This document shows, piece by piece, positions 1-64,000 of a stretch of 64,000 bases of DNA (position 1 is the first letter of the stretch; each line of letters begins with the position of its first letter). Origin of the DNA: Jannaschia pagri (lineage in GTDB: Bacteria > Pseudomonadota > Alphaproteobacteria > Rhodobacterales > Rhodobacteraceae); assembly GCF_019655435.1 (NCBI RefSeq), contig NZ_BPFH01000005.1, positions 310,001 to 374,000 on the forward strand, read 5' to 3'. A program made the position numbers and the translations under genes. The notes below the pieces were generated by a model. That model had not been told where the DNA came from. It did no database searches and saw only the letters and a program-made list of their open reading frames with translations.

Positions 1-1684
1 TGCCTGACGAGATGGCGAGGCCCAGGCCCACACCTTCACCAGGCTTCTTGGTGGTATAAAACGGTTCAAAAAGGTGCTCGGGGTTGTCGATGCCATGGCC
101 GTTGTCGCGCACGGCAATCACCACTTCGTCCCCCATGGTCACCAGCAAATCCAACTCTGGATCTTCAACGCCATTCATGGCGTCCAGGGCGTTCCGCACC
201 AAGTTGATGATGACCTGTTCCAGGCGCAGGCGGTCGGCTAGCACGCGGACTGGCACATCCGGCAGGGCCTGGGTCAGGCGCACCTTCTCTTGGCGCAGCT
301 GCGGCTCCATCAGGGTCAGGGCCGCAGACAGCGCGTCCCGCACATCCACATCCTCAAAAGCCTCACCACCCTTTCGGGCGTAGGACTTCAACTGCCGCGT
401 AATCGCACCCATGCGGTCGATCAGATCGTTGATACGTTGGAAGGACGACAAGGCTTCGTCGGCGCGTCGCCGCTCCAACAACAGGCGCGCCCCAGCCAGA
501 TAGGTCTTCATGGCTGCTAAGGGTTGGTTCAACTCGTGGCTCACGGCCGCCGACATCTCACCCAGGGCCGCCAGCTTCGATGACTGGGCCAGGCTCAACT
601 CGGTCTCCTTCAACTCCTCCTGAACGCGCTTCCGCTCCGCGATTTCGCGGCTGAGCCGGTCATTCAGACGGCGGAGCGCCACAGATTCCCGCTGAAACAA
701 CAGGGACCGGAGCGTTGAGCGACGGTTGAGGAGGTAAAAGCCCAAGGCCAGCAGCAGTGCGAACCCCATCAGGATCAGCGCAAGCACCCCGTTCACCCGT
801 TCCCGGACGCTTTCGTAGGAGGTGAAGCTGACCAGGCGCCATCCGCGAAAGGGAACCCGCGCCTCCATCTGCATGAGGGCCGCGCCGGTGACAAAGCGTT
901 CCTCCAGGTCAGGGCCAAAGGCGCCGGTGGTGGCCAGCGCCCGCTCCAGCGCGGTGGGGACCGACATGGCCTGGAGCGCTTCGTCCAATGGCTTCCCGCG
1001 CCAACGGGGCTCGGTCGAGAGGATCACATTGCCAGCCGCATCGGTCACCGCGACGGCGGCGGTGGTGCCACGCCACCGGCTTTCGAACTGGGCGAGGTCA
1101 ATGCGGACCTGAATCACGCCCAAGGGCTCTGCCCCGTTGCGGACCAGGCGACTCCAACTCGCCTCATAGGCGCCCGTGGCATCGGGGGCCAAGGTAAAGA
1201 CGGTGTCCGTTCGGTCGATGGCCTCCGTGAAGAAGGGCGTCTCCGCATGTAGGCTGCCGAGCTGCGTCCGGTCCGTCGCCGCGACGGTCCGCCCCTCCAT
1301 GTCCAAAAGACGGATCGAGGCCGCGCCAATTTCGTCCACATAAGAGATGAGCCTTTGCGACGAGGCCGAGAAGTCCCGCGCGTTCAGGGCCGAGATCAAC
1401 GTCTGATCCCGCGCCAAGAGCAAGGGCACAACGGAGTTCCGCTGCAACTCCGACAGGATGGCGCCCGCGTAGAGCGATTGCCGAAGCTCCGCCCGGGTCC
1501 GGGTCGTTTCCACGAACTTTTCGGTCAGGTAGCCGTTTGCCACGTAGACCACGGCGATCGCGACCATGACGGTTGAGACGACGATGACCCGGGCCTGCAT
1601 TGGCAGGCGGGGCAGCACACGCTCCGACCCTTCGGCCAACATCCGCCGCGCCCTAGATCGATCCGCTCGTTTACGCCACCACAT
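1..1684 (-). CDS. dctB: DctB-like sensor histidine kinase (C-terminus beyond left edge)
   Basis: The minus strand is open from an ATG at 1684 to the window edge, about 561 codons. A first membrane segment lies at about residues 33-53, a periplasmic sensing region of about 240 residues follows, and a second membrane segment lies near 290-315. A coiled linker leads to an H-box (SHELNQP, His383). Downstream are an N-box (NLVRNALDAM), a G1 box (DNGHGI), an F-box and the start of a G2 box (GVGLGLA), where the window ends. The double-Cache layout and the H-box fit the C4-dicarboxylate sensor DctB, which phosphorylates a DctD-type sigma-54 activator; such a partner may lie beyond the left edge. No clear ribosome site precedes 1684, so the start could also be the ATG at 1642. 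The kinase assignment is secure; the ligand is inferred. Confidence 0.87.
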   Translation of the reverse strand, partial: MWWRKRADRSRARRMLAEGSERVLPRLPMQARVIVVSTVMVAIAVVYVANGYLTEKFVETTRTRAELRQSLYAGAILSELQRNSVVPLLLARDQTLISALNARDFSASSQRLISYVDEIGAASIRLLDMEGRTVAATDRTQLGSLHAETPFFTEAIDRTDTVFTLAPDATGAYEASWSRLVRNGAEPLGVIQVRIDLAQFESRWRGTTAAVAVTDAAGNVILSTEPRWRGKPLDEALQAMSVPTALERALATTGAFGPDLEERFVTGAALMQMEARVPFRGWRLVSFTSYESVRERVNGVLALILMGFALLLALGFYLLNRRSTLRSLLFQRESVALRRLNDRLSREIAERKRVQEELKETELSLAQSSKLAALGEMSAAVSHELNQPLAAMKTYLAGARLLLERRRADEALSSFQRINDLIDRMGAITRQLKSYARKGGEAFEDVDVRDALSAALTLMEPQLRQEKVRLTQALPDVPVRVLADRLRLEQVIINLVRNALDAMNGVEDPELDLLVTMGDEVVIAVRDNGHGIDNPEHLFEPFYTTKKPGEGVGLGLAISSG

Positions 1685-1802
1685 GAGATATAGCTACCGC
1701 GCGGCCCGCACCGTCTCAAGCGAGGTGAGAGCCGTCGGCGGAGCGCTGCCCGCCCCGCACACCCAAAGGCATGTCTTCGCCGAGGCGCTGTAACACAGCT
1801 CA

Positions 1803-1818
1803 CAGACAGATCTGTCTG
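1803..1818. promoter_or_regulatory. Perfect 16-bp palindrome upstream of dctB
   Basis: CAGACAGA followed directly by TCTGTCTG forms a perfect 8+8 palindrome about 120 bp upstream of the dctB start and just downstream of the purQ stop. No T-tract follows on either strand, so an operator is more likely than a terminator. No matching regulator gene is in the window. Confidence 0.35.
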
Positions 1819-1833
1819 GTGAAGTGCGGTCGC

Positions 1834-2502
1834 CTAGACCGCAACCAGCGCTTGGGCCAACCCCGCGAAGAGGGCCGCACCGTCGGTATTCCCATGAGCC
1901 GGATCCGAAGCACGCTCCGGGTGGGGCATCATCCCCAGGACCCGCTTGTTGCTGCTGAGAACACCTGCGATATCATCCGTCGCGCCGTTGGGCGTGTTCA
2001 CGTAGCGAAACGCCACGCGTCCCTCCCCGTTCAAACGGGCAATCGTCTCGGCGTCCGCCGTGTAATTGCCCTCGTGATGGGCGATGGGGATGTCGATGAC
2101 CTGCCCCTTTTCGTAGGGCTGGGTAAAGGCGCTCTCGGTATCTTCGACGCGCAGGCCGACGGTCTTGCAGATATACTTGAGGCCCGCATTGCGCAGGAGT
2201 GCGCCAGGCAGCATCCCGGCCTCGGTCAAAATCTGAAACCCATTGCAGGGCGCGAAGACGTATCCCCCGCGATCCCCGTGGTTGCGCAAAGCTGCCGCCA
2301 CCGGAGACCGCGCCGCAATTGCCCCGCAGCGCAGATAATCGCCATAGCTAAAGCCACCCGGGACGCCAACCAGATCCGTGCCAGGGGGCAATGCCGTTTC
2401 CTTGTGCCAGACCATCTCTGTTTGAAATCCTGCGGCACGGAACGCCACCGCAAGATCGCGGTCGCAGTTGGATCCGGGGAAGACGAGAACAGCGGCTTTC
2501 AT
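1834..2502 (-). CDS. purQ: Phosphoribosylformylglycinamidine synthase, glutaminase subunit PurQ
   Basis: This 222-residue class I glutamine amidotransferase releases ammonia from glutamine for the PurL subunit in the fourth step of de novo purine synthesis. The nucleophile is Cys86 in FAPCNGFQ, and His194 and Glu196 in MMPHPER complete the triad. The N-terminus ([16 protein letters not shown]) is typical, so the ATG at 2502 is chosen over an in-frame ATG 14 codons upstream. PurS and PurL, the partner subunits of the three-part enzyme, are both in this window. Usually purQ sits beside purS; here about 2.3 kb separates them. Confidence 0.97.
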
Positions 2503-2941
2503 GGCGACACCTGTCGTTCGAGGTTGTTGGCGCCGCTTTGACACATCTGGACCCGGGGGGCCAGCGGTCGTGGGGTCCCGGATCTCGCCCGCCGCGCCTT
2601 TTGGGGGCTGTTGGGCTGGGAGTATTTTTGCCGAGAAGAAGCTGGGGCGGGTGGCTGTTGCTCGGGGTGGGGCGCGGCTGGGGTGCGGGTTTCGTGTCGG
2701 ATTTTAGGGGAATTGTCGCGGTTTGGTGAGCTGCCGTCGCGCGCCCGTGAGGGCCGTGCGGTTGGGGGATGAGTCTGTGCGTGGGTGCACGTTTATCGCG
2801 CCATTCTCACGCGTCCGTTTGTTGAATGTCAGGCCACGCTCCCGCATATCAATCCCATCAGCAGGGCAACAGCCCAGCACACCGCAACCCACTCCGGCCC
2901 GCCGCAACGCTAACTGGGCCGCTCACATAAGGACTAACACT
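2503..2941. other. Intergenic region between purQ and a divergent exported-protein gene
   Basis: No gene is supported here. The first 200 bases are strikingly G/T-rich on the plus strand and contain a segment at about 2618-2645 (GGGAGTATTTTTGCCGAG...) that resembles a short element I recall as recurrent between genes in Rhodobacteraceae. The remainder should hold the divergent promoters of purQ and the downstream small gene. I cannot place -35/-10 boxes convincingly. Confidence 0.4.
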
Positions 2942-3274
2942 ATGAAAACGCTCATCCTCTCCGCCATCGTCGCCGCCGCTTCCATCGCCGGAGCCGCCTC
3001 CGCCCAAGTGCCCGCAGGCGCCGCCGGGGCCATCGCTTACTTCAACCAGGACATCGACCGCGCCAACGACCGCTCGCGGCTGCCCAGCGGCGATGCAACC
3101 GTGACCGTCTCGACGCGCTCGGGGTCCTTGGGTGAGGCCTTCGCGATCTTCAACGCGACCGAGGACAACGCCAACGACCGGCGCGGGCTGAACGGCGCGA
3201 CCGTCGTCGGCAAGAACACCATCGCCACGGACATCTTTGCCCGCTTCGCCGAGGAGAGCCGCGACGACGACTGA
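2942..3274 (+). CDS. Small exported protein with internal repeat, unknown function
   Basis: The 110-residue product starts with a clear Sec signal peptide (Lys, then a hydrophobic Ala-rich stretch, ASA-Q cleavage near residue 21). The mature part carries two similar units: AYFNQDIDRANDRSRL near residue 35 and AIFNATEDNANDRRGL near residue 70. This suggests an internal duplication built around FN, acidic residues and ANDR. The C-terminus is acidic (ESRDDD). AAGGA lies ahead of the ATG at 2942. The gene is monocistronic, with a strong terminator downstream, and sits between purQ and an alcohol dehydrogenase. I do not recognise the family; a periplasmic or secreted role is the only safe inference. 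Confidence 0.75.
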   Translation: MKTLILSAIVAAASIAGAASAQVPAGAAGAIAYFNQDIDRANDRSRLPSGDATVTVSTRSGSLGEAFAIFNATEDNANDRRGLNGATVVGKNTIATDIFARFAEESRDDD

Positions 3275-3379
3275 TCCTTGAACGACTGCTCCGGCCGGGT
3301 GTCCCCCCGCCCGGTCGGAGTGATGCCGCGCCACCCTCCCCGGTCTCTCCCCCCTCTCTCCGAGGTGCGTTGCGGCACG

Positions 3380-3426
3380 AGCACCCCCCGCCTTCGAGCC
3401 AGAGCGCTCGGGCGGGGGGTGCTTTT
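3380..3426 (+). terminator. Rho-independent terminator
   Basis: A perfect 13-bp stem (AGCACCCCCCGCC with GGCGGGGGGTGCT) encloses an 18-nt loop and runs into TTTT. It ends the small exported-protein gene and lies just before the stop of the opposing alcohol dehydrogenase gene. A second, weaker GC-rich dyad lies at about 3290-3320. Confidence 0.75.
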
Positions 3427-3431
3427 GGTGT

Positions 3432-4466
3432 CTAGCCGGCGAGGTCGGTGACGATGGCAACCCCTGGTGGGGTCGGGCCGTTGAACGCCGCCAATTCGTC
3501 CGACACATCCGACAGCGCGACCTCGCGCGCGATCATGGGGGATATGTCCACGGCGCCGCTGGTGATAAGACCCAGGAGGGACGGATACCGCCAAGACGGC
3601 ATGCCCCGTGTTCCATAGAGCGCAAGATTACCCTGGTAGACGGCAGACATATTCACATCCATCCGGGCCGTATGGCCGGTGGGTAGCCCGACTTGCACGT
3701 GCCGCCCCATGGGACGAAGGCATTCCAGCGAAGCATTGACCGTAGCGGGGATTCCGAGTGCCTCGATTGAGACATGGGCGCCGCCACCGGTTATGTCCTT
3801 GATCTGTGCCGCCGTAGTCTCCCCCGCCAAAACGGCGGCATCCATCCCAAGGCCCATGGCGTGGTCGAGCTTTTCCTGGACCACATCGACCACAACCACA
3901 TGGGCCCCGAGCGCCTTTCCCAAAAGCGCAGCCGAGAGGCCGATGCCCCCAGTTCCGTGAATGGCAAGCCATTCGCCACCCTGAAGCGCCGCTCGGCCCG
4001 TTAATGCGTGCCAAGAGGTCGTTACCCGGCACCCGAGGCCCGCCGCGACGGTGGCCGATAGACCCTCAGGCAAGCGCGCCAGATTGAAATCCCGGGGGAC
4101 GGCCACGTATTCGGCAAAGGCGCCGGGTTCTACAAACCCCGGCAGCCTTTGGTCCAGGCAAGTGTTGGACGCGCCGGACCGGCACTGGGGACAAGACCCG
4201 CAAGACAGAATGAAGGGGGCGACGAGCATATCGCCCACCGCATGGGTCGCATTGGGTCCGGCCTCGATCACTTCCCCACAGTACTCATGCCCGCCGATCT
4301 GGCCGGGTTTGACGCGCGGATGCTCCCCCACCCAGCCATGCCAGTCGGATCGACAGACGCCGCAAGCCTCCACCCGCAGGACCACACCATCGGGCGGGCA
4401 TACCGGATCGGGGACCTCCTCGATGGACAGTGGAGCGTTGTATTCCCGCAGAACCGCAGCGCGCAT
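3432..4466 (-). CDS. Zinc-dependent alcohol dehydrogenase (MDR superfamily)
   Basis: The product is a 344-residue NAD(P)-dependent medium-chain dehydrogenase. Catalytic zinc ligands are visible as Cys38 (GVCRSDWH) and the His60-Glu61 pair (GGHEYCGEV). The structural zinc site is complete (Cys89, Cys92, Cys95, Cys103). The Rossmann motif GTGGIGLSAA lies near residue 174. Two ATGs are two codons apart. The upstream SD, GGGAGGA, is only about one base from the first but about seven from the second, so 4466 is chosen. The substrate is unknown. The gene interrupts the usual purS-purQ neighbourhood and shares no obvious pathway with it. Confidence 0.88.
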   Translation of the reverse strand: MRAAVLREYNAPLSIEEVPDPVCPPDGVVLRVEACGVCRSDWHGWVGEHPRVKPGQIGGHEYCGEVIEAGPNATHAVGDMLVAPFILSCGSCPQCRSGASNTCLDQRLPGFVEPGAFAEYVAVPRDFNLARLPEGLSATVAAGLGCRVTTSWHALTGRAALQGGEWLAIHGTGGIGLSAALLGKALGAHVVVVDVVQEKLDHAMGLGMDAAVLAGETTAAQIKDITGGGAHVSIEALGIPATVNASLECLRPMGRHVQVGLPTGHTARMDVNMSAVYQGNLALYGTRGMPSWRYPSLLGLITSGAVDISPMIAREVALSDVSDELAAFNGPTPPGVAIVTDLAG

Positions 4467-4847
4467 GATCATTCCTCCCGTGATCTTTTGGGGAGGTTAG
4501 CAAGGGTGCGCGCGCGGTCACCCCTATTTCTGTGCGCTGCGGGGATGGCGGAAGTAGGTGAGCCGTAAAGAGTTCGAAGCGTCGGACGGTTTCGAACCTG
4601 GCATCGGTGACGGTTTGTGGTGCCCGACACGGGCCACCGTCTCGCGTGAGCAACGGCGAGGCGCGCGTCAAAGGCGGAGATCAGGCCAGCTTGGATTCGG
4701 TTTTTCCGACCAGCCTAGTTCACCCGATGCAGGCCACACCCCCGAAAAACAGGATGCAGAGACGGTAACGAAATGCCTTGAAGACGACAGCAGAACGATT
4801 GCATGGGGATCCGCAACTAGGCGGTGCCGCCTAATGCGCGACCCCCC
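4467..4847. other. Intergenic region downstream of purS
   Basis: No gene is supported in these 381 bases. Reading frames here have atypical composition and no ribosome site. A perfect dyad TAGGCGG-TG-CCGCCTA lies at 4818-4833, just after the purS stop. It could be a weak terminator stem for purCS, but no T-tract follows. The adh promoter should lie near 4480-4600. Confidence 0.4.
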
Positions 4848-5075
4848 CTACATCTCGATGCGGTAGCTTTCGATGACCGTATTGGCCAGCAGACCTTCAC
4901 ACATGGACCGCACCTGATCCTCGGTCGTCCCCGGCGCCAGGTCCAACTCGATCAGCTTGCCTTGGCGCACACCTTCGACCCCGGAAAACCCAAGGGCGCC
5001 GAGGGCATGGCGCACGGCCTCTCCCTGGGGGTCCAGAACGCCGTCCTTCAACATTACCGTCACCTGGGCCTTCAT
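4848..5075 (-). CDS. purS: Phosphoribosylformylglycinamidine synthase subunit PurS
   Basis: This 75-residue protein is the small structural subunit that bridges PurL and PurQ in the three-component FGAM synthase. It shows the family pattern: an MKAQVTVMLKDGVLDPQG start, then GxEAVRHALGALGF, VRQGKLIEL and a C-terminal CEGLLANTVIESY. The ATG at 5075 is preferred over one 10 codons upstream because the family begins at this Met and a GAGGGTGG stretch precedes it. It follows purC by 44 bp on the same strand and is probably co-transcribed. Confidence 0.95.
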   Translation of the reverse strand: MKAQVTVMLKDGVLDPQGEAVRHALGALGFSGVEGVRQGKLIELDLAPGTTEDQVRSMCEGLLANTVIESYRIEM

Positions 5076-5119
5076 CGTGCCACCCTCGTCTTTTCGTTCG
5101 TTCATGGACCCAAACAGGG

Positions 5120-5881
5120 TCAGTTAATCAATGTGGGCCGCGTCACGGGGCCGGAGTTGGCAGGGAGGACACCCAGCCGTCGTGCCACCTCGGTATAGGC
5201 ATCGGCGAGCGAACCCAGGTCCCGTCGGAACACATCCTTGTCGAGTTTCTTGCCCGTTTCGATATCCCACAACCGGCAGGAATCAGGGCTGATTTCGTCG
5301 GCTAGGATCAAGCGTTGAAAATCGCCGTCCCAAACGCGGCCGATCTCGATCTTGAAGTCGACCAGCTTGATGCCCACCGCCAACATGCAGCCCGACAGAA
5401 AGTCGTTCACCCGCAAGGCAAGCGCGATGATGTCGTCCAAATCCTGCTGGCTGGCCCAACCGAAAGCGATGATATGCTCTTCGGCCACCAGGGGGTCGCC
5501 CAGCTTATCGTCCTTATAGCAGAACTCGATGATGGGGCGTGGCAGCGCGGTGCCCTCTTCGATCCCGAGGCGTTTGGAGAGCGTGCCAGCGGCCACGTTC
5601 CGAACGATCACCTCAAGCGGAATGATCTCAACGGAGCGAATCAACTGCTCCCGCATGTTCAGGCGTTTGATGAAGTGGGTCGGCACGCCGACGGAGGCGA
5701 GACCGGTCATGAAGAATTCCGACAGGCGGTTGTTGAGCACGCCCTTGCCGTCGATCACCGCCTTTTTTTCAGCGTTGAACGCCGTCGCATCATCCTTGAA
5801 GTATTGGACCAAGGTTCCGGGCTCTGGGCCTTCGTAGAGAATCTTGGCCTTGCCTTCATAAAGCTTCTTGCGCCGGGCCAT
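5120..5881 (-). CDS. purC: Phosphoribosylaminoimidazole-succinocarboxamide synthase PurC
   Basis: This 253-residue SAICAR synthetase joins aspartate to CAIR using ATP, a later step of purine synthesis. The N-terminal [12 protein letters not shown] nucleotide-binding hairpin, [17 protein letters not shown], the [10 protein letters not shown] segment and [12 protein letters not shown] are all present. The ATG at 5881 is the family start; frame-open sequence upstream of it is noncoding. It is the first gene of purC-purS and is transcribed divergently from the ATPase inhibitor gene across 136 bp. Confidence 0.97.
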
Positions 5882-6017
5882 ATGCGTTCCTCGGGTCCTT
5901 GGGATCAAAGGCCGCACATAAGCCGATTGCGGCAAAGCCGCAAGCAAAGCGACTTGCAGGGTGGTGGAGAGGGACGCATATCTTTTGGTGTCTGTTCCAA
6001 ACCGGCCGGAGACCGCC

Positions 6018-6338
6018 ATGTCAAACAGCTTTGATGATCGCAAAAAGAGCTTTGAGAATAAGTTCGCCCACGATGCGGAACTGCAATTCAAGGTTGAAGC
6101 GCGCCGCAACCGCCTGCTCGGCGAATGGGCGGGTGATCTGTTGGGCAAGTCGGGCGACGACCTCAGGGCCTATGCGACGGAGGTCGTCAAATCCGATTTC
6201 GAAGAAGCGGGCGACGAAGATGTGTTCCGCAAAGTTTCCGGCGATCTGGGCTCCCACGCGACGGAGGCGGACATCCGCGCCAAGATGGCTGCGCTGAAAG
6301 ATGTGGCAAAACAGCAGGTCATGACCGAGACCGAGTGA
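6018..6338 (+). CDS. F1-ATPase zeta inhibitor subunit (DUF1476)
   Basis: The 106-residue, charged, helical protein opens with [19 protein letters not shown]. That is the signature of the alphaproteobacterial zeta subunit, which blocks ATP hydrolysis by F1FO-ATP synthase through its N-terminal inhibitory segment. The 104-110 aa length is normal. GGAG lies seven bases before the ATG at 6018. The 3' end overlaps the convergent downstream gene by 20 bp. Location beside purC is, as I recall, common in the Rhodobacterales. Confidence 0.92.
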
Positions 6339-7317
6339 CCCGACGCATCAGCCGACCGGCATCAAACCCGGTCGGCAGACCAAGGCGCGATACCAATCCG
6401 AAAGGTTTGCTCTCCGCGTCACGCTCCGATGCGGGAACCCTGCCCAGCGCTTTGACGGCATTGAACGGGCTGTCTGGGTGAAGCAACGTCCAGCGCGTCT
6501 CCGCGTTTCCCAAACGGCCTCGCGGAACCAAACGGACGCGGTGGCGCTCCGATCCCGATGGCACGCCGTCCAGGACATCACCGTCAGAGAACAGCTCCTC
6601 GCCACGGAGCGCCGCGTCAGCCGTATGCATCAGGAGGGCCATCGCCTCGGCCGCGCGCAAGGGCGTTTGGCGCGTCTCAATTTCGAAACCGGTGAACGCC
6701 GACAGCCCCACCGTCACCGCCGTTGTGTAATCCGCCGCGTCTGCATCGCGGTAGGCCGCTGGACGTACCCAATCGAGCACCGGGATCTGCTGGGCCTGGA
6801 CCGCCGCTACCGGGCGGCGAAAGGCCTCGGGCGTGAACATGCGGTCACACCACGTTAAAGAAATGCCGGTGGTTATCGGAAGATCGGCGAACACGGACGC
6901 GATGGCCGTCACCACGTCGGCGGCACGCAGACGCTTCGTCAGAGCCGCATCCAAGGTGCCAACCGTTATTTCTAGGTGCGCCGTGCTGGTGGCCATGCGC
7001 TCTGCCGCATCGTCCGTCGCCGCCAGGCCCGCCCGACGGAACAGGCGCGACCACTCCAGGGACGGCGGCCCGCCGCCCAGGATGACCCCCGGCCCGATCC
7101 CTTTGCCGCACGCAATTGGGACGGCAGCCACGCCTCCCGTATCAAACGGCAGGTCTGGGATGACATCTGCGCCGGACCAATCGGCAAGGGGAAAATCCTC
7201 GGCCAAGGCCGTCTGGATGTCGTGAACACGGAAATGGAGGCGATCCTCTAGCAGGACGATGGCTTTCAGGGGCTGGCGAGCCGCACTGGGGGCATCGGGG
7301 CGTCGGGACTGAGTCAA
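6319..7317 (-). CDS. DUF4261-like protein of unknown function
   Basis: The 332-residue protein has no signal peptide or membrane segments. Its middle and C-terminal parts match the layout of DUF4261 proteins: HLEITVG near residue 110, ITTGISLTWCDRMF near 150, TTAVTVGLSAFTGFEIE near 200, and a SDGDVLDG...RHRVR stretch near 245. I base this on pattern memory, so the family is probable rather than certain. The start overlaps the stop of the upstream gene by 4 bp (ATGA), so the two are translated as a pair. The 3' end overlaps the convergent zeta-subunit gene by 20 bp. Confidence 0.6.
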   Translation of the reverse strand: MTQSRRPDAPSAARQPLKAIVLLEDRLHFRVHDIQTALAEDFPLADWSGADVIPDLPFDTGGVAAVPIACGKGIGPGVILGGGPPSLEWSRLFRRAGLAATDDAAERMATSTAHLEITVGTLDAALTKRLRAADVVTAIASVFADLPITTGISLTWCDRMFTPEAFRRPVAAVQAQQIPVLDWVRPAAYRDADAADYTTAVTVGLSAFTGFEIETRQTPLRAAEAMALLMHTADAALRGEELFSDGDVLDGVPSGSERHRVRLVPRGRLGNAETRWTLLHPDSPFNAVKALGRVPASERDAESKPFGLVSRLGLPTGFDAGRLMRRVTRSRS

Positions 7318-7772
7318 TGGAGCGTCTCCTTCCGCTGAAGGCGTTGGGCCGCCATTAATCGGATGGCGTGCAATCGGCGGCCATCAATGCCCAACCGACG
7401 GGTCAGAGGGTCGAGAACGCGGTCCGTTTCCTCCTGCGGCGTGCCCCGGGCCAAGGCCACCTCGGTGGCGAGCAAAACGGCCGACACGCCAGCATGCCCC
7501 GTCAGGCGCGCCTCTGCCATTTCCAACAGGGTGTCGCCGCCGTCGGCGTCCAACTCCTCCGTCAGGGCCCCCACCGCGCCGCGCAACGTTGCGAAATCGA
7601 AGCCGGTCAAACCCGGAATGTCGGACGCCGCGCGAGCCACCGTTTCCACCGCGTCGAGGTCGGTCCGGCCATGAACGGCAGATGCGATGACGGCAGGAAT
7701 TAAAATCGCCTTCGCACGTCTGTAGCGGTCGCCATGGCGCGCCGTTGCGCGAAGATCTGCAAAATAGGGCAT
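7314..7772 (-). CDS. TerB-like helical protein, unknown function
   Basis: The 152-residue protein begins MPYFADLRATARHGDRYRRA. It is mainly helical with many Ala and Leu, reminiscent of the tellurite-resistance TerB fold, but conserved TerB metal-binding acids are not obvious. The ATG at 7772 fits the start of the coherent protein composition. The gene is first in a two-gene unit, coupled by ATGA to the DUF4261-like gene, and is divergent from the methionine synthase gene at 7991. The pairing suggests a shared but unknown job. Confidence 0.55.
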   Translation of the reverse strand: MPYFADLRATARHGDRYRRAKAILIPAVIASAVHGRTDLDAVETVARAASDIPGLTGFDFATLRGAVGALTEELDADGGDTLLEMAEARLTGHAGVSAVLLATEVALARGTPQEETDRVLDPLTRRLGIDGRRLHAIRLMAAQRLQRKETLH

Positions 7773-7990
7773 GATAGGTCTCGGATCATGGGTCCTGCTG
7801 GACCTAACCGGCGCCCGGGGCCGCATTCGGGCCAGCCATGGGCCATTTGTTGACAGAGTAAATGGCGGACTAACCACGGGCGCGGTGGGCGGCGAGTTGC
7901 CCTCCGCCTCACGTCCCACTTGAGCAGAATGAATTTGCGTCCAAGCCGCGCAAGCGCCAAACGGCCCGGACAACGACGCCGGAGTCCCAA

Positions 7991-9001
7991 ATGCCAGACG
8001 CCTTGACCTCACTCCTCCGCGACCGCGATTGGCTGCTGGCCGATGGTGCGACGGGCACGATCTTGTTCAACATGGGGTTGATGTCCGGCGACGCGCCCGA
8101 ACTTTGGAACGAGAGTGAACCAGATAAGGTCCGCGCGCTCTACCAGGGGTCGGTGGATGCGGGATCCGACCTGTTCTTGACCAATACGTTCGGGGGCAAC
8201 GCCGCGCGACTAAAGCTGCATGACGCGGGCCACCGTGCCGGAGAGCTGTCGCGCATGGGCGCTGAGATTGGGCGCGAGATCGCAGACGCCTCGGGTCGGA
8301 AGATCGTGGTGGCCGGGTCCATGGGACCCACCGGTGAGATCATGGCGCCCATGGGGCCGTTGACCCACGAAGGCGCGGTCGAGATTTTCCATCAACAAGC
8401 CGAAGGCCTAAAGGCCGGTGGCGCGGATGTCCTCTGGGTTGAGACGATCTCCGCACCCGAAGAACTCAAGGCCGCCGCCGAAGCCGCCGCCTTGGCCCGC
8501 ATGCCATGGTGCGTGACCATGAGCTTTGACACCGCCGGGCGCACCATGATGGGCACCACCTCCGAGGCGATGTCTCGCCTGGTGGCCAAGTTGCCGACCC
8601 CGCCGCTCGCCTATGGCGCCAACTGTGGCGTCGGCTCGTCGGACCTTGTGCGCACCGTCATGGGATTTTCGGGCGACACACCCGTGATTGCCAAGGGCAA
8701 CGCGGGCATTCCAAAGTATCACGATGGCCATATCCATTACGATGGGACACCCGATTTGATGGCGGACTATGCCGTCTTGGCACGGGATGCGGGCGCCACG
8801 ATCATCGGCGGATGCTGTGGCACCACGCCAGAGCACCTTGCCAAGATGCGCGAAGCGCTTGAGACGACGCCAAGGGGCCCCAAACCGGACCTTGCCCTGG
8901 TTGCAGAGAAACTCGGCGGCTTTTCCTCCGAAAGCGACGGCACCGACGGACGGGGGCCAAGCCGCGACCGACCCCGCAGCCGGCGCCGCGCCCGCGCCTG
9001 A
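7991..9001 (+). CDS. bmtB: Homocysteine/betaine S-methyltransferase component of split methionine synthase
   Basis: The 336-residue protein is a zinc-dependent homocysteine methyltransferase domain. The GATGT nucleotide-like opening (LLADGATGTIL), DLFLTNTFGGN and the zinc cysteines Cys212 (YGANCGVG) and Cys275-Cys276 (IIGGCCGTTPEH) are all present. In roseobacters, which lack full-length MetH, this domain works with a separate corrinoid protein (the gene at 11105) and a pterin-binding protein to make methionine. It is often named betaine-homocysteine methyltransferase. The last 25 residues are a Ser/Arg-rich tail (RSRRRARA). The TGA stop overlaps the next ATG by one base, so it is translationally linked to the EEP gene. 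Confidence 0.9.
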   Translation: MPDALTSLLRDRDWLLADGATGTILFNMGLMSGDAPELWNESEPDKVRALYQGSVDAGSDLFLTNTFGGNAARLKLHDAGHRAGELSRMGAEIGREIADASGRKIVVAGSMGPTGEIMAPMGPLTHEGAVEIFHQQAEGLKAGGADVLWVETISAPEELKAAAEAAALARMPWCVTMSFDTAGRTMMGTTSEAMSRLVAKLPTPPLAYGANCGVGSSDLVRTVMGFSGDTPVIAKGNAGIPKYHDGHIHYDGTPDLMADYAVLARDAGATIIGGCCGTTPEHLAKMREALETTPRGPKPDLALVAEKLGGFSSESDGTDGRGPSRDRPRSRRRARA

Positions 9002-9870
9002 TGCTGCCGCTGCCCCGCTTGGGGGTGCTTTGTGGCATCGCGGTCGTGCTCTGCCCCTTTGCGGGCCGCTGGATCCCGGCCTTCGACAGCCTGGGCATTC
9101 TCTGGCCCTACAGCGCCCTGGCTCTGGCCGCGACGGCACTCATGTACCGCAGCCTCGGTCCTGTCCTGCGTGGCGCTGCTGCTGTCAGCGCGACCCTTGC
9201 CCTTGCACGCGTTCTGGTCTTCGCCCTGCCCGGCGTGTCCCCGCAGACTGCGGAACTGCGCTTGCTGCAGCACAATCTACTCTACAGCAACGATGGCCGA
9301 CTGCTGGCACAGGTCCTGGACGGGCACGACATCGCGACCTTGCAAGAGATCCAGTCAATTTGGACCCCACTGCGCAAACTGCCCGCGCCATGGGTCGGCC
9401 ACGATTGCCCCGATGCGCCGGGCATTGGGACGGCGGTTGCGACCCGCCTGCCCGTGGTGGCGCGCGGATGTTTTCAGACCGGCCAAGCCTGGATCCGCGT
9501 CCAGAGCCCGTTGGGAGAGGTCACTGTCCTGTCATTGCATCTGCCTTGGCCCTGGCCGGTGCGCGATGACCTTCAGCACCGGCAGGCCGCCGAATTGGCA
9601 CAGGCAATCGAATCCCTACCAAAGCCCGTCGTGATCGGCGGCGATTTCAACCAAATGCCCTGGTCCGCATCGGTGCAGACCTTGGCCCGGGCCGCAGGGG
9701 GACAGGTGACCGGCGGTTTGCGCGCCAGCTATGTCACGGGCGCAGGCCTGATCCGCTTGCCCATCGACCACGTGATCGCCCCGTCAGACTGGCGCGCGGA
9801 GACCCGCAAGGGACCAAAGCACCTGTCCGACCACAACACGATCACCGCACGGTTTGGGCCAAAGTCATGA
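9001..9870 (+). CDS. Membrane-anchored endonuclease/exonuclease/phosphatase family protein
   Basis: The 289-residue protein has two or three hydrophobic segments in its first 80 residues. An EEP-type catalytic domain follows: QHNLL near residue 90, TLQEI near 115, GDFNQMPW near 217, PIDHVI near 250 and a terminal HLSDHNTI. This is the metal-dependent phosphodiesterase fold used on nucleic acids, phosphoinositides or sphingolipids. The active site faces the periplasm if the N-terminal helices are membrane anchors. It starts within the bmtB stop codon. No substrate can be assigned. Confidence 0.82.
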   Translation: MLPLPRLGVLCGIAVVLCPFAGRWIPAFDSLGILWPYSALALAATALMYRSLGPVLRGAAAVSATLALARVLVFALPGVSPQTAELRLLQHNLLYSNDGRLLAQVLDGHDIATLQEIQSIWTPLRKLPAPWVGHDCPDAPGIGTAVATRLPVVARGCFQTGQAWIRVQSPLGEVTVLSLHLPWPWPVRDDLQHRQAAELAQAIESLPKPVVIGGDFNQMPWSASVQTLARAAGGQVTGGLRASYVTGAGLIRLPIDHVIAPSDWRAETRKGPKHLSDHNTITARFGPKS

Positions 9871-9926
9871 TCAGGCTCAGCATTGCAGGCCAAGGGACCC
9901 CCGCGCCACACCGTCACCGCAACGGC

Positions 9927-10976
9927 CTAGAACAGCGTCAGTTGATCGCCCGCCCTGGGCGGCACACGGAACAGATCGGTGCGCAGGGGCGGCAATTTCC
10001 AAGCCAACCCAAGGTCGTCGACAGCCCGACGGAACCTACGCTGCAACAGATCCGCATGGACGCCCCTGCCCCGCATCCGATGGCCGAAGCCCGCATCATA
10101 AAGCTTGCCTCCGTGGAACTCCCGCACCCGGTTCAACACCTTACGGGCGCGGTCCGGCACATGGGCGCGCAACCACTCCTCGAACAGCGGTGCGACCTCC
10201 AGCGGCAAGCGCAGCGGGATCATGCTGGCTGCCTGCGCACCTGCATCCCGCGCCGCCGCCAAGATCCGCTCGACCTCATGGTCCGTCAGACCGGGGATGG
10301 TGGGCGAAACCATGACACGCACGACGATCCCCGCCCGGGCCAAACGCTCGATCGCGGCCAGGCGGCGCGAGGGCACGGGCACCCGTGGCTCCAACTTGCG
10401 GGCCAACCCATCGTCCAGCGTCGTGACCGACAAGCCAACCCGGCACAGATCGGGCCCCATGTCGGACAGGATATCAATGTCCCGTTCCACCAACGTCCCC
10501 TTGGTCGTGATCGCAACGGGATGGCGGTGATCGCGCAGCACATCCAACAGCTGCCGCATGATGCGACGGTCCCGTTCCACCGGTTGGTAGGGATCGGTGT
10601 TTGTCCCAATGGCCAGCGTCCCAGGCCGATAGGACGGCGCCCGCAATTCCGCCGCCAGCGCCTGGGGTGCCGAGGGCCGGGCGATCAGCTTGGTTTCGAA
10701 ATCCAGCCCCGGCGACATCCCAAGGTAGGCATGGCTGGGCCGAGCGTAGCAGTAAATGCAGCCATGTTCGCACCCACGATAGGGGTTCACCGACCGATCG
10801 AACCCCAGGTCAGGCGAGGCATTGCGGCTAATGATACGCTCCACGCCTTCGTCGCGCACCTCGGTCCGCGGACGCTCCGCAAGCGCCACCTCCCGCACAT
10901 AGGGATCAAAGCGGCTGGCCCGATTGGACAGGGCCCCGCGGGTCGCAACAGGGGTCGGAGATACGGCCTCAAACAT
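9927..10976 (-). CDS. PA0069-family radical SAM protein
   Basis: The 349-residue protein has the radical SAM cluster motif CxxxCxxC at Cys69, Cys73 and Cys76 (GCEHGCIYCYAR). The surrounding RSVNPYRGCEHGC and IGTNTDPYQPVER segments are typical of the COG1533/PA0069 family related to SplB. The start at 10976 is the first ATG of the coherent protein; the open frame farther upstream overlaps the next gene's promoter. The gene is divergent from the corrinoid protein gene. Its reaction is unknown. Confidence 0.9.
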   Translation of the reverse strand: MFEAVSPTPVATRGALSNRASRFDPYVREVALAERPRTEVRDEGVERIISRNASPDLGFDRSVNPYRGCEHGCIYCYARPSHAYLGMSPGLDFETKLIARPSAPQALAAELRAPSYRPGTLAIGTNTDPYQPVERDRRIMRQLLDVLRDHRHPVAITTKGTLVERDIDILSDMGPDLCRVGLSVTTLDDGLARKLEPRVPVPSRRLAAIERLARAGIVVRVMVSPTIPGLTDHEVERILAAARDAGAQAASMIPLRLPLEVAPLFEEWLRAHVPDRARKVLNRVREFHGGKLYDAGFGHRMRGRGVHADLLQRRFRRAVDDLGLAWKLPPLRTDLFRVPPRAGDQLTLF

Positions 10977-11104
10977 GAGAACATAGATAGAACATTCGGG
11001 CAATTGTCGCAAGATGGTCGCCCCGCGCCGACCCGATGTCGCTTTCCGCGCTGCCGGATTGCCGCACCGGTCCCACACTTTTCGAAAGAACACAGGTGAG
11101 TGCC

Positions 11105-11812
11105 ATGTCCGACGACGCCGAAGACGACATCATCCTCTCGGAACTGCCCGATGACGAACTCGTCCAACAGATGTTCGACGACCTCTACGACGGTCTCAAG
11201 GAAGAGATCGAAGAGGGCGTCAACATCCTGCTGGAGCGGGGATGGGAGCCCTACCGCATCCTGACCGAGGCCCTTGTGGGTGGCATGACCATCGTTGGAA
11301 ACGACTTCCGCGACGGCATTTTGTTCGTGCCCGAGGTTTTGCTGGCCGCGAATGCGATGAAGGGCGGTATGGCGATCCTGAAACCCCTTCTGGCCGAGAC
11401 GGGCGCCCCGCGCGTGGGCAAGATGGTCATCGGCACGGTCAAGGGCGACATCCATGACATCGGGAAGAACCTCGTCTCCATGATGATGGAGGGGGCAGGC
11501 TTTGAGGTCGTGGACCTGGGCATCAACAACGCCGCAGACAGCTACTTGGACGCGCTGGCCGCCGAGGACGCGGATATCCTGGGCATGTCCGCGCTGCTCA
11601 CGACAACGATGCCCTACATGAAGGTGGTAATTGACGCCTTGGTCGAGAAAGGCATCCGCGACGACTATACCGTCCTAGTCGGAGGTGCGCCTTTGAACGA
11701 GGAGTTTGGCAAAGCAATCGGGGCAGACGCCTATTGCCGTGATGCCGCCGTTGCAGTGGAGACCGCCAAGGCTTTCATGGCCCGCAAGCACAACCAAATG
11801 GCCGCTGGTTGA
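11105..11812 (+). CDS. bmtC: Corrinoid (B12-binding) component of split methionine synthase
   Basis: The 235-residue protein has a helical cap domain at about residues 20-100 and a B12-binding Rossmann domain at about 105-230. The signature DxHxxG occurs at residues 115-120 (GDIHDIGKNL), giving His117 as the lower axial cobalt ligand. GMSALLTTTMPYM and VLVGGAPLN complete the corrinoid pocket. It would carry methyl groups between a donor methyltransferase and the homocysteine methyltransferase encoded 2.1 kb upstream. The N-terminus is very acidic. An AGGTGAG site precedes the ATG at 11105. Monomethylamine-type corrinoid proteins are similar, but the context favours methionine synthesis. Confidence 0.9.
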   Translation: MSDDAEDDIILSELPDDELVQQMFDDLYDGLKEEIEEGVNILLERGWEPYRILTEALVGGMTIVGNDFRDGILFVPEVLLAANAMKGGMAILKPLLAETGAPRVGKMVIGTVKGDIHDIGKNLVSMMMEGAGFEVVDLGINNAADSYLDALAAEDADILGMSALLTTTMPYMKVVIDALVEKGIRDDYTVLVGGAPLNEEFGKAIGADAYCRDAAVAVETAKAFMARKHNQMAAG

Positions 11813-12145
11813 GGGCCTTCGGGCATCCCTGGGTATCGCCGTTTGGTTTGACGTAGTCTGGCTGCTTCGCGGGCAATTCCTCTGGTCTGCCGGACGGTCA
11901 GCGGCGCGCGACGTTCGGCAAGAGTACCGAACGCACTCTTGTTGCGGCCTACCGTCAGAGCGGGGCTCGTACCGTCACGCGTAACTGATTAGGCCCGCGC
12001 CGCGTTCGATACGGGATCACGCGCCGGGCGACTGGCTGTCGGGTCGCCGAAGACCAATGTCGTTTACGGACTGCCCACGTGCCCTTCTACTGCTTAACGT
12101 GTGCGCAGACGGCTCCACATGCGCAGTACAAAGGACAAACCTACC
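11813..12145. other. Intergenic region without a recognisable gene
   Basis: These 333 bases hold no supported gene. A 7-bp dyad (CGTTCGG...CCGAACG, arms 11912-11918 and 11927-11933) is present but has no T-tract. The promoter of the GST gene should lie in the second half. Confidence 0.35.
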
Positions 12146-12757
12146 ATGCTGACGCTCCATCTCGCCCCTGGGACCATTGCACTGGCCAGCCATGCGGCGC
12201 TTGAAGAGGCGGGTGCGGACTATGCGCTCCACTGGATCGACTTCGCGACGGGCGAGCAAACGTCGCAGAGCTATCTGGCCATCAATCCAAAGGGTCGAGT
12301 ACCCGCCTTGGTGACGGACCATGGCACGCTGACCGAAACCATCGCAATCCTGGAATGGATCGCGGCGGGCCATCCCCAGGCGGCCCTGATGCCGGATGAT
12401 CCCTGGCGCGCCGCGCGGGCGCGGGAAGTGATGACCTTTCTCGCCTCAACGATGCACGTGGCCCATGCCCATAAGCTGCGCGGTCATCGGTGGTCAGACG
12501 ACCCGGCTGCCCACGAGAGCATGCGCGCGAAGGTCGCCGAGAACATGGCCACCTGCGCAGGTCTGCTCGAAAGTAATCTGGAGGGCGATTGGATTCTTGG
12601 GGACCGGTTTTCCGTGGCGGATTTGTATGTCTGGACCGTTGTGCGATGGCTCGACGGGGATGGTGTGCCGCTGGCAGGTTATCCACGGTTGAGCGCCCAT
12701 TCGGCGCGCGTTGCTGCCCGACCAGCGGTTGCCCGGGTTCTGCCCCACCATATGTGA
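12146..12757 (+). CDS. Glutathione S-transferase family protein
   Basis: The 203-residue protein has a thioredoxin-like N-terminal domain with the cis-Pro segment (INPKGRVPALV near residue 50) and TLTETIAILEW, which binds the glutathione gamma-glutamyl group. A helical C-terminal domain contains the capping-box region (GDRFSVADLYVW near residue 155). The N-terminal LAPGTIALASHAAL carries Ser instead of a Tyr or Cys as the likely activating residue. The ATG at 12146 matches the family start, although the ribosome site is weak. Substrate is unknown. Confidence 0.88.
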   Translation: MLTLHLAPGTIALASHAALEEAGADYALHWIDFATGEQTSQSYLAINPKGRVPALVTDHGTLTETIAILEWIAAGHPQAALMPDDPWRAARAREVMTFLASTMHVAHAHKLRGHRWSDDPAAHESMRAKVAENMATCAGLLESNLEGDWILGDRFSVADLYVWTVVRWLDGDGVPLAGYPRLSAHSARVAARPAVARVLPHHM

Positions 12758-12847
12758 CGGCGACCGGCGCTTCGGAATCACGGGGACGGAACAAAACGAC
12801 CAGCCCGCGCGATGGTCTGTGACACCCGTTTTCCAGTGGAGATCACA

Positions 12848-13387
12848 ATGCGCCGTTTCGCCCTCGCCCTCGCCCTCGCAATGACTGCCCCCTCCGCCCT
12901 GCTGGCCCAAGAAACGGGCACGACACCCAGTCCGACGAGCCTCGCCGGGGACATCGTCGCCGCGACCGGCGACCAACTGGGTTCCGTCTCGGTAACGGAA
13001 CTGGCCAACGGGGTCGTCCACCTGATCATCCAAGCGACCGACATCCCGCCCGGCCCCCATGGGATGCGGCTCCATGAGGTCGGGACCTGTGAAGGCGATT
13101 TCTCCTCAGCGGAGGGCCCCATCACAGGCAGCGGCGCCGACGACCTGGGCGCAGAAAATCTACACGCTGGTGATTTGCCGAACGCCTATGTGGAAGACGA
13201 CGGCGTCCTGTCCATGGAGGCCTTTGCCCTGCCCGACCTGACCATGGCGATGTTGACCGACGATGACGGCGCGGCGCTAATCATCCATGCGGACCGACGT
13301 GACTTCGGATTAACGTCCCCAGATGACGCGGGTGCGCGCCTGGCCTGCGCGGTGTTGGATGCGATCCCAGCCGCCGAAGAAAACTAA
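12848..13387 (+). CDS. SodC-like exported protein lacking canonical metal ligands
   Basis: The 179-residue product has a Sec signal peptide (cleavage near LLA-QE, residue 20) and a Cu/Zn superoxide dismutase-like domain. Family landmarks include PPGPHGMRLHEVGTC (normally HGFHIHE), LHAGDLPNAYV near 105, ALIIHAD near 145, and a likely disulfide pair Cys81/Cys167. The first copper histidine is Arg74, the bridging-His segment (normally GGHxxP) reads GPITG, and the next zinc His is absent. His76, His106, Asp109 and His147 remain. Dismutase activity is therefore doubtful. The ATG at 12848 is set by the signal peptide. Confidence 0.78.
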   Translation: MRRFALALALAMTAPSALLAQETGTTPSPTSLAGDIVAATGDQLGSVSVTELANGVVHLIIQATDIPPGPHGMRLHEVGTCEGDFSSAEGPITGSGADDLGAENLHAGDLPNAYVEDDGVLSMEAFALPDLTMAMLTDDDGAALIIHADRRDFGLTSPDDAGARLACAVLDAIPAAEEN

Positions 13388-13461
13388 TCACCCGCGGCGG
13401 GAACGATTGGCACGGGGGCCTTCGCTGCCCATATAATGAAGGAGCAAACCGGAGCCCGACC

Positions 13462-13674
13462 ATGCCCTTAGATCGTTTTGTCCTGATTATCGTTGCCGTG
13501 ATAGCGGCGGCTGGGGCCACGATTTGGTTGGCCGCTTTGGTGTCGGCCAGTTTCGCCGTGCCCTTTGCCTGGATCGCACTGGCGCCCGCCGCCCTGGCGG
13601 CGTGGATCGGTTGGCGCGTGATTGCGGATCGTGTCCGCAGCCAAGAAGACGACCACTACGACCGGATGGAGTGA
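13462..13674 (+). CDS. Small two-helix membrane protein, unknown
   Basis: The 70-residue protein consists of two hydrophobic helices (about residues 6-28 and 32-52) and a charged tail ending SQEDDHYDRME. GGAG and a second GGAG lie ahead of the ATG at 13462. The stop is 3 bp before the GTG of the YbjQ gene, whose ribosome site lies within its last codons. The three genes to 14654 appear to be one operon. I do not recognise the family. Confidence 0.68.
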   Translation: MPLDRFVLIIVAVIAAAGATIWLAALVSASFAVPFAWIALAPAALAAWIGWRVIADRVRSQEDDHYDRME

Positions 13675-13677
13675 CCC

Positions 13678-14001
13678 GTGGCGGACATGCTCATAACCAC
13701 CACCGAGACCGTGCCCGGTCGACACATCACTCAGACGCTGGGCCTGGTCAAAGGATCAACGGTGCGGTCGAAGCACATCGGCTCAGACATCGTTGCGGGC
13801 CTGCGCAATATCGTGGGCGGCGAAGTGAAGGAATACGCCTCCCTCCTGACCGGCGCGCGGGAGCAGGCAATCGACCGGATGGTGGCAGAGGCTCACCTGT
13901 TGGGCGCCAACGCCATTGTCGCCATGCGGCTAGAGACTTCGACAATCACACAAGCCGCCTCTGAGGTGGTGGCCTATGGCACGGCCGTGCGTCTGGAATG
14001 A
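13678..14001 (+). CDS. YbjQ family protein (UPF0145)
   Basis: The 107-residue protein matches the YbjQ family: TTTETVPGRHITQTLGLVKG at the N-terminus, RNIVGGEVKEYASLL in the middle, then EAHLLGANAIVAMRLE and VVAYGTAV at the end. The fold forms oligomers and its role is unknown. GGAG sits six bases before the GTG at 13678 but 15 before the ATG at 13687, so the GTG start is preferred. The stop overlaps the next ATG by 4 bp. Confidence 0.88.
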   Translation: MADMLITTTETVPGRHITQTLGLVKGSTVRSKHIGSDIVAGLRNIVGGEVKEYASLLTGAREQAIDRMVAEAHLLGANAIVAMRLETSTITQAASEVVAYGTAVRLE

Positions 14002-14654
14002 GGCGCGGTCGCAGGCCCTCGCTGACACCGCAAACCTTTGATGATCACCTGACGGTCGAGGGGATGGCGCCCCGCGGTCGCGGGCGTGTGCTGGTCCTGG
14101 CGTGCGGCGCCCTCGCGCGGGAAATCATGGCTATCCAAGCCTTGAACGGCCTAGACCACATTGACTTGCACTGCCTGCCCGCGATTCTGCACAACCACCC
14201 CGACCGCATCGTGCCAGCCTTGCAGGCTGCCGTCGCGGACAGGGCCAGTGGCTATGACCGTCTCTTTGTGGCCTACGCCGATTGCGGCAGCGGCGGTGCC
14301 ATCGCAGACTTTTGCGCCACCCACGGGGCGGAGATGATCGCGGGCGCCCATTGCTATGCGTTCTTTGACGGGCTGGAACGCTTTGCGGCCCGGGACGAGA
14401 TAGACGCCTTCTACTTGACAGATTTTCTCGCCAGACAGTTCGATGCCTTCGTAACCCGTCCGCTGGGTTTGGACCGATACCCAGAGTTGCGAGACACATA
14501 TTTCGGGAACTACCGTCGGCTCGTCTATCTGGCGCAAACCGACGATAGTGCTTTGACATCAAAGGCAGAACAGGCCGCCCAAGCCCTGGGGCTGACCTTT
14601 GAACGACGGTTTACGGGCTACGGCGACCTGACGCCAAGTCTGATGAAAGCGTAA
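13998..14654 (+). CDS. DUF1638 domain protein
   Basis: The 218-residue soluble protein matches DUF1638: VLVLACGALAREIMAI near residue 32, LPAILHNHPDRIVPAL near 60, LFVAYADCGSGGAI near 88, and HCYAFFDGLERF near 115. Conserved Cys, His and Asp residues suggest a metal site. DUF1638 genes often accompany corrinoid methyltransferase genes, and here the split methionine synthase genes are 2-6 kb upstream on the same strand. The function is not established. Translation is coupled to ybjQ by ATGA. Confidence 0.85.
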   Translation: MRRGRRPSLTPQTFDDHLTVEGMAPRGRGRVLVLACGALAREIMAIQALNGLDHIDLHCLPAILHNHPDRIVPALQAAVADRASGYDRLFVAYADCGSGGAIADFCATHGAEMIAGAHCYAFFDGLERFAARDEIDAFYLTDFLARQFDAFVTRPLGLDRYPELRDTYFGNYRRLVYLAQTDDSALTSKAEQAAQALGLTFERRFTGYGDLTPSLMKA

Positions 14655-14734
14655 CGAAGCCATGCACCAACCTGTCAAGTTGATTTGACATTTCGGGCGA
14701 CTTCGCCATCCTTCTTGCAAGCTGGAGGCGTGTT

Positions 14735-15079
14735 ATGCGGATCGGAATTGGCATCGTTGCCGTTATGATCGCCCTCGCCCATGTGCCGACGGCGCAGGCC
14801 CTGGATGGCGCGGCCCCCCTCACTTTGGCGGACGCACCGGACGCGGTCGGAGACATGGTCCTCACTGCGGACGCCGTGAAACTGGGCCAGCTTGTCGGCA
14901 TCCGGGAACAGGCCGATGGGTCTTTCCTCTGCATCGTTCAATTGGACCGCGACCTGCGCGTTGCGACCTCTGCCCTGCTGGTGGCGGGGCTGCTCCGGGC
15001 GTCGGATGGCTCACTTCGGGTGCCCGAAGATGCGGCCAGCCTGGCGTCGACCATGAAGTTGCCCTTTGCCGAACCGTAG
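14735..15079 (+). CDS. Small exported protein, possibly PRC-barrel-like
   Basis: The 114-residue product has a signal peptide (cleavage near AQA-LD, residue 22). The mature part contains MVLTADAVKLGQLVGIREQ, which loosely recalls a PRC-barrel strand pattern, and then a C-terminal region of alternating Leu/Ala/Ser. GGAGG lies eight bases before the ATG at 14735. A TTGACA hexamer at 14685-14690 could be a -35 element, though the -10 is weak. No function can be assigned. Confidence 0.65.
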   Translation: MRIGIGIVAVMIALAHVPTAQALDGAAPLTLADAPDAVGDMVLTADAVKLGQLVGIREQADGSFLCIVQLDRDLRVATSALLVAGLLRASDGSLRVPEDAASLASTMKLPFAEP

Positions 15080-15145
15080 GCGGCGCTAGACCCCCGGCAG
15101 GACCTGACTTAAGAGAGGCCCGGAAACCGACGTCCGAGGCCCCAT

Positions 15146-17305
15146 ATGTCCGACCCCGCCATCACCCCTGACCTGATCGCGGCCCATGGCCTGTCCGAGG
15201 ATGAATACGCCCGCATCTTGGAGATCATGGGGCGGGAGCCGAGCTTTACCGAACTCGGCATCTTTTCGGCCATGTGGAACGAGCATTGCTCCTACAAGTC
15301 GTCCAAGAAGTGGCTGCGCGGTTTGCCAACCGAAGGGCCCCAGGTGATCTGTGGACCAGGTGAAAACGCGGGCGTCGTGGACATCGGCGATGGCCTCGCC
15401 TGCGTTTTCAAGATGGAGAGCCACAACCACCCCAGCTACATTGAGCCCTACCAAGGCGCGGCGACCGGCGTGGGCGGCATCCTGCGGGACGTGTTCACCA
15501 TGGGTGCCCGGCCCGTAGCCGCGATGAACGCCCTGTCCTTCGGCGAGCCGGAGCATCCCAAAACCAAGCAATTGGTCCATGGCGTGGTCGAGGGTGTTGG
15601 CGGCTATGGCAATTGCTTTGGCGTGCCGACGGTCGGGGGCGAGGTCCGGTTCGACCGCAGCTATAACGGCAACTGCCTGGTGAATGCCTTCGCCGCCGGG
15701 ATCGCGGACGCGGACAAGATCTTCTACTCAGCCGCCTCGGGCGTCGGCCGTCCTGTCGTGTACTTGGGTGCCAAGACCGGGCGCGACGGTGTGGGCGGCG
15801 CGACAATGGCCTCGGCTGAGTTCGACGACACCATCGAAGAAAAACGCCCCACGGTCCAAGTGGGCGACCCGTTCACCGAAAAGCGCCTGATGGAAGCCAC
15901 GCTCGAACTGATGGAGACCGGCGCCGTTGTCTCCATCCAAGACATGGGCGCGGCGGGCCTGACCTGTTCGGCGGTGGAAATGGGCGACAAGGGCGGCCTG
16001 GGCATTCGCCTGGACCTGGACCGCGTGCCCGTGCGCGAAACGGCCATGACCGCCTATGAGATGATGCTGTCGGAGAGTCAGGAGCGCATGCTCATGGTTC
16101 TCGACCCCGCCAAGGAAGACGCCGCCCGGGCGGTGTTCGAGAAGTGGGATCTGGATTTCGCCGTGGTGGGCGAGACCATCGCTGAGGACCGGTTTTTGAT
16201 CGTGCATGGCGGCGAGGTGAAAGCCGACCTGCCCCTGTCGACCCTTGCGTCCTCCGCCCCGGAATACGACCGACCCTGGGTCCCCACGCCCGCTGCCACG
16301 CCGCTGGAAGACGTGCCCGAGGTCGACGCCATCGAAGGGTTGCGCGCCCTGCTGGGCAGCGTGAACTACTGCGCCCGCGACTGGGTCATCGAGCAATACG
16401 ACACGCAGGTCATGGGCGACACCGTCGTGTTGCCCGGCCTCGACGCTGGGTTGATCCGGGTCCACGGCACCGACAAGGCGCTGGCCTTCACCTCGGACGT
16501 GACGCCCCGCTATGTGGCCGCAAACCCCGTCGAAGGTGGCAAGCAAGCCGTCGCCGAGGCCTTTCGCAACCTAATCGCCAAGGGCGCCAAACCCCTGGCC
16601 ACGACCGACAACCTGAACTTTGGAAACCCCGAAAAGCCAGAGATCATGGGCCAGTTCGTTCAAGCCCTGGACGGGATCGGCCAGGCCTGCCTGGCGCTGG
16701 ATATGCCAATCGTGTCCGGCAACGTCTCGCTCTACAACGAGACAGACGGCGCTGGCATCCTGCCCACCCCCACGATTGGCGCCATCGGGTTAATCGACCA
16801 ACTGGACGACCGCATCTGCGGCGTCATCCAGCCAGGCATGATCGCGTTGGAGCTGGGCGGCGTCGGCAGCCACCTTGGTCAATCGGCCCTGTTGGCCGAA
16901 CACCTGGGACGCGCCGAAGGGGATGCCCCGCCTGTGGATCTGGACGCCGAGCGGGCGAACGGGGATTTCATCCTAGCCAACGCAGGCTGGATCACGGCCT
17001 GTTCTGACATCTCGGACGGTGGCTTGGCCCTGACCGCGTTCACCCTGGGTGAGGCCCACGGCCTGGGCGTGACCCTTGATGTGGACGGGACGGAGGCGCT
17101 GTTTGGGGAAGACCAGGGGCGCTATGTCTTGGCCTGTACCTTCGACGCCGCAGAGGCGCTCATGGTGGCCGCGGGCCAGGCTGGCATCTCGCTGACGATG
17201 GTCGGGCAGTTCGGCGGTGACACGGTACGGTTGGGCGCGGCGTCAACCTCCCTCGCGGATCTGTCGGAGGTCTATCGCGGCACGTTCCAAGATGTCTTTG
17301 CCTAA
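15146..17305 (+). CDS. purL: Phosphoribosylformylglycinamidine synthase subunit PurL (small type)
   Basis: The 719-residue synthetase subunit converts FGAR, ATP and ammonia from PurQ to FGAM. It shows [20 protein letters not shown] near residue 30, [25 protein letters not shown] near 90, [13 protein letters not shown] near 160, and a second half-repeat with [10 protein letters not shown] and [12 protein letters not shown]. The length is normal for the small PurL that needs PurS and PurQ, both encoded in this window. Only a weak ribosome site precedes the ATG at 15146. bolA and grxD follow on the same strand. Confidence 0.97.
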
Positions 17306-17451
17306 GGCCAGTCCTGCGGCCTGACCGACCGGTCATCGACCGAGGAACCGCGCCCGTCCGGCGTCAAACACCGGCGGTGCGGCCCAAGCACGCCTTGCCC
17401 TCGGAGAAGGCACTGCCTAGCTTACCCCGCAAGGACGACAGGAGACAGCGA

Positions 17452-17694
17452 ATGGCAATGCAGGCGCAGGAGATCGAAGATCTGATCCGGGCAACCTTTC
17501 CCCAGGCCAAGATCACGATCACAGATCTCGCAGGCGACGGAAACCACTATGCCGCCGAAGTCGAAGACGAGAGCTTTCGCGGCAAATCCCGCGTCGCACA
17601 GCAGCGGGCCGTCTATGCCGCGCTCAAGGGCAAGATGGATGGCAGCCATGGGGAACTTCACGCCCTGGCCCTCACGACACGTGCGCCGGCATGA
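17452..17694 (+). CDS. bolA: BolA family protein
   Basis: The 80-residue class II KH-like protein shows EIEDLIRATFPQAKI, DGNHYAAEV and SRVAQQRAVYAALKGKM, with the terminal LHALALTT containing the conserved His that helps bind a shared [2Fe-2S] cluster. BolA pairs with the CGFS-type glutaredoxin encoded 270 bp downstream to sense or traffic iron-sulfur clusters. AGGAGA precedes the ATG at 17452 by seven bases; a second ATG two codons later is also possible. The stop overlaps the next gene by 4 bp. Confidence 0.93.
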   Translation: MAMQAQEIEDLIRATFPQAKITITDLAGDGNHYAAEVEDESFRGKSRVAQQRAVYAALKGKMDGSHGELHALALTTRAPA

Positions 17695-17945
17695 CCAGCC
17701 TCGCCGCCGTCTGTGCAGGTCTGATCCTGGCAATTCTTGTGGCCCGCGCCGTTTGGATCCTGCGCCAAGAGGCGGCCCAAGACGATGGCGGGCGCCCCCG
17801 TGGCATTGACCCGGGCACCGGCTACACCGAAGTGACATCTGACTATTCATCGGGTGTGGGCGGCGGCAATCAATTGACCAGCCGCATCCCTCGCGATCCC
17901 CAGGAATACGCCCGCAGCTTTGTGCCGCGGCGCGACCGCAACTAA
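17691..17945 (+). CDS. Small single-pass membrane protein between bolA and grxD
   Basis: The 84-residue protein has one N-terminal membrane helix (about residues 4-24) and a polar, Gly-rich tail with GTGYTEVTSDYSSGVGGGN. The tail is probably cytoplasmic. It is coupled to bolA by an ATGA overlap and lies 21 bp before grxD, so the three are probably co-transcribed. I do not recognise the family. Confidence 0.68.
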   Translation: MTSLAAVCAGLILAILVARAVWILRQEAAQDDGGRPRGIDPGTGYTEVTSDYSSGVGGGNQLTSRIPRDPQEYARSFVPRRDRN

Positions 17946-17966
17946 GAACCCCCAGGAGGCGATCCC

Positions 17967-18341
17967 ATGACGGACGCAACGACCGACGCCCAGGCGCAAA
18001 TTGACGAGATGGTGAAAGGCACCGATGTGGTGCTGTTCATGAAGGGCACCAAATCCATGCCCCAATGCGGCTTTTCCAGCCGCGTCGCCGGTGTCCTGAA
18101 TTACATGGCCATCGACTATTCGGACGTGAACGTGCTGGCCGATGAGGCGATCCGCCAGGGTATCAAAGACTACAGCGATTGGCCGACGATCCCCCAGCTT
18201 TACGTCAAGGGCGAGTTTGTCGGCGGGTGCGATATCATCACCGAAATGACGCTGTCGGGTGAGTTGGACACCATGCTGGAGGCCAATGGGATCGGTTTCG
18301 ACAAGGAAGCCGCCGACAAGATCCGGGAAGCCAACGGCTAA
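17967..18341 (+). CDS. grxD: Monothiol glutaredoxin Grx4/GrxD
   Basis: The 124-residue protein is a CGFS-type glutaredoxin: [15 protein letters not shown] with the active cysteine Cys34, then [20 protein letters not shown] with the cis-Pro and glutathione-binding GGCD. Such proteins hold a [2Fe-2S] cluster with glutathione and pass it on, often with BolA as partner. An AGGAGG site is placed before the ATG at 17967. A bidirectional terminator follows. Confidence 0.96.
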
Positions 18342-18362
18342 CCGGCGTCGCGCCACCTATCA

Positions 18363-18402
18363 AAAAAGCAAGGCCGGTCCAGTGGGGCCGGCCTTTGTGT
18401 TT
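18363..18402. terminator. Bidirectional terminator
   Basis: A perfect 8-bp stem (AAGGCCGG at 18370-18377 with CCGGCCTT at 18388-18395) is flanked by an A-run on the left and TTTGTGTTT on the right. Read on plus it ends grxD; read on minus it gives GCTTTTTT and ends the 43-residue gene after der. Confidence 0.75.
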
Positions 18403-18423
18403 CAGATCAGGCTGAGCATCGGG

Positions 18424-18555
18424 TCAGGTCGTCAGCACGCTTGCCATCGCGACACAGATCCCGAGCACGGCGACAATTACAACGACCCAATCGAGATCCC
18501 CCCGCCGCGGCTGGGGGGTGCGGTCTGTATCTTGGTCGGTCGGTGTACTTGGCAT
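18424..18555 (-). CDS. 43-residue membrane protein downstream of der
   Basis: A 44-codon frame starts at an ATG at 18555 with GGAG eight bases upstream. The product begins MPSTPTDQDTDRTPQPRRGD, then a hydrophobic helix of about 20 residues (LDWVVVIVAVLGICVAMASV) and ends LTT. A polar N-terminus with a basic RR before a single C-terminal helix is a typical layout for a tail-anchored mini-protein. It lies 100 bp after the der stop on the same strand, and the bidirectional terminator follows directly. It is shorter than most gene callers accept. Function is unknown. Confidence 0.65.
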   Translation of the reverse strand: MPSTPTDQDTDRTPQPRRGDLDWVVVIVAVLGICVAMASVLTT

Positions 18556-18655
18556 GTCAACGGCTCCATCGGGGATGCCAAGACTATGTCAGAACACCCG
18601 CCGTTCCGTGAGCCCTACCTACCTAAAACTCAAGTAAAACGAGAGAGATAGCGCA

Positions 18656-20107
18656 CTAGTCCTTGCGGCGCCCTTCGACGTGCTTGCGCAACCGTGACGC
18701 TTGGACCCGCTTGCGTCCCTTGTAGGGGTTTGCATCCCCCTGCCCGCGCATGTGCAAGCGGATCGGGGTTCCCGGCATGTCAAAGTCTTCGCGCAACCCA
18801 TTGATCAGATAGCGATTGTACGCATCCGGAACCAAATCGGGGTGCGAGCACATCACCACAAATCCCGGGGGACGCGTTTTGACCTGGGTCATGTAACGCA
18901 GCTTGATCCGGCGACCCTGGGGCGCGGGCGGTGGATGCTGTTCCAGCATCCCCGTCAGCCAGCGGTTGAGGGACGCCGTTGGAACCCGGCGGTTCCAGAC
19001 CTCGTGGGCTTTCAAGATCGCCCCATGCAACCGGTCCATACCCCTGCCCGTCTTGGCAGAGACCGTCACCAGGGGCGCGCCTCGCAGCTGGGGCAACAAC
19101 CGCTCAAACGCCTCTTTCAACTGCGCGAGCTTCTCCTGGCGGTTCTCTTCCAAGTCCCACTTGTTGACGCCAACAACGACGGCCCGCCCCTCGCGGGCGG
19201 CCAGATCCGCGATGCGCAGGTCTTGTTGCTCAAACGGAATGTCAGCATCCAGCAGGACCACCACGACCTCGGCGAACTTCACCGCGCGCAGACCATCGCT
19301 GACCGACAGTTTTTCCAGCTTTTCGGTGACCTTCGCCCGTTTGCGCATGCCCGCGGTGTCGAACAATCGCGTCGGCACCCCATCCCAGTCGAAACTGAGG
19401 GCAATGGAATCACGCGTGATCCCCGCCTCCGGTCCGGTCAAAAGACGATCTTCCCCGATGATGCGGTTGATCAGCGTCGACTTCCCTGCGTTTGGGCGCC
19501 CTACGACGGCGATCTTGAGCGGACGCTTGGCTGTCGGCGCCCAATCGGCCTCCTCGCCCAGATCGTCCTCATCAATCCCAACATCGGCTTCGGCCTCATC
19601 GTCCGGCGCCACATGGGCGTCGATCAAGGGACGCAGGGCGGCGGCCAGGTCGGCCATCCCTTCGCCGTGCTCCGCACTCAGCCCGATCACGTCGCCCAAG
19701 CCAAGGCTAAACGCCTCGAACATACCGGCCTCGCCCAAACGCCCCTCAGCCTTATTGGCGGCCAGCAGGACCTGCCCACCGCGCCGCCGGAGGATGTCGG
19801 CAAAGACCTGGTCCGTCGGCGTCACACCATCGCGCGCGTCAATCACGAAGAGGGCCGCATCGGCCATGTCCACCGCCCGTTCGGTCAAACGGCGCATGCG
19901 TCCCTGAAGGCTGTCGTCGGTGGCCTCTTCTAAGCCAGCGGTATCCACGACCGTGAACTTCAGATCGCCCAGCCGCGCGGCCCCTTCGCGCAAATCGCGG
20001 GTCACGCCGGGTTGGTCGTCAACCAGCGCGAGGCGCTTGCCAACCAAGCGATTGAACAGGGTGGATTTGCCGACGTTGGGGCGTCCGACGATGGCGAGGG
20101 TGAACAT
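18656..20107 (-). CDS. der: Ribosome biogenesis GTPase Der (EngA)
   Basis: The 483-residue protein has tandem GTPase domains and a KH-like C-terminus. The first P-loop is GRPNVGKST (residues 8-16) with DTAG and NKAE; the second is GRPNAGKST near 208 with [11 protein letters not shown] and NKWD. An acidic linker near residues 170-195 joins them. Der is required for 50S subunit assembly. The C-terminal [21 protein letters not shown] is strongly basic. It is last in the conserved yfgM-bamB-der order, 66 bp after bamB. Confidence 0.97.
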
Positions 20108-20173
20108 GGCAGGGTGTCCCGAAGATCAAGCGCGGCGTTTAGCTGACCCAATCCGAAAGGGAAAGGCCACAGC

Positions 20174-21496
20174 TTAGCGGTACGCGTGCAAAACGCCCTC
20201 ACGGCTGACCAAATAGAGGGCATCGCCGAACGCGATGGGCCTGGACGCCGCCCCACCGGGGATCTCAGCCTGCGCCGTCAACCGCCCATCGGTCGGGTCA
20301 AAGCCCCTCAGCAAACCGTCAGAGGACGCGACCCAAAGGCGTCCACCCGCAAGGACTGGGCCAAAATGGACATAGATTCCCTGACGCCGAACCAGGCGGC
20401 GGTTCACATAATAGGGCAAGTCTGCGCGCCAAATGGGCGCGCCGCTCTCGGCGTCCAGGCGGACCAACTGGGCACGGTCTGTCACCGCGAACACCGACCC
20501 ACCGGCGAGCGTCATGGGGCTGACCGCCCCATCATCCGCCGTCCAAACCCGGTTGCCCGAGGATTGCTCCAACGCGACGATGCGGCCTGCCGAGGTCCCG
20601 GCATAGACCAAGTCACCGTCCACGACGGGATCCCCGGTGATGTCGCCTACGAAACTGGCTGCGAAGCCGCGCCGCTGGCCCGAGACGGAGCTTCCCCAAA
20701 CGCGGATGCCAGACCGTTGGAGGGTGGCAACAAGTTCGCCGTTGGCGAAGGGGAAAATTGCCAACCGTCCAGCCACGGCGGGCGCGGGCGCAGTAGCCGT
20801 CGCGGCATTGGCCGCCCCAGCCTGGATGTCCCATTGGATCCGGCCCGTTTCCACGTCCAAAGCCCAGGCCCGATTGTCGCGGCTGACCACATAGACCAGG
20901 CCGTTGGCGACTTTTGGCGAGGTGATTGGCGCATCCAGGCGCTGCACCCAGCGTTCATTCCCAGAGGCCGCATCAATCGCGTGCAGCTCTCCGAACCCCG
21001 TCGTGGCGAAGAGAGTCCCGCCCACGACCGCCAGCCCGCCACCAGAGGCTTCGGCCTCGTCCTCCGACGGGGGCACCAGGCTGCGGGACCAAACGGTTGC
21101 CCCGCTCAGGGCCGTTGCCGTCACGCGCGATGCGCTGTCGAGGGTATAGAGTTGCGTCCCGTCCGAAACTGGATCTGCGCTCAAACGCTGTCGGCGGCTG
21201 TCTCCCGCGCCGATGTCGCTGGACCAGATGCGCTGCGGGCTTGCTGACAAACTCGCATGGGCCGGGTTGTTCTCGGCGTTGCCGACCCGCATGGGCCAGG
21301 CCGACAGACGTTGGGGCGCAGCAAGGCTGAGCGGGACGGCTTCTCCGGAAACGTCCGTCGCGGCTTCGGCGATGACGCTGCCAATGTCGCCGCTGCGCAC
21401 TGGAAGCCGTTCGCCTGGCAGTATTTCTTCACGCTCGGCGCAGGCCGCCAGAGCCAACAGAGAGCCGCCAAGGACCAATCGTACCAAAACCGTCAT
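20174..21496 (-). CDS. bamB: PQQ-like beta-propeller lipoprotein, BamB-like
   Basis: The 440-residue protein has a lipoprotein signal (LLALAACAE, Cys19). Repeated PQQ-type propeller blades follow, with recurring patterns such as LDAESGAPIWRADL, LEQSSGNRVWTADDG and IDAASGNERWVQRL. BamB is the propeller subunit of the BAM complex that inserts outer-membrane beta-barrel proteins. The yfgM-bamB-der order supports the name. The region before the propeller (residues 20-75) is longer than in enterobacterial BamB. Confidence 0.88.
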   Translation of the reverse strand: MTVLVRLVLGGSLLALAACAEREEILPGERLPVRSGDIGSVIAEAATDVSGEAVPLSLAAPQRLSAWPMRVGNAENNPAHASLSASPQRIWSSDIGAGDSRRQRLSADPVSDGTQLYTLDSASRVTATALSGATVWSRSLVPPSEDEAEASGGGLAVVGGTLFATTGFGELHAIDAASGNERWVQRLDAPITSPKVANGLVYVVSRDNRAWALDVETGRIQWDIQAGAANAATATAPAPAVAGRLAIFPFANGELVATLQRSGIRVWGSSVSGQRRGFAASFVGDITGDPVVDGDLVYAGTSAGRIVALEQSSGNRVWTADDGAVSPMTLAGGSVFAVTDRAQLVRLDAESGAPIWRADLPYYVNRRLVRRQGIYVHFGPVLAGGRLWVASSDGLLRGFDPTDGRLTAQAEIPGGAASRPIAFGDALYLVSREGVLHAYR

Positions 21497-21543
21497 TTAG
21501 GCGAGCCCCCTCATCCTGCCCGTTTCACCCTGTCCGGTTCTCA

Positions 21544-22203
21544 TCACGCCGGGTCAGGCGAAACGCCCAGGGCAACCATCAACTGCGCGGCACGGCTGCG
21601 CAAGCTTTGGGTTGTCTCCGCATCCTCCGACAGAACTCGCAGCAAGGTCACGGCTGTCGCAACGTCATCAGCGCGAATCGCGGCCAATGCCTGCTGCTCA
21701 AGGGCCAACCCCCGGAACGGCGCGCCAGGTGCTGCCAGTTCATCCAAAATCGCGCCGTCGCGGGCAACGTCGCCCGTGCCGCCGAGACCCATGACCTTGA
21801 TCAAAGCCAGATGCCGATAGACGGCGTCCTGACCGGGCCGGTCCGCCAAGGCCAAAAGCGCATCCCGGGCGGCCGTGGTATCGCCCGCATCACCTGACTG
21901 GACAGCTGTGGTCGTCAGCAGGGTTTTGATCGTAGATTGATCCTCGCCGGACGTCGGGACATCCGCCAACGCAGCGCGCCGCGCCTCCATGTCGGACGCC
22001 GAGAGTGCCGACAGGACAGCATCGCCAAAGCCCTGTGCGCGCTGGGATTCCTGCGATTTCTGCCATTCGTTCCAAGCCGTACCACCGACGATGGCAACGA
22101 CGGCCAAGGCAGGCACCCAGCCCCAGCGGCGAAACAGCCCATACAGGCGGTCGCGACGGACCTCTTCGGTCACCTCGTCGATGAAGCTTTCCTGGTTCGA
22201 CAT
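21544..22203 (-). CDS. YfgM-like membrane-anchored TPR protein
   Basis: The 219-residue protein begins MSNQESFIDEVTEEVRRDRL, has one membrane helix (about residues 27-45, WVPALAVVAIVGGTAW) and then a helical periplasmic domain with TPR-like features. This is the YfgM/Tol-Pal-like family, linked to the Sec translocon and periplasmic chaperones. The ATG at 22203 fits the family start. It lies 47 bp before bamB on the minus strand and leads the yfgM-bamB-der operon. Confidence 0.88.
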   Translation of the reverse strand: MSNQESFIDEVTEEVRRDRLYGLFRRWGWVPALAVVAIVGGTAWNEWQKSQESQRAQGFGDAVLSALSASDMEARRAALADVPTSGEDQSTIKTLLTTTAVQSGDAGDTTAARDALLALADRPGQDAVYRHLALIKVMGLGGTGDVARDGAILDELAAPGAPFRGLALEQQALAAIRADDVATAVTLLRVLSEDAETTQSLRSRAAQLMVALGVSPDPA

Positions 22204-22369
22204 TGGACGATCCCCCACGCAGTGGCCGCTGTCTAACGGGTTCAGAACCAAGGGCCAAGCCGCAATGGACCTGCCGCGTTCCTGGGCTTGTCTGCGCTCA
22301 AACGCACAACCATGTCTCACGACAAATCGCTTGCCTCAAAAAAATGGAGGCGTAGTGACTTTTTGAAAT

Positions 22370-22387
22370 CTAAACCGAACGGTTTAG
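22370..22387. promoter_or_regulatory. Perfect 18-bp operator-like palindrome upstream of RND genes
   Basis: CTAAACCG-AA-CGGTTTAG is a perfect inverted repeat with a 2-bp spacer, 60 bp ahead of the membrane-fusion gene. The form is typical of TetR/AcrR operators on RND pump genes. A TTGAAA hexamer at 22363-22368 is just upstream, so bound repressor would cover the promoter. No TetR gene is in the window. Confidence 0.6.
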
Positions 22388-22446
22388 CGTATTTAGACTA
22401 AGTTGATCGCTGCTGCTCGCGGTCGGACGTCTTCTGAGGTGCTTTC

Positions 22447-23793
22447 ATGCGTATCTTCTCCATTGTGACCGCAATCTTGGTGTGCGTCGCGCTGTTTTTC
22501 GTTGTCCTGCAACGGGACACGCTCCTGAGTGCAGCCCGCAGCATCGGCTCCGACGCACCAGAAGAGGACGCAGCAACCGCAGAGGCCCCCGAAACGCAAG
22601 AACCCGTCGCCATCGCCACGCTCGAGGCAGAGGAAGGCGTGACCGCCGTCTCCGTGGTCGCCTTGCGGTCGACGGCGCGTGAGGTCCCGGACGCCGTCAT
22701 GGTGCGCGGCCAGTCGGAGGCGGCGCGGAGCGTTGTGGTCCAGGCAGAGACCTCCGGCATCGTCATCTCGGAGCCTTTGCGGAAAGGCGCCTTCGTCGAA
22801 GCGGGCCAAACCCTGTGCGAAATCGACCCGGGGTCCCGTGGCGCCTCCCTCGCTGAAGCGGAGGCGCGATTGGCGGAGGCCCGCGCGCGGGTCCCCGAGG
22901 CGGAGGCTCGCATCCCCCAGGCCCGCGCAACCGTGGTTGAGGCAGAGGCCCGGTTGGAAGAGGCCCGCATCAATCAAAACGCGGCCAGTCGCCTGTCGCA
23001 GGGCGGCTTTGCCTCTGACACGCGCGTGGCCAACGCGGATGCAGCACTCCGGTCCGCCGAAGCGGCCGTGACAGCGGCGCAAACCGGGCTGGAAACCGTG
23101 CAGGCCGGGATCGAGTCGGCCTTGGCGGGGATCGAAGCCGCCGAAGCCTCTGTCGAACGGGCGCGGCTGGATATTGAACAACTCACCGTCGAAGCGCCCT
23201 TTGCCGGGTTGCTCGAAACCGACACGGCGGAGTTGGGAAGCCTCTTGCAAGCAGGCGCGCCGGGATCCGCAGATTGCGCCACGATCGTGCAACTTGATCC
23301 GATGAAACTGGTTGGGTTCGTCCCCGAAGCCCAGGTCGACCGCATCACCCTTGGCGCAATGGCCGGTGCCCGGCTCGCCTCCGGCACGGAAACGACTGGC
23401 GAGGTCACCTTTGTCAGCCGCTCCGCCGATGATCTGACCCGCACGTTCCGGGTCGAAGTCACGGTCGATAACGAGGATCTGGCGATCCGCGATGGCCAGA
23501 CGGCGGAAATCCTGATCCAGACCGCAGCCACGGTCGCCCATCTGGTCCCGGCATCCGCGCTAACGCTGAACGATCAGGGATCGCTGGGCCTGCGCATGAT
23601 CGAAGACGGAATCGCGGCCTTCACGCCCGTCACCTTGGTCCGCGATACTGTGGACGGGGTCTACCTGTCCGGCCTGCCGGAGACCTTGGACATCATCATC
23701 GTCGGTCAAGAATATGTAACAGACGGTGTTGCCGTCAGCCCGACCTATGAGACGCTCGAGTCGTTAGACGCCAGCCAGGAGGCAACCCAATGA
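22447..23793 (+). CDS. RND efflux periplasmic adaptor (membrane fusion) subunit
   Basis: The 448-residue protein has an N-terminal membrane helix (about residues 4-22), an acidic Pro/Glu-rich linker, a lipoyl/barrel-sandwich half (VQAETSGIVISEPLRKGAFVEAGQ), and a long alpha-hairpin of EAR-A repeats at about residues 135-245. The second lipoyl half is LTVEAPFAGLLE, followed by beta-barrel domains. It links the inner-membrane pump to an outer-membrane channel. The stop overlaps the permease start by 4 bp. No TolC-type gene is nearby, so a remote channel is likely used. Confidence 0.94.
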   Translation: MRIFSIVTAILVCVALFFVVLQRDTLLSAARSIGSDAPEEDAATAEAPETQEPVAIATLEAEEGVTAVSVVALRSTAREVPDAVMVRGQSEAARSVVVQAETSGIVISEPLRKGAFVEAGQTLCEIDPGSRGASLAEAEARLAEARARVPEAEARIPQARATVVEAEARLEEARINQNAASRLSQGGFASDTRVANADAALRSAEAAVTAAQTGLETVQAGIESALAGIEAAEASVERARLDIEQLTVEAPFAGLLETDTAELGSLLQAGAPGSADCATIVQLDPMKLVGFVPEAQVDRITLGAMAGARLASGTETTGEVTFVSRSADDLTRTFRVEVTVDNEDLAIRDGQTAEILIQTAATVAHLVPASALTLNDQGSLGLRMIEDGIAAFTPVTLVRDTVDGVYLSGLPETLDIIIVGQEYVTDGVAVSPTYETLESLDASQEATQ

Positions 23794-26700
23794 CCGGTAT
23801 CATTGACTGGGCCGCTGGCCGTGCCCGCATGGTTCTGGCCTTCGTCATTCTTTCTGTGGTCGCAGGTGTCGTCGCCTATGTCTCGCTGCCCAAGGAAGGC
23901 GAGCCGGATATCGACATCCCCGGCATCTTCGTCAGCGTGCCCTTCGCCGGGATCAGCGCGTCTGACGCAGAAAAGCTGCTTGTCAAACCCATGGAAACCG
24001 AGCTGAAGGAGGTCGACGGCCTCAAAGAAATGACGGCCACAGCCTCAGAAGGGTTTGCCGGCGTCTTCCTGGAGTTCGAGTTCGGCTGGGACAAGGCCGC
24101 GACCATCGCCGATGTGCGCGATAAGATGAACAATGCCGAGGCTGATTTCCCCAGCGGCGCCGACCAATACATCATTGACGAGATCAACTTCTCAGAGTTC
24201 CCGATCCTGATCATCTCGCTGTCTGGCCAAGCGCCGGAACGGACGTTGTTGCGTCTGGCCAATGACATGCAGGACGCTCTCGAAGGCATGCCTGCCATCC
24301 TAGAGGCTGGCCTGGCCGGTCACCGGGATGAGATGCTGGAGGTGCTGATCGACCCCCTCGCGCTAGAGGCCTATAACGTCACCGCCGGTGAGTTGATCAA
24401 CGTCGTGACCAACAACAACATGCTAGTCGCGACCGGCGCTGTGGAGACCGACTCCGGCGCTTTCCCGGTCAAAATCCCAGGGTCCTTTGATGACACCACC
24501 GACGTCTATGCCCTGCCCGTGAAGACCGATGGGGACCGGATCATCACGCTGGGCGATCTGGCGACGATCAATCTGACGTTTGAGGACCGGCTCGGCACGG
24601 CACGCTATAATGGCGACAGCACTGTGGCCTTGCAGGTGGTGAAGCGTAAAGGCTTCAACATCATCGATACCGCCGCCGAGGTTCGCGCCCTGGTGGACGA
24701 AACTGTCGCCGGTTGGCCGACGGAGCTGCAACAGGCTGTCGACGTGGAAGTCACCCTAGATCAATCGCGCACGGTGCGGTCCATGGTCAGCCAGCTTGAA
24801 GGCTCCGTCCTGACAGCCATTGCCCTCGTTATGATCGTGGTGCTGGCGGCGCTCGGCACCCGCTCCGCACTTTTGGTGGGGTTCGCGATTCCGACGTCGT
24901 TCCTGCTCAGCTTTGCGCTGATGGGGGCGCTCGGCTTGACGATCTCGAATATTGTGATGTTCGGCCTCATCTTAGCGGTGGGTATGCTGGTGGATGGCGC
25001 AATCGTGGTGGTCGAATACGCCGACAAACGCATCCAGGAAGGCTCCGGCCCCATGGCCGCCTATACCGAGGCTGCGAAGCGCATGTTCTGGCCGGTCGTG
25101 TCCTCCACGGCGACGACGCTTTGCGCCTTTCTGCCCATGCTGTTCTGGCCAGGCGTCCCAGGTGAGTTCATGGGGATGCTGCCGGTCACGCTGATTTTCG
25201 TGCTCTCGGCGTCCCTGATCGTGGCCTTGGTGTACCTGCCCGTTCTGGGGGGTGTCATGGGCCGGATCAGCCGCACGATTGGCGGCGCATCCGGTTGGAT
25301 GCGGGCCAAGCTGCCTTGGATCATACGGGCGATCCTCACGATTGGCGCGGCATGGCTGATGATCGTGTCGATCCTGGTTACCTTGAACCCATTGCTGCTG
25401 TTTCCGGAGGCCAACGACGTCACTTTCCTCATGATGGTGCCGGGCGCTGCGGGCTTTGTGCTCAGCTGCTTGATCCTGTCGGCCTGCATGGGGTCGGTCA
25501 CATGGCACCGCACGCAAAAGCGCATCACCTCGGGCTACCGGCGCAGCATGTTCGGACATCTGGTCCACCTCATCGTCGGCAATCCGCTCGGACCTATCGC
25601 CGCCGTGGGGATCGTTGGTGCATCGGTGTTTGTGACGTTCTTTGTCCTTCTGCCCAACAACTTCAAAGGCGTCGAATTCTTCGTCGAATCGGAACTTGAA
25701 GCCGCAAACATCTACGTGCGCGCGCGGGGCAACCTGTCTTTGACCGAGAAAGACCGGCTCTTGCGCCAAGCCGAAGAGATGGTCTTGGCCACGCCTGGCA
25801 TCCAATCTGCTTTCGCCTTTGCGGGCGACGGGGGCCTGAACTCCGGCGGCCCGGGCGCGGCGGGCGGCCCGAGCGACACCATCGGCCAGATCCAGATTGA
25901 GATGGTCCCCTGGGAAGATCGCCCGACCGTTCCAAACCCTTGGTTCGACATCTACGGATACACGGTGAACACCCAGGTCGTTGACCCAGCCTTCGACGGA
26001 GATGCCATCGCCGATGAAGTCCTGGCGCGGCTGCGCACGATCCCTGGGATCAAAGTCGACCTCAGCGCCAACGACCGGGGTCCGGCCCAGGGCAAGCCCG
26101 TCCACCTCCGCCTGCGCGGCGACAACTGGCAGGAGCTTCAGGCCGCGACACGCACCATGGGGGAGGTCTTTGCCGAGACGCCCGGCTTAATCGATTTGGA
26201 AGATACGCTCCCCTTGCCCGGCATCGACTGGGAAATCGACGTGGACGTGGAAAAGGCGGGCCGCTTTGGCGCGGACGTGGCCACAGTGGGCGCCATGGTC
26301 CAACTTGTTACGCGCGGTATTCTGCTCGACACGATGCGGGTGGACACATCCGACGATGAGATCGAGATCCGTGTGCGCCTGCCCGAAGAGGACCGCGTTC
26401 TGTCCACGCTCGACACGCTGCGCGTGCGGACCGATGACGGCCTCGTGCCTTTGGCAAACTTCATCGAGCGGCGACCCGTGCCCCAGCTTGCACAGATCGA
26501 CCGCGTGGATGCGGTGCGTTTCTTTGATGTGAAGGCCGATGTGCGCACTGGCCTGAGCATCGTGCGAGGGACCGATCCGTCAACGGTGGACAGTGAAACG
26601 CCAGAGACCTTTGACGTTGGATTTGGACGTCTACTGACCGAAGAAGAGGCGACCGATTTCATCGGCGAGCTCGTTCTGCGGCTCTATTCCCCTAAATCAG

Positions 26701-27845
26701 GCGTTTCTGCGTTCCTGTCGAGCGTGCTGGGCCAAGACCCGCTCGATGTCATGATTATTGGGTTCGACAGCGTGACGTATCCAGGCGGCTTCGAAGCAGC
26801 CAGTGAACGCCTGAACATGATACCGTCGGAGAAGTTACCCGCCCTCTCAGATGCGGTGGCACGAGGCGATACCGAAGTGTTGCAACTCCTCAACGAGAGC
26901 CAGGGTTCCGTGACCATTGCGACCGTCAATCCAACGGAACGCATCACGTATCTCACCGGACAATTGGAAACCGGCGACCTCCTCCCAGCCTCCGTCTCTT
27001 GGGAATGGACCGGAGACCAAGAAGAACAAGCCGAATCCGGGGCCTTCCTAGTCCAGGCCTTTGCGGGCGCGTTGGGCCTGATGTTCATCATCCTGTTGGC
27101 TCAGTTCAACTCGATCTACAATTCGGTGCTGGTGCTTTTGGCTGTGGTCTTGTCCACGACGGGCGTCTTCATCGGCATGATGGTGATGGATCAGGCGTTT
27201 TCGATCATCATGACGGGCACCGGGATCGTCGCGCTGGCCGGGATCGTTGTGAACAACAACATCGTTCTGATCGACACCTATCAGGAATACAGCCGCTACA
27301 TGCCCCGGATCGAGGCCATTACCCGCACCGCTGAGGATCGGATCCGCCCAGTTCTGCTGACTACGCTGACCACGATGGCGGGCCTGGCGCCCATGATGTT
27401 CGGCCTCTCGGTGGATTTCATCGCGGGCGGCTATTCCATCGGCTCGCCCACCTCCCTGTGGTGGATCCAACTTGCCACAGCGGTGGTCTGGGGCCTGGGC
27501 ATCGCGACGGTTCTGACGCTGCTCTTCACGCCAGCCATGCTGGCCGGCCGTGTCTGGGTGGTGACCTATGCCATCGCCCTCTTCCGGTTGCTGGGCCGTG
27601 TGGGCTTTGGTCGCGCCAGCCGCTGGGGACAAGACTGGACGCTCCGCCGCGCCGCACGGCGCGTGAAGGCCCCGACCCTGCTTTGGGCAGACGAAGACGA
27701 CGCCGGGACGCTCGAGGCAACTATGGGCCAACCGCGCTCACAGGTCTCCTCTGGTCCCGTCTCCGTGGTTGATCCACGATCCGAAGAGACCGCGCCCAGC
27801 GATGACACCCTGCCCCCGCACCCTCCGCTGCGGGCTGCAGAATAA
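23790..27845 (+). CDS. RND efflux permease with extra insertions
   Basis: The 1351-residue inner-membrane proton/drug antiporter is about 300 residues longer than AcrB. The N-terminal helix, the porter domain, FGLILAVGMLVDGAIVVVEYADK (TM4 acid region, near residue 390-412), and a second half with IMTGTGIVALAGIVVNNNIVLIDTY near 1145-1165 are present. Two extra hydrophobic segments lie at about residues 505-570. An unusual insert of about 110 residues falls at about 932-1045 within the second porter half. The tail after the last helix is about 90 residues, acidic and Pro/Ser-rich. It is translationally coupled to the adaptor gene. Confidence 0.93.
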   Translation: MTGIIDWAAGRARMVLAFVILSVVAGVVAYVSLPKEGEPDIDIPGIFVSVPFAGISASDAEKLLVKPMETELKEVDGLKEMTATASEGFAGVFLEFEFGWDKAATIADVRDKMNNAEADFPSGADQYIIDEINFSEFPILIISLSGQAPERTLLRLANDMQDALEGMPAILEAGLAGHRDEMLEVLIDPLALEAYNVTAGELINVVTNNNMLVATGAVETDSGAFPVKIPGSFDDTTDVYALPVKTDGDRIITLGDLATINLTFEDRLGTARYNGDSTVALQVVKRKGFNIIDTAAEVRALVDETVAGWPTELQQAVDVEVTLDQSRTVRSMVSQLEGSVLTAIALVMIVVLAALGTRSALLVGFAIPTSFLLSFALMGALGLTISNIVMFGLILAVGMLVDGAIVVVEYADKRIQEGSGPMAAYTEAAKRMFWPVVSSTATTLCAFLPMLFWPGVPGEFMGMLPVTLIFVLSASLIVALVYLPVLGGVMGRISRTIGGASGWMRAKLPWIIRAILTIGAAWLMIVSILVTLNPLLLFPEANDVTFLMMVPGAAGFVLSCLILSACMGSVTWHRTQKRITSGYRRSMFGHLVHLIVGNPLGPIAAVGIVGASVFVTFFVLLPNNFKGVEFFVESELEAANIYVRARGNLSLTEKDRLLRQAEEMVLATPGIQSAFAFAGDGGLNSGGPGAAGGPSDTIGQIQIEMVPWEDRPTVPNPWFDIYGYTVNTQVVDPAFDGDAIADEVLARLRTIPGIKVDLSANDRGPAQGKPVHLRLRGDNWQELQAATRTMGEVFAETPGLIDLEDTLPLPGIDWEIDVDVEKAGRFGADVATVGAMVQLVTRGILLDTMRVDTSDDEIEIRVRLPEEDRVLSTLDTLRVRTDDGLVPLANFIERRPVPQLAQIDRVDAVRFFDVKADVRTGLSIVRGTDPSTVDSETPETFDVGFGRLLTEEEATDFIGELVLRLYSPKSGVSAFLSSVLGQDPLDVMIIGFDSVTYPGGFEAASERLNMIPSEKLPALSDAVARGDTEVLQLLNESQGSVTIATVNPTERITYLTGQLETGDLLPASVSWEWTGDQEEQAESGAFLVQAFAGALGLMFIILLAQFNSIYNSVLVLLAVVLSTTGVFIGMMVMDQAFSIIMTGTGIVALAGIVVNNNIVLIDTYQEYSRYMPRIEAITRTAEDRIRPVLLTTLTTMAGLAPMMFGLSVDFIAGGYSIGSPTSLWWIQLATAVVWGLGIATVLTLLFTPAMLAGRVWVVTYAIALFRLLGRVGFGRASRWGQDWTLRRAARRVKAPTLLWADEDDAGTLEATMGQPRSQVSSGPVSVVDPRSEETAPSDDTLPPHPPLRAAE

Positions 27846-27849
27846 GGAC

Positions 27850-27877
27850 AAAGGCCTCCGCCATCGCGGGGGCCTTT
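27850..27877 (+). terminator. Terminator after the RND operon
   Basis: AAAGGCCTCCGC and GCGGGGGCCTTT form a 12-bp stem with one wobble pair and a 4-nt loop. It starts only 5 bp after the permease stop. The T-run is mostly within the arm. Confidence 0.65.
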
Positions 27878-27913
27878 GACTTTGCGGATCCTCGCCTTAC
27901 TTGCGAACCGTTA

Positions 27914-27978
27914 TCAATTTGATTGACGAACCACTGCCCGAGGCATAAATGCAAATCGTTCTCATTCTCATTTATGCC
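27914..27978 (+). promoter_or_regulatory. sitA promoter with Fur/Mur-like box inside a 10-bp inverted repeat
   Basis: A TTGACG hexamer (27923-27928) and an ATAAAT/TAAATG hexamer (about 27945-27951) at 16-17 bp spacing suggest a sigma-70 promoter. The perfect inverted repeat GGCATAAATG (27942-27951) and CATTTATGCC (27969-27978) has a 17-bp spacer. Across the left arm and spacer lies ATGCAAA-TCG-TTCTCAT (27949-27965), a Fur/Mur-type imperfect palindrome. Another perfect dyad TCAAT-TTG-ATTGA sits at 27914-27926. Manganese-dependent repression by Mur or a similar regulator is inferred. Confidence 0.6.
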
Positions 27979-27992
27979 GAAGAAGGATGACC

Positions 27993-28886
27993 ATGCCCAA
28001 CGCCCTGACGCGCGCCCTTCTGACATCCGCAACCGTCCTCGCCCTTTCGCTTCCGGCTGCGGCGGAAGACACGTTCAAAGTGGCCACGACCTTCACGGTC
28101 ATCGCGGACATAGCCCGCAATGTGGCGGGCGACACCGCCGAGGTCGTCTCCATCACCAAGCCCGGTGCGGAAATCCACGGCTACCAGCCGACCCCCCGCG
28201 ACATCATCAATGCCCGTGACGCTGACCTGGTTCTGTGGAACGGCATGAATCTTGAGCTGTGGTTCGAGCAGTTCTTCCGCAACCTGGACGACACGCCCCA
28301 AGCCATCCTGACCAAGGGGATCGACCCGATCTCGATCACGGGCGGCGCCTATGATGGCAAACCGAACCCCCATGCCTGGATGGGCCTCGAATCCGCATTG
28401 ATCTACGTGGACAACATCACCGCTGCCCTGTCCGAACACGATCCCGACAACGCCGAGACCTACGCCGAAAATGCAGAGCGCTACAAAGCCCAGATCGCCG
28501 ACACCATCGGCCCCCTGCGCGACGAGATTCGCGCCCTGCCTGCCGAAGACCGCTGGCTTGTGACCTCCGAAGGGGCCTTTAGCTACCTGGCAAGGGACTA
28601 CACCCTGCAAGAGCTGTTCCTCTGGCCCATGAATTCCGATCAACAGGGCACGCCCCAGCAGGTGCGCGCTGTGATCGACATGGTGCGCGCCAACGACATC
28701 CCAGCGGTGTTCTCCGAATCAACGGTCTCCGCAGATCCAGCCCAACAGGTCGTGCGCGAAACCGACGCGCGGTATGGGGGCATTCTCTACGTCGATAGCC
28801 TCTCCGGCCCCGATGGCCCCGTTCCGACCTATCTCGACCTGTTGCGGGTGACGTCTGAGACCATCCTAGGGGGCCTCACCGAATGA
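27993..28886 (+). CDS. sitA: Manganese/iron ABC transporter substrate-binding protein SitA
   Basis: The 297-residue exported protein has a signal peptide cleaved near PAAAEDTF. It belongs to the metal-binding cluster A-I family: PGAEIHGYQPTPRD and KPNPHAWM supply metal histidines, and FSEST plus LYVDSLSGPDGPVPTYLDLL match SitA closely. It delivers Mn(II), possibly Fe(II), to the SitCD permease. AGAAGG overlaps the first of two close ATGs (27987) but is six bases from the second, so 27993 is preferred. It is the first gene of sitABCD. Confidence 0.94.
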   Translation: MPNALTRALLTSATVLALSLPAAAEDTFKVATTFTVIADIARNVAGDTAEVVSITKPGAEIHGYQPTPRDIINARDADLVLWNGMNLELWFEQFFRNLDDTPQAILTKGIDPISITGGAYDGKPNPHAWMGLESALIYVDNITAALSEHDPDNAETYAENAERYKAQIADTIGPLRDEIRALPAEDRWLVTSEGAFSYLARDYTLQELFLWPMNSDQQGTPQQVRAVIDMVRANDIPAVFSESTVSADPAQQVVRETDARYGGILYVDSLSGPDGPVPTYLDLLRVTSETILGGLTE

Positions 28887-29737
28887 AGGACACCCTGGGC
28901 TTCCAAGAGGGCATCGCCGCCGAGGGCCTCTCGGTCACCTATGCGGGCGGGGTCACGGCCCTCCGCGATGCCTCCTTCATGTTGCCCACGGGAACAATCG
29001 CGGGTCTGGTGGGTGTGAATGGCGCCGGGAAATCCACCCTCTTCAAGGCGCTCATGGGATTCCTGCCAGTGCGCGCCGAGCGGATCGCTCTACTCGGGTA
29101 TTCCATCGACGAAGCGCTCCGCCGGAACCTCGTGGCCTATGTCCCCCAAGCGGAGGAGGTCGATTGGACCTTCCCCGTCCTGGTCCGCGACGTTGTGATG
29201 ATGGGGCGGTACGGCCACATGGGCTTCTTCCGGCGGCCAGGCGCGGCGGACCGCACCGCCGTAGCCGACGCCCTGGCGCGCGTGGACATGACCGCATTTG
29301 CCGACCGCCAGATCGGGCAATTGTCCGGTGGCCAAAAGAAGCGGGTCTTCTTGGCCAGAGCCCTCGCCCAAGAGGCCCGGGTGATCCTATTGGATGAGCC
29401 CTTCACGGGCGTGGACGTCAAAACCGAAGACGCCATCATCACACTCCTGAAACAAATGCGGGCTGAGGGACGGGTCATGCTGGTCTCAACCCACAACTTG
29501 GGCGCCGTGCCACAGTTCTGCGACCGCGCGATCTTCATCAAGGGGACCGTCCTCGACTACGGCCTCACAGAAGAGGTCTTCACCCCCGCCAACCTCAAGC
29601 GCGCCTTCGGCGGCGTCCTGCGCCGTTACGACCTAGGTGGGGAAGACCTGCACGAAGACGAGGACGACAAGCGCCGCGTCACGGTCCTCACCGATGACGA
29701 GCGACCCTTTGTCATCTATGGCGACGACCATGACTGA
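28883..29737 (+). CDS. sitB: Manganese/iron ABC transporter ATPase SitB
   Basis: The 284-residue cytoplasmic ATPase has Walker A GVNGAGKST near residue 47, the signature LSGGQKKRVFLARAL near 150, Walker B VILLDEPFTGVD near 170 and the H-loop VSTHNLG near 198. The C-terminus after about residue 235 is acidic (EDLHEDEDDKRR). It starts inside the sitA stop (ATGA). A 39-codon frame begins at its last codons and links it to sitC. Confidence 0.95.
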   Translation: MKDTLGFQEGIAAEGLSVTYAGGVTALRDASFMLPTGTIAGLVGVNGAGKSTLFKALMGFLPVRAERIALLGYSIDEALRRNLVAYVPQAEEVDWTFPVLVRDVVMMGRYGHMGFFRRPGAADRTAVADALARVDMTAFADRQIGQLSGGQKKRVFLARALAQEARVILLDEPFTGVDVKTEDAIITLLKQMRAEGRVMLVSTHNLGAVPQFCDRAIFIKGTVLDYGLTEEVFTPANLKRAFGGVLRRYDLGGEDLHEDEDDKRRVTVLTDDERPFVIYGDDHD

Positions 29738-29849
29738 GGCCCTGCGGAAAGACTTCGTTAAGGTTAACGCCCGCCCGCTTCGATGTTCCCCAAATATGCA
29801 CGCGCCCCCCCCGCCGCCTGACCCACCGCTGATCGGACAGATCCGGTGA
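29730..29849 (+). CDS. Possible 39-residue coupling ORF between sitB and sitC
   Basis: An ATG at 29730 overlaps the sitB stop, and the frame ends at a TGA overlapping the sitC GTG (GTGA). The 39-residue product begins MTEALRKDFVKVNARPLRC and contains a run of eight Pro and Asp residues. Overlap at both ends and the lack of a good ribosome site before sitC suggest a leader that carries ribosomes into sitC. It may have no function as a protein, and it may be only an open frame. Confidence 0.3.
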   Translation: MTEALRKDFVKVNARPLRCSPNMHAPPPPPDPPLIGQIR

Positions 29850-30685
29850 CGACGCTGCTGGACCCCTTCGCCTACAGCTACATGGTGAATGCCATCTGGG
29901 TCTCCGCTTTGGTGGGCGGCACCTGCGCGTTCCTCTCGGCCTTTCTGATGCTGAAGGGGTGGAGCCTGATCGGCGATGCCCTGTCCCACGCCGTGGTGCC
30001 TGGCGTGGCGGGCGCCTACATGCTCGGCCTGCCCTTTGCCCTTGGCGCCTTCGTGTCGGGCGGGCTCGCGGCGGCGGCCATGCTGCTCCTCACCGAACGG
30101 ACGGGATTGAAGACAGACACCGTGATCGGCGTGATCTTCACCGGCTTCTTTGGTCTGGGCCTGTTCATGGTCTCGCTCTCCCCGGCGTCCGTCGATTTGC
30201 AGACCATCGTACTGGGCAACATTCTTGCGATCACACCCGAGGATACCCTGCAGGTCGTCATTATTTCCGCCGTCACACTCACCGTGCTCAGCCTCAAATG
30301 GCGCGATCTGTTGGTGGTATTTTTCGATGAGACCCACGCGCGGGCCGTCGGCCTGAACCCTCGGTTCTGGAAGGCGGTCTTGTTTGCGCTTTTGGCCGCC
30401 TGTGCCGTGGCTGCCATGCAGACCGTTGGGGCGTTTCTTGTGATTGCGATGGTCGTCACGCCAGGCGCCACGGCATACCTACTGACCGACCGGTTTGGAG
30501 TCCTATTGATGTTATCGGTGGCCTTGGGCGTCGGGACGTGCGCGGTGGGCGCCTACCTCAGCTACTTCTTGGACGGTGCCACGGGCGGCGTGATCGTGGT
30601 GCTGCAAACGCTGGCCTTTGCGGCGGCCTTCGTTCTGGCACCGACCCATGGCCTTCTGGCCGCCCGCCGTCGGAGCCGCACATGA
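29846..30685 (+). CDS. sitC: Manganese/iron ABC transporter permease SitC
   Basis: The 279-residue permease of the ABC-3 family begins VTTLLDPFAYSYMVNAIWV, closely matching SitC, with LKGWSLIGDALSHAVVPGVAGAY near residue 35 and LLVVFFDETHARAVGLNP near 155. About eight membrane helices are visible. The start is a GTG at 29846; no ATG fits, and only a weak GGACAG lies upstream. The stop overlaps the sitD start by 4 bp. Confidence 0.94.
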   Translation: MTTLLDPFAYSYMVNAIWVSALVGGTCAFLSAFLMLKGWSLIGDALSHAVVPGVAGAYMLGLPFALGAFVSGGLAAAAMLLLTERTGLKTDTVIGVIFTGFFGLGLFMVSLSPASVDLQTIVLGNILAITPEDTLQVVIISAVTLTVLSLKWRDLLVVFFDETHARAVGLNPRFWKAVLFALLAACAVAAMQTVGAFLVIAMVVTPGATAYLLTDRFGVLLMLSVALGVGTCAVGAYLSYFLDGATGGVIVVLQTLAFAAAFVLAPTHGLLAARRRSRT

Positions 30686-31524
30686 TCGAGACGCTCACGC
30701 TCCCGTTTCAACTGCCGTTCCTGCGTGACGCCCTCATCGCTGCGCTGCTGGTCGCAGTGCCATGCGGTCTTCTGTCGGCGTTCCTCGTCCTCAAGGGGTG
30801 GAGCTTGATCGGTGACGCCATCAGCCATGCGGTGCTGCCCGGCGTTGTGCTGGCATATGTCCTGGGCCTGCCCCTCATCATCGGTGCCTTCGTCGCGGGG
30901 ATGGGATCGGCCCTCCTGACCGGCTGGCTGGACACCCACAGCCGGGTCAAGCGGGACACTCTCATGGGTGTTGTCTTCGCGGGTATGTTTGCCGTGGGCC
31001 TCGTGGCGATTACCTGGATCGCGCCCGAGGTGCATTTGGACCACATCCTCTTTGGCAATCTTCTCGGGATTAGCGCCGCAGAGCTGTGGACAGCCGGCAC
31101 CATCGCTGCGGTGATCCTAGCGATCATGGGTTTGCGCTGGCGGGATTTCCTGCTCCATGCATTCGATCCCACCCAGGCGCGCGCAGCGGGTCTGCGGGTC
31201 AAATGGCTGCACAACGGGTTGTTGGCGATGATCTCCGCCGCGGTCGTCTCGGCCCTCGGCGCTGTCGGGATCATCCTCGTTATTGCCCTGCTGGTCACGC
31301 CAGGGGCCACGGCGTTTCTGGTGACTCGGCGCTTTGGTGCAATGCTGCTGGCGAGTGTCGGCGTCGCGGCGGCCTCGGCTATTGGGGGCCTCTACCTGTC
31401 GATTGCGCTTGATTCGGCCCCTGCGGCGACGATTGTGGTGGTTTTAACGGGTTTCTTTTTGGCTGCCCTCGCCTGGCGCAGCAGCAAGCGGGCGTTGCAT
31501 CCCGCCGCCGGTCGCAAAGATTAA
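30682..31524 (+). CDS. sitD: Manganese/iron ABC transporter permease SitD
   Basis: The 280-residue second permease is paralogous to SitC: FLVLKGWSLIGDAISHAVLPGVVLAY near residue 28, HILFGNLLGIS near 118 and LLHAFDPTQARAAGL near 155. With SitC it forms the membrane channel of the importer. The ATG at 30682 overlaps the sitC stop (ATGA), and the longer open frame upstream is within sitC. It is the last gene of the operon. No clear terminator follows. Confidence 0.94.
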   Translation: MIETLTLPFQLPFLRDALIAALLVAVPCGLLSAFLVLKGWSLIGDAISHAVLPGVVLAYVLGLPLIIGAFVAGMGSALLTGWLDTHSRVKRDTLMGVVFAGMFAVGLVAITWIAPEVHLDHILFGNLLGISAAELWTAGTIAAVILAIMGLRWRDFLLHAFDPTQARAAGLRVKWLHNGLLAMISAAVVSALGAVGIILVIALLVTPGATAFLVTRRFGAMLLASVGVAAASAIGGLYLSIALDSAPAATIVVVLTGFFLAALAWRSSKRALHPAAGRKD

Positions 31525-31850
31525 TTCACCCCGCACATTTAATGGGCATCCAGCGAAGATAATCCGAACCGGTCGGCGGAGCTTCGCGACATTTTCTGTC
31601 TTTATGGCGACTTAAGGGGGCTTTCTGCACCTGCATTGTTGACCCTGCTGCAGCGCAGCTTATTGTTGACTGTATCGAAGCGTTGCACCTCTCCTCCTCC
31701 CTGGTGTCAACGATTTCGGGGAACTTGGCGGCCCTGTCCCCTCCTCCTCCCTGGACGGGGCCGCATTTCCGCCGCAGGCGCGCCGTGCTGTTTCCTTGCT
31801 GGTCCGCTCCCATCCTCTGGTGGGGTCGAACACTCAGAAGGAGCACTGCC
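31525..31850. repeat. Intergenic region with spaced direct repeats
   Basis: No gene is supported on either strand. CTCCTCCTCCCTGG occurs at 31691-31704 and again at 31741-31754, exactly 50 bp apart. GTTGAC also occurs twice, near 31636 and 31671. These may bind regulators or be slippage remnants. A promoter for the 33-codon frame downstream may lie here. Confidence 0.4.
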
Positions 31851-31952
31851 ATGCAAAGACCACCAAAGCCTCCCGTTCAAACAGCAACGCCCCCGGTGAA
31901 ACGTGATCCGCGACCGCAGCCCTTTCGCTTCACGGATTGGGCCTCGATCTGA
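31851..31952 (+). CDS. 33-residue Pro-rich mini-protein
   Basis: An AGAAGGAG ribosome site lies seven bases before the ATG at 31851. The product starts MQRPPKPPVQTATPPVKRD and ends PFRFTDWASI, with nine prolines and five basic residues. Two PP-[KV]-[PR] turns suggest an extended, possibly SH3-like-ligand peptide. The strong ribosome site is the main support. The next gene is 85 bp downstream on the same strand. It has no recognised family. Confidence 0.5.
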   Translation: MQRPPKPPVQTATPPVKRDPRPQPFRFTDWASI

Positions 31953-32037
31953 GGGTATCGGCCTTTGACACACACCTGCGGAAACGGCGACCAACCTGCG
32001 CCTGGACAGAGGTCGGGCGAAGCGCGCAGAAAGAGCC

Positions 32038-32391
32038 ATGCCGACGCCCATCTCTTCCCTGCCGAACCTCGGCCCCGCCGTTGAAGCTGCCTGCGCCCGT
32101 GCGGGTATCCTATCTGCCGAAGACTTGAGGGCCTTGGGCACGGACGAAGCCTATGCCCGGTTGATCGACGCAGGCACGCGGCCGCACTTCATCGGCTTCT
32201 ACGTGATCGAAATGGCCTTACAGGGGCGTCCCTGGAACGACTGCCAAGGGGACGAGAAGGCAGACCTTCGCGCCCGTTTCGATGCGATCAAGGCGCGCCG
32301 CAAAGGGTCTGCGCCGGATACGGCCTTCGAAAAGATGATGGACGAGTTAGGTGTCCTTGAGCCTGACCCGATCAAGCCGCGAGTGCCTTAA
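32038..32391 (+). CDS. TfoX C-terminal domain protein
   Basis: The 117-residue protein carries a TfoX_C helix-hairpin-helix-like domain: ISSLPNLGPAVEAACARAGI near residue 5, LRALGTDEAYARLIDAG near 30, and FYVIEMALQGRPWNDC near 53. TfoX/Sxy regulates competence in gammaproteobacteria, but the N-terminal TfoX domain is absent. A stand-alone TfoX_C protein has no settled role. The C-terminal third is charged. It faces the convergent Pro-rich protein gene. Confidence 0.87.
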   Translation: MPTPISSLPNLGPAVEAACARAGILSAEDLRALGTDEAYARLIDAGTRPHFIGFYVIEMALQGRPWNDCQGDEKADLRARFDAIKARRKGSAPDTAFEKMMDELGVLEPDPIKPRVP

Positions 32392-32469
32392 TCCCATGTG
32401 ACGCGATGAGAGTAAGGCGGACCCTCTACGTCCACATCACCCAACCACGCTGGGCACCAAAAACCGAGG

Positions 32470-33693
32470 TCAGCGCGTGGTTAGAAGAACCGGACGCAAA
32501 CGGCGCGGCGTTGTCGAGGTCCAAATCGCCTGGCTCTGGTAGTCCCCAAGGGCCGTCCGCGGGCCTCGGTTTGGGTTCAACCGACCATCGGTCCAGGCAG
32601 CCCGATATCCTGCGGGCGGATGCGTTACGTCAAACGTGGTGCGCGCCGCCGGAACAATGACAACCCGCTGCTCTGACCGCGATGAGGCGGTCGTCGTCAG
32701 GCCCTGAGGCACCTCGACGGAGGATCGGCGATCCGGCGACCAAGTCGAGTCCCCTCCGCACCGTGTCGCATTCCCGAGATACCGCGCAGAGACGCCGGAG
32801 GCACCGCCGCACGCGCCGCGCTGGACGGGTGCTGGGCGCGCGGCGGGAACCGCCGTGCTGCGGCGCGTGGACGGCGTCGACGGATCAATGCGCCGGGCGT
32901 TTGCGGGCGGTGTGACCGTGCGCACAACCTGCTCCTGCGCGCGTGCGTTTCGGCCAAGACCGCGCACGGGCTGGCTGGGGGCCGTCACAACCGTTGGCGC
33001 GGTCACACTGACGACGCGAGACGGGCGGGCGGATGTCGAGGTTGGGCTGCATCCGGGCAGATAGCGCGCGGACAAGGCCGAGGCGCCGCATCCGGGCGGC
33101 AGGGTGACGGCCTGTGGCGTGGGCGCACGGACGACCTGAGGCATGGGACGGGGCGCAGCCGCTCGCCGGGGCGCTGGCGCGGCGGCCCTGCGGGGCGCGC
33201 GCGCAGCGGGCGCGGCCGTCCGCGGGGGCGTTGCCACACGCCGGGGCGCTGGCTCTTCGATACGGCGCGGCGTTGCGGCGGCGGGTGCCCTCCGGATAAC
33301 GGGCTCTGCGGCGGCAACGGGCGCGGTGGTCGCCGGAGTCGTCGCAGTTGCGGCCTCAACCGAAGGTCGTGGCGTCGGAGCCGCCGTCACCTGGCGCGGC
33401 TCTGGCGCGGGCGTTGGCGCCGGGGCGACGGTTGGCGTTTCGGCCCTGCGAGACGGCGCCGCGCCACAGACAACACTCCGATCACGGTTCACGCGCGGCA
33501 CCCAGCGGGTCGCCCCATCCACACCCGCGCGAATGAAGATGCACCCACGGCTGTCGACGTATTGCGCGCCGGTAAAGCTGCTTGGCGGAATCTCAGCCGG
33601 GCCAGAAATGGAGCGTGAGCCCTGCGCCCAGACTCCGCTTGCCGCCGCGATCGCACTCGCTGCAACCACCCCAATCGCAAAAGATCTCAACAT
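32470..33693 (-). CDS. Exported Pro/Ala/Arg-rich protein with Cys-bearing repeats
   Basis: The 407-residue product has a signal peptide (cleavage near VWA-QGS, residue 23). A conserved block follows, with YVDSRGCIFIRAGVDG, then WVPRVNRDRSVVCG. About 120 residues are almost all Ala, Pro, Arg and Thr. Two Cys-containing repeats follow: CGASALSARYLPGC and CGGASGVSARYL....RCGG. The C-terminus is Arg-rich with TFDVTHPPAGYRAAWTDGRLNP. The layout is like cell-envelope proteins that bind peptidoglycan through a SPOR-like end, though I cannot confirm SPOR. The ATG at 33693 is set by the signal peptide. Confidence 0.7.
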   Translation of the reverse strand: MLRSFAIGVVAASAIAAASGVWAQGSRSISGPAEIPPSSFTGAQYVDSRGCIFIRAGVDGATRWVPRVNRDRSVVCGAAPSRRAETPTVAPAPTPAPEPRQVTAAPTPRPSVEAATATTPATTAPVAAAEPVIRRAPAAATPRRIEEPAPRRVATPPRTAAPAARAPRRAAAPAPRRAAAPRPMPQVVRAPTPQAVTLPPGCGASALSARYLPGCSPTSTSARPSRVVSVTAPTVVTAPSQPVRGLGRNARAQEQVVRTVTPPANARRIDPSTPSTRRSTAVPAARPAPVQRGACGGASGVSARYLGNATRCGGDSTWSPDRRSSVEVPQGLTTTASSRSEQRVVIVPAARTTFDVTHPPAGYRAAWTDGRLNPNRGPRTALGDYQSQAIWTSTTPRRLRPVLLTTR

Positions 33694-33796
33694 GCCCAAT
33701 TCGCCTTTTGTCAGGCGGCCCCCGCCGCGTCGGTTTTTTCGCACCCTGCACGACAGGCCCATACCAAGTAAAGTATGTGGGCACGGCAAAACGCCT

Positions 33797-34426
33797 CTAT
33801 TTCGTGCCAAACATGCGGTCACCCGCATCCCCTAGGCCCGGAACGATGTATCCCTGCTCGTTCAATCGCTCATCCACCGCCGCCGTGACAATGGGCACGT
33901 CCGGGTGCGCATCCTTCATGCGCGCAATGCCTTCGGGCGCGGCGAGCAAACACAGAAACCGAATATCCTTCGCCCCGGACGACTTCAGCAAATCAATCGC
34001 CGCCACCGAGGAATTGCCCGTCGCCAACATGGGATCGACCGCGATGACCAGTCTTTCGTCCATGTGATCGGGCACTTTGAAGTAATATTGCACCGGCTCC
34101 AGCGTCTCCTCATCGCGGTAGAGGCCGACAAACCCGACCCGGGCCGAGGGCACAAGCTCCAGGATGCCGTCCAACAACCCGTTTCCCGCCCGCAGGATCG
34201 AGACAAGCGCCAGCTTTCGCCCCGACAGGGTTGGCGCGTCCATGGGCATGAGCGGCGTCTCGATCCGCTTCGTTTCCATGGGAAGTTCCCGAGTGATCTC
34301 ATAGGCCAGTAACTGGCTGATTTCCCGAAGAAGCTGCCGAAAGACCGCCGTGGAGGTTCCTACCTCGCGCATGATGGACAGCTTGTGTTGCACAAGCGGG
34401 TGCGTGACATGGGTCAAGTGGTCCAT
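33797..34426 (-). CDS. upp: Uracil phosphoribosyltransferase
   Basis: The 209-residue enzyme joins uracil and PRPP to give UMP. It shows the start [17 protein letters not shown], the [11 protein letters not shown] motif near residue 78, YYFKVP near 105, the PRPP loop [13 protein letters not shown] near 123 and the terminal [17 protein letters not shown]. The ATG at 34426 matches the family. It overlaps the end of add by 13 bp and is the last gene of the cdd-deoA-deoB-add-upp operon. Confidence 0.97.
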
Positions 34427-35394
34427 GACGTCTCCAATCGGGTCAAAAGATCGTTGCGGGTGGCATCGTCGCAAAAGGCGGCGCGGGCGGCGGTGCGGTT
34501 AATGTCCAACCAAGTCTCCGAACGCCAACCGAAGGCTTTGGTTAGGGCGGCGTACTCCCCGCCCATCGTCGTGTGAAAAAACGGGGGATCGTCGGTCGAT
34601 ACCGTGATCGGCACCCCCCGGGCGTGCAGACGGTCGATGGGATGATCCTCGATCCGCTCAAACAGCCCGAGCGCCACGTTTGAGCCGGGACAAACCTCCA
34701 ACACGATGCCCTCGGCAGCCAAGCGGTCGACCAGGGCGTCGTCTTCAATCGCACGCACGCCATGCCCGATCCGCGTGACACCCAAGTCATCCAGGGCGGA
34801 ACGGACGGACTCTGGGCCGCCGAACTCGCCCGCATGGGTTGTTAGATGCAAGCCTGCGGCTTTGGCGCGGGCAAAGGCCCTGGCGAAGTCGCCTTGCGTT
34901 CCGACCGCCTCGTTGCCGCCCATGCCAAAGCCAGTGATGAAGTCACCAGCCGTGGCAGCGGCGCACTCCGCGACCTCTTGAGCGGCCTCAGGGCCAAAGT
35001 GCCGGATGCAGGTTACGATGCCACGCATGTGGATGTCCGGCACGCTGGCAGCGGCCTCTTGGATGGCTGCCAGGTAATCTCGCCAAGCACCCAGGTCGCG
35101 ACCCCCGCAGAAATCAGGGCTCAAGAAAGCTTCCGTATAGATGACGCCCTGCGCCGCAGATTGCTGTAACACCGCGTATGTCAGACGACCGAAGTCTTCT
35201 GGTGTTCTCAGGACCTGCGTGGCGGCCTCATAAACATTAAGAAAGCCTGTGAAGTCATTGTATTTGTAAGACCCATCAGCATCGAAAACGCCGTCCAACC
35301 GCACACCTTGTTCCGCAGCCATCCTTTGGATCAGCTTCGGCGGTGCCGCCCCTTCTAGGTGAAGGTGCAACTCAATCTTTGGACGCATCGTCAT
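34414..35394 (-). CDS. add: Adenosine deaminase
   Basis: The 326-residue zinc enzyme deaminates adenosine and deoxyadenosine to inosine forms. The metal ligands are His10 and His12 (ELHLHLEG), with HAGE near residue 185, IGHGVR near 214 and the catalytic STDDPPFF near 270. The ATG at 35394 overlaps the deoB stop (ATGA) and has GGGAGAG about nine bases upstream, so it is preferred to the ATG two codons later. It feeds purine nucleosides into the salvage pathway. Confidence 0.96.
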
Positions 35395-36575
35395 AGGAAC
35401 GCTCTCCCTGGTCCAACGGACGGAATACCCAGATGGGCGCAGATCGTCGCCGCAACATCTACGAAACCCACCTGCCCCAAGGACCCTGCGTCTCCGGTCG
35501 CGCCGGCGCAGAGAACAGGTACCCGCTCTCGCGTGTGGTCTTTGCCGTGCCACGTCGGGTCGTTCCCATGGTCCGCGGTAAAGATAATCAAATCGTCAGG
35601 GCGCAGGGCGGCCAGCAAATCCGGCAGGCAGCGGTCGAACCATTCCAAATGCCCCGCATAGCCCGCCACATCCCGCCGATGCCCGTACAGGCTGTCGAAC
35701 TCCACGAAGTTCGCGAAGGTGAGCGAACCATCTGGTTGCTCAGCGAGGGCCGCCTTCAGATGCTCCATCAGTTGCGCATCGGTGCCTTTGGCAACCGTAT
35801 CGATCCCGCGACCGGAGAAAATATCCCAAATCTTGCCAATGGCATGGACATGGCCGCCAGCCCCCTGCACCGCGTCGCACTGGGTCGGTCCCGGTGGCTC
35901 CAAAGCATAGTCTTTGCGGTTGGTCGTTCGCGTCCATGGGCCGTCCCCCACGAACGGCCGGGCGATGACGCGACCGACGCGGCGGGCGTGCAACATGGGC
36001 GCCAGGGCCTCACACAGGGCATACAGCCGGTCGAGGCCGAAGTGCTCCTCATGGGCCGCGATCTGAAAAACGCTGTCCACGGAGGTGTAGCAGATCGGCC
36101 AGCCCGTGCGGATGTGGGCTTCGGCCTCCTGGGCGATGATCTCCGTGCCCGAAGCGTGGCGATTGCCCAGGATCCCATCGGTCCCGGCCAAGCGACAGAC
36201 CTCGGCAACGAGGCCCTCGTCAAAGGACGGTTCCGTTCTTGGGAAGTACGTCCAATCCCACGGCACGGGCAGTCCCGCCAATTCCCAATGGCCCGAGGGG
36301 GTATCCTTTCCCAAGCTGACCTCCGTCGCCGCGCCCCAAGCCCCTTGCGCGTCCGCCGCCAAGCCGGGGCCGATTTCACCCGAAGCAAGACGCAAGGCTG
36401 CGCCAAGCCCCAGTTTGTCGAAATGCGACAGATTTATGGCTCTTCGATCGCCTAAATCTGGGAAATTCTGTAGAATATGTGCAAGTGTATTCGCGCCCTC
36501 GTCTCCGAAATCGGCAGCATCCGGTGCCCCACCAATGCCGAGGGAGTCCAACACAACGAGGAATGCACGGCTCAT
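35391..36575 (-). CDS. deoB: Phosphopentomutase
   Basis: The 394-residue enzyme interconverts (deoxy)ribose 1- and 5-phosphates. It has the alkaline-phosphatase-fold metal sites: VLDSLGIGGAPDA near residue 8, the phosphorylated Thr segment GKDTPSGHWE near 90, and TADHGNDPTWHGKDHTRE near 330. The gene overlaps deoA upstream and add downstream by 4 bp each. It processes the pentose phosphate made by DeoA. Confidence 0.97.
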   Translation of the reverse strand: MSRAFLVVLDSLGIGGAPDAADFGDEGANTLAHILQNFPDLGDRRAINLSHFDKLGLGAALRLASGEIGPGLAADAQGAWGAATEVSLGKDTPSGHWELAGLPVPWDWTYFPRTEPSFDEGLVAEVCRLAGTDGILGNRHASGTEIIAQEAEAHIRTGWPICYTSVDSVFQIAAHEEHFGLDRLYALCEALAPMLHARRVGRVIARPFVGDGPWTRTTNRKDYALEPPGPTQCDAVQGAGGHVHAIGKIWDIFSGRGIDTVAKGTDAQLMEHLKAALAEQPDGSLTFANFVEFDSLYGHRRDVAGYAGHLEWFDRCLPDLLAALRPDDLIIFTADHGNDPTWHGKDHTRERVPVLCAGATGDAGSLGQVGFVDVAATICAHLGIPSVGPGRAFL

Positions 36576-37885
36576 CGCACGGTCTCCTGCACCAGGGTCG
36601 GAGGGGTTACGGCGCCGTCCTCCAGGGTGATCGCATGGGCAACCTTTTGGGCGGCGGCTTCGGCGCTATCGGAATCCCGCGCATGGATCCGGGCAAGGGG
36701 TTGATCCTCGACCATTGTGGCGCCGAGTTGCGCCAGATGGCTGATGCCAACCGTGGGATCCACGGTATCATCCTCGCGTCGACGTCCACCGCCCAGGTCG
36801 ACGACTATTTCCCCCAATGCCCGGGTATCGATCTTGGCAACCACGCCAGGTCGATCCGCCCGCAGTTCCGCAACGACAGGTGCGGCGGGCAGGCGGTCGC
36901 GCCACCGTTCGAGAAAATCGGCGGGCCCGCCTTGGGCAGCAACCATGTTTCCAAAGACCACCGCAGCGCCACCCGAGGCCAAAGCCCGCGCGATCCGCTC
37001 CGCTCCGTCATCCGCATCCGCCGCAAGGCCACCCAGCGCCAGCGCCTCCCCTCCGAGGGCCTGCACAAGGGCCAACAACCGCGCGGATGCGCGCCCCGTC
37101 GGGTCCGTCAGCGCCTCCATTGCCGAAATAACCTCCAGCGCGTTGCCCGCACTGGTCGCAGCCGGTTGAGACATATCCGTCAGGATGGCCGAGGTCATAA
37201 CACCCGCCGCCTGCCCCGTCTCCACAAGGGCCTGCGCTAGGCGCCGCGTCTCTGTCGGGTCAGGCAGGAAGGCGCCGGAGCCGGTTTTGACATCCAGCAC
37301 AAGCGCCTCCGGTCCTTCGGCCAGCTTCTTCGACAGGATCGAGGCCACGATCAGATCAAGGCTTTCGACTGTGCCGGTCACGTCCCGCACCGCATAGAGC
37401 CGTCGATCCGCCGGGGCGATGTCGGCCGTCGCCCCAACGATGGCACAGCCCACCCGCGTGACCACGGATTGCAGCTCATCAACCTGCATCTGAGTACGAA
37501 AGCCAGGGATCGCGGACAGCTTGTCCAGCGTGCCGCCCGTGTGCCCCAACCCCCGGCCAGAGATCATCGGCACATAGGCCCCACAGGCGGCTAGGGCCGG
37601 AGCCAAGATCAGCGAGACGCAATCGCCGACGCCGCCGGTCGAATGCTTGTCCAACACGGGGCCGTCCACGTCCCAGTGGAGCACTTCGCCCCCGTCGCGC
37701 ATGGCGCGGGTCAGCGCCGCACGCCCAGCGGCGTTCAGGGGCGTGTGGCAGATGCCCATGGCAAAGGCTCCCGCTTGCGCGTCCGACACACTGCCATCGG
37801 CCAGACCACTGGCAAAGGCCGCAAGGGCCTTTGCACTGGGGCGCCGCCCTTGGCCCAAATCCTGGAGAAGTCGGCGCGCCGTCAC
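36572..37885 (-). CDS. deoA: Thymidine phosphorylase
   Basis: The 437-residue enzyme splits thymidine or deoxyuridine with phosphate to give the base and deoxyribose 1-phosphate. It has DKHSTGGVGDCVSLILAP near residue 82, MISGRGLGHTGGTLDKL near 110, and RDVTGTVESLDLIVASI near 172. The start is a GTG at 37885 that overlaps the cdd stop (GTGA). No ATG lies near the family N-terminus, and frame-open sequence upstream is within cdd. Confidence 0.96.
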   Translation of the reverse strand: MTARRLLQDLGQGRRPSAKALAAFASGLADGSVSDAQAGAFAMGICHTPLNAAGRAALTRAMRDGGEVLHWDVDGPVLDKHSTGGVGDCVSLILAPALAACGAYVPMISGRGLGHTGGTLDKLSAIPGFRTQMQVDELQSVVTRVGCAIVGATADIAPADRRLYAVRDVTGTVESLDLIVASILSKKLAEGPEALVLDVKTGSGAFLPDPTETRRLAQALVETGQAAGVMTSAILTDMSQPAATSAGNALEVISAMEALTDPTGRASARLLALVQALGGEALALGGLAADADDGAERIARALASGGAAVVFGNMVAAQGGPADFLERWRDRLPAAPVVAELRADRPGVVAKIDTRALGEIVVDLGGGRRREDDTVDPTVGISHLAQLGATMVEDQPLARIHARDSDSAEAAAQKVAHAITLEDGAVTPPTLVQETVR

Positions 37886-38274
37886 GCCATGTGATCCGCG
37901 TCGAACGCCCCTGGCAGCAGATTGCCGACGGTCGTGGCCTGCTCCTCTCCGGCGACAGTGGCCAGCGTCACGGGCACGGAGCCGCCCGCGAATTCGGCAA
38001 GCTTTTGGCGGCACCCGCCACAGGGCGGCACCGGCGCGGGCGATCCGGCCACCACATACACTTCGGTCACGTCCCGTTCTCCGGCGGCGCACATGGCGGC
38101 GATGGCCCCCGCTTCGGCGCAGGTGCCCTCGGGATAGGCCGCGTTCTCGACGTTGCAGCCAATGAATACCGCGCCGGAGGCGGTGCGGATGGCCGCGCCA
38201 ACCTGAAAGTTCGAATAGGGCGCATGGGCGTTTGCGCGCACCGCAAGGGCCGCCGCACGCAGATCTTCGGACAT
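37882..38274 (-). CDS. cdd: Cytidine deaminase
   Basis: The 130-residue zinc enzyme converts cytidine to uridine. The motifs are AYPEGTCAEAGAIAAM (Cys and the catalytic Glu) and PPCGGCRQKLAEF (two Cys). Length is typical of the tetrameric small form. GGGAG lies seven bases ahead of the ATG at 38274. It is the first gene of the nucleoside operon, and its promoter lies in the 144-bp gap shared with the divergent YHS gene. Confidence 0.95.
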   Translation of the reverse strand: MSEDLRAAALAVRANAHAPYSNFQVGAAIRTASGAVFIGCNVENAAYPEGTCAEAGAIAAMCAAGERDVTEVYVVAGSPAPVPPCGGCRQKLAEFAGGSVPVTLATVAGEEQATTVGNLLPGAFDADHMA

Positions 38275-38418
38275 GGGATGCTCCCGCTGGATCACGTCAT
38301 CAAAGGCTTGGCCCGACGCGCCGAGCGATGCAAGGGGCCAGCCTCGCAACGCCGTGAACGGGCTTGATTGGTCTTTGGCGCCCAGGTCGGAGAAGATCCG
38401 CGCGAAAGGAGATCTCCC

Positions 38419-38901
38419 ATGACCCCTACGCGACGTAATCTTATCCTTGGCGGTGGCCTCGTGGTCCTGGCCGGAAGCGCAGGCGCCGCGGTGTTGCTGC
38501 GTGACCGACAATTGCCCCCGGCGCGCGTCTACAGCGAGAACGGCCTGGCCATCCGCGGCACGGACCCGGTCGCCTATTTCACCGAAGGCCGCCCCGTTTC
38601 GGGCGACCCGACACTCACCCACGATTGGGCTGACACGACCTGGGCCTTCGCCAGCGTTGACAACCGAGACCGCTTTGCCGCCGATCCCACGGCCTACGCC
38701 CCGCAATACGGCGGCTTCTGCGCTTGGGCCGTGGCCGAGAAGGGTGAACTGTTCTCCACACAGCCAGCGAATTGGGCGGTCGTGGACGGCAAACTCTATC
38801 TCAACTTCAACGACAGCGTGCAGGCCCGCTGGAACGAAGACGTCCCGGGCTTCATCGCAAAGGGCGATGCCCGCTGGCCCGACATCGTGGCCTCAGTCTA
38901 G
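38419..38901 (+). CDS. YHS domain exported protein
   Basis: The 160-residue protein begins MTPTRRNLILGGGLVVL, a twin-arginine-like signal or membrane anchor. A YHS-type domain follows, with DPVAYFTEGRPVSG near 49, and YAPQYGGFCAWAVAEKG near 94, then LYLNFNDSVQARW. YHS domains occur in metal- and haem-associated proteins and in periplasmic proteins of this exact layout. AAAGGAGA lies before the ATG at 38419. It is divergent from cdd, with no clear functional tie. Confidence 0.87.
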   Translation: MTPTRRNLILGGGLVVLAGSAGAAVLLRDRQLPPARVYSENGLAIRGTDPVAYFTEGRPVSGDPTLTHDWADTTWAFASVDNRDRFAADPTAYAPQYGGFCAWAVAEKGELFSTQPANWAVVDGKLYLNFNDSVQARWNEDVPGFIAKGDARWPDIVASV

Positions 38902-38938
38902 GGGCGACGCCAAACAGCGGCCATGCTAGCGTTCGGGT

Positions 38939-39367
38939 ATGGTCGCTGATGTTCCCAACGGACCGGACGCCTGTCAGGCCGTCATAGGCGCCCTGCCCGA
39001 GGCGCGAGCGTTAGAGGCGCGCGAACTCGACACGCTCTACCGCCAGGAAACGGGCTTCGCGCCCCACCTCTGGAACGGCCGGATCATCGGCTACGGCGCC
39101 TATGCCTATACCTACGACAGCGGCCGCTCGGGCCAGTTTCTGGCCACCGGATTTGCCATGCGGACAGCGGGCCTAAGCTTTTACATCATGCCGGGGTATG
39201 CGGATCACAGTGCGATCCTAGACAGGCTTGGGCCCCACAAGATGGGCAAGGCCTGCCTTAACGTCACCAGATTGGACCGCATCGATCTCGATGCCTTACG
39301 GGAATTGATCCGAGCGGGTCTCACCGACCTGCGAAACCGCTGGCCGGTGACACCAGAGCCCGCCTAG
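38939..39367 (+). CDS. DUF1801 domain protein
   Basis: The 142-residue soluble protein shows the DUF1801 pattern: ELDTLYRQETGFAPHLWNGRIIGYGAY near residue 28, LSFYIMPGYADHSAILDRLGPHKMGKACLN near 78, and LRELIRAGL near 120. The fold resembles YdhG/frataxin-like proteins; function is unsettled. Its stop overlaps the convergent MBL gene by 4 bp. Confidence 0.85.
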   Translation: MVADVPNGPDACQAVIGALPEARALEARELDTLYRQETGFAPHLWNGRIIGYGAYAYTYDSGRSGQFLATGFAMRTAGLSFYIMPGYADHSAILDRLGPHKMGKACLNVTRLDRIDLDALRELIRAGLTDLRNRWPVTPEPA

Positions 39368-40278
39368 AGCATCATCTGGTAGCTCTCCGGCACCCAATGG
39401 AAGCCGTCGCCGCGCGTGTCCACATAGCCGACGGCAGGGAACGGCATGTGATATCCGATCATCGGCATCTTTTCTGCGGCAAGCATCCCCAGAACCGCCC
39501 GGCGCGTGGCCGCCGCAGCCTCTTTGTCCATGTCGAAACGGACTTCCCAATCGGGATGCGCAAGCGACCAGACGTAGTGATTGGCCAGATCGGCGGCGAT
39601 CAACAGGCTATTGTCGCCAGAGGACAGACGGTAGTTCATGTGCCCCGGCGTGTGTCCAAAGGCGGCGACGGCGGTGATCCCCGGCGCGGCATCTTGGCCG
39701 TCCTCCAGAAACGTCATCTTTTTGGCCAGGGGCACGACGTTGGCCTGAAAGTTTTCGGCCTCGCGTGCGGCCCAGGCGTCATATTCCGCACGACCCGTCA
39801 TGTAGGACGCATTGGCGAACGTAGGGGCGCCATTGCGCATCAGACCGCCGATGTGGTCGCCATGCATATGGGTGATGACCACCGTATCCACATCGTCCGT
39901 GGCATATCCGGCGGCCTCTAGCACGGAGGCGATACCGTCCCCGGACTGACCGGTATCGAACAGAACCAGGCTCTCGCCCGTGTTGACGAGGGTCGGCGTG
40001 AAAAAGAACTGGTTCACGTCCGACGGGATATGCGCCGCCTCTGAGACCTCACGGAAGGTCTCCGCATCCACATTCATCCCGAAGATGGTCTGGGGATCCG
40101 CCGGGTTCGTGACCGTGTTGGCCAGCAAGGTCGTCACCTCCAGGTCCCCGAGTGCAAAGCGGCGGATGTTTTGCAAGACGGGCCCCTGCTTTGGGGCGGC
40201 TGCCGCAACGGGCAAGGCGGCGGCAAGCGGCAAAGCCGCAGTTGCGGTGAGCGCCGCGCGGCGGGTGATCTGCGTCAT
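39364..40278 (-). CDS. TAT-exported MBL-fold metallohydrolase
   Basis: The 304-residue protein has a twin-arginine signal (TRRAALTATAALPLAAALPVA). The metallo-beta-lactamase metal motif HMHGDHIGG lies near residue 118, with the later histidines in FGHTPGHMNY near 200 and ADLANH near 222. It resembles periplasmic lactonase or alkylsulfatase-like hydrolases, but substrate cannot be told. GGAGAG precedes the ATG at 40278. Confidence 0.9.
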   Translation of the reverse strand: MTQITRRAALTATAALPLAAALPVAAAAPKQGPVLQNIRRFALGDLEVTTLLANTVTNPADPQTIFGMNVDAETFREVSEAAHIPSDVNQFFFTPTLVNTGESLVLFDTGQSGDGIASVLEAAGYATDDVDTVVITHMHGDHIGGLMRNGAPTFANASYMTGRAEYDAWAAREAENFQANVVPLAKKMTFLEDGQDAAPGITAVAAFGHTPGHMNYRLSSGDNSLLIAADLANHYVWSLAHPDWEVRFDMDKEAAAATRRAVLGMLAAEKMPMIGYHMPFPAVGYVDTRGDGFHWVPESYQMML

Positions 40279-40441
40279 GGGTCTCTCCTGGGGGCGATTG
40301 ACGTGGCTGAGACCGTAGGTCGCACCCTGGGCGCGGCAAGGCACATCCCCGTGACCGCCCTGCCCCGCGGGCCTGCCAAACACCCCTTCCCCTGGACAAC
40401 CGTCACGCCCTTTGCCACACGCCGCTGAAAGGAGCCGCCCC

Positions 40442-41773
40442 ATGCCGTCCACCGATATCGTCACCCGCTTCGCCCCCTCGCCCACCGGCCACATCCACGT
40501 GGGCAACCTGCGCACGGCCTTGCTGAATTGGATGATCGCCCAAAAGGCCGGCGGGACGTTCATCTTGCGCCTGGATGACACCGATCCGGAGCGGTCTAAA
40601 GACGAATACGCCGACGCCATCCGCGAAGATTTGGAATGGCTTGGCCTGACCTGGGATCGGGAAGAGCGCCAATCGGCGCGCCTCGACCGCTATGCCGCCG
40701 CCGCCGATGAGATGCGCGCCATGGGCCGTCTCTATGAGGCGTTCGAGACGCCGGTTGAATTGGACCTGAAGCGCAAGAAGCAGCTGAATATGGGCAAGCC
40801 GCCCGTCTACGACCGTGCCGCGCTCGCGTTGTCCGACGAAGACAAGGACCGGCTGCGGGCCGAACGCGGCGGTCATTGGCGCTTTAAGCTGGACCAAGAG
40901 CGGATCGAGTGGACCGATGCGATCCTGGGCGACCTGAGCATTGACGCGGCTTCGGTCTCGGACCCGGTGCTGATCCGGGGCGACGGTCAGGTGCTGTATA
41001 CCATTGCCTCGGTGGTGGACGACACGGACATGGGCGTGACCCATGTGGTGCGCGGCTCTGACCACGTGACGAACACCGCCACGCAAATTCAGATCATGGC
41101 GGCACTAGGCCATGGCCACCCGACGTTTGCGCACCACTCGCTGTTGACCGGCCCCCAGGGCGAGGCGCTGTCGAAACGCCTGGGCACCCTGTCGATCCGT
41201 GACCTGCGTGCCCAGGGGGTGGAGCCTATGGCCCTCCTGTCGCTCATGGCGCGCCTCGGGTCGACCCAACCTATCGAAGTGCGCGACACGCCTGCTGATC
41301 TGGCGGCGGCCTTCGATCTGTCCCAGTTTGGTGTGGCGCCGACGAAGTTCGACGTGGACGCGCTCAAGCCCCTGTCGGGGTCCGTCCTTCAGACCCTGCC
41401 CTTAGCCGCCGTGGCCTCAGATGTCGCAGCGCTCGGCGTGCCTAGCGAGCAAGCGGAGGCCTTTTGGACCGTGGTGCGCGACAACATCCAGTCTCGCGCG
41501 CAAATGGCCGACTGGTGGCGTCTGATGACCGAGGGCGCGGATCCGCAGATCGCCGAAGAAGATGCGACGTTCGTGGCCGAGGCACTGGCCCTGCTGCCCG
41601 ACGCGCCCTGGACGCCGGACACCTGGTCGTCCTGGACGGGCGCGGTCAAGGCCGCCACGGGGCGCAAAGGCAAGGGCCTGTTTAAACCCCTGCGTCTGGC
41701 GATGACGGGTCGTCCCGACGGGCCGGACATGGCCAGCCTGATGCCTTTGTTACAGCGCAAGCCCTCGGTCTGA
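40442..41773 (+). CDS. gltX: Glutamate-tRNA ligase
   Basis: The 443-residue class I aminoacyl-tRNA synthetase shows the HIGH-like motif APSPTGHIHVGNLRTAL, LRLDDTDPERSKDEY, VRGSDHVTNTATQ and the KMSKS-like ALSKRLG. It is the shorter alphaproteobacterial GltX form; many members of this group carry two gltX copies, so specificity for tRNA-Glu, tRNA-Gln or both is unknown. AAAGGAG lies nine bases before the ATG at 40442. It is divergent from the MBL gene. Confidence 0.95.
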   Translation: MPSTDIVTRFAPSPTGHIHVGNLRTALLNWMIAQKAGGTFILRLDDTDPERSKDEYADAIREDLEWLGLTWDREERQSARLDRYAAAADEMRAMGRLYEAFETPVELDLKRKKQLNMGKPPVYDRAALALSDEDKDRLRAERGGHWRFKLDQERIEWTDAILGDLSIDAASVSDPVLIRGDGQVLYTIASVVDDTDMGVTHVVRGSDHVTNTATQIQIMAALGHGHPTFAHHSLLTGPQGEALSKRLGTLSIRDLRAQGVEPMALLSLMARLGSTQPIEVRDTPADLAAAFDLSQFGVAPTKFDVDALKPLSGSVLQTLPLAAVASDVAALGVPSEQAEAFWTVVRDNIQSRAQMADWWRLMTEGADPQIAEEDATFVAEALALLPDAPWTPDTWSSWTGAVKAATGRKGKGLFKPLRLAMTGRPDGPDMASLMPLLQRKPSV

Positions 41774-41794
41774 GCGCCCCCCTCGGGGCCAGGA

Positions 41795-41815
41795 CCGATT
41801 TTCCCGGAAAATCGG
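41795..41815. terminator. Perfect hairpin after gltX
   Basis: CCGATTTTC-CCG-GAAAATCGG is a perfect 9-bp stem with a 3-nt loop 22 bp after the gltX stop. No T-tract follows. The TTTTC-NNN-GAAAA core is shared with the paired hairpins at 48983-49030. Confidence 0.55.
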
Positions 41816-41950
41816 GCGCCAGTGGCAGCCGTGGTGCCAAAGGCTCACCGCGCGCGCACGGGGCATCACCCCTGCGTGACGGCGCAGGGCGCACGTCTTG
41901 CAGGCAAGGGCGTTGGAACGTCATCTTAGGGTCAACCGAAAGGACCCCAG

Positions 41951-43177
41951 ATGCCGACCGAACGTTTCACCTTTGCCGGACATGACGGCAGCGCCCTGGC
42001 CGCCCGTTTAGACCTGCCCGACGGACCGGTGGGCGCCACCGCACTGCTGGCCCATTGCTTCACCTGCGGCAAAGACATCGCGGCCTCCCGCAGGATTGCG
42101 GCACGACTGGCAGCGATGGGAATCGCCGTCCTGCGCTTTGACTTCACCGGGCTGGGCCATTCCGGTGGTGAGTTCGAGAACACGTCCTTCACCTCCAACG
42201 TGGATGACCTGCGCGCGGCGGCGACGGCTTTGGAGGCCAGGGGCCTCGCCCCGAGTATCATCATCGGGCACTCCTTAGGCGGGGCAGCCGTTTTGCGCGC
42301 GGTCGGCGATATGCCGACGGTCAAGGCTGTGGTCACCATCGGCGCGCCGTTTGACCCCGGCCACGTCACCCATAACTTCGACAACGCCCTGGAGGATATC
42401 GCCCGGGACGGCGCCGCAGACGTGGTTCTGGGCGGACGCAAGCTGCGCATTGGGCAAGGGTTCGTCGAGGACGTCTCCGCCCAGGCGCTCGCCCCCGCCA
42501 TCCGGGACCTGAACCGTGCGCTCCTGGTCCTGCATGCACCGCGCGACATGACCGTGGGGATCGACAATGCCACGCGCATTTTCGTTGAGGCCAAGCACCC
42601 GAAAAGCTTCGTCACCCTAGACGACGCCGACCACCTTATCACCCGTCAGTCGGATGCAGATTACGCGGCAGATGTAATCGGGGCCTGGGTCAGCCGGTAT
42701 GTCGACATCACCCAGCCCGCGCCTCCCATCGGCGCGCCAGAGGGTGTGACCCGCGTGACCGAGGCGGATCCAGCGGGGTTTGCCCAGGACATCGTTGCGG
42801 GCGGACAGCATCACGCCCGTGCCGATGAACCTGCCGCCTATGGCGGAACAAACCAGGGTATGACGCCCTATCAGTTGCTGGCCGCCGCCCTGGGGGCCTG
42901 CACCTCGATGACCATGCGCATGTACGCGCGGCGCAAGGGATGGCCGATGGATCAAGTGGCTGTCGATGTCACCCATGACCGGATGCACGCCCAGGACGCG
43001 CCCTCCGCGACGGAGCGGATCGACCGCTTTCGTCGTGAGATCACAGTCACAGGTCCTCTCGATGTCGATCAGCGGCGGCGCCTTCTGGAGATTGCGGACA
43101 AATGCCCGGTGCACCGCACCTTGGAGGCCGGCGCCGAGGTCGAGACCGTTCTGTTGGAACCGGAAACCCAAGACTGA
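41951..43177 (+). CDS. Alpha/beta hydrolase-OsmC fusion protein
   Basis: The 408-residue protein joins two domains. Residues 1 to about 240 are an alpha/beta hydrolase: oxyanion region LLAHCFTCGKD, nucleophile Ser108 in GHSLGG, an acid in LHAPRD and His in LDDADHLI. Residues about 270-405 are an OsmC-like peroxidase domain with both redox cysteines, Cys317 in LGACTSM and Cys385 in KCPVHR. OsmC reduces organic hydroperoxides. The fusion is known in other bacteria, so substrate cleavage may be coupled to peroxide reduction. The SD (AAAGGA) is near the ATG at 41951. Confidence 0.93.
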   Translation: MPTERFTFAGHDGSALAARLDLPDGPVGATALLAHCFTCGKDIAASRRIAARLAAMGIAVLRFDFTGLGHSGGEFENTSFTSNVDDLRAAATALEARGLAPSIIIGHSLGGAAVLRAVGDMPTVKAVVTIGAPFDPGHVTHNFDNALEDIARDGAADVVLGGRKLRIGQGFVEDVSAQALAPAIRDLNRALLVLHAPRDMTVGIDNATRIFVEAKHPKSFVTLDDADHLITRQSDADYAADVIGAWVSRYVDITQPAPPIGAPEGVTRVTEADPAGFAQDIVAGGQHHARADEPAAYGGTNQGMTPYQLLAAALGACTSMTMRMYARRKGWPMDQVAVDVTHDRMHAQDAPSATERIDRFRREITVTGPLDVDQRRRLLEIADKCPVHRTLEAGAEVETVLLEPETQD

Positions 43178-43243
43178 CCGGGTGTTGCGCGGACAGGATC
43201 CGGCCTTCAGACCGGACCGGTCGACGTGTAACCCTGGGGCGGC

Positions 43244-44731
43244 CTAAGGCCCTGTGCGTGCAAGTTCCGTGCGCAACTCGGACAAACGCCCGAGGCAGAC
43301 CTTGGTTGCGATGCGAACGGCCGCGACATCCCCCTGGCGCGCGACTTGGTTCAATCGGCGCGCGGCCTCCTGGGTGGGCAAGGCCCCCACAGCGCCGGAC
43401 AGCGACAACAGGATGTGCGTTTGCGCGCGGATTTCGACCACGTTCACAGGCTCTAGCGCCCCAGACAGCCCGTCGAAGACACCTGCCAGGTCCTCTTTTA
43501 GACGATCCAGCAGCACGTTGCCCTGGTCCGGTCCAGCGGCGGCCATAAGCTCCGCCAGGGTAATGGCGCTGAGCGCTGGCGCCCGTTCCGGCACCCAGTC
43601 CGTCGGGTCGGGCGCGTTCTCCAGGTAATGGTGCAGGGCCTTCCCAAAGGCCTCGATCGTACCGAGCGGTTTGGCCAAGATACCGTCTGCCCCCGCTTCG
43701 TAGATGGCGTCGCGGTTGTCCCGCATCACATAAGCGGTCATGGCAACCATCACCATCGGCGGGGCCACCCCACGAGCCTGGCGCACCCGTTCCGAGCGGA
43801 TCACGTCCAGCCCGCCAAGCTGCGGCATCTCAAGATCGACGAGCGCCAGATCAAACCGCTCTCGGGACAGCCAGTTCAAGGCTTCAATGCCGTTGGAGGC
43901 GATCTCGCTTTCGGCCCCCATGCGGCCCAGCATCCCCTTCAGTAGGGATTGGTTGGTCCCGCTATCGTCAGCGATCAAAACGCGCCAACCGGTGAGGTCA
44001 GGGAGCTCCGCGCCCTCATCAGACGGGTCGCGACGCCAAGACAAGGCCGGTATGGTCAGCGTGACGCGCGCGCCGCCCGTCTCCAGATTGCTGGCCGTCA
44101 TTTGACCGCCCAAACCCTCTGCGTGGGCGGCGGCGATATGCAGGCCCATGCCCGTGCCCGGAGCGGACCCACCCCGCGTGGCGGGATCAAACAAGCGTGG
44201 CAAAAGATCCGGTGGGAAGCCGGGTCCATCGTCGCTGACGCAGAAGCGAAGCGCGCCGTCTTCATAGACACCTGCGCCCAGTTCGACGGTTCCGCCGGGG
44301 GCGTGGCGCAGGGCGTTGCCCATCAGGTTGGCCACGATACGCCGCAAATGCAGCCCATTCAGACGCACGACCTCTGGCAAAGTCTCTGATCGGTTCAGGG
44401 TGACCATCGTGCCCGTTGGGCGGGATGCGCCGTGCCATCGCCGCAGCTCATCATCGAGAAAACGGTGGAGGTTGAGCACCCCCACCTCCGTCTCCACCCC
44501 TTGGCCAGGGGTGCCCAGCAACATCTCTTCGACCAACCGCGCCAGCAGTTCCGACGCCACATGAACACGCCCGAACTGCTCGCGCGCGGCCTCCGACAGG
44601 TCATCCGGATCAATCAGTCGCAGGCCGCCGATCACATCCGAGACGGCGGCCCGTATATCATGGGCGAGCAGTTCCACTGGGTCTGGGGAGAACCCCTCTC
44701 CGGCGGAAGACGTGCGTCGCCCCCCCGTCAC
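43244..44731 (-). CDS. Hybrid histidine kinase-receiver-Hpt protein without sensor domain
   Basis: The 495-residue soluble protein has no membrane or sensor domain. The H-box is at His24 (LLAHDIRAAVSDVI). The ATPase domain has N-box ANLMGNALRHAPGG and DDGPGF near residues 140-180. A receiver spans about 245-370 (IADDSGTNQ, Asp in LALVDLEMP). A C-terminal Hpt-like helix bundle has His in RAQTHILLSLSGAVGA near 450. The start is a GTG directly after the prpE TAG, with no good ribosome site, so translation likely relies on prpE. A separate output regulator must exist elsewhere. Confidence 0.85.
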   Translation of the reverse strand: MTGGRRTSSAGEGFSPDPVELLAHDIRAAVSDVIGGLRLIDPDDLSEAAREQFGRVHVASELLARLVEEMLLGTPGQGVETEVGVLNLHRFLDDELRRWHGASRPTGTMVTLNRSETLPEVVRLNGLHLRRIVANLMGNALRHAPGGTVELGAGVYEDGALRFCVSDDGPGFPPDLLPRLFDPATRGGSAPGTGMGLHIAAAHAEGLGGQMTASNLETGGARVTLTIPALSWRRDPSDEGAELPDLTGWRVLIADDSGTNQSLLKGMLGRMGAESEIASNGIEALNWLSRERFDLALVDLEMPQLGGLDVIRSERVRQARGVAPPMVMVAMTAYVMRDNRDAIYEAGADGILAKPLGTIEAFGKALHHYLENAPDPTDWVPERAPALSAITLAELMAAAGPDQGNVLLDRLKEDLAGVFDGLSGALEPVNVVEIRAQTHILLSLSGAVGALPTQEAARRLNQVARQGDVAAVRIATKVCLGRLSELRTELARTGP

Positions 44732-46627
44732 CTAGGCCATCGCCTTGGCATAGCCCAAGGTGCCGAGCGCGGTGCCGATCTCATCCATAATGGCGGGATC
44801 GTCGATGGTGGCCGGCATCTTCCATTCGGCGCCATCGGCGATCTTGGCCATGACACCGCGCAAGATCTTACCCGACCGCGTTTTGGGCAGGCGATCCACC
44901 ACCACGGCCAGCTTGAAGGCCGCCACCGGCCCGATCTTATCGCGCACCAGTTTCACACACTCCTTGACGATCTCGTCGTGGGGACGGTCTACGCCCGCCG
45001 TCAGGATCAAAAAGCCCAGTGGCAATTGCCCCTTCAGCGCATCGGCCACGCCAATGACCGCGCATTCGGCAACGTCCGGGTGAGTGCCCAGGACCTCTTC
45101 CATGGCGCCAGTGGATAGGCGGTGGCCCGCGACGTTGATGACATCATCCGTGCGCGCCATGATCCAGAGGTATCCGTCCTCGTCCAGCATCCCCGCATCC
45201 CCCGTCTCATAGTAGCCGGGGAAAGTGTTGAGGTAGCTTTTCTCGAACCGCTCCCGCGCGTTCCACAGGGTGGGCAGCGTTCCGGGTGGCAGCGGCAGTT
45301 TCACCGCGATGGCGCCGAGCGTGCCGGGCGCGACCGGGTGCCCGCCGTCATCCAGAACCTGAACATCGTAGCCGGGCATCGGAACCGAGGGAGAGCCGAT
45401 CTTGACCGGCAGTTCTTCCAATCCCATGGGGTTGGCCGCGATGGCCCAACCGGTTTCCGTCTGCCACCAATGGTCGATGACCGGCTTGCCTGTCAGGCGC
45501 TGGATCCATTGGATCGTATCGGGGTCGGCACGTTCACCGGCCAGGTAGATCGCCCTGAGACCAGACAGGTCATGGCCCTTCATGAAGGTGCCGTCCGGGT
45601 CCTCCCGCTTCACCGCGCGGAAGGCGGTCGGCGCCGTGAAGAAGGCCGCGACCTTATGGTCAGAGATCACCCGCCAGAAGGTCGAGGGATCAGGCGTGCC
45701 CACGGGCTTGCCCTCAAAAACGATCGTCGTGCAGCCATGCACCAGTGGCGCGTAACAGATGTAGCTGTGTCCAACGACCCAACCAACGTCCGAGGCGGCC
45801 CAATAGACCTCACCCGGTTTGACGCCATAGATGTTGGACATGGTCCAATCCAGCGCCACAAGGTGCCCACCAGTGGCCCGAACCACGCCTTTGGGCGCGC
45901 CGGTCGTGCCAGAGGTATACAGGATATACGCAGGATGATCGCCCCGCACAGGAACGCAAGGATGGGGGTCGGCGGCGGCCACGGCCTCCTCCCAATCGAC
46001 GTCGCGGGGGCCGAGTTCAATCTCCAGGCCCGGACGCTCCAGAATGATGCACACATCCGGCTTGTGGGACGCAATCTCAATGGCCCCGTCGAGGAGCGGC
46101 TTGTAGGGAACGGTGCGGTTCGGCTCGATCCCGCCCGAGGCGGCCAGAACGGCCTTGGGCTGGGCATCGTCGATGCGGACAGCCAATTCGGCGGCGGCAA
46201 AACCTCCGAACACGACCGAATGAATGGCCCCCAGGCGTGCGCAGGCCAGCATCGCCTCCAGGGCCTCGGGAACCATGGGCATGTAAATCAGAACCCGGTC
46301 GCCCTTTGTCACACCACGGGCGGCCATGGCCCCGGCCAACCGGGCGACACGATCCTGCAGTTGGGCATAGGTGATATGACGCACGGTGTCCGTCACGGGG
46401 CTGTCGTAGATGATCGCAGTCCGATCCCCGTTTCCAGCGGCGACATGGCGGTCCACGGCGTTGTGGCAGGTGTTCACCATCCCATCGGCGAACCATTCCG
46501 GCACGGGTCCCCCCTGATCATGGAGTGCTTTGGTCGGCGCCGCGTCCCAGTCAATGGAGCGCGCGGCATCCATCCAAAAGCCCTCTGGATCGCTTTGTGC
46601 CCTCTCCCACTCAGATTTCCAGCCCAT
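44732..46627 (-). CDS. prpE: Propionyl-CoA synthetase PrpE-type
   Basis: The 631-residue acyl-adenylate-forming enzyme activates propionate (or acetate) to the CoA thioester. It shows YTSGTTGAPKGVVRATGGH near residue 240, WAASDVGWVVGHSYICYAPL near 275, the DHWWQTETGWA motif near 380 and the catalytic Lys in KTRSGKILRG near 590. VFEGKPVGTPD and TAPTAFRAVKREDPDG favour PrpE over Acs. GGGAGAG lies before the ATG at 46627. Its stop touches the start of the hybrid kinase gene. Confidence 0.92.
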   Translation of the reverse strand: MGWKSEWERAQSDPEGFWMDAARSIDWDAAPTKALHDQGGPVPEWFADGMVNTCHNAVDRHVAAGNGDRTAIIYDSPVTDTVRHITYAQLQDRVARLAGAMAARGVTKGDRVLIYMPMVPEALEAMLACARLGAIHSVVFGGFAAAELAVRIDDAQPKAVLAASGGIEPNRTVPYKPLLDGAIEIASHKPDVCIILERPGLEIELGPRDVDWEEAVAAADPHPCVPVRGDHPAYILYTSGTTGAPKGVVRATGGHLVALDWTMSNIYGVKPGEVYWAASDVGWVVGHSYICYAPLVHGCTTIVFEGKPVGTPDPSTFWRVISDHKVAAFFTAPTAFRAVKREDPDGTFMKGHDLSGLRAIYLAGERADPDTIQWIQRLTGKPVIDHWWQTETGWAIAANPMGLEELPVKIGSPSVPMPGYDVQVLDDGGHPVAPGTLGAIAVKLPLPPGTLPTLWNARERFEKSYLNTFPGYYETGDAGMLDEDGYLWIMARTDDVINVAGHRLSTGAMEEVLGTHPDVAECAVIGVADALKGQLPLGFLILTAGVDRPHDEIVKECVKLVRDKIGPVAAFKLAVVVDRLPKTRSGKILRGVMAKIADGAEWKMPATIDDPAIMDEIGTALGTLGYAKAMA

Positions 46628-46845
46628 CGTTCTCTCCCGATCGTTCGATGGCCCCATCTAGGGGCGGCATACTCAGGCATGCAAGAAACCGCCGCGCGCT
46701 GCGAGCGCTATCATCGCGACATGTCCTGAACTATCCACCATCGCCGCGCCCAAGCAAGCGGCCTTCGACGACAGGGGCTTTGCGCTTTGGGGACAGAGCG
46801 TGCAAAACTCCGCCCTAAAGACCTGGAGACCCGGAGACACCGCGA

Positions 46846-47274
46846 ATGGACTTGCTGCCTTTGGACGACACAACATCCGTCGCCCCCCAATTGCATCCCG
46901 AAGAGATGGCGGAGCTTGCGGCAACGGGCGTGACAGCCGTCATCTGCAATCGCCCCGACGCAGAGGTCCCGCCCTCGCACCAGGCAGCCGCCATGCAGGC
47001 CGCCGCCGAAGCCGCAGGTCTCGCCTTTGTCTTTAACCCCGTGTCGATGCCCAACATGACGATGACGGCCGTCGAAGAGCAGGGTGACGCCATCGACGCC
47101 GCGGAGGGCAAGGTTGTCGCTTATTGTGCGTCCGGCACCCGGTCCGCTGTTCTCTGGGCGCTCAGCCAGACCGGACGCATGACCCCGGATGAGATCTTGG
47201 CGGCGACGGAACGGGCGGGCTTCCAATTGGGCGGCCTCCGCCCGCAGTTGATCGCCCTGGCCGAGGACGCGTGA
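46846..47274 (+). CDS. TIGR01244 family sulfurtransferase/phosphatase-like protein
   Basis: The 142-residue protein matches the DUF442/TIGR01244 family: SVAPQLHPEEMAELAATGVTAVICNRPD near residue 10 and a CX5R loop AYCASGTRSAVLWAL near 92. The fold is dual-specificity phosphatase-like, and members act on persulfides. GGAG lies nine bases before the ATG. It leads the operon with the thiocyanate hydrolase-like genes, so a sulfur-linked role is plausible but not shown. Confidence 0.82.
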   Translation: MDLLPLDDTTSVAPQLHPEEMAELAATGVTAVICNRPDAEVPPSHQAAAMQAAAEAAGLAFVFNPVSMPNMTMTAVEEQGDAIDAAEGKVVAYCASGTRSAVLWALSQTGRMTPDEILAATERAGFQLGGLRPQLIALAEDA

Positions 47275-47276
47275 CC

Positions 47277-47630
47277 ATGGCGGACAGCGATTACTTGGGC
47301 CCGGGACGGCGCTGGCACGACATGGGCGGCGACCTTGCCGGTCCTGTCCCCACCGCAGACCACGATTTCGCCCTGTGGGAGAAACGGGTGGACGCCCTGG
47401 TGATCCTGTCCGGTCTCAAAGGCGTGTTCACGGTCGATGGGTTGCGCCGCGTCCTGGAAGACATGGGACCGGAGGCCTTTGAGACCATGACCTATTACGA
47501 ACGCTGGGTTGCGGCCTTGAACCAAAATCATCTGGAGCAAGGCACCTATACGGTGGCCGAATTGGCCACCAAAATGGCCGAGGTTCAGGCCCGTGGCGCC
47601 ACCTATGGTGCGGCAAACCATGTCCCCTAG
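47277..47630 (+). CDS. NHase beta-N / thiocyanate hydrolase beta-like subunit
   Basis: The 117-residue protein matches the N-terminal half of nitrile hydratase beta: WHDMGGDLAGPVP near residue 14, FALWEKRVDALVILSG near 30, and TMTYYERWVAALNQNHLEQG near 70. In thiocyanate hydrolase this half is a separate subunit (ScnB). It could instead be the small NHase accessory protein, which shares the fold. The GAGGA-to-start distance favours the ATG at 47277 over a GTG at 47271 that overlaps the previous stop. The stop overlaps the next gene by 11 bp. Confidence 0.75.
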   Translation: MADSDYLGPGRRWHDMGGDLAGPVPTADHDFALWEKRVDALVILSGLKGVFTVDGLRRVLEDMGPEAFETMTYYERWVAALNQNHLEQGTYTVAELATKMAEVQARGATYGAANHVP

Positions 47631-47934
47631 CGCGGCACCTGAGGCGCCGACGGGGTGCTGGCTGCCAGGCACGGCCGTCCGCGTCCGCGCGCTGATGCCG
47701 CCGGGACATGTGCGCACGCCGGCCTATCTGCGCGGAAAAACCGGCGTTGTGGAACGCGTCCTTGGCCCATTCGGCAACCCCGAGCAGCTTGCCTACGGCC
47801 ATGCCACGACGCCCCTGCCCCTGTATCGCGTGCGCTTTCATCTATCAGATCTTTGGCCAGACGCTGCGGCCAGCACCGACACCCTCGACGCCGAAATATA
47901 CGCCCATTGGTTGGAGCCTGCGGATGCCCCATGA
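47620..47934 (+). CDS. NHase beta-C / thiocyanate hydrolase alpha-like subunit
   Basis: The 104-residue protein matches the SH3-like C-terminal half of nitrile hydratase beta: GTAVRVRALMPPGHVRTPAYLRGKTG near 17, VERVLGPFGNPE near 45, LYRVRFHLSDLW near 68 and DAEIYAHWLEPA at the end. Split N- and C-halves are characteristic of thiocyanate hydrolase (ScnB, ScnA) and of a few three-subunit NHases. It overlaps both neighbours by 11 bp, giving tight coupling. Confidence 0.78.
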   Translation: MSPSAAPEAPTGCWLPGTAVRVRALMPPGHVRTPAYLRGKTGVVERVLGPFGNPEQLAYGHATTPLPLYRVRFHLSDLWPDAAASTDTLDAEIYAHWLEPADAP

Positions 47935-48577
47935 CCACCCCGATCACGACGCGCCCGACGGGCTGTCGCCCTCTGGCCATCCGTACCGTGCGGATCAGGA
48001 CACCGACCTGACCTATTGGCAGACGTTGGAAATTGCCGTCCGTGAGTTGATGATCGACAAGGGCGTCGTCACACCTGCCGAAGTCACGGCCCAGGTGGAG
48101 GCCATGGACGCGCGCAGCCCCGCCGACGGCGCCGCCGTCGTGGCGCGGGCCTGGACGGACGCGGCATTCCGTGCGCGACTGCTCTCTGACGGCTCCGCCG
48201 CCTGCGCCGAGATGGGGTTCGATGTGGGCCCCATGAAGCTGATCGCGGTCGAAAACACACCCGAGGTTCACAACGTCATCGTTCGCACGCTGTGCAGCTG
48301 CTACCCGCGGAACCTGCTGGGCCTGCCGCCCGATTGGTACAAAAGCCGCGCCTACCGATCCCGCACAGTGCGGGAGCCGCGCGCCGTCTTGGCGGAGTTC
48401 GGATTGGTCCTGCCAAGCAGCACGACCGTCCGCGTTCACGATTCGACAGCGGATATGCGCTATATCGTTCTGCCCATGCGCCCCGATGGCACCGACGGGA
48501 TGACCGCTCAGGACCTGGCGAAGCTCGTGACGCGAGACGCCATGATCGGCGTTGGCGTCGCACGGGCACCAGCGTGA
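47924..48577 (+). CDS. NHase alpha / thiocyanate hydrolase gamma-like subunit with altered metal motif
   Basis: The 217-residue protein is the catalytic-type subunit. It has the WYKSRAYRSRTVREPRAVL segment, VRVHDSTADMRYIVLPMRP and LVTRDAMIGVG typical of the family. The metal-binding site normally reads CxLCSC. Here it is Arg121-Thr-Leu-Cys124-Ser-Cys126 (VRTLCSCYPR), so the first Cys, the axial ligand, is Arg (CGC at 48284-48286). One C-to-T change would restore it. The enzyme may be inactive, altered, or a variant family. The ATG at 47924 has GGAG seven bases upstream. Confidence 0.82.
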   Translation: MPHDHPDHDAPDGLSPSGHPYRADQDTDLTYWQTLEIAVRELMIDKGVVTPAEVTAQVEAMDARSPADGAAVVARAWTDAAFRARLLSDGSAACAEMGFDVGPMKLIAVENTPEVHNVIVRTLCSCYPRNLLGLPPDWYKSRAYRSRTVREPRAVLAEFGLVLPSSTTVRVHDSTADMRYIVLPMRPDGTDGMTAQDLAKLVTRDAMIGVGVARAPA

Positions 48578-48975
48578 TTTCCCATGTCTGCCTCGGCAGC
48601 ACCGACCTACCCCGCTCCCACCGGTTCTTCACGGCGCTGCTGACGCCCCTGGGTCTGACCGAGGTTATCATGGGCACGAATGGCGAACCGCCCGTCTTGT
48701 GTTGGCACCAGCCAGGGACAACAGCACCGCGCCTTTATGTGGCGATACCGTTTGATGATCGTCCTGCGACGGCCGGCAACGGGTCCATGCTGGCCCTCTC
48801 CGCGCCCTCACAGGCGGCGGTCGACGCCGCCCATGCCGCTGGCCTCGCGGCAGGTGGCACCGATGAGGGAGCGCCTGGCCCACGTCCACACTACGGGCCC
48901 GACTACTATGGCGCCTACCTGCGCGATCCCGATGGCAACAAGCTGCATCTTGTCCATGCAACGGGCACCGCGTGA
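48574..48975 (+). CDS. VOC family (glyoxalase-like) protein
   Basis: The 133-residue protein has the vicinal-oxygen-chelate fold: ISHVCLGSTDLPRSHRFFTAL at the start, PRLYVAIPFDDR near 48, and PDYYGAYLRDPDGNKLHLVH near 108. It may bind a metal through the early His and later His/Glu residues. It starts at a GTG overlapping the previous stop (GTGA) and belongs to the thiocyanate hydrolase-like operon, so it may act on the same substrate or a product. Confidence 0.85.
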   Translation: MISHVCLGSTDLPRSHRFFTALLTPLGLTEVIMGTNGEPPVLCWHQPGTTAPRLYVAIPFDDRPATAGNGSMLALSAPSQAAVDAAHAAGLAAGGTDEGAPGPRPHYGPDYYGAYLRDPDGNKLHLVHATGTA

Positions 48976-48982
48976 GGGGCCT

Positions 48983-49030
48983 AAGACTTTTCAACGAAAA
49001 GTCTTTCCAGAGTTTTCAGCGAAAACTCTG
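48983..49030. terminator. Two tandem perfect hairpins between convergent genes
   Basis: AAGACTTTTC-AAC-GAAAAGTCTT (48983-49005) and CAGAGTTTTC-AGC-GAAAACTCTG (49008-49030) are perfect 10-bp stems with 3-nt loops, two bases apart. They fill the gap between the VOC gene and the oppositely oriented permease gene, so a bidirectional terminator is likely. Confidence 0.65.
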
Positions 49031-49036
49031 CCCCCT

Positions 49037-49948
49037 TCATCGACCGCGCAGCCGCGGATCCAGGGCGTCGCGTAGACCATCCCCGACGTAGTTGATCGAC
49101 AACACCACGAGGGAAATCGCAAGACCAGGCCAGAACGCCCGTCCCGGGTAGTTCTGTAAGTACTGCACCCCGTCATTCAGAAGACGTCCCCACGTCGGGA
49201 AATCCGGCGGAAACCCTAACCCAAGGAACGACAAGGCCGACTCCGTGATGATCGCCGTGGCAATACCCAAGGTGGCAGACACCATGATCGGCGACAGCAC
49301 ATTGGGCAGAATGTGCCGCGTGATGATCCGGGCGGGTGGCGTTCCAATGGAGCGGGCGGCCAAAACAAACTCCCGCTCCTTCAGGGCCAGGACATCGCCG
49401 CGCACGATCCGAGCCGTTTGCATCCAAGAGGTGATCCCGATGGCCGCCACGATCAGAATAAAGATCCCCGTCTCGACCCCAAAGGCGGCGGTGAGCGGCT
49501 CCCGAAACAGCAGCACCATCACCAAGAGCAGCGGCAGCAACGGCAAGGCCAAGAAGAGATCGGTCAGGCGCATCAACAGGCCGTCCAAGCGCTTGAAGTA
49601 GCCCGCCAAAACACCGATCAGCGTGCCGAGCAGCAAACTCAACCCCATGGCCGTCAATCCGACCGCCATGCTGATGCGCCCCCCCGCGATGACCCGGGCA
49701 AAGATATCGCGGCCCAGTTGGTCGGTGCCCATCGGGTGCGCCCAACTCATCCCTTGGTTGCGAGAGCGAATGTTGGTCTGCGTCGGGTCCAAGGGCCAGA
49801 GGTATGGCCCCAGAACGACCAACAGAACGATGGCGAGGAAAAAGCCGGCCCCGATCAGCGCGCCCTTATGGCTGCGAAACTGATCCCAAACATCCCACCA
49901 CTGACTGCGGGCCGCATGTGTCAGGTCGGTTGCAGTGGCGTCAGTCAT
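49037..49948 (-). CDS. Peptide/nickel-type ABC transporter permease (DppC-like)
   Basis: The 303-residue permease has an N-terminal cytoplasmic stretch, a first helix near residue 33, the MGTDQLGRDIFARVIAGGRISM segment near 73, and the EAA loop EFVLAARSIGTPPARIITRHILPN near 192. FLGLGFPPDFPTWGRLL is typical of DppC/OppC. It overlaps the partner permease gene by 8 bp. It is last of SBP-permease-permease on the minus strand. Confidence 0.93.
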   Translation of the reverse strand: MTDATATDLTHAARSQWWDVWDQFRSHKGALIGAGFFLAIVLLVVLGPYLWPLDPTQTNIRSRNQGMSWAHPMGTDQLGRDIFARVIAGGRISMAVGLTAMGLSLLLGTLIGVLAGYFKRLDGLLMRLTDLFLALPLLPLLLVMVLLFREPLTAAFGVETGIFILIVAAIGITSWMQTARIVRGDVLALKEREFVLAARSIGTPPARIITRHILPNVLSPIMVSATLGIATAIITESALSFLGLGFPPDFPTWGRLLNDGVQYLQNYPGRAFWPGLAISLVVLSINYVGDGLRDALDPRLRGR

Positions 49949-50948
49949 AGCGGATCCGCGGGTCTAGGATGCCGTAGAGCACGTCGGCAATCAGGTTGAA
50001 GAGAACGATCAGCACAGCAAATATGAAGGTGAGCGTTTGTACCATGGGCAGGTCGTTGGCCTGGATCGCAGTGATCAGCAACTGACCGATGCCATTCACC
50101 TTGAACACCTGTTCGGTGATGATCGCCCCGCCAAAAATCGACGGCACGCCCAGCGCAATCACCGTGACCACGGGAATCATCGAGTTCCGCAGGACGTGGA
50201 CCAGCACCACCGCTTTTTCCCGCAGGCCTTTCGCCCGCGCGGTCCGCACGTAGTCCTGTCCCAGATTGTCCAGCATCGACGCGCGCATGAACCGACTAAG
50301 TTGCGAGGTGATTTGCAGCGCCAGGACCATCACGGGCAGGGTCATCTGCAGAACCTGCTGTTTGAACGCGGCCCAGCTGTCGACGACAAGCGTCGTGTCA
50401 TAGATGGACGGGAACCATTTGAGTTGCACGGCAAAGATCACGATGACCAAAACACCCGAAAAGAAGGGCGGCACCGAAAAGCCGATCATCGTGACGAAGG
50501 TCCCGGCCTGATCGAAGACCGAGTACTGTTTGTAAGCGGAATAGATGCCCACCGGGATCGCGATCAGGATGGCGACGATATAGGCGGTGCCCACGACCCA
50601 GAGCGTCTGGGGGATCCGCTCGGCAATCGCGATGAAGACAGGCGCGCGGTTTTGCCAAGAAATGATGCGTAACTGCCCTTCTGCGAAGGTGGTCCCAAAG
50701 AGGGCATCGACCACGTTGAGCGGCTCGATCCAAAAGAACTGCACGAGCCATTTCCAAAAGCGGATCGGCGCGGGCTCTCCAAGGCCAAGGGCCTGGCGCA
50801 TCTGCTCCTTCACCTCGGAGGGCACGGTCAAGGGCACGTTGGCCATCGGATCGCCCGGGGCGATTTCCAGCAGAAGGAATATCACCAGGGCGATGAACAA
50901 CAGCGTTGGGATCGCAAAGAACAATCGTCGAATGGTGAAGGTCAGCAT
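49941..50948 (-). CDS. Peptide/nickel-type ABC transporter permease (DppB-like)
   Basis: The 335-residue permease begins MLTFTIRRLFFAIPTLLFIAL and has the N-terminal helix plus a large periplasmic loop (residues 30-105) of DppB/OppB. The EAA-loop equivalent is LGQDYVRTARAKGLREKAVVLVHVLRN near 222. It forms the channel with the DppC-like permease. About 600 bp separate it from the substrate-binding gene upstream. Confidence 0.93.
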   Translation of the reverse strand: MLTFTIRRLFFAIPTLLFIALVIFLLLEIAPGDPMANVPLTVPSEVKEQMRQALGLGEPAPIRFWKWLVQFFWIEPLNVVDALFGTTFAEGQLRIISWQNRAPVFIAIAERIPQTLWVVGTAYIVAILIAIPVGIYSAYKQYSVFDQAGTFVTMIGFSVPPFFSGVLVIVIFAVQLKWFPSIYDTTLVVDSWAAFKQQVLQMTLPVMVLALQITSQLSRFMRASMLDNLGQDYVRTARAKGLREKAVVLVHVLRNSMIPVVTVIALGVPSIFGGAIITEQVFKVNGIGQLLITAIQANDLPMVQTLTFIFAVLIVLFNLIADVLYGILDPRIRYD

Positions 50949-51547
50949 CGCGGGCGGATCCCCATAAGGTCAAAGTGGCCGCAGAGAACGGAGCGACGGA
51001 TGGGGGCGAACGCGTGACGGCCCGCAGGTACGCGTCGTCGGGACGTCCCCGCCATCGCACGGCTGTCGTAGAGGCACCCGCCACCCATGGCGACGGCGCC
51101 TAGGGTCACGTTGAAGCCTTGCGGCAGGCCGACCGCCATCAATCCGGCCAGCCGCAATTGAGGCCGAGCGATTGCGCCGGAGACCTTCGCGCGGTTGTGG
51201 AGCCTCCGGGCACCCATAATGCGGGCAACGCCAGGCCGTCTCGAAGGCATACCGACGTGTCCTGCGACCTTTGGCGCGACACGCCCCGACCGTATGGAGT
51301 GACCCGATGCAAACCTGTCACCGCGCCCCATGGCATCGCCCCGATCAGCAACCCACGCCAGACGCGGCACATCGGCAGACGGACGGGGCCGAGTCGTCAA
51401 ACCAACGCCGCAAGTTTCTTGTGGAATTACCATCCAGAGGTCCGCATCACGTGAGGGGCGTCGGGACGACCCCGACCTACGGAAATCAGTGGCCGGACCG
51501 CCATAGGTCCGGCCGGTGGGCAGGGCACTACCCCGCCGTGCGGATCA
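50949..51547. other. Long gap within the ABC operon, holding one perfect hairpin
   Basis: No convincing gene lies in these 599 bases; long frames are compositionally unlike the neighbours and have no ribosome site. GGCCGGACC-GCCATA-GGTCCGGCC (51491-51514) is a perfect 9-bp stem just after the substrate-binding-protein stop. It may end or attenuate transcription so that binding protein exceeds permease. The dppB-like gene may also have its own promoter here. Confidence 0.5.
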
Positions 51548-53263
51548 TCATTCGCCGATCCGGTACCAATCGGCGATGTTCCAGAGCTCGCTGTCCCAAA
51601 CGTTCAGCTTCACGCCACCCAAGGTGTTGGCGTGGGCCGACAGACGACCACGGTGCACCAGCGGGATCATCCCACCGCGCTCAATGATCATGTCGTTGAG
51701 CTGCTTGGCGATCTCCGCGCGGGCTTCAATGCCGGACGTGCGGGCCAGTTCAGCCCAGAGCGCGTCATACTCCGGATCGCAGAAGCGCGAGATGTTCTCA
51801 CCCTGCCACTGGGTCGCGGGGCTCGGCGCCTTGTCGCAGAGACCGTTGCCAAGATAGGCCTGCGGATCAGTGCCATTGAAGGTATTCGCGTACATCTCCA
51901 CGTCGGCATAAAACTTCTGGAAGGTATCGGGCGACCCCGCGTCCCCGCCGAAGAAGACCGATGCGTTGATGTTGCGCAGCTCGGTCGCGATGCCGATCTC
52001 CTGCCACCACTCCTTGATCAGAGCCTGGAAGTCCTGACGCACCGCGTTGGTCGAGGTCTGATAGAGAACGCGCAGCTCAATGCCGTCCTTTTCGCGCACG
52101 CCATCGCCGTTGGCATCGACCCAACCGGCTTCCTCCAGCATGGCCTTGGCGCCGTCCAGATCCTGGGTGGAACAATCGATGGACGTCGAGGCAAAGACCT
52201 CGGGTGCGGGCACCCAGTTGCAGCCGACCTTACCGGCCTGGCCGTAGCCGATTTCCACCAGAAGCGGGCGGTCAATGGCCATGGACATGGCCTTATAGAC
52301 CGCCGGATCGCTCAGGAACGGATGGGGGCGGACAACCGACCGCTCATCGGGACCCAGCGCCGGATCGGGGTTGGTATTGTTGAGCATGATCCGCTCGACC
52401 AGGGGACCGAAGCCCGCGACCGGCGTGCCCAAGCCACCCTCTTCCATCTGCGCGATGACCTCGGGGGCCAATTGCAGGTTCCAGGCGTAGTCGAACTCAC
52501 CGGTCTGCATCACGGCGCGACCGGCGGCATCCGCGTCACCGCCACCCTTGAAGTTCACGCTCGCGAAGGCGGGCTTGCCCTCTTCGCGGTAGTTCGGGTT
52601 CGCCGACAGCGAGATCACGTCATTGGTGCGGAATTCATCCACCACAAACGGGCCAGTGCCGATGGGGCCGAAGTTCTGCTCGGTACAGGTCGAGGCCGCC
52701 GCGCCCACGCATGGCTCAAACTGGGCCTCTTGCAGGATCGGGCTCTCGCCCCCCACAAAGGCGCTGTAGGGATAGGGCTGCGGTTCGGAGAAGGTGACCA
52801 CAACGGTCAGGTCGTCCGGCGTCTCGACGGACGAGATGCCCTCAAACTTGGTCACCTGGGCGCAACCACCCTCGGGATGGGTGCAATACTCATAGGTGAA
52901 CTTGACGTCCGCGCTGGTGAACGGCGTGCCGTCGGACCAGACCAGCCCCTCCTTCAGCGTCCAGGTCACCTGGGTCAGGTCTTCGGAAATGCCTCCGTTA
53001 TCAACCGTCGGCACCTCGGCGGCCAACCATGGCTGGATCGTGCCCGTCTCATCGAACCGGGCCAACGGCTCTACGATTAGCGACGCGCTCTCCACATCCT
53101 TTGTCCCCCCGGACAAGAATGGGTTCAACGTGGATGGCGCCTGCCAATAGATGATGTTGACCTGGCCATCGCGGCCACGCTCGCCCACGTGGCCGTCGGC
53201 ATGGGCCATGGGGACCAGGGCCAGGCTCGCCACGGCGCTGAGCAAAGCTGTTTTCACGGACAT
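51548..53263 (-). CDS. Peptide-type ABC transporter substrate-binding protein
   Basis: The 571-residue periplasmic protein of the SBP_bac_5 family has a signal peptide (cleavage near AHADG, residue 23). Family features are NIIYWQAPSTLNPFL near 37, LTWTLKEGLVWSDGTPFTSADVKFTYEY near 100, IGTGPFVVDEF near 195 and a C-terminal domain with RVLYQTSTNAVRQDFQALIKEWWQEIGI. AAGGAGAG lies eight bases before the ATG at 53263. Several Cys pairs in the mature part are unusual for this family. The substrate is probably a peptide or similar solute. Confidence 0.93.
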   Translation of the reverse strand: MSVKTALLSAVASLALVPMAHADGHVGERGRDGQVNIIYWQAPSTLNPFLSGGTKDVESASLIVEPLARFDETGTIQPWLAAEVPTVDNGGISEDLTQVTWTLKEGLVWSDGTPFTSADVKFTYEYCTHPEGGCAQVTKFEGISSVETPDDLTVVVTFSEPQPYPYSAFVGGESPILQEAQFEPCVGAAASTCTEQNFGPIGTGPFVVDEFRTNDVISLSANPNYREEGKPAFASVNFKGGGDADAAGRAVMQTGEFDYAWNLQLAPEVIAQMEEGGLGTPVAGFGPLVERIMLNNTNPDPALGPDERSVVRPHPFLSDPAVYKAMSMAIDRPLLVEIGYGQAGKVGCNWVPAPEVFASTSIDCSTQDLDGAKAMLEEAGWVDANGDGVREKDGIELRVLYQTSTNAVRQDFQALIKEWWQEIGIATELRNINASVFFGGDAGSPDTFQKFYADVEMYANTFNGTDPQAYLGNGLCDKAPSPATQWQGENISRFCDPEYDALWAELARTSGIEARAEIAKQLNDMIIERGGMIPLVHRGRLSAHANTLGGVKLNVWDSELWNIADWYRIGE

Positions 53264-53630
53264 AAATGATCTCTCCTTGTTGACGCTGCCGGGACCGCCC
53301 CCCTCAGGTTGGCTGGTCAGGCGAGTCTGTTGCCCGCCACGTCCCCCCTCTCCGAAGGCTCCATGGTGGGATGCGGTGCTGGGCCCCTTCTGCGGAGACC
53401 GTGTGGCCGACGACCGCAAAGGCCAACGACTCTCGTATGACAAACAGATGATGTGCGAATTGCAAGCGTCTTGGTCGTGCCACCAGGGCAAGCGACCGAT
53501 AAGACGGCAGCGCCGCGCCCAGACGATCAAACGCGCGGCAAATCCGAACACCATCTTTACACCGCAGGTTCGGTCATGTTCGGTGATCGGCAATCGACCC
53601 CGTCAGAGGGCCGGACCTGCGGGAGAAACC
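53264..53630. promoter_or_regulatory. Divergent regulatory region of the ABC transporter locus
   Basis: These 367 bases hold no gene and separate the minus-strand binding protein and permeases from the plus-strand double ATPase. Divergent promoters must be here. I cannot identify reliable -35/-10 boxes or an inverted-repeat operator. Confidence 0.45.
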
Positions 53631-55487
53631 ATGTTAGAAACTGCCCAGCCGCCGCACCATCAGACCGACCGCGTGCCCGTCGCCTCATTCGACCGGCTCC
53701 GGGTCGAGTTTCAAACGCGGGGCGGCAGAGTCGTCGGCGTCGATGACGTGAGCTTTGACGTTTTTCCCGGCGAAACCGTCGCCGTGGTGGGGGAAAGCGG
53801 GTCCGGCAAATCGGTGTCATCGCTGTCGCTGATGCGATTGGTGGAGTTTGGCGGCGGCCAAATCACCGGTGGGCGCCTGTTGTTCGATCAGGGCGACGGG
53901 GCCCCGCCCATCGATGTGGCAGAGGGCAATCCCCATGACCGGCGCGCCCTGCGCGGGGCCGAAATCGGCATGATCTTCCAGGAGCCGATGACGGCGCTCA
54001 ACCCTGTCTTCACGCTGGAAAAGCAACTGACCGAAGGGTTGATCGAGCATCGCGGCCTGACCAAAGCCCAGGCCCGCGCGCGGGCCTTGGATCTGTTGCG
54101 ACAGGTGCGCATCCCCGAGCCGGAGCGCCGCCTGTCCCAATACCCCCATGAATTGTCCGGTGGGATGCGCCAGCGCGTTGTGATCGCCATGGCCCTGGCC
54201 TGCGAACCCCGCATGTTGATCGCCGATGAGCCGACCACCGCGCTCGACGTCACGATCCAAGCGGAAATCCTGGCCCTGATCGACCGGCTGAAGCGAGAGA
54301 CAGGCACAGCCGTTATGTTTATCACCCATGACATGGCCGTGGTCGCGCAGATGGCCGACCGCGTCGTGGTCATGTACCGCGGCCGCAAGGTTGAGGAAGG
54401 TCCCGTCGAGCAGATCTTTGCGGCCCCGCAACATGCCTACACCAGGGCGCTTTTGGCGGCGGTCCCTCGATTGGGTGAAATGCAGGGCACCAGCCTGCCC
54501 GCCCCCATGAAGCTGATGGGGCGAGAGGGACAGAACCTTGACCCCATTCCGGGCACCGGCGAGACTCTGTTGGAGGTCAATAACCTTACCGTCCGCTTTC
54601 CGGTCCGTGGCGGGTTGCTGCGGCGACACATCTCGAACGTCCACGCGGTGGAAGACGTCAGCTTTTCGATCAACCGCGGCCAGACGCTCAGCCTCGTGGG
54701 CGAATCGGGCTGCGGGAAATCCTCCTGCGGGCGGGCCGTCTTGCGATTGGTGGAGCCTGTGTCGGGCCAGATCGCCATCGACGGCACCGACATCATGGCG
54801 CTGAACCAAACCGATCTGCGCAGCGCCCGGCGCGACATGCAGATGATTTTCCAAGATCCCTTCGCCTCGCTCAATCCGCAGCGTCAACTGGCGGACCAAG
54901 TATCGGAACCCATGGAGAATTACGGCCTCCATACCCGGTCGGAACGCCTAGACCGCGTGGCGCAACTGTTTGACCGCGTGGAACTGCCGCGCAGCTTCAT
55001 GCGCCGGTACCCGCACGAAATGTCAGGCGGCCAACGGCAACGGATCGCCATCGCCCGCGCGCTAGCCCTGAACCCCAAGTTGATTGTCGCCGACGAGAGC
55101 GTGTCGGCCCTGGACGTCAGCGTGCAGGCGCAGGTGCTGAACCTGATGATGGAACTGCAAGCGGAGTTGGGTCTCAGCTATCTGTTCATCAGCCACGACA
55201 TGGCCGTCGTCGAGCGGGTGAGCCACCAAGTGGGTGTGATGTATTTGGGCCGGATCGTTGAAATCGGCCCCCGTGCCGCCGTCTTCGAAAACCCGCAACA
55301 CCCCTACACCCGGGCGTTGATGAGCGCCGTCCCCGTGGCCGATCCCACCCAGCGCAAGTCGGAGCGGGACCTGAATTTCAAGCCGATCCCCTCGCCCATT
55401 CACCCAATCGACCATGCGCCCGAACCCTCCCACTACCGAGAGGTGTCGCTCGGTCATATGGTCCTCGAAACCGACAGCGGCTATTAG
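53631..55487 (+). CDS. Fused double ATPase of peptide-type ABC transporter (DppD-DppF)
   Basis: The 618-residue protein joins two ATPase domains. The first (about 14-290) has VVGESGSGKSVSSLSLMRL, LSGGMRQRVVIAMAL and LIADEPTTALD. The second (about 318-600) has LVGESGCGKSSCGRAV, MSGGQRQRIAIARAL and LIVADESVSALDVS. Both have oligopeptide-type C-terminal HPYTRALxxAVP. Second Walker B has S in place of the usual PT. It resembles GsiA. GGGAG lies before the ATG at 53631. It powers the permeases encoded divergently. Confidence 0.94.
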   Translation: MLETAQPPHHQTDRVPVASFDRLRVEFQTRGGRVVGVDDVSFDVFPGETVAVVGESGSGKSVSSLSLMRLVEFGGGQITGGRLLFDQGDGAPPIDVAEGNPHDRRALRGAEIGMIFQEPMTALNPVFTLEKQLTEGLIEHRGLTKAQARARALDLLRQVRIPEPERRLSQYPHELSGGMRQRVVIAMALACEPRMLIADEPTTALDVTIQAEILALIDRLKRETGTAVMFITHDMAVVAQMADRVVVMYRGRKVEEGPVEQIFAAPQHAYTRALLAAVPRLGEMQGTSLPAPMKLMGREGQNLDPIPGTGETLLEVNNLTVRFPVRGGLLRRHISNVHAVEDVSFSINRGQTLSLVGESGCGKSSCGRAVLRLVEPVSGQIAIDGTDIMALNQTDLRSARRDMQMIFQDPFASLNPQRQLADQVSEPMENYGLHTRSERLDRVAQLFDRVELPRSFMRRYPHEMSGGQRQRIAIARALALNPKLIVADESVSALDVSVQAQVLNLMMELQAELGLSYLFISHDMAVVERVSHQVGVMYLGRIVEIGPRAAVFENPQHPYTRALMSAVPVADPTQRKSERDLNFKPIPSPIHPIDHAPEPSHYREVSLGHMVLETDSGY

Positions 55488-55602
55488 GTGGCGGACATTT
55501 TGTGCAACGACCCTCAGGGCACCCGGAGGCGCCCTGCCAAGTCGAACTGCCGGACGCGATCCAGCAGGCCCCCCCATAGCCCAAGACCATGACTGGACCC
55601 CG

Positions 55603-56760
55603 ATGACCCAGCTTTCCGCCCGCGCCATCCTCGACCGCCTGGTGTCCTTTCCCACGGTCAGCCGCGACTCCAACCTGGACCTTGTGGATTGGGTGGAACA
55701 CTACCTGGGCACCCACGGCGTCTCGGCCCGCCGGGTCTATGACGCCACGGGCACCAAAGCCGCGCTCTACGCCAACGTTGGACCCGAAGTGCCAGGCGGG
55801 GTTGTTCTGTCCGGTCACACCGACGTTGTCCCCGTCGATGGCCAAGACTGGACAACCGACCCTTGGACCGTGACCGAACGGGACGGAAAGCTGTTTGGAC
55901 GCGGCACCTGCGACATGAAGGGCTTCGACGCGCTCGCCCTCGCCATGGTGCCCTATGCCCTGGACCGAGGCATCACCCGCCCCCTGCAACTGGCCTTCAG
56001 CTATGACGAAGAAATCGGCTGCGTCGGGGCGCCGCCCATGATCGACGACATGGTCACCCACCTGCCCCGCGCCGCTGCCGCCATTATCGGAGAGCCGACC
56101 CTGCTCCGCCCCGTCACCGGCCACAACGCCAGCGTCATGTTCCGCATCCATGTCCATGGCTTTGAGGTCCATTCGTCAAAGCTGCCCGAAGGTGTGAGCG
56201 CCATCCACGAAGCGGGCCGCATCCTGCATTGGGTGAATGAGGCCAATGCCCGCATTCAAGCCCAGACACCTGATCCGGTGTCTGCCCTGTTCGATCCGCC
56301 GTTCACGACCGTGCATGTGGGCATGATCCAGGGCGGCACGGCCCACAACATCACCGCCAAAGACTGTCACCTGAACGTCGGCTTCCGCTGTCCAGCGGGT
56401 GACGACCCCGAAACCTATGCAGTGGATCTGACAGAGGTCCTGGAGGCCCTGGACGCCTCTCTCCGGGCGCGCCACCCCAAAGCTGGCGTCACCTTTGAGC
56501 GCAACTTCGGTGTTCCCGGCCTGCGCCCCGAGGCGGAGGGCACCGCCGAGACTCTGATCCGACGCCTGACCGGGGACAATGCCCCCCATGTGGTGACCTA
56601 TGGGACCGAGGCTGGCCAATTCCAAGAGCGCGGGTATTCCGCCGTGGTCTGTGGCCCTGGCGATATCGCCCAAGCCCATCAGCCCGATGAATGGATCGCC
56701 AAAGACCAATTCGAAGCGGGCGAAGCCCTGCTGCGCCGGGTGGTCGACACCCTGGTCTAG
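55603..56760 (+). CDS. argE: Acetylornithine deacetylase (ArgE-like)
   Basis: The 385-residue M20 peptidase-fold enzyme removes acetyl from N-acetylornithine in arginine synthesis. Motifs are VVLSGHTDVVPVDGQDW near residue 68, FGRGTCDMKGFDA near 98, YDEEIGCVGAPPM near 130, IGEPT near 158 and VTYGTEAGQFQERGYSAVVCGPG near 335. Many roseobacters use other acetylornithine routes, so another acylated amino acid is possible. The ATG at 55603 is the first in frame with the family. Confidence 0.9.
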   Translation: MTQLSARAILDRLVSFPTVSRDSNLDLVDWVEHYLGTHGVSARRVYDATGTKAALYANVGPEVPGGVVLSGHTDVVPVDGQDWTTDPWTVTERDGKLFGRGTCDMKGFDALALAMVPYALDRGITRPLQLAFSYDEEIGCVGAPPMIDDMVTHLPRAAAAIIGEPTLLRPVTGHNASVMFRIHVHGFEVHSSKLPEGVSAIHEAGRILHWVNEANARIQAQTPDPVSALFDPPFTTVHVGMIQGGTAHNITAKDCHLNVGFRCPAGDDPETYAVDLTEVLEALDASLRARHPKAGVTFERNFGVPGLRPEAEGTAETLIRRLTGDNAPHVVTYGTEAGQFQERGYSAVVCGPGDIAQAHQPDEWIAKDQFEAGEALLRRVVDTLV

Positions 56761-56856
56761 GGCAGCACTCGGGCTGCCGCTGCCCCAAGGCCCCGCCTTC
56801 ATGCCACCGCCCAGGGGTCGCACAGGCCCGGAAGCAACACGCGCGGCCGCGCCGCT

Positions 56857-58194
56857 TCAGGAAGAGGCGGGCGACCGCTTGCTCCGCTCTGTTCCGGCGG
56901 GGGCTGCTTGGGGCAAACGCGGATCGGACATGGTGATCAACCGCGCCGCATTCTGACGCGTCACAAAGGTCCAGAGCCAGTTCCAGGCCACGACAAACCG
57001 ACTGCGCGTGCCGATCAGGAAATAGATATGGGCAATGCCCCATACCCACCACGCCACGGCGCCCGTCAGGGTCACGCGCCCGAAATCCGCGATAGCGGCC
57101 CGCCGGCCCAAGGTCGCAAGGTTCCCGGCATGGCGGTAGACAAACGGCCCAGGCGCTCCCCGCGCGCCCAGTCGCGCGCGAATAACGGCTGCCACATAGG
57201 CCCCCATTTGCTTGGCGGCGGGCGCAATGCCGGGCACCGCCTGACCGGCTGTGTCGCTGACCGAGGCCGCATCCCCCACGACAAAAATGTCGGGGTGCGA
57301 TGCCAGACTTAGATCCGGCCCCACAAAGGCGCGACCGGCACGATCCCGCGAGGCACCCACCCAAGACGCGGCTGGCGACGCCTGGACGCCCGCGGCCCAA
57401 ATGATCGTGCGGCATGGGATGCGTCTGTCGCCAACCATGACCGCATCGGCGGAGCAGCCCGTCACCGCGTCACCGGTCATCACCTCGACCCCCAAGCCTG
57501 CCAAGGACTGTCGGGCGTAAGCGGACAATTGCTCAGGAAAGGCGGACAAAACCGTCGGACCCGCCTCAATCAACAGCACCCGCGCTGCCCGCGTGTCGAT
57601 CCGCCGAAAATCGCGGGGCAAGATGCGATGGGCCAGCTCGGCAATGATCCCCGCCAATTCCACACCCGTGGGGCCCGCGCCGATCACAGCGAAGGTCAGA
57701 TGGGCGGCCCGCGCTTCTGGGTCGTCCTCTGTCTCGGCCATCTCAAAGGCCTGGAGCACCTTGCGACGGATCCGCGTCGCATCCTCTAGGGTTTTCAGAC
57801 CGGGCGCATGGGCCTCCCACGCGTCATGACCAAAGTAGGAGTGCCGCGCCCCCGTGGCCAGGACGAGGTAATCATAAGAAACGGGCGCACCCCGCTTTAG
57901 TAAAACGCAACGTTTTGAGGTGTCTACGCCCGTCACACGGCCCATCAGGGTGGTCACATCCTGCCGATCCCGGAAAAGTTGGCGGAGCGGCCAAGCGATC
58001 TCCGACGGCGCGAGGATGGTTGTCGCCGCCTGGTACAACAACGGCTGGAACAGGTGGTGGTTGCGCTGATCGATCAGTGTAATCCGCGCCCCCGCGCCGC
58101 GCAGGGATTTGATACACTGCACCCCCGCAAAACCGCCCCCCACGACGACGACATGGGGGCGTTTGTCAGGTATTGGCTGATGTGCGGTCTTCAT
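56857..58194 (-). CDS. ndh: Type II NADH dehydrogenase (NDH-2)
   Basis: The 445-residue flavoprotein transfers electrons from NADH to quinone without pumping protons. It has the FAD Rossmann motif VVVGGGFAGVQCIKSL near 17, LVLATGARHSYFGHDAWE near 109, the NADH motif FAVIGAGPTGVELAG near 168, and FVVGDAASVS near 297. The C-terminal WWVWGIAHIYFLIGTRSR is the membrane-anchor region. It is convergent with argE and divergent from the M20 gene. Confidence 0.94.
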   Translation of the reverse strand: MKTAHQPIPDKRPHVVVVGGGFAGVQCIKSLRGAGARITLIDQRNHHLFQPLLYQAATTILAPSEIAWPLRQLFRDRQDVTTLMGRVTGVDTSKRCVLLKRGAPVSYDYLVLATGARHSYFGHDAWEAHAPGLKTLEDATRIRRKVLQAFEMAETEDDPEARAAHLTFAVIGAGPTGVELAGIIAELAHRILPRDFRRIDTRAARVLLIEAGPTVLSAFPEQLSAYARQSLAGLGVEVMTGDAVTGCSADAVMVGDRRIPCRTIIWAAGVQASPAASWVGASRDRAGRAFVGPDLSLASHPDIFVVGDAASVSDTAGQAVPGIAPAAKQMGAYVAAVIRARLGARGAPGPFVYRHAGNLATLGRRAAIADFGRVTLTGAVAWWVWGIAHIYFLIGTRSRFVVAWNWLWTFVTRQNAARLITMSDPRLPQAAPAGTERSKRSPASS

Positions 58195-58335
58195 CTTGCG
58201 AACTCCGTCTCAAGGAGGACTCGGTGATGTTCGACCGATCTTACGCAGGGTCAGCCACCGGGTACAATCGCCGATCGCCGCACCCCTTGCACCGCCCCCG
58301 CATCGGCGTACCTTCCTCCAGGAAGGAGACCGCCC

Positions 58336-59505
58336 ATGCCCGTCAAAAACCGTTTCGCCGAACTGCTGCCCGACATCACCGCCTGGCGCCGGGACCTGCA
58401 TGAGCACCCGGAAATCCTTTTTGAGACCCATCGCACCTCGGGGATCGTGGCCGAGAAGTTGCGCGCCTTTGGCTGCGACGACGTAGTCGAGGGGATCGGA
58501 CGGACCGGCGTCGTTGGCGTCATCCACGGCGCGTCGACAGCCTCGGGCAAGGTCATCGGCCTGCGTGCCGATATGGACGCCCTACCGATCCTTGAGGCGA
58601 CGGGCCTGGACTACGCCTCCAAGACGGCTGGCGCCATGCACGCCTGTGGCCACGACGGGCACACGGCCATGCTCCTGGGCGCCGCGCAGTACCTGTGCGA
58701 GACGCGGAATTTCGACGGCACCGTGGTCGTGATCTTCCAGCCCGCCGAAGAAGGCGGCGGCGGCGGCAAAGAGATGTGCGACGACGGCATGATGGACCGC
58801 TGGAACATCCAAGAAGTCTACGGCATGCACAATTGGCCCGGCAGACCGGTCGGCAGCTTTTCCATCCGCCCGGGCGCCTTCTTTGCTGCGACCGACCAAT
58901 TTGACATCACGCTAGAGGGGCGCGGCGGACATGCGGCCAAACCCCAAGAGGTCGTGGACACGACTCTCATGGCCGCCCATTTCGTCACATCCGTCCAAAG
59001 CATCGTGTCCCGGAATGCCGATCCGGTGAAGCAAATCGTGGTCTCAGTCACGTCCTTCGAGACATCGTCTAAGGCATTCAACGTCATCCCCCAAAAGGTG
59101 GAGATCCGCGGCACGGTCCGCACCATGGCGGAAGACCAGCGTGACTTGGCCGAGGACCGCATCCGAGAGATCGCCGCTGGCGTCTGCGCCACATTCGGCG
59201 GCACGGCAGAGGTCACCTACCACCGGGGCTATCCGGTCATGGTGAACCACGAGGAACAGACGGAGTTTGCCGCCGACGTGGCGCGCGCCGTCTCTGGCGA
59301 CTGCGAGGATGCGCCCCTGGTCATGGGCGGCGAAGACTTTGCCTTCATGCTAGAGGAACGGCCGGGCGCATATATTCTAGTCGGAAATGGCGATACGGCG
59401 CCCGTCCATCATCCTGAATACAACTTCACAGACGAGGCCATTCCCGCCGGCTGTTCTTGGTGGGCTGAAATCGTCGAACGGCGACTTCCAAATGCGTCGG
59501 TGTAG
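58336..59505 (+). CDS. M20 aminoacylase/amidohydrolase family protein
   Basis: The 389-residue metalloenzyme has MHACGHDGHTAMLLGAA near residue 98, FQPAEEGGGGGKEMCDDG near 134, YGMHNWPG near 161 and MGGEDFAFMLEERPGAYILVGNG near 335. The layout matches HipO/AmaB-like enzymes that hydrolyse N-acyl amino acids or hippurate. AAGGAGA lies seven bases before the ATG at 58336. Substrate is unknown. Confidence 0.92.
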   Translation: MPVKNRFAELLPDITAWRRDLHEHPEILFETHRTSGIVAEKLRAFGCDDVVEGIGRTGVVGVIHGASTASGKVIGLRADMDALPILEATGLDYASKTAGAMHACGHDGHTAMLLGAAQYLCETRNFDGTVVVIFQPAEEGGGGGKEMCDDGMMDRWNIQEVYGMHNWPGRPVGSFSIRPGAFFAATDQFDITLEGRGGHAAKPQEVVDTTLMAAHFVTSVQSIVSRNADPVKQIVVSVTSFETSSKAFNVIPQKVEIRGTVRTMAEDQRDLAEDRIREIAAGVCATFGGTAEVTYHRGYPVMVNHEEQTEFAADVARAVSGDCEDAPLVMGGEDFAFMLEERPGAYILVGNGDTAPVHHPEYNFTDEAIPAGCSWWAEIVERRLPNASV

Positions 59506-60072
59506 GACCGGTAGCTGTCGGCCTGGCGTCTATTTCGCGGTTTGGAAGGTGAGCGTTGACCAGCGCTGATCGTTTCCAGTTAATCCACCTGCCGATTAAC
59601 TAGCCCAGGCTCGGTTTTGTTAGGCCTCGCGGGGCTGCTCAGGTTAAAAACATATGATGAGCGGGACTATCCCGCTCAATTTATTTTACGAGAAAGCGAT
59701 AGGTTACTGCACACCAGTCCGGACGAGCGCAACGTGGTCCTAAAGTATACCAAGCGCTGCTCCCTATGGCGTTACCAGATTGAGATCATGTGGGGAGTGC
59801 AAAAGACTGGCGACATGCGACGACATGGCACGTCAAATCTCGAAAGTCGTTCTGCCAGAAATCATCCTTGCAGCTACGATCTTAACTGCATTTCACACTC
59901 ATTAGACCCATTCCAGGCGGCATTGGTCCAGCGAGAGCTCAACCCACTGCACCACCAAACGCATCTTAGCCGACAAGAAACAATTAATCCTTGCAGACAG
60001 TCTCAATTTCGAATTGCCAATTGATCCAGATCTCTTAAGCAAAAACAGACCTTAGAACGAATCGGATAATCA
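59506..60072. other. AT-richer intergenic island
   Basis: These 567 bases are visibly lower in GC than the rest of the window. An open frame from a TTG at 59617 to 60024 (135 codons) has no ribosome site and no recognisable motifs, so I do not call it. No target-site duplications or terminal repeats are visible. Recent acquisition or gene decay is possible. Confidence 0.45.
59658..59687 (+). terminator. Rho-independent terminator after the M20 gene
   Basis: TGAGCGGGA-CTA-TCCCGCTCA is a perfect 9-bp stem with 3-nt loop, followed by ATTTATTTT. It lies about 150 bp beyond the M20 gene stop. Confidence 0.65.
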
Positions 60073-60501
60073 ATGAAACTCTTCACTGCGATCCTTGCAT
60101 TTCTCATTTTAGCCTATTCCGACCCAGCTAGCGCCCAAGGCCGGGTTTCAGTGGCCTCGAAGGGCGATGATGCCACGGTCTGGGCCACAGGCTGGGGCGG
60201 CGGCGGATCGGGCAATCTCGTGGTGGTGTGGTCTCCGGCCAGCCTCAACGACGGTCGCGTCGGCATCTGCGGGGTCTACGCGCTGACCAATGCGACCTTG
60301 CGACAAGGCGCGAACCAAGTTCTTGGACGTGCCGTCGTGCGTGTGGACGGTCAGGTCGTTCATCGCAACCTGCGTCGCTTGGCCAAGGCGTCCAGCGTAG
60401 GCAGCCTCGGGTCTACAACCCCCGCCTGCATCCCAACGAATGCGCAAGGGAAATGGGACAGCGTGGAAATCACCTTCGGCAACGGATCCTTCCGGAACTG
60501 A
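60073..60501 (+). CDS. Small exported protein, unknown function
   Basis: The 142-residue product has a signal peptide (cleavage near ASA-QGR, residue 22). The mature part has a Gly-rich segment WATGWGGGGSGNLVVVW near residue 42, two Cys in GICGVY and TPACIP that could form a disulfide, and a C-terminal VEITFGNGSFRN. The 5' end is AT-rich like the island before it, while the rest returns to local GC. No ribosome site is strong. I do not recognise the family. Confidence 0.6.
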   Translation: MKLFTAILAFLILAYSDPASAQGRVSVASKGDDATVWATGWGGGGSGNLVVVWSPASLNDGRVGICGVYALTNATLRQGANQVLGRAVVRVDGQVVHRNLRRLAKASSVGSLGSTTPACIPTNAQGKWDSVEITFGNGSFRN

Positions 60502-60569
60502 GGCTTGCTGCATCGCCACGCATCGGTCGTTTGGGTCGCACCCCGGGCAGTCTCCTCGGGGCGGCGACC

Positions 60570-62129
60570 TCAAGCGTCTCGCAACGCGCGCCGCAGCACT
60601 TTGCCCGTGGCCGTCATCGGCAGAGCGTCAATGAACCGAACGGCCCGGGGCGCCATATGTGGGGAGAGGCGCTCGCGCACCCAATCAATGAGGGTCTGCG
60701 CCAGCGACTCCTCTGGGCTATCGGTCACCACAAAGGCCGTCACCGCCTCCCCTCGCGTTGCATCCGGAAGCCCGACGACCGCGCAATTCACGACGCTCGG
60801 ATGCGCCAAAAGACAGGTCTCGATCTCGGTTGGCCCAATGCGATACCCCGCCGACGTGATAATATCGTCATCGCGGGACACATACGTCATCTCCGGCCCA
60901 TCCAAGCGCGCAAGGTCGCCCGTGCGCAGCCAGCCGTTTTGCCATTTGGCGGCAGTCTGGTCGGGCTTATTCCAGTATCGCAAGAATGTCGCTGCCGACC
61001 CCTTGGTACAGATCTCGCCAACTTGACCGTCGGCAACCGGCGCGCCCTCCGCATCCAAGACGGCCACCTCGACCCCAGGAACCGCACGGCCCAAGGTACC
61101 TGGAATAACCGTTTGCGTGCCCGCACAGGCCGCCATGACCAGGTTGCACTCGGTCTGGCCATAGATCTCGTTGATGTCCACGCGCAGGCTGTCACGCCCC
61201 CAGGCCAAAAGCCCTGCGCCCAAAGCTTCGCCGCCCGACAAAACCGCCCTCAGTTGCAGGTCCTTCGGCGCGGGCTCCCGACGCAACAGCTTGAGCGCCG
61301 TGGGCGGCAAAAAACTGGTGGACACACCTTCGGCGGCCATAAGGTCCCAGGCGGTGCGCGCATCGAACTTGCCAAAGCGTTTCGCCACAAGCGGCACGCC
61401 GAACCAAAGCGCGGGCATGGCCAAATCCATCAACCCGCCGATCCAGGCCCAATCGGCCGGTGTCCAGGCCACATCGCCAGGGTGTGGAAACCCCTCAAGT
61501 GCGGTCTCGACACAGGGCAGATGGCCGTACAGGAACCGGTGGGCGTGCAGCACCCCCTTCGGCGTCCCAGTGGTGCCGGAAGTATAGATCATCATCGCCG
61601 GATCTTCGGCGAGGGTTTGAACGGCGGCTCCCAGTGGCGCGCCGCTCAGGTCCCAGGTGGCCACATCCAGCCGCAGGGAAAGCTCCGGCAGATCAAGACC
61701 GGACAGTTTCGCCAAACCGGTCGCGTCCGACACAACGGCCCGGGCAGCCGAATCGCGCAACCGGTACTCCAGAGCCTCCGGCCCAAACAGCCCAAACAGC
61801 GGCAGAGAGATAGCGCCCAGCTTCATGGCCGCGAAATGGGCCACCATGACCTCAGCCTGTTGCGGCAACAGAAGCGCTACCCGATCCCCACGCCCGACCC
61901 CGGCCCGTGACAGAACGCCAGCCAAGCGATCCGAGGCGTCCTTGAGGGCGCCATAGGTCCAGGTGCGGCGCCCATCGGACAGATCGAGAATGGCTATCCG
62001 GTCCGGCTCTGCCTCTGCCCAACTGTCGCAGCAGCCATGGGCGATGTTGAATTGCTCGGGAATGGTCCAGGTGAAGGCGGCGCGCATTTCCTCCCACGGG
62101 GCAAGACGGGCAATGGTACGGCGCTGCAC
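60570..62129 (-). CDS. Acyl-CoA synthetase (AMP-binding)
   Basis: The 519-residue adenylate-forming enzyme shows MIYTSGTTGTPKGVLHAHR near residue 175, NEIYGQTECNLVM near 323, WLRTGDLARLDG near 405, and the catalytic Lys in LPMTATGKVLRR at the end. Its N-terminal PEQFNIAHGCCDSWAEAEPDR is typical of medium-chain or acetyl-CoA synthetase-like proteins. The chain length preference is not readable. It starts 5 bp after the lipoprotein gene stop, so the two are probably co-transcribed. Confidence 0.9.
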   Translation of the reverse strand: MQRRTIARLAPWEEMRAAFTWTIPEQFNIAHGCCDSWAEAEPDRIAILDLSDGRRTWTYGALKDASDRLAGVLSRAGVGRGDRVALLLPQQAEVMVAHFAAMKLGAISLPLFGLFGPEALEYRLRDSAARAVVSDATGLAKLSGLDLPELSLRLDVATWDLSGAPLGAAVQTLAEDPAMMIYTSGTTGTPKGVLHAHRFLYGHLPCVETALEGFPHPGDVAWTPADWAWIGGLMDLAMPALWFGVPLVAKRFGKFDARTAWDLMAAEGVSTSFLPPTALKLLRREPAPKDLQLRAVLSGGEALGAGLLAWGRDSLRVDINEIYGQTECNLVMAACAGTQTVIPGTLGRAVPGVEVAVLDAEGAPVADGQVGEICTKGSAATFLRYWNKPDQTAAKWQNGWLRTGDLARLDGPEMTYVSRDDDIITSAGYRIGPTEIETCLLAHPSVVNCAVVGLPDATRGEAVTAFVVTDSPEESLAQTLIDWVRERLSPHMAPRAVRFIDALPMTATGKVLRRALRDA

Positions 62130-62134
62130 GGCTG

Positions 62135-62629
62135 TTAGCCCGCGGTCAGGGTCACCGGATGCAGGCCGGTCAGGGGCAGACCTAGGGCCTGAAGCGCCGA
62201 CAGGCTGATCTGCGCCCCGCCGTCCCCTGACCCAATGGGCCTCAAGGTCACGGCGATGGCATCCCCATCACCGGTGCGCACCGTTCCGGGCTGTTCGCTG
62301 TCAACCAGGGCCGATTTGACCCACAGACCGGGATCGACTGGGTCGCCCAGGGCCACCGTGACCTCCCCCAAAGGCCCGCCCGTCGTCGCTTCGGCGGCGG
62401 CCCGGGCGGCGTCTTTGTCGGCATCGGACACCGTATCAAGCACGTCGGGCGATGTGGTGACACCAACCGGGGGCCGGGCGGCCTCCGGCAGCGGGGCCGG
62501 GGCGCCGATGTCTTCCTCTGCTTCGGGTGCGGCCTCCGTCCCACCGGGACGTAGTTGATCCAACACGGGCAATTGCGCGCATCCTGCCGCCGACAGCGCG
62601 AGGATCAGGGCGGGGGCGAGACGGATCAT
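62135..62629 (-). CDS. Small lipoprotein, unknown function
   Basis: The 164-residue product has a lipobox (LSAAGCAQ, Cys17) and so should be anchored in a membrane. A Pro/Glu/Ala-rich spacer covers about residues 25-70. A C-terminal domain follows with [20 protein letters not shown] near 92 and an alternating Leu/Ser/Ala end. Proteins of this layout are sometimes mislabelled D-galactarate dehydratase; nothing here supports that enzyme. It is divergent from moaA. Confidence 0.7.
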
Positions 62630-62849
62630 GGCGGAATCTCTTTCGTTTCGAGGGGGTCACCTAGGACTGCACTCTACTGCCCTCGGCGCGGCTGTCACCC
62701 CGCTGCCACCGCCAACGCCCTGGATCGACACTGGATTGCCACCACACCTCACGCGACACGCACACCTTACGGGACAAGCGGCCCAGGTTCGGCGCCCCTC
62801 GACGTTCGACCACCTTGTCCCCGCGCGATGCGCCCGATACCGTTCTCCC

Positions 62850-63863
62850 ATGACCGGACCTTTGATCGACCCCTTTGCCCGCTCCATCGACTACCTACGC
62901 GTGTCGGTGACGGACCGCTGCGACTTCCGCTGCACCTACTGCATGTCGGAGCATATGACCTTTCTGCCGAAGAAAGAGCTCCTGACCCTAGAGGAGTTGG
63001 ACCGCCTCTGTTCCGCCTTCGTGCGCATGGGCGTTCGCAAGCTGCGGATCACAGGTGGGGAGCCTTTGGTTCGCAAGGGGATCATGACCTTCTTCGACGG
63101 CATGTCCCGTCACATCGGTGCGGGCCTCGATGAGTTGACGCTCACGACCAACGGCAGTCAGTTGGAGCGGTTTGCCCAGCCCCTCTGGGATGCGGGCGTG
63201 CGGCGGATCAATGTCTCGCTGGATACGCTGGACCCGGAGAAGTTTCAGGCGATCACCCGTTGGGGGTCGCTGGAAAAGGTGCGTCGGGGCATCGACGCGG
63301 CCCGCGCCGCTGGCATGCGGGTTAAGATCAACACCGTAGCGCTCAAGGGCTTCAACGAGGCCGAACTCTTCGACCTGATCGATTGGTGCAAACGCGACGA
63401 TCTGGACATCACCTTTATCGAGGTCATGCCCATGGGCGACATGGGTGACGGCACCGATGGCACCCTGCGGCTGGGTCAGTATTGGCCCTTGAAGGACCTG
63501 CGCGCGCGTCTGGCTGAACGCTTCACGCTGAGCGAACTGAGCTACAAGACCGGCGGCCCCGCCCGGTATTTCGCGCTAGAGGAAACCGGCCAGCGCGTGG
63601 GCTTTATCACGCCGCTGACACACAACTTCTGCGAATCGTGCAACCGCGTTCGTCTGACCTGCACGGGCGAGTTGTACATGTGCCTTGGTCAGGAAGACAT
63701 GGCCGACCTACGCGCGCCGCTCCGCGCCTCTGAGGCCGACGCCCCTGTCGAGGATGCCATCCGCGCTGCCATCGCTCGCAAGCCCAAGGGCCATGATTTC
63801 GACTATTCCCGCCAGCGGGCCGATGGACAGATGTCCCGCCATATGAGCCACACCGGCGGCTGA
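62850..63863 (+). CDS. moaA: GTP 3',8-cyclase MoaA
   Basis: The 337-residue radical SAM enzyme performs the first step of molybdenum cofactor synthesis with MoaC. The N-terminal cluster is CDFRCTYC (Cys24, Cys28, Cys31), followed by [12 protein letters not shown] near 70. The C-terminal cluster ligands are in [20 protein letters not shown] near 260-280. Unusually the protein ends at GG-less MSHTGG: a terminal Gly-Gly is kept, as needed for the family. The ATG at 62850 fits the family start; open sequence upstream is noncoding. Confidence 0.96.
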
Positions 63864-64000
63864 CGGGCGACCGACAGCGCGGGTCCTGTGGCCGTTCGGA
63901 CGGAACAGTCCTCGCAACCATTCGGGCTCGCTCGTTTCCGGCGCTTTCCGGTTTCTCGTGCTTTTTCGAGACAGGGCAAATTGCCTCATCCAAAGGGCCC

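Follow-up and report, generated by a model that had tools for sequence, protein, structure and literature searches.

An arginine stands in place of the first cysteine of the metal-site motif in the catalytic subunit encoded by a compact operon of the marine bacterium Jannaschia pagri. Very probably, this reflects a single private base change, recent and probably inactivating, or else a base-call error, in an otherwise ordinary split-beta enzyme related to nitrile hydratase (NHase) and thiocyanate hydrolase (SCNase). Among the genomes examined, Arg121 is private to the genome of the window (the whole stretch of 64,000 nucleotides that was analysed) and is not a lineage trait. The split-beta, SCNase-like layout of the operon is confirmed here as a trait of its clade, which is common in Rhodobacteraceae.

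Organization of the operon

The operon comprises five head-to-tail frames on the plus strand, at positions 46846-48975 of the window. These genes, the two motifs of interest and the repeats that follow them are:

46846..47274, + strand: TIGR01244-family sulfur transferase (rhodanese/DSP-like), 142 aa; 126.1 bits against a cut-off of 85.85 (NCBIfam)
47277..47630, + strand: NHase beta-N half (betaN), 117 aa; PF21006 NHase_beta_N, E 5.5e-18; carries R57 and R58
47620..47934, + strand: NHase beta-C half (betaC), 104 aa; PF02211 NHase_beta_C, E 6.6e-22; R38 in PAYLRG
47924..48577, + strand: catalytic subunit of the NHase alpha / SCNase gamma type (alpha), 217 aa; PF02979 NHase_alpha, E 9e-80
48284..48301, + strand: metal-site motif R121-T-L-C124-S-C126; first codon CGC (Arg), Cys in relatives
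48302..48310, + strand: Y127-P128-R129; Arg where ordinary NHases have Trp/Phe/His, shared across the clade
48574..48975, + strand: VOC/glyoxalase-fold protein, 133 aa; PF00903 Glyoxalase, 24.3 bits against 20.6
48983..49030, no strand assigned: two perfect 10-base inverted repeats in tandem, separating the operon from a leftward gene at 49037-49948

An earlier reading of this DNA, made from the sequence only, had described a five-gene plus-strand operon of these same families, and both the frames and the profile matches agree with it. The five-gene set is far beyond chance, and all five frames are open throughout. Neighbouring genes overlap at three junctions (by 11, 11 and 4 bases), the VOC gene having a GTG start that overlaps the alpha stop. 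At the remaining junction, betaN begins 2 bases after the sulfur transferase if its ATG is used, and the two genes overlap if the betaN start is the GTG at 47271. The sulfur transferase keeps its Cys94 loop, CASGTRS, intact, and the loop cysteine is present in 26 of 26 rows. As for the inverted repeats downstream, they are possibly a bidirectional terminator, although they are absent from the list produced by a terminator scan. The host genome (3.9 Mb, 18 contigs, completeness 99.97, contamination 0) has a single NHase-alpha match, and the closest relatives of this alpha among named contigs belong mostly to Jannaschia species, with identities of up to 81%.

The metal site and position 121

The first cysteine of the motif is the axial ligand of the metal. 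The motif in the window is preceded by HNVIV and reads R121-T-L-C124-S-C126, exactly as the sequence-only reading had stated, with CGC as the arginine codon; CGC is one base away from TGC, the cysteine codon in many relatives. Thus, the three-cysteine CxLCSC pattern is incomplete in this alpha, while cysteine occupies the site in 94/94 other clade rows. A compensating private cysteine was considered and rejected, as the sole other alpha cysteine outside the motif, C94, is also found in 22 of 92 rows.

The metal of NHase is held by three cysteine sulfurs, one axial and two equatorial, and the oxidised cysteines are bound by two beta arginines, R52 and R157 (PMC7193024). The ligand motif with its oxidation states is given elsewhere as CXLC(SO2H)SC(SOH) (PMC3511329). 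Counting along the alignment to 3qxe_B, betaN R57 corresponds to betaR52 of NHase. We take betaC R38 to be the counterpart of betaR157 or its equivalent. R57 is found in 90/90 clade betaN rows and R38 in 92/92 clade betaC rows, and the window has both; the two arginines that contact the oxidised cysteines therefore appear, from the alignments, to be kept. Outside the clade, R57 is the stricter of the two (32/32 ordinary NHase rows and 5/5 other split rows), the betaC arginine column being occupied by Arg in 26/32 and 4/5, respectively.

Distribution of Arg121

Among the first 110 loci, 109 read CTLCSC and the window alone RTLCSC. Eighty of these loci came from named genome contigs and 30, including the window, from relatives; the latter represent 30 of 37 matches. 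In a later locus set, CTLCSC was found in 138 of 140, and both RTLCSC entries (L001 and L119) are the window itself. When the alpha sequences were aligned by group, with duplicates set aside, the site was cysteine in 141 of 142 rows, among them all 9 SCNases and all 33 ordinary NHases.

A search at the DNA level gave the same picture. With a pattern left open at codon 121, the motif was found in 195 of 394 family genomes. Among the matches listed (150 rows from 146 genomes), which were read by eye, cysteine was present everywhere except in the window; another 48 genomes of this set yielded 50 matches, all with cysteine, so that 194 of the 195 genomes are accounted for. When the pattern required arginine, a single genome of the 394 matched, that of the window; this pattern, like the open one, passes over any alpha with an altered residue elsewhere in the motif.

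The nearest relatives were also inspected as a hand-picked group of 17 rows, referred to as the Jannaschia group even though one member is a Thalassobacter. The 16 rows other than the window all share the order sulfur transferase-betaN-betaC-alpha and all have cysteine, and in 3 of them (L002, L098 and L105) the VOC gene also follows alpha directly. The sequence-only reading had raised the question of whether Arg121 marks a clade with shared gene neighbours, and had named cysteine in close relatives with the same operon as the sign against it; this is what these relatives carry. An Arg-defined clade is ruled out, with arginine found in 1/394 family genomes and 1/142 rows.

Signs of decay

Apart from position 121, the active site is intact and there is no sign that alpha has long been free to decay. 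Of the columns that never vary across the other 91 clade rows, a single one of 69 in alpha (site 121) is broken in the window, and none of the 24 in betaN or the 16 in betaC. The pN/pS of alpha is 0.305; with values from 0.206 to 0.400 in the 17 rows of the Jannaschia group, it ranks 11th from the lowest, and in the same ranking betaN and betaC are each 3rd lowest and the sulfur transferase 4th lowest. A long-standing pseudogene is ruled out by the single broken column and this ordinary pN/pS. The change is thus recent or absent from the organism.

Some additional change in the operon beyond site 121 may nevertheless exist. The end branch of the window measures 0.48 in a 103-row tree, against a median of 0.22, and 0.21 in a 67-row tree, where it equals the median of 0.21. 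In addition, betaC has 6 row-only residues, the 5th highest number among 92 rows, and in the 26-row alignment of the sulfur transferase the window departs from 2 columns that do not vary otherwise.

A probable recent mutation or base-call error

The proposed explanation can be set out as follows. The operon would encode a three-chain (split-beta), cobalt-type enzyme of the NHase/SCNase superfamily. In the intact form found in relatives, the metal would be held by the three cysteines of CTLCSC, two of them oxidised, and the beta arginines would steady the oxidised cysteines, as in characterised NHases. In the window genome, one private base difference would turn the first cysteine into arginine; as a recent mutation it would remove one metal ligand, abolishing or crippling activity, and otherwise it would be a base-call error of the assembly. 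Substitution of one ligand by arginine most likely stops metal uptake or activity. The loss of activity we infer, as we do the identity of the metal and the substrate.

As CGC lies a single base from TGC, a recent mutation and a base-call error fit the codon alike, and an alpha that shows no other decay points to a change that is either young or an error. We give about an even chance to a real, recent loss-of-function mutation in the strain or species, that is, a pseudogene of recent origin or a dead allele still segregating. One base is changed in one genome and 68 of 69 invariant columns are spared, so such a mutation must be young or tolerated, although the lack of further decay in alpha speaks against it. 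An error of base calling or assembly, in which the true gene has cysteine and is an ordinary member of its clade, is a serious candidate at somewhat less than even chances. Again, a single base differs in one genome, in a gene that is otherwise undamaged. There is also a precedent: a lone active-site change in a Karenia NHase was regarded as a possible artefact of sequencing or assembly (PMC3323583). Against an error stand the quality of the assembly, with its high completeness and lack of contamination, and the five fully open frames.

NHase or SCNase

The sequence-only reading had also likened the operon to that of a thiocyanate hydrolase (SCNase). It is unlikely, in our estimate, that the enzyme is a true thiocyanate hydrolase by descent and substrate, but several features do point in that direction. 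The beta subunit is split, and the window has betaN, betaC and the catalytic subunit in that order in separate frames, as do 5 further split loci and the SCNases L141-L149; betaN is seen in 8 of these 9, the locus of L144, which shows none, beginning close to betaC. We take this order to be that of scnB-scnA-scnC in Thiobacillus. By contrast, alpha comes first in the ordinary NHase loci (n=22), which have one beta frame in 20 of 22 and two in L120 and L151; the single beta chain of NHase is here represented by two genes placed before alpha. In structural terms, betaN aligns to 3qxe_B and matches 2dd4_B, and betaC matches both the C-terminal halves of NHase beta subunits and the SCNase alpha chain 2dd4_A.

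Two arginines complete the resemblance. The residue after CSCYP faces the substrate pocket of NHase, and SCNase binds thiocyanate via arginines. Alpha R129 occupies this position in 9/9 SCNases, 5/5 other split proteins and 95/95 Rhodobacteraceae rows (109/109), and in 0/33 ordinary NHases. Likewise, betaN R58 is present in 8/8 SCNases, 3/5 other split proteins (the other 2 having Lys), 93/93 Rhodobacteraceae rows and 1/32 ordinary NHases. The double arginine of betaN and the YPR of alpha are thus shared with the SCNase of known structure (PDB 2dd4), as are the split beta and the gene order. Finally, the 67-row tree, in which long branches meet and the order of the split groups and the root are unresolved, places ordinary NHases on one side of a 100/100 branch and all split groups on the other.

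The catalytic subunit itself leans the other way. Alpha passes the NHase alpha equivalog model TIGR01323 (255.9 bits, cut-off 249.85) and fails the SCNase gamma equivalog model TIGR03887 (200.5 bits, cut-off 291.45). In a 26-member clade alignment, every member matches both models at E 1e-50 or better, the best values being 7.1e-80 with the NHase alpha model and 7.1e-63 with that for SCNase gamma. The SCNases used as references, all above the TIGR03887 cut-off, were 9 from 369 genomes of another class, a phylum-wide draw having given 0 from 398. Identity of the window alpha is lowest to these 9 SCNases (42-45%) and rises through the 33 ordinary NHases (46-58%) and the 5 other split-beta proteins (55-69%) to the 94 Rhodobacteraceae rows (64-81%, median 73%). 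Some residues, H116, N117 and P135 among them, are common to NHases and the clade yet different in 9/9 SCNases; of the alpha columns listed, 11 group the clade with NHases against SCNases and 6 do the reverse.

The best matches in the PDB are cobalt-type NHases (such as 3qxe, 1ire and 2dpp), with which the window shares the alpha fold, the motif family and both beta arginines. It differs from them in having beta in two genes, the order betaN-betaC-alpha, Arg for Trp after CSCYP and no detected accessory protein and, in the window only, arginine for the first cysteine. Because of the cut-offs, the identities and the shared columns, we would file the enzyme within the NHase superfamily, as a split-beta form whose layout and two arginines resemble those of SCNase, and not as an SCNase. 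The likeness proposed from the sequence thus survives for the split beta, the N-C-catalytic order, R129 and R58, but not for alpha, which stays below the SCNase cut-off.

Maturation

An activator gene accompanies many NHases and SCNase (PMC3511329), and some NHases are independent of an activator, according to the title of one paper. In the window's own genome, no TIGR03889 accessory/activator protein was detected, the best score being 12.7 bits against 46 and lying inside betaN; two ordinary activators taken as controls, those of L125 and L133, reach 103.6 and 62.1 bits with the same model. A search of the genome with NHase_beta_N to E 5 returned nothing beyond betaN and part of alpha, the latter below threshold, and no P15K-type activator was seen near the operon. 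This lack of an activator gene, both beside the operon and in the genome as searched, is a possible further difference from SCNase. Nevertheless, a betaN-like stretch was seen after gamma in no more than 6 of 9 SCNase loci, and three of those reach no better than E 0.0002-0.003 with PF21006; given such weak scores for the P15K-like genes of SCNases, a divergent activator could lie elsewhere in the genome.

Neighbouring genes and the case for new chemistry

The sulfur transferase is present in at least 26 of 92 clade rows, most of which belong to Litoreibacter or to the Jannaschia group. A related VOC gene lies near alpha in at least 6 of 92, the window included; both counts are lower bounds, as some loci are short or ended by contig ends. 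These frequencies rule out either protein as a clade-defining partner. Being found in few clade rows, neither looks needed for the chemistry of the clade or to explain the core enzyme. In the set of 80 named loci, 48 have a FliG-like gene upstream, none of them belonging to the 17 that bear the sulfur transferase, and 59 have a gene of the lipid A acyltransferase family downstream, 9 of them among those 17. DUF1223 (55/80) and aconitase (51/80) are further neighbours. None of these four genes gives a clue to the substrate.

A functional Arg121, be it in a remodelled metal site or in a metal-free enzyme with new chemistry, is very improbable: the intact frame, the ordinary pN/pS and both retained beta arginines would suit it, but arginine is found in none of the relatives examined, no private ligand co-varies with it (the other window-only alpha residues are A10 and S165) and the same gene neighbours occur in relatives that have cysteine. 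The remodelled site and the different chemistry suggested by the sequence-only reading are unsupported for these reasons.

The split-beta clade and its significance

A literature search confined to open-licence papers, and to titles and the first parts of abstracts, which makes it weak evidence, returned no arginine at this site, no Jannaschia NHase and no split-beta NHase from Rhodobacteraceae. The beta subunit of the NHase of Roseobacter sp. CCS2 was called 'truncated' by Marron et al. 2012 and, unlike the subunits discussed here, is not described as split in the accessible part of that paper (PMC3323583). Judged from this description, it is probably a half from the same split clade. A survey from 2023 states that NHases and SCNases are both enriched in Alphaproteobacteria (PMC10098168).

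Arg121 aside, it is conceivable, though on balance we doubt it, that Rhodobacteraceae and a few other bacteria hold an unrecognised third branch between NHase and SCNase, with an R129/R58 pocket for a small anion and a betaN that doubles as activator. If this were true, a positively charged pocket, suited for instance to thiocyanate or a carboxylated nitrile, would be formed by alpha R129 and betaN R58, and the free betaN, the sole betaN that turned up in the genome, would also serve as a metal-loading activator.

The lone Cys-to-Arg reading in one genome is better set aside as a false lead than read as a new metal site; what is of interest lies in the clade, an intermediate between NHase and SCNase. 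Common Rhodobacteraceae genes that match TIGR01323 have a split beta and SCNase-like arginines, and this makes the substrate call for the clade a testable one. That call matters for the question of which organisms break down thiocyanate or nitriles in the sea.

The split-beta clade and its relatives

In the Rhodobacteraceae, nitrile hydratases (NHases) whose beta N and C halves are separate genes form a clade that comprises the window operon (47277-48577) and the relatives' loci L002-L081, L093-L110, L113 and L116-L118. In the aligned rows by group, this clade carries R129 in alpha and R58 in betaN, both of which are also found in true thiocyanate hydrolases (SCNases), and in profile searches its alpha subunit matches the NHase-alpha model. 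Outside the family, five split-beta operons also have the YPR motif (Y127-P128-R129 in the window's alpha), namely L111, L112, L115, L130 and L150. In the tree, these have no settled position between the Rhodobacteraceae clade and the SCNases, and L130 and L112 are long-branched.

In two YPW-type NHases, L120 (790-1520, minus strand) and L151 (2063-2751, plus strand), the beta halves are two overlapping frames 3′ of alpha, which may reflect either a split that arose separately or a frameshift. Besides the L098 locus itself, the genome of this same-genus relative (G003) contains another match to NHase alpha, a more distant one (E 9.7e-69).

Surroundings of the operons

On visual inspection, a long frame at window 41951-43177 resembles an alpha/beta hydrolase fused to an OsmC-type domain. 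Another feature lies between convergent genes:

48983-49030: a tandem pair of perfect 10-base inverted repeats

These repeats are absent from the terminator scan output. In the flanks of L002-L081, a FliG-like gene is found upstream in 48 of the 80 loci and in none of the 17 that bear the sulfur transferase. On the downstream side, 59 of the 80 have a gene of the lipid A acyltransferase family.
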